A DNA stretch of 11,522 nt, taken from Asterionellopsis glacialis. Its lineage: Eukaryota; Bacillariophyta; Plagiogrammaphyceae; Rhaphoneidales; Asterionellopsidaceae. The stretch is taken from contig WKLE02000179.1 in the NCBI GenBank assembly GCA_014885115.2, forward strand, positions 12,887-24,408, read 5' to 3'. Below the pieces are notes generated by a model. It was not told the DNA's origin and ran no database searches. It saw nothing but the letters and a program-made list of their open reading frames with translations. The position numbers and the translations under genes are program-made. Positions 1-11,522 of this stretch are shown in pieces. Position 1 is the stretch's first letter. Every line of letters starts with the position of its first letter.

Positions 1-43
1 GTTCTTCAGCAGCTGCCGACAATCGATCTTTATTAGAAGACAT
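1..43 (-). CDS. possible N-terminus of a gene leaving the window on the left
   Basis: On the minus strand an ATG at 43-41 opens a frame that stays open to the left edge and reads MSSNKDRLSAAAEE. The peptide is hydrophilic, with a small-residue/charged composition typical of a real cytosolic N-terminus, and it is followed upstream (44 onward) by AT-rich DNA as expected for a 5' flank. Fourteen codons are far too few to identify a family, and an open frame of this length occurs often by chance. If real, it is transcribed divergently from the large gene at 2607. No function is proposed. Confidence 0.35.
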   Translation of the reverse strand, partial: MSSNKDRLSAAAEE

Positions 44-330
44 AATCACACGTATGTACAGTAAAAACAAGACCAAATGATCTCTCGAAAATTATACAGA
101 TACTTTCAAGTAGCTGTACAAGGATGGCTTTGTTGGGATGTGATTGCGAAGGAGGAATGCTCTTCAATGCTTTTGTTGTGAGCCATTAGATTCATTAACA
201 TAATCGTACATGAAAGTACAGTACATGGTGAAGTCTAGTAACAAGTTTTCTAGCAAAAAATAATCTTCCACAGAAAGTCTCTACTCTACTAGTTAGTCCT
301 AGTTGATAGGACCTTGCTAGACTAGCTCTA

Positions 331-347
331 GAGAGAGAGAGAGAGAG
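331..347. repeat. (GA)n microsatellite
   Basis: About 8.5 uninterrupted GA units, preceded by CTCTA so that the edge is a small CTCTAGAG palindrome. Further GAGAG runs appear at 511-530 and 634-655. It may be only slippage sequence; GAGA-type tracts also occur as promoter elements in many eukaryotes. Confidence 0.9.
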
Positions 348-510
348 TTAGAGTGTGAGAGAACCAATCAAAACTCTGAATCAAAGATTGAAAATTTCAT
401 TGCTGATATGAATTTTACGTACACTGTAAGTTTCTACTTACAATACTGTACTGTAATTTGGGTACCTCCAGGAGCGACCGCCGCAAAGTGGTTTTCCCGC
501 GCTCTCTCGA

Positions 511-677
511 TCTAGAGAGTAGATTTGAGAGATGAGTTTTGTTGAGACGACTTCTTGTCTACGGCCAGACGAGACCGTTGACGGGGGCATTGAATTTCAA
601 TTATAAATTAACGGTAGTCTCTACTTTAGGACCTCTAGAGAGATGGATTTGAGAGGGTGGTGGGTGAGTCGTCTGTT
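511..677. repeat. imperfect direct repeat pair (TCTAGAGAG...GATTTGAGAG)
   Basis: The first copy begins at 511 and the second at 634. Both start with TCTAGAGAG, continue to GATTTGAGAG and then to a TGAG-rich stretch ending near GACGACTT or GTCGTCTG. The first ~21 bases match almost completely with one inserted base; the remainder is weaker. The copies start 123 bases apart. Origin is unknown: either an old local duplication or paired regulatory sites. Confidence 0.45.
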
Positions 678-1537
678 GAAAAAAAGATAATGTATGATAT
701 TCTTCACTGTGTCTACAGTTTATATATGTAGCAATAACGCAAATGTTAGAAGGGGAGTAAAGTCTATCAAATTTAAAAAAAATACAAGTAATGATCCCAA
801 TCCAGCAAGCAAAAAGGTCCCCACGAATTGAGCACATGCAAGAAGCCTACTGTATACCATCACCATTATATATGGTTGTAAAGGGATAAGACCTAAAGGT
901 CGACTAGCTAAATGGGACTATGTTCAAGTGGCATGATTCTTTGCATAAAAACTAAATCTAATTTTGAAATAAACTTTATAGACATGTTATGTAAAAGGCA
1001 ACAAGAAGGGTACTAGTTGAATACTTTATTTTCACTTTGTACTGCATGCTGTGGCAACCGCAACTTACTGTACTATGCATACAAACATTACTTCTGAAAA
1101 TTTCTTCTTGTTGATGAAAATCAAGTATCCTGCAAATTTTCTCTATAAAAGCCATAGATGCAATAATGAACAACAAGGGTCTTTTTTGTTGAATCCCAGT
1201 CGATATGTGGTTCTATCCTACCTCTGTTCAACTCCTTCATCTACAGTACGCAATGCACTTTTCATGAAAATTCAACCACGTTGTTCTTGTAGAATGCTGT
1301 AATGCATTTTACAACTTACTGGTAAATTTTAGCTCTCTGTCCTTGCATTTTCTTGTCATTAGTGAGTGTAGCACTCCTCATCCTTGCCTAAATGTGTGTG
1401 TGTCCAGAGTCCAGAGTGTGCCCAAGCACAGCTGCAGAGGAGTTGTCATGTAAACAATTCGCGCGATGAGACACCGTCTGGGGGTGCCTGCGCGTAAGTG
1501 GGATTTTTTGAATGTTGTGCTTCAACCAAGAAAGTGC

Positions 1538-1543
1538 CACGTG
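1538..1543. promoter_or_regulatory. CACGTG (G-box / E-box) palindrome
   Basis: A perfect CACGTG lies within GCCACGTGTG, about 1.07 kb upstream of the large gene's ATG. bHLH and bZIP factors bind this hexamer in many eukaryotes. A single hexamer this far out is weak evidence of function. Confidence 0.2.
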
Positions 1544-1667
1544 TGCATAATAATCCATCCTCCATTATTTGGGGAGTTCCGACAAGCAGATTTCACCAAG
1601 ATATATACCATACTGATATGTAGTTTAGACGAAAAGTAAAAATTTAAAACGCACGTCTCATTCGGTC

Positions 1668-1675
1668 GACGTCAT
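1668..1675. promoter_or_regulatory. CRE-like GACGTCAT (contains ACGTCA / TGACGT)
   Basis: GACGTCAT at 1668-1675 contains the bZIP half site TGACGT on the minus strand. In the diatom Phaeodactylum such sites act as CO2/cAMP-response elements. Here the site is single and ~930 bp from the start codon, so a role is only a possibility. Confidence 0.2.
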
Positions 1676-2137
1676 CTTTTCGTCATACGTTTCACCAATT
1701 CCATTAATTCAATTTTATTTATCTGTATACAGTTTTGAATATATTCAAATTCCTATTGAAAGGTGACACATGGTCCAACATACACCATATACAGTGATTG
1801 TCCTAAGTTGATGTCTGAACGTGTTTGGTGATTTCTACGCGCCAAAAAAGAGATACCCCAAAATCACAATCCTTTAGTGCCGAGCCAAGAATTTGCATCA
1901 CGTACTTTTTTACTTGTTGCAGTACAAGCAGCAAATGCAAGAACAAATCAAAAACTTCCGCTCTTTCATCTCGCATCGCTCGCGTACTACTGAATCTGTT
2001 GCCACTAACTACCCGCTCTCCCACTCTCATGCTTTTTTATATGAATGTTGGGGTGTCTTTCGTGCCGTGTAGAAAAAAAGTAGAAGAAAGTGTCAAAAGC
2101 AAAGGTCCTTCACAGTCAATTTTTGCATAACACAGCA

Positions 2138-2153
2138 CACATGCATGCATGTG
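2138..2153. repeat. 16-bp perfect palindrome CACATGCATGCATGTG
   Basis: The 16 bases read identically on both strands, with tandem ATGC inside. The palindrome lies ~450 bp upstream of the large gene. It could be a dimeric transcription-factor site or a cruciform-prone short repeat; both flanking bases are A, so the symmetry stops exactly there. Confidence 0.6.
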
Positions 2154-2606
2154 AATCCTGGAATTCAAAACGAGACACAAGATTGATACTTACTTACTAC
2201 AGTAGATGAGGAGTCGATTGGGAGCCTACATATACAGTACCATTCGTTCTCGTCGAAAAAAATAGTGAGAAAGGTGAAAAAGAGTCGTCAAGAAGAAAGA
2301 AGGATTACATCAACAGCAATACACACACAAAAAAAGGTGATCACTACCTACACCAAGTGAATCCATTAATTTGAATTGGTGATTGCAACACAACCACCCC
2401 AAAGGTGCATTGCAGTCCTCTATTGCCAAGCAAGAAGCTTACAGGCCACAAAGAGGAAGAGTGTATTATTTGTGGATTGGTGTGCTCTGTGCTTGACAAG
2501 GAGGCTTCATCCTTGGACTGGATTAGGGCATCGAAGCAAAAGTGATTTCACATTAATTTTTTGTTTAGATTGAGAAAAGTCAATCTCTCCTAATCAAATC
2601 ATAAGA

Positions 2607-5600
2607 ATGTGGGCTCATCGACCTCCCAATCGTCCATATGACCCAACGGAACCAGGTGCACCTGCACCTAAATTGTTACCGTCACCTCCCAAGGTACCAC
2701 CTCCACCTCCGACACCCAAGGCATCCAAGTACAGCAGTGTACGTCAAAATGAATTGGAAGAATTGCGTCAACGGGGGTTAGCAAAATTGTTCAATAAGCA
2801 TTTTACGACCGTCACACAACAAATAGCCGCCGAACGTGCCGCGGCTGACAAAGCTCTCAAGGATTTAGAAGCACGTCGATTGTCGGAATTTAAAGAAACC
2901 AATTATGGTGCAACCATTTCCAATTACGATCAAATGGTATTGGAATTGCAAAAGAAACGCGACGAATGCAAACGCAAGGAGCGTGAAACCTTATTGTTGT
3001 ATCAACGATATGTTCATAAATTTGGGAACAAGGCCGGTGCCATGGCTGTCCCCAGTATGAACGATGCAAAGGCATCCTTGGAGGATGGACTACCCTTACC
3101 ACCACTTGTCACCAAATCCGTGGAAGACACCAAAGTCGGATGTCATGTCCCGGATCGTACTACGGAAATTGAAACGAATTTACAAGGGTATATGGATAAG
3201 GGTGGACAACGTCATCCTTCTATACGAGATTTGGGATTGTCGGAAACGTATAAAACATTACAAGATGCCATGGAACAACAAGAACGTGATTTCCTCAAAA
3301 GTAGCACTCTATCCTCCGCCGATGCTAAATCACCTGTAAGACGTCCTAAATTATCACCTGAACCTTTGGTATTACGTGGTCAAAAGCTGGAGGATCATGA
3401 AGAAATCGACGAGGAAGAAATTGCTCCGCAAACTCCAGTAGCCAAGCAAAAGAGCGGTACCTCTTCGTCGTCTGATACCATTGCTGATAATGCAGCTGGT
3501 GAACAAACACCTCTTCCTAAAACAACAACAGACAGTGAAACAATCGATGTTGATGTTGATGCAGCTGTGACTGCCATTAACAATAAAGCTACTACAAAGG
3601 GGGATTCCTCCTCATTAGTACCACCTCCACAACTTGTCGCAAGTACACCAGGATCATCCTCTTCGACATCCGTGGCACATGCCGATTCACCTTCTACTAA
3701 GAAATCACTAACGGCCATGCCATCTGAAGCTTCTACAGCTACGACTGTCAAAATTGGTAGCAGTGCAGATAACAGTGATTCTTCTTCCAGTATCCCTGAA
3801 CATCCATCTTCCAAACAAGAACAACCTCAAAACACAAGTTTTGTAACTTTTGAAGAAAAGTTGACGGAAGAATCACCCGAATCCTCCTCCGAAGATGGTG
3901 ATGACGATGATGATAACTTTTTATCACGAGATGACCATGCTCTTAATGTTTCTACAGATGAAGATATCATGTCCGCACATTCGGCTGTTTCTGGATTAAC
4001 GTCTGTTGAAATTATATCTGATGCGGAAATGAAATTATTAGAATTTTTGCGAACGGAAACAGAAGCTATTCGACAAATGTTGGATGAACAAGAAGAAGAA
4101 GAACAACGTTCTGTGAATTTATCAAGTTCTCCCAATGGGACGAATCCTGCTACTACTGCTATTGGTGGTGATGTTGCGGGATTACGTAGTAATTACGAAA
4201 CATCTTCTTATGCTCCCATCCCTGATGATGCAATCCTATCGGATGATATGAGTGAAACACAACGTGCTACATTGCAAGCAGAAGAAATGGTACGTGAAAT
4301 GCAACGTGTCTTGGAAGAAGCACAAAATGAACAACATGTTGGCAACAATGCAGCAAATTCGGATAACGTTTCCACATGGACACCTACCCAACAATGTTAT
4401 GGTAGTGGAACAACAACAGCATCATCGACGTACTCTCCTACACCAGGAACTCCAGTCTCTCTTGCGAAAGAACCATACCGATTGGAAACCACCAATCCAA
4501 ATGAAGAATGGATGGTCTATTATGATGATCAACATCAACGTAATTATTATCATGAAGTAAATTCAGATGTAGTCCAATGGGAAAAACCAGCTACAGCGAA
4601 AGCTGTGCAACCATCGAGAGGAATTTCAAGTAGTAATAGTACTCATGGTGATGGAACAGAAGATACCACTACCAAAGATGGTACTATTACTGCTACTCCT
4701 ACCGGTATGACATCCTCCTCCACTAGCCAATCACGTGCATCACCCATGACAGTTCGATCCATCAATACAACTGTATCCACAGAAGATCATGATTATGTAC
4801 CATTAAAAGATTACAGTAAAAAGAAAAAGAAATCCTCGTTATCTACTGGAACAGCATCCTCTGATGCAGGTTCTGTCAATTCGTCTTCTATACGAAGTGG
4901 TGCCTCTGGTTCAGTATTGCAACAGCAACAGCAGGATACGAATAACGATGGTACTACTAACGCTACTGCAGCAGCAAGTGTTCATAGTTCCAACAGTAGT
5001 CATAATCCTACAGCAGATGGTACTACTTCCATCATGTCAGGTGTTGTGTCAAGTTCCGAATCACAATTGTTAACGTATGAAGATGTCATGCCTGAAATTG
5101 GCGGACGTCCAAGCTCATTACGTTCTTCCTCTGGTGGTACTTCTACCAACATGACAAGACGTGATTTGTATAGACGTCAACAACGTCGTAAACGGAATCG
5201 CCGTCGTGCTGCCATGCTTGCAGGGACTGTAGTAGCCATGACTGCCAGTGTGTATTGTAAAAAAGAAATTTCAGCTGTTGTGGATGTGCTGGTACCAGAT
5301 AGTATTGAATATCAATTACATCATGTAATGACGAAACATGTTAATTCTCATGTTCCAGCCTTTATGCAATGGACATCTTCCAAGGTAGTAACTAAGGAAT
5401 TACAAGAAAAAATGCAACATGAACAACATTTGAAACAACAACAAGAAGTTGCAGAATTACGAAAACGGCAAGAAAATGAACGTAAGGCTCAGCTTGAACA
5501 AGAACGTAAAGCCAAGGTGGAGGCTGAAAAACAAGCCAAACTTCAAGCCAAGTTAGAAGCCGAACGAAAAGCTAGGGAAGAAGCTGAACTTAAACGTAAA

Positions 5601-6029
5601 CTGGAATCAGAAATACGCGCCAAGTTAGAAGCTGAACAAAAGGCCAAGGAAGAAGCTTTGGAAGCTCAACGGAAAGCCAAGGAGGCAGCAGAGGCTGCTG
5701 AAGCTGAAGCTGCACGCAAGGCTGCTGAAGCAGATGAAGAAGCCAAACGTGCCACGGAAGAAACTGCTCGTAAGGCAGCCGCAGAAGCGGAACTTGCCAT
5801 GGAAGTTGAACGCAAGGCGCATGAGGAAACTGAAGCTGCGCTAGCATTATTGGAAGAAACAACAACTACCGAAGAGCATGATGATAATGAAATTGCTCTC
5901 AAGTATAAGGAACGTCCTTTGGTATGTAATGTACCATTATCATATGTTGTTCCTGGCAAATGTCGTCGGATGGCAAAAGCAAAACCAATTTATGATGTGG
6001 CAGGTCTCATTGGAAGTATGATGCAATAG
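2607..6029 (+). CDS. large WW-domain, single-pass membrane, coiled-coil protein (1140 aa)
   Basis: Function unknown; probably a membrane-anchored scaffold or tether. Visible order: Pro-rich N-terminus (residues 6-38), charged helical segment (~47-135), long Ser/Thr-rich acidic disordered region with a DDDDD run (~430-440), one WW domain (W635, aromatic run, W658, P661), a QQQQQ tract near 772, a very basic stretch (RRQQRRKRNRRR), a hydrophobic segment ~868-884, then from ~929 to ~1090 an Ala/Glu/Lys/Arg helix with ERKA-type repeats, and a compact tail (~1100-1140) containing CNVP, GKCRR and ending SMMQ. The basic run before the membrane segment predicts that the N-terminal part with the WW domain is cytosolic and the long helix is on the other side. 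WW domains bind proline-rich motifs, so self-association with the Pro-rich N-terminus is conceivable. An in-frame TGA at 2571-2573 precedes the ATG, the first in the frame. No intron is apparent. Coding status is very secure; the role is inferred. Confidence 0.93.
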   Translation: MWAHRPPNRPYDPTEPGAPAPKLLPSPPKVPPPPPTPKASKYSSVRQNELEELRQRGLAKLFNKHFTTVTQQIAAERAAADKALKDLEARRLSEFKETNYGATISNYDQMVLELQKKRDECKRKERETLLLYQRYVHKFGNKAGAMAVPSMNDAKASLEDGLPLPPLVTKSVEDTKVGCHVPDRTTEIETNLQGYMDKGGQRHPSIRDLGLSETYKTLQDAMEQQERDFLKSSTLSSADAKSPVRRPKLSPEPLVLRGQKLEDHEEIDEEEIAPQTPVAKQKSGTSSSSDTIADNAAGEQTPLPKTTTDSETIDVDVDAAVTAINNKATTKGDSSSLVPPPQLVASTPGSSSSTSVAHADSPSTKKSLTAMPSEASTATTVKIGSSADNSDSSSSIPEHPSSKQEQPQNTSFVTFEEKLTEESPESSSEDGDDDDDNFLSRDDHALNVSTDEDIMSAHSAVSGLTSVEIISDAEMKLLEFLRTETEAIRQMLDEQEEEEQRSVNLSSSPNGTNPATTAIGGDVAGLRSNYETSSYAPIPDDAILSDDMSETQRATLQAEEMVREMQRVLEEAQNEQHVGNNAANSDNVSTWTPTQQCYGSGTTTASSTYSPTPGTPVSLAKEPYRLETTNPNEEWMVYYDDQHQRNYYHEVNSDVVQWEKPATAKAVQPSRGISSSNSTHGDGTEDTTTKDGTITATPTGMTSSSTSQSRASPMTVRSINTTVSTEDHDYVPLKDYSKKKKKSSLSTGTASSDAGSVNSSSIRSGASGSVLQQQQQDTNNDGTTNATAAASVHSSNSSHNPTADGTTSIMSGVVSSSESQLLTYEDVMPEIGGRPSSLRSSSGGTSTNMTRRDLYRRQQRRKRNRRRAAMLAGTVVAMTASVYCKKEISAVVDVLVPDSIEYQLHHVMTKHVNSHVPAFMQWTSSKVVTKELQEKMQHEQHLKQQQEVAELRKRQENERKAQLEQERKAKVEAEKQAKLQAKLEAERKAREEAELKRKLESEIRAKLEAEQKAKEEALEAQRKAKEAAEAAEAEAARKAAEADEEAKRATEETARKAAAEAELAMEVERKAHEETEAALALLEETTTTEEHDDNEIALKYKERPLVCNVPLSYVVPGKCRRMAKAKPIYDVAGLIGSMMQ

Positions 6030-6264
6030 GACTGTCGCAGAAAGATTTCAAAGGAGTTTATTTTACAGTGTACTCTTTAAAACTCTCACGCATCACGTAT
6101 TTCAAACAACAGTACTTCCTACAAGCGCACGTATTAGTACCGGAGTAAATACCAACATCAGCACAACATCTTCATCATCAACACCTGCTTCAGAACACAA
6201 TCAAACAATATGATCAAAAACACATACCAACATCAACAAATCACGACGCCTAAAAGGGTATGTG

Positions 6265-6270
6265 AATAAA
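6265..6270 (+). terminator. candidate poly(A) signal AATAAA of the WW-domain gene
   Basis: AATAAA lies 236 bases after the TAG stop of the plus-strand gene, followed by an A/CA-rich stretch suitable for cleavage. It is the only exact hexamer I noticed on this strand between the two genes. In algae the signal is often degenerate, so the assignment is tentative. Confidence 0.4.
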
Positions 6271-6431
6271 GCTACAACAAAATTCCCATACAGATGATAA
6301 ACATAAAACAATTTTTGAAAGTGGGGAAAAACACAGGGCAAGCCACGACACTAAACACGGCAGAAAATAATATCAAAATATACTTAAAAAATAGCTTCTC
6401 TGATTGCGTGGAAAGAACTGTGAACTTTAAA

Positions 6432-6442
6432 TTTATTTTATT
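6432..6442 (-). terminator. candidate overlapping poly(A) signals of the methyltransferase-like gene
   Basis: On the minus strand two AATAAA hexamers overlap (TTTATT at 6432-6437 and 6437-6442), about 90 bases beyond the TGA stop at 6531. The position fits a short 3' untranslated region. The mRNA ends of the convergent genes would be about 160 bases apart or overlapping. Confidence 0.45.
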
Positions 6443-6530
6443 ATGTACATATGTAGGCAAGCAACTGGGAGATTTCGAAATAGCCTTTAAACAAAATAGT
6501 TCATTTTTTCTTTCTTGACGCCGAATTAGC

Positions 6531-7541
6531 TCATTGCTCCTGCGCCCATTGATTCTTTTTAAACACCATGACCGACTTCGTGAACCAAACGTAGTTATTG
6601 GCAAGATTCCTAAACTTGTCAGACCATTCTTTCTGATACGTATAGCCCAGGCTCTCGAATAATTCAATAATGTACTTGTTTGAGTGATTGTTGATGTGAG
6701 AGTGACCTAGCTGACCGAGAATAGCCCAACTCAAAACAATGCCTTTGGTGTTGTGCCGATGTAAATTTCGAATCAGCATGCCTTCATACATGCTTGGCAC
6801 GTGTTCTCCAACTTCCAACGACACAACCCACTCTCGTTTGGGCAACCCTAGTGGGAAAGTTAGGTCAAAAAATTTAACACTACCGTGTGTGTACTCATAA
6901 ACATTCCCAGCACCATCGTAAGCTTCATAGTCCATATTCGGATGTCGTTGCAAGATTTCCGGTTTGTATTGACCCACACCGGCACCAAAGTCGTTGATGG
7001 AAGTGATGTTTTCTGCAATGATCAAATTAGACAGTTCTTCAATGATTCGTTTGGATCCCAACTTGTGAAGAAGTGGAATGGTATAGTTGCTGTTCAAGAG
7101 AGTGGTCGCTTTTTTTGTGTCAGGCACAAGGCACCACCCACCACGCTCCAAGGTCACTTTTGACTGCTTAGCTCCTACATTTTGGCATTGCATTTTGGCT
7201 TCTCGAAAGCGAGTCTCCAGTTGACGGTTGACAAAGGGCAAAATGACATCGGCGTGTTCATCCATGTACTTGATACTGGCATGAACATCCTCCACAGCGT
7301 ACCATCTGTTGTAGTCTACGTGATTGATGCCATAGTTAATGCCCGATATAGGTGGCCCGATCAATCTTTTGTTGATCCAATCAAATCTCATCTCCAAATC
7401 CTCTTTGGAGGATGTCTCCGGCTGCGTAGTAAAGTTCACATCTGGTTTCGATAGGTTATACAAAACTCTGCTTTGAGAAACAATTAGCGCAAAAGTCCCA
7501 ATGAGGCCGATGATGGCTACGGGCACATCTCCTTTCCTCAT
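6531..7541 (-). CDS. membrane-anchored SAM-dependent methyltransferase-like protein (336 aa)
   Basis: Likely transfers a methyl group from S-adenosylmethionine; the substrate is unknown. The N-terminus has two basic residues, then a hydrophobic segment at ~7-23 without a clear cleavage site, which fits a type II signal anchor with the catalytic part in the ER/Golgi lumen. Sequons at N36, N152, N178 and N285 agree with a secretory location. The Rossmann fold shows motif I DFGAGVGQY at 184-192, an acidic residue after the second strand (D209 in EAYDGAGN), D226 in DLTFPLG, and SLEVGEHVP at 241-249, which resembles the post-I/motif II region of Methyltransf_23/11-type enzymes. The later GQLGHSHINN (276-285) is a further conserved-looking block. 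Residues ~30-165 precede the fold and have no domain I recognise. No intron is seen. The start is the only ATG that places the anchor at the N-terminus. Family assignment is by motif only; it could act on glycans, lipids or small molecules. Confidence 0.85.
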   Translation of the reverse strand: MRKGDVPVAIIGLIGTFALIVSQSRVLYNLSKPDVNFTTQPETSSKEDLEMRFDWINKRLIGPPISGINYGINHVDYNRWYAVEDVHASIKYMDEHADVILPFVNRQLETRFREAKMQCQNVGAKQSKVTLERGGWCLVPDTKKATTLLNSNYTIPLLHKLGSKRIIEELSNLIIAENITSINDFGAGVGQYKPEILQRHPNMDYEAYDGAGNVYEYTHGSVKFFDLTFPLGLPKREWVVSLEVGEHVPSMYEGMLIRNLHRHNTKGIVLSWAILGQLGHSHINNHSNKYIIELFESLGYTYQKEWSDKFRNLANNYVWFTKSVMVFKKNQWAQEQ

Positions 7542-7596
7542 GATTTTGCATATCCATGCGCAGAAATTTCACGTTATTTCGCACTAATTTCAGGAT

Positions 7597-7670
7597 GAAT
7601 CTAACGGGTTAGCGTCATTTTGGCTACTATGGAGTTTTACTAGCAAAAATGAATCTAACCCGTTAGATTC
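7597..7670. repeat. exact 16-bp inverted repeat GAATCTAACGGGTTAG / CTAACCCGTTAGATTC
   Basis: The arms are 7597-7612 and 7655-7670 and match exactly over 16 bases. Each arm is itself a small palindrome, CTAAC-NN-GTTAG, with centre GG in the left copy and CC in the right. They lie 56 to 130 bases upstream of the minus-strand ATG. This may be a paired operator-like site or the terminal repeats of a very small MITE-like element. Confidence 0.75.
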
Positions 7671-7688
7671 ATTTTACTAGTAAAACTC
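7632..7688. repeat. 57-bp near-perfect palindrome (hairpin)
   Basis: The left arm runs from GAGTTTTACTAG at 7632 to CTAAC at 7659; the right arm runs from GTTAG at 7662 to CTAGTAAAACTC at 7688; the centre is CC at 7660-7661. The arms are 28 and 27 bases and differ by one extra A and one C/T change. The left stem overlaps the right arm of the 16-bp inverted repeat. Such structures are typical of MITE ends or foldback elements. No target-site duplication was identified. Confidence 0.85.
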
Positions 7689-7761
7689 ACGTACCTGGTA
7701 CTTTTTTTTCTACTGGTAATCAACAGGTACACTTCTGTTCCTGTTCTCTTAATGAATGAAG

Positions 7762-7832
7762 ATCCACCGTATACTCACCAACCGTCCAAATGGGTATCCA
7801 CCGTATACTCATCGCCAACGGTCCAAATGGGG
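7762..7832. repeat. tandem direct repeat, two units of 34 and ~37 bp, with a degenerate echo
   Basis: Unit 1 (7762-7795) and unit 2 (7796-7832) both read ATCCACCGTATACTCA, a short variable part with CCAAC, then GTCCAAATGGG. Unit 2 has about three extra bases in the middle. The sequence GGTCCAAAacGGTATCCA at 7922-7939 matches the unit junction with three differences, and AAAACGGTAT occurs twice more (7927-7936, 7944-7953). Short repeats just outside a transposase gene often are subterminal transposase-binding repeats; that is an inference here. Confidence 0.75.
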
Positions 7833-8353
7833 CAATAAAATTCATCTCCACATTATTGATAGTGCTGGGATAAATCATCAGATTATCGGCACTTGGTTAG
7901 AATAAGCTATAAGTATGAAAAGGTCCAAAACGGTATCCAGAGAAAAACGGTATGTTTGGAATTTGCAAAAGTACATTACCTCTATCTAGTCTGACTACTA
8001 TTTTGACTATTAGAATTACTTTGTACTATTACCATAATGTGTACAAGACATTCCAATAATAAATATGAATATTCCAATATTGGTTCTGGTGTCATCAAGA
8101 TATCTTGTTCCTCTTGTTCCTCCGATCTTTGGAAAATTCGTTCACCAAAATTGTCATTTGGAGTACCCGATGACAAGATGTGATTGTCCCATGCCATCTC
8201 ATGGGTTATCTGATGACAAGACCTCATCCCATATTCAGTGATGTATATGGGGTCACCTATGATGTTCAATTTACTAGGCTTTCCACGTCCATCCATTTGT
8301 AGAGTTTTCATCTTAAAACTCTGGGCTTTGTGAGTCTTGTCACTTTGATCTCA

Positions 8354-8422
8354 ATCATAACAAAGGTAACGGCGGCAACCAAAACAGTAATTGAAAGTTG
8401 CCATTTTGCATAATGCACAACG
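8354..8422 (-). other. C-terminal cysteine zinc ribbon of the transposon protein
   Basis: The frame reads RCALCKMATFNYCFGCRRYL then C, giving CxxC-x7-CxxC-x4-C, with Cys codons at 8419-8417, 8410-8408, 8386-8384, 8377-8375 and 8362-8360. Many piggyBac/IS4-like eukaryotic transposases end in such a Cys-rich ribbon, which binds DNA. A TGA (8353-8351) follows CYD, and the same frame continues 122 codons with polar sequence to the TAG at 7982, so the ancestral protein probably extended past the ribbon. Confidence 0.7.
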
Positions 8423-9239
8423 CCCCTGCAACAAATCTTTTTTTCTATCATGCTTATCTTTTGATTTTTTCTTTACCCCAGAGTACAGGCCAAGACATTC
8501 AGATGCTCTCAATGAGTGAATCCGATACAAATTCAATTCCAAATGTAACGATCTATCTCTTTTTGGAGTACCACCATAACTTGGTGTAGGGGAAATTGGG
8601 ACTGTTCTTGAAACAGGAACACAGCATGTTATCATATGTTATCTATTTGGAGTTGCCAGAGGCAATAGTGTAGCTCTTGCTCTTTCTTGGACTTTATTGT
8701 AAGAAATGAATTCAGATTCTCTTGCGGCTTTTTCAGCTTCAATCAAAAATAAGTATCAAAGGTAATGCAATGATCAATGAAAAGACCATCTAGTATTGCA
8801 TGCTTTTTGGAAATCATAAAGATTATCATGACAATCAACATCATCCTTGGCAGTGAGCATCTGTAATTCACGATGATATGCAACACCATACAGCATCAAC
8901 ATGCAACTTGTTGCTATTGTTTGTGGAGATTGAATGCCAAGGTTTTCTTTGTTGCTGTCAATTAGTTTTGTGATAGTGTCACCCCTTCCTTTGGATACAT
9001 TCATCCAAAGGGAATGTTGATAAGATATTAGGCAGTCACAGGGTGGTAACAGAAACTTAGCATTCATGTCAGGTCCATTGATGGATCTCCACAATTTAAA
9101 ATGATTTCAAAATGCTTCCTCATCAACTTTGTAAGAACTCATCTCAGTAGACATAGTGTCAATAGGAACATCTTTCAATGGTCCATAAGCCCAACTAAGG
9201 TGACTATTGTATAAATAATCCATAATGTCACCATTGGCA

Positions 9240-9712
9240 CTCAACAATTCACCAGGATAGTCAATGTAAACACCATGCATCAAATTTTTTGTATTCCCAA
9301 CAAGCAAGACACCAGTTCTTGCATCATGAGTATAAACATGATGAAGCAATTGCAGATCTTCATGATTCTGAGGTATATACTTCAGAAGATCATCATCCAT
9401 TGCATCAACATGAATATACTTTGTTTCATTAACAATTGTGCTTGCATAATGACTTCGTTGTTGCTGACAAAAGTGCTCTTCAAAATTGCTCCTTTCAGAT
9501 CAAAATGTGTTCAAAGAGACTTGCGCCTTGACTTCAACAGGTATCTTCTCATCATCATCAGTGATAAGAAGTGTGTCAGGAGAGTCTTTGAGATAAGGTT
9601 TCTCTTGATGCATGACTGTTCCAAAAATAGCCTTGATTGCAACTCCTTGTTGACCTCCATCATGATTATAAAATTTGCTTATGAAAAAATTTTCAAGTTC
9701 ATGTCCAAGTCA
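9240..9712 (-). other. PD-(D/E)XK nuclease-like domain (YqaJ / lambda-exonuclease type) inside the transposon frame
   Basis: After a TGA at 9712-9710 the frame reads LGHELENFF, with a Glu codon at 9700-9698 placed like the helix-1 Glu of the fold. About 40 codons on, SPDTLLI (Asp at 9577-9575) is followed 14 codons later by PVEVKAQ (Glu 9535-9533, Lys 9529-9527), the D...ExK pattern. A Gln-containing helix DLQLLHHVYTH (Gln 9352-9350) and a strand GVLLVGN follow, as in YqaJ / lambda-exonuclease proteins. All four signature positions appear in the right order in a single frame, interrupted only by TGA at 9500. The assignment is by motif; a profile search would decide it. Confidence 0.6.
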
Positions 9713-10595
9713 TGCATACTGTAGCTGTTCTTCTGAATTTCCTTTCTCCTGAGGCTTCATGAATGTTGATTTCAAAAGAGAAACAACAACAGGATCAAGA
9801 GGAGGTGCTGCTGGATTGTTGTTGTCAGCAGTGTTCGTGTCTGAATTGCATTTGCTGCTCACAAGTTTTAGTAAATGATTTTGATGTGTCCAAGGTAGAA
9901 TTCAAATTCCATTGTCCTTTGCAACCTTTCTCAACTCATTAACTTTCATAAATGCAAAATCTTGATCATTGATTGGACAATCAACCCATGAAAGGACCTT
10001 CTTTTCAATGGCAGAAATTGTCTTAGGGATGGCTGTGTTTAGTTTCAATAGCATTGCTTCTAAAATGTTTTGATCTGGAACATCAGTTTTGAAGTCAAGC
10101 TTAGCTTGTTCAAACAAATCAGGATCATTTAGCAAAATGATCCATGTTTCAGCAGCTTCTTTGTCTTTGTCTTTGTCTTCTTTGTCTTTTATTAGTTCAT
10201 GTTCTTCATGGGCATTTTCTTGTTCATTGTCTGCATGATCTTCAATTATGTTGTCTTCTTGTTGGTCTGGCAACAAATGAGAGATGCCAATATAGCCAAG
10301 AACAATTTCAAATTGTTATTGAAGTTTATGTTCAACATCAATCCATTTTGACAAAGCTCTTCTCATTGCATCAGTTGTTGATGATGTCAATGAGAATCTA
10401 CAATTGAGAAACCATTCTGCTATGCCTTGAGAAAACATTCTTGGAATTATGTTGTGATTGAGGGCAATATAAGTATCTTCCTCATCTAAATCCATTCCAA
10501 CAATAGGTTGAAATGCTTTTTTGTTTCTGTCTTTATCAGAAGTGTCTCCAGGGTACCATTTTGAATCTTTAGGGTGTCTTGTTAAAATCCTACTG

Positions 10596-11165
10596 CTAAC
10601 CAAAGACAGTGGAAGACAGAACCATTGAAACAACTGAACTTGTTTGGGATCTGTAAGCTGTAGCTGACAATTCACCTTCATGAAATGGCAAAGCTACCAT
10701 TGGAACATTTGCCCATTTAACTTTGTGTTTCAACTCTTGTGTTATGCTGACTTAAAACCATTTGAATCCATGATTCTTGGCTTGTTTTTGTCAGTATCAC
10801 CTCCTTTACAATCCTATGTGTATGCTTTTTATGGTCCCATGAACATCACCACCAGCTTGCAGTACAAAGTTGTATAGAACGTTCATATTCTAATAACCCC
10901 GGTCTGCCATAAATAAAGTGTTTGTTAAGTCTGGCAATCTGCCACCAGTGTCCTGACCAAACATAAATCTTGCTGACCTTTCAAAACACGATTGATGATT
11001 TTCTTTTTCATGTTCAAATGCTATTTGGATTGGCACTCCTGTTGCTGTAAATGCTGTAGTGTGAATTGTAAATCCATGTCTGTTGTCTCTGGTGTGATGC
11101 ACTTTTTTAAAACCTTTGCTCATGGTGTTCCTTCCCCAATTATAGTGCAGTTTGTTATCATCAAA
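10596..11165 (-). other. DDE transposase core region of the pseudogene
   Basis: The frame gives FDDNKLHYNWGRN, with the two Asp codons at 11162-11157, then MSKGFKK, a basic-aromatic stretch, and 85 codons after the second of these Asp the motif ADRGY, with Asp at 10904-10902. The next codon is TAG (10892-10890), which probably replaced TGG, since ADRGYW is the usual form in my memory of related algal and oomycete transposases. It is followed by NMNVLYNF and GGDVHGTIK, the position where piggyBac-type proteins have a GT(L/V)R-like motif, and later by ELSATAYRS. IS4/piggyBac-like transposases share this D...D(R)GY layout. I could not assign the third acidic residue. Around 10745-10835 another frame reads GGDTDKNKPRIMDSNG, so a small pair of compensating frameshifts may lie there. 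Confidence 0.7.
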
Positions 11166-11522
11166 TGTACATAAAAAAGAAATGAATCTGAATCTGAGAC
11201 AAACAAGTCTTTTATGTCTTGGTTAAAAGCATCCTCCATCTTCATCCAAAATTACTTTGGATCTCTTGATTTGCCACAACTTGCGATTTGTTTCCAGATT
11301 CAGCAGTACTCTTTATTTGAAAGGTAAGCATTGGTAGAGACACAGTCATCTGTCTCAAGATTGCTGTATGGTGCAACTTTGTATTGACTGGATAGCTGAA
11401 GTGTTGCAACGAATCTGCAAAATTTTTCATAGTTCATGTCAAGATCCTTTTCAAAAATTTGAAAAATATCACTTGACTTGCCAAACATCTTTTCAAAGAC
11501 TTTGTCAATGTTAGGGCTTAGA

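Follow-up and report, generated by a model that had tools for sequence, protein, structure and literature searches.

The minus strand of an 11,522-nt stretch of Asterionellopsis glacialis DNA (the window) carries the remains of a TIR DNA transposon. We read it as a dead element that moved by cut-and-paste at TA sites and encoded a single protein of ~1250 residues, with a DDE transposase at the front, a YqaJ-type nuclease in the middle and a zinc ribbon at the tail, and we put the probability of this reading as a whole at roughly 0.55. Nucleases recur beside DDE transposases, as TnsA, KolobokE and ISL2EU illustrate. Here both active sites would lie in one protein of a family outside those groups, so that the role of the nuclease would be testable in a single construct.

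A decayed transposon family with TA flanks

The following features were assigned in the window, with motif positions given where they matter for the argument.

7553..11522, minus strand: decayed copy of a TIR DNA transposon, ending at 7553 on the right and running past the window edge on the left
7551..7552, no strand: TA bordering the right terminus
7553..7700, minus strand: terminal inverted repeat region
8075..11522, minus strand: remains of one protein gene, from ~residue 103 to ~1248
10893..11171, minus strand: DDE-like front half, with D1 in CTFDDNK (11151-11171) and D2 in FMADRGY (10893-10913)
10370..10429, minus strand: possible N-terminal YqaJ/lambda-exonuclease motif, QGxAEWF...LTSSTTD (weak)
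9710..10369, minus strand: linker of ~200 residues between the possible first motif and the nuclease core
9240..9709, minus strand: nuclease core, with LGHELE at 9692-9709, SPD at 9575-9583 and EVK at 9527-9535
8966..8995, minus strand: candidate third catalytic D in SKGRGDTITK, the D at 8978-8980 (motif only)
8360..8419, minus strand: zinc ribbon CALCKMATFNYCFGCRRYLC, plus a C/H-rich tail (8198-8230)

The right terminus at 7553 is common to this copy and five others. All 13 ends that were read are flanked by TA (one of them with a one-base deletion), ten of the 13 in the context ATAT, and the element ends are 5'-TCC (or 5'-TATCC). Within the terminal repeat region lies a 35-nt near-palindrome (7595-7629 / 7638-7672). 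The terminal repeat recurs on opposite ends of copies, and one copy has matching repeats at both ends. These are the ends and flanks of a family of TIR DNA transposons, whose decayed copies lie on 12 or more contigs, this one included, together with one diverged relative (C695). No intact copy was seen among the copies in this genome. The 5' part of the element extends past the window, and the window copy is read from its right end only.

Outside this genome, the only homologues found were three short ENA fragments. Scans of IMG/VR and GTDB returned no relative, and tblastn against phages and plasmids gave nothing significant; the best of three phage matches to the nuclease query, at E 2, was an annotated exonuclease. 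As no homologue was found in another named species, the layout described here rests on this genome's copies.

One ancestral reading frame

From 10693 to 7985 a single minus-strand frame is broken by stops alone (TAA at 10318 and 8641; TGA at 9904, 9712, 9502, 9109, 8776, 8758 and 8353). Between 7990 and 10693 this frame holds nine stops compared with 39-97 in the other five frames, and the stop count of the best of three frames never fell below 33 in any of 1000 first-order Markov sequences. A preliminary description of this DNA had proposed one ancestral protein joining a DDE transposase core, a nuclease and a ribbon, with everything after the DDE core in one frame that was interrupted by stops and not by frameshifts and ran down to 7982. 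The SPD...EVK motifs (9521-9583) and the CxxC-x7-CxxC ribbon (8360-8419) do sit in that frame, and the absence of frameshifts holds from 10693 to 7985. It does not hold for the DDE part: D1 and D2 lie inside an open stretch (10890-11222) whose frame is different, so frameshifts separate this part from the rest in the window copy. The end of the gene also had to be moved, since 7982-8077 is non-coding in the family: the codon at 8075-8077 is TTG here and a stop in six of the seven copies with data.

When joined across frameshifts, the composite product is one protein of ~1250 residues. The same protein can be traced across frameshifts in 13 loci, none of which spans the whole of it. Pieced together in this way, the DDE-like half, the nuclease and the ribbon are clearly predicted to share one ancestral reading frame. 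What stands of the single ancestral protein proposed earlier is the one frame, a YqaJ/lambda-exonuclease-type nuclease and the ribbon, while the front half is transposase-like, with a DDE profile match below cut-off.

All five copies with data share the TGA at 9904, which precedes the nuclease core. This would be expected if the stop were real and there were two genes in the same frame, as in ISL2EU, with ORF1 encoding the transposase and ORF2 (from a Met near 9760) the nuclease core and ribbon. We consider such an arrangement improbable, because C695 reads Leu at this position with similarity on both sides (although it has other stops nearby), because what may be the first motif of the nuclease comes before the stop, and because TGA is frequent at other codons too, which fits CpG decay. 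It is very improbable indeed that the nuclease sequence is there by chance or as an unrelated sequence nested in a transposon copy: no support for this was found, and several copies on separate contigs, as well as the relative, share the nuclease and the C-terminal part in one frame.

A nuclease related to phage exonucleases

Taken as the middle of one protein, the nuclease shows G-x-E, SPD and E-x-K in the same order as phage exonucleases. The catalytic E, D, E and K pointed out earlier show no loss across copies (5/6 to 7/7): E708, E710 and D749 are kept in 6/6, E763 in 5/6 and K765 in 7/7. When aligned by hhalign to 15 phage exonucleases, the nuclease scored 32.6, a value reached by none of 200 column shuffles (maximum 24.4), and other segments scored at most ~19. 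An HMM built from the 15 gave 5.8-10.7 bits for seven of 14 rows, with 300 shuffles at or below 4.4; the remaining rows, mostly short partial copies, scored under the shuffle maximum. One of the 15 exonucleases (L144) had entered the set via the element's own nuclease query, and the tests were repeated without it. The hhalign score was then 31.5, again above all 200 column shuffles (maximum 26.6), and the HMM gave 10.7 bits for L035 and 5.0-7.7 bits for six rows, with shuffles up to 5.0.

The suggestion of a YqaJ-like PD-(D/E)XK domain is therefore borne out by the phage exonuclease profiles built here, which match above shuffles, and not by Pfam YqaJ (PF09588), which matched none of several copies and composites even with E allowed to reach 10; a PF09588 search of the same genome matched only at C690 and C317. 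Neither YqaJ nor piggyBac turned up when copies and composites were scanned with Pfam and PHROGs, and the weak matches that were returned form a mixture (DDE_Tnp_1, Ge1_WD40, MOLO1, TORC_M, BAR_3, ATG14, REase_AHJR-like, Profilin and others), with the REase_AHJR-like profile matching 3/13 members (best E 0.013). A PDB sequence search with the nuclease found none, and two AlphaFold2 models were unusable (mean pLDDT 36.7 and 32.7).

Against C695, which is 53-60% identical in the nuclease pieces, three segments of the nuclease gave dN of 0.28-0.35 and dS of 1.2-1.56 or saturated; strong constraint on the nuclease appears in this comparison only. Judged from sequence, the predicted enzyme is a YqaJ/lambda-exonuclease-type PD-(D/E)XK nuclease with real homology to the phage members, and past selection evidently acted on it.

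The domain may start earlier than originally proposed, at a weak QGxxEW...TSS motif (10370-10429). A phage exonuclease profile aligned this motif in order in L035, at -3.6 bits, which is too weak alone, and hhalign of the segment did not find the motif. The likeness to phage lambda exonuclease and YqaJ would perhaps include Q..EW...TxS ahead of the three core motifs. In that case the element would place ~180 more residues between this motif and the core than these enzymes do.

A transposase-like front half

The first two presumed catalytic residues are conserved, D1 (D222) in 3/3 copies and D2 (D308) in 4/4. The Pfam profile DDE_Tnp_1 hit a single long reading of the window, at E 0.025 and 14.8 bits (cut-off 23), and matched neither a shorter window reading nor other copies. 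The unrelated family Ge1_WD40 matched one copy better than this, at E 0.003, so matches this weak may be due to chance. For that reason we lowered our estimates for the DDE core, for the explanation as a whole and for the nesting discussed below; a DDE/RNase-H transposase core in the front half remains likely in our judgment, though weakly supported. None of 1879 candidate proteins (lengths ~690-2190) matched the DDE region at E up to 10, and a PDB sequence search with the DDE part gave two matches with no evident relation (E 0.013 and 2.4). A DDE match elsewhere in this genome (C57:45608) was weak and was rejected, as its open frame looks unrelated by eye.

At the motif level the protein resembles piggyBac (DDE_Tnp_1_7), with GT(I/V)(R/K) ~25 residues after D2 and a KGGxDT-like motif further on. 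The IS4/piggyBac assignment made earlier holds to this extent. The protein is not matched by PF13843, nor do piggyBac profiles match its core significantly; in an hmmsearch, a profile built on 77 piggyBac proteins reached 3.6 bits at best. Also unlike piggyBac, the element does not use TTAA, and its presumed last strand and KGGxD-like motif are ~540 residues apart, with the nuclease in between.

That motif contains the candidate third catalytic residue (position 948), which is D in two of eight copies, N in four, H in one and A in one; P0003 has D there, and GDTITKL is kept in the C695 relative. The best placement of a piggyBac D3 profile was at residues 946-960 of the second composite, on the KGRGD motif, with a score of 15.1 that falls within the range of 40 shuffles (median 13.7, maximum 21.8), and the D2 segment did no better. 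If this residue completed the active site, the element would define a new superfamily of eukaryotic DNA transposons, in which an end-processing nuclease of the YqaJ/lambda-exonuclease type is nested within the DDE fold, at the insertion site that separates the second catalytic residue from the third. We regard nesting as doubtful. It would let one chain do the work of TnsA and TnsB, keep the two active sites close together where the transposon ends, and would be a new answer to the second-strand problem of DDE enzymes.

A KolobokE-like layout, in which the whole DDE core would precede residue 460, with the nuclease appended and not nested, has a reasonable chance that falls somewhat short of even. 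As described in PMC9587614, KolobokE carries a nuclease of this kind downstream of its DDE domain, and Kolobok elements, which are reported there from the diatom Fragilariopsis cylindrus, have a TTAA target, 5'-RR ends and C/DxxH between the second D and the last E. The element is like KolobokE in having the nuclease after the DDE part. Acidic residues do occur between the presumed end of the DDE strands (~410) and the possible nuclease start (~461), and the shuffle-level score and rarity of D at 948 also fit a core that ends early. However, the gap is only ~50 residues, and [CD]xxH is absent from residues 309-470; a DVxH at 501, in the nuclease part and not in all copies, would be inside the core if the core reached 948. 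Compared by description, the element further differs from Kolobok in its TA rather than TTAA flanks and in its 5'-TCC/5'-TATCC rather than 5'-RR ends.

The zinc ribbon and a possible mechanism

The five Cys of the ribbon are kept in 6/7, 7/7, 7/7, 7/7 and 5/6 copies. Against a piggyBac ribbon profile, hhalign gave E 0.008-0.015 over 25 columns, in a motif type whose CxxC pairs are common; the score was 28.1, and none of 40 column shuffles was as high (maximum 24.2). By profile, the C-terminal ribbon may be like that of piggyBac.

For an element with one protein, we infer cut-and-paste movement, DDE chemistry, a function for the ribbon and a substrate for the nuclease as follows. The zinc ribbon, together with the N-terminal part, would bind the terminal repeats, and the DDE core would nick and join the 3' ends. 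The nuclease in the same protein would play the part that TnsA plays for TnsB in Tn7, cutting or trimming either the complementary 5' strands or the donor flank. TnsA belongs to the restriction-enzyme-like class, and phage lambda exonuclease and YqaJ members act in recombination. The profile match is to the latter, and several of the phage genes examined adjoin genes annotated RecT, Erf or Bet. Both points would suit a nuclease that acts after excision, with 5'-3' resection of the donor break and repair from a homologous copy restoring the element, so that a copy is gained. We think such a role rather unlikely for the protein, and we saw no annealing protein in the element.

Relation to other nuclease-transposase pairs

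The preliminary description knew of no characterised transposon with this layout, but KolobokE, ISL2EU and TnsAB already pair a nuclease with a DDE transposase. Such pairings are thus known; what looks new, next to the systems we looked up, is this family and the way its domains are ordered. TnsAB, a fusion found in CRISPR-associated bacterial Tn7-like transposons, combines an endonuclease domain and a DDE domain in a single polypeptide, and its nuclease decides between cut-and-paste and cointegrates (as described in PMC8188705). The protein proposed here would be like TnsAB in having both active sites on one chain, a likeness of layout and working. ISL2EU carries YqaJ on a second ORF, has the target A|AT|T and has ends that usually begin with GG (as described in PMC4482050 and PMC9179366). 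Like our element, it is a DDE transposon whose exonuclease is of the YqaJ type and whose short target is A/T; compared by description, our element differs in probably encoding one polypeptide, in its TA target in place of AT, and in TIRs without an initial GG.

Decay of the copies

Observed/expected CpG is 0.24 in the element versus 0.76-0.82 in the rest of the window. Both TG and CA occur in 100 dinucleotide columns, compared with 23 for a GT/AC control, while the 79 CG columns that vary to TG or CA are not above the GC control (84). Of the 28 codon columns in which TGA occurs, 22 show CAA, CGA, CGG or TGG in another copy, a count made without a control. The stops are consistent with loss of methylated CpG. 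Within the family, differences in the nuclease are nearly flat by codon position (0.111, 0.093 and 0.101), and the pooled dN/dS is ~0.6 (0.09/0.15), as expected if the copies decayed mostly after insertion.

A single interrupted frame and one predicted product

The window (G000:C79:12887-24408, from an assembly of 40.3 Mb in 1503 contigs) contains the following features:

10693-7985, minus strand: a single frame of the element, interrupted by nine stops
7553, minus strand: right end of the element
6534-7541, minus strand: open frame of 336 aa with without a Pfam hit up to E 0.1; the element's right end lies 11 nt upstream of its ATG (7541-7539)
2574-6029: open frame of 1151 residues with K/E/A-rich repeats and a WW domain match below the Pfam cut-off (E 0.0027)

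Over 7990-10693 the remaining frames hold 39-97 stops, and in 1000 first-order Markov sequences the best of three frames always had at least 33. The preliminary description had joined a DDE core, a nuclease-like domain and a zinc ribbon in one ancestral protein, with the region after the DDE core, the nuclease-like motifs and the ribbon in one minus-strand frame separated only by stops. This holds downstream of 10693 and does not extend to the DDE core, because the DDE part, upstream, sits in a different frame in the window copy. Across frameshifts, readings of 13 loci, none of which spans its full length, can be placed on one product of ~1250 residues, with a common end codon in six of the seven copies with data (lost in the window copy).

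The stop at window position 9904 (composite residue 640) is common to all five copies with data and may be a real terminator. However, a diverged relative on contig C695, added by protein search (54-60% identity in matched pieces), reads Leu at this position with similarity on either side, and for this reason we treat the stop as putative inherited decay, early in the source copy. The C695 relative (L062) retains part of the linker, the nuclease, GDTITKL and the ribbon in part; no DDE front half was found by tblastn in the 4 kb read.

The nuclease resembles lambda exonuclease

Pfam YqaJ (PF09588), the profile against which the preliminary description suggested a search, gave no match in copies or composites, so we built a profile from lambda exonuclease and 14 phage relatives. 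By hhalign, this profile matched family columns 640-910 with a score of 32.6 (E 3e-4) that none of 200 column shuffles reached (maximum 24.4). Longer or shorter segments containing all or part of this region scored 27.6-32.3, and segments outside it at most about 19. One of the 15 exonucleases, L144, had been brought in by the nuclease query itself; when the tests were repeated without it, the hhalign score was 31.5 and the highest of 200 shuffles 26.6. An HMM of the 15 scored 5.8-10.7 bits in 7 of 14 rows, which are related copies and not independent tests, with 300 shuffled composites at or below 4.4; the remaining rows, mainly short partial copies, scored at most 2.0 or were unlisted. Without L144, the family copy L035 scored 10.7, six rows 5.0-7.7 and the shuffles at most 5.0.

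The alignment with the phage profile brings G-x-E, SPD and E-x-K into register. For L035 it also includes a candidate first motif, QGxAEW...TSS, in the right order, at -3.6 bits too weak alone; hhalign run on this segment did not recover the motif. The acidic residues and the lysine, which the preliminary description proposed to check, are conserved: in the numbering of the composite, E708, E710 and D749 are each kept in 6/6 copies, E763 in 5/6 and K765 in 7/7. Compared with C695, the nuclease gave dN of 0.35, 0.28 and 0.34 in three segments (of 65, 63 and 88 codon pairs), with dS of 1.56, saturated and 1.2, respectively. Because dN is low relative to dS, we conclude that selection maintained the nuclease while the family lived. 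Pooled within-family dN/dS is ~0.6 in the nuclease and ~0.45-0.6 elsewhere. Pfam YqaJ matches above cut-off at two other genome loci (C690:61324-61800 and C317:10230-10595).

A probable DDE transposase

A DDE core is probably present (roughly 70%), chiefly because this element with terminal inverted repeats shows no other candidate transposase. Pfam DDE_Tnp_1 matched one long window reading below cut-off (E 0.025), with no match in a shorter window reading or in other copies, and the unrelated Ge1_WD40 reached E 0.003 on one copy. The candidate catalytic residues D1 and D2 are kept in 3/3 and 4/4 copies. At the level of letters the protein resembles piggyBac: D2 is followed by GT(I/V)(R/K), and KGGxDT has a counterpart before the ribbon, SKGGGDT in P0003 (a reading of another family member) and SKGRGDT in the window. 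At profile level the likeness is confined to the ribbon (hhalign E 0.008-0.015 against the piggyBac ribbon profile; score 28.1, highest of 40 shuffles 24.2), although such CxxC pairs occur widely.

A piggyBac-type D3 match sits where one would expect it, yet within shuffle scores. Position 948 is D in two of eight copies, N in four, H in one and A in one; the N may reflect CpG decay. With D948 as third catalytic residue, the DDE core would enclose the nuclease at the site that holds insertion domains in other DDE enzymes; we regard such nesting as less likely than not. The genome also holds 49 piggyBac-type (PF13843) matches, often with in-frame stops; such pieces are absent from contigs of the element's family.

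Copies and ends

DNA searches (≥17 and ≥6 matches) found element sequence on at least 12 contigs including the window's own, the other copies being 83-91% identical to the window. The C1475 copy (L033) carries both ends, spans 5696 bp and has inverted repeats of ~180 nt (82% identity over 136 nt); ~1 kb of it (L033 8321-9368) has no counterpart in the alignment to the window copy. The 26-base left end occurs at 16 genome places with at most three mismatches, and the reversed pattern at none.

TA borders the repeat at 13/13 ends read (seven left, one of them with a one-base deletion, and six right), in ATAT context at ten. Beyond TA/ATAT, no flank repetition was seen by eye in three both-ended copies, the one on C689 being split by other DNA. 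Since TA is at all ends read and nothing further is repeated, TA is the target or part of the repeat; a TTAA target is ruled out at these ends. In the copies on C292 (L037) and C689 (L034/L042), the matching parts are separated by ~4-5 kb of other DNA, probably from later insertions.

Proposed mechanism and known systems

DDE enzymes require some way to handle the second strand. As our first choice, the nuclease would act on this strand in cis, by analogy with TnsA. Tn7 is described as using TnsA for this purpose, with natural TnsAB fusions in which mutation of the TnsA site replaces simple insertions by cointegrates (PMC8188705). Resection of the donor break, in the style of the lambda exonuclease it resembles, would be the rival role for the nuclease, to us the less likely one.

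The preliminary description knew of no characterised transposon with this layout; the accounts of KolobokE (PMC9587614) and ISL2EU (PMC4482050, PMC9179366) already pair a DDE transposase with a nuclease of YqaJ/lambda-exonuclease type. By those accounts, the element differs from Kolobok in TTAA, ends and C/DxxH (PMC9587614) and from ISL2EU in GG ends and AT target (PMC4482050). Because these defining features are lacking, the family is a variant distinct from both as described and perhaps, from one genome, a new superfamily. No description of it was found among the titles and abstract starts of a mostly open-access literature collection.

Decay of the family

No intact copy was seen among the family copies. 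The element has a CpG observed/expected ratio of 0.24, the window outside it 0.76-0.82; flanking DNA of the C1475 copy is also low (0.31). The overall pattern is consistent with loss of methylated CpG on both strands. TG and CA occur together in 100 dinucleotide columns, the control pair GT/AC in 23; columns with CG beside TG or CA (79) are not above control (84). TGA occurs in some copy at 28 codon columns, and at 22 of these, a count taken without a control, another copy has CAA, CGA, CGG or TGG.
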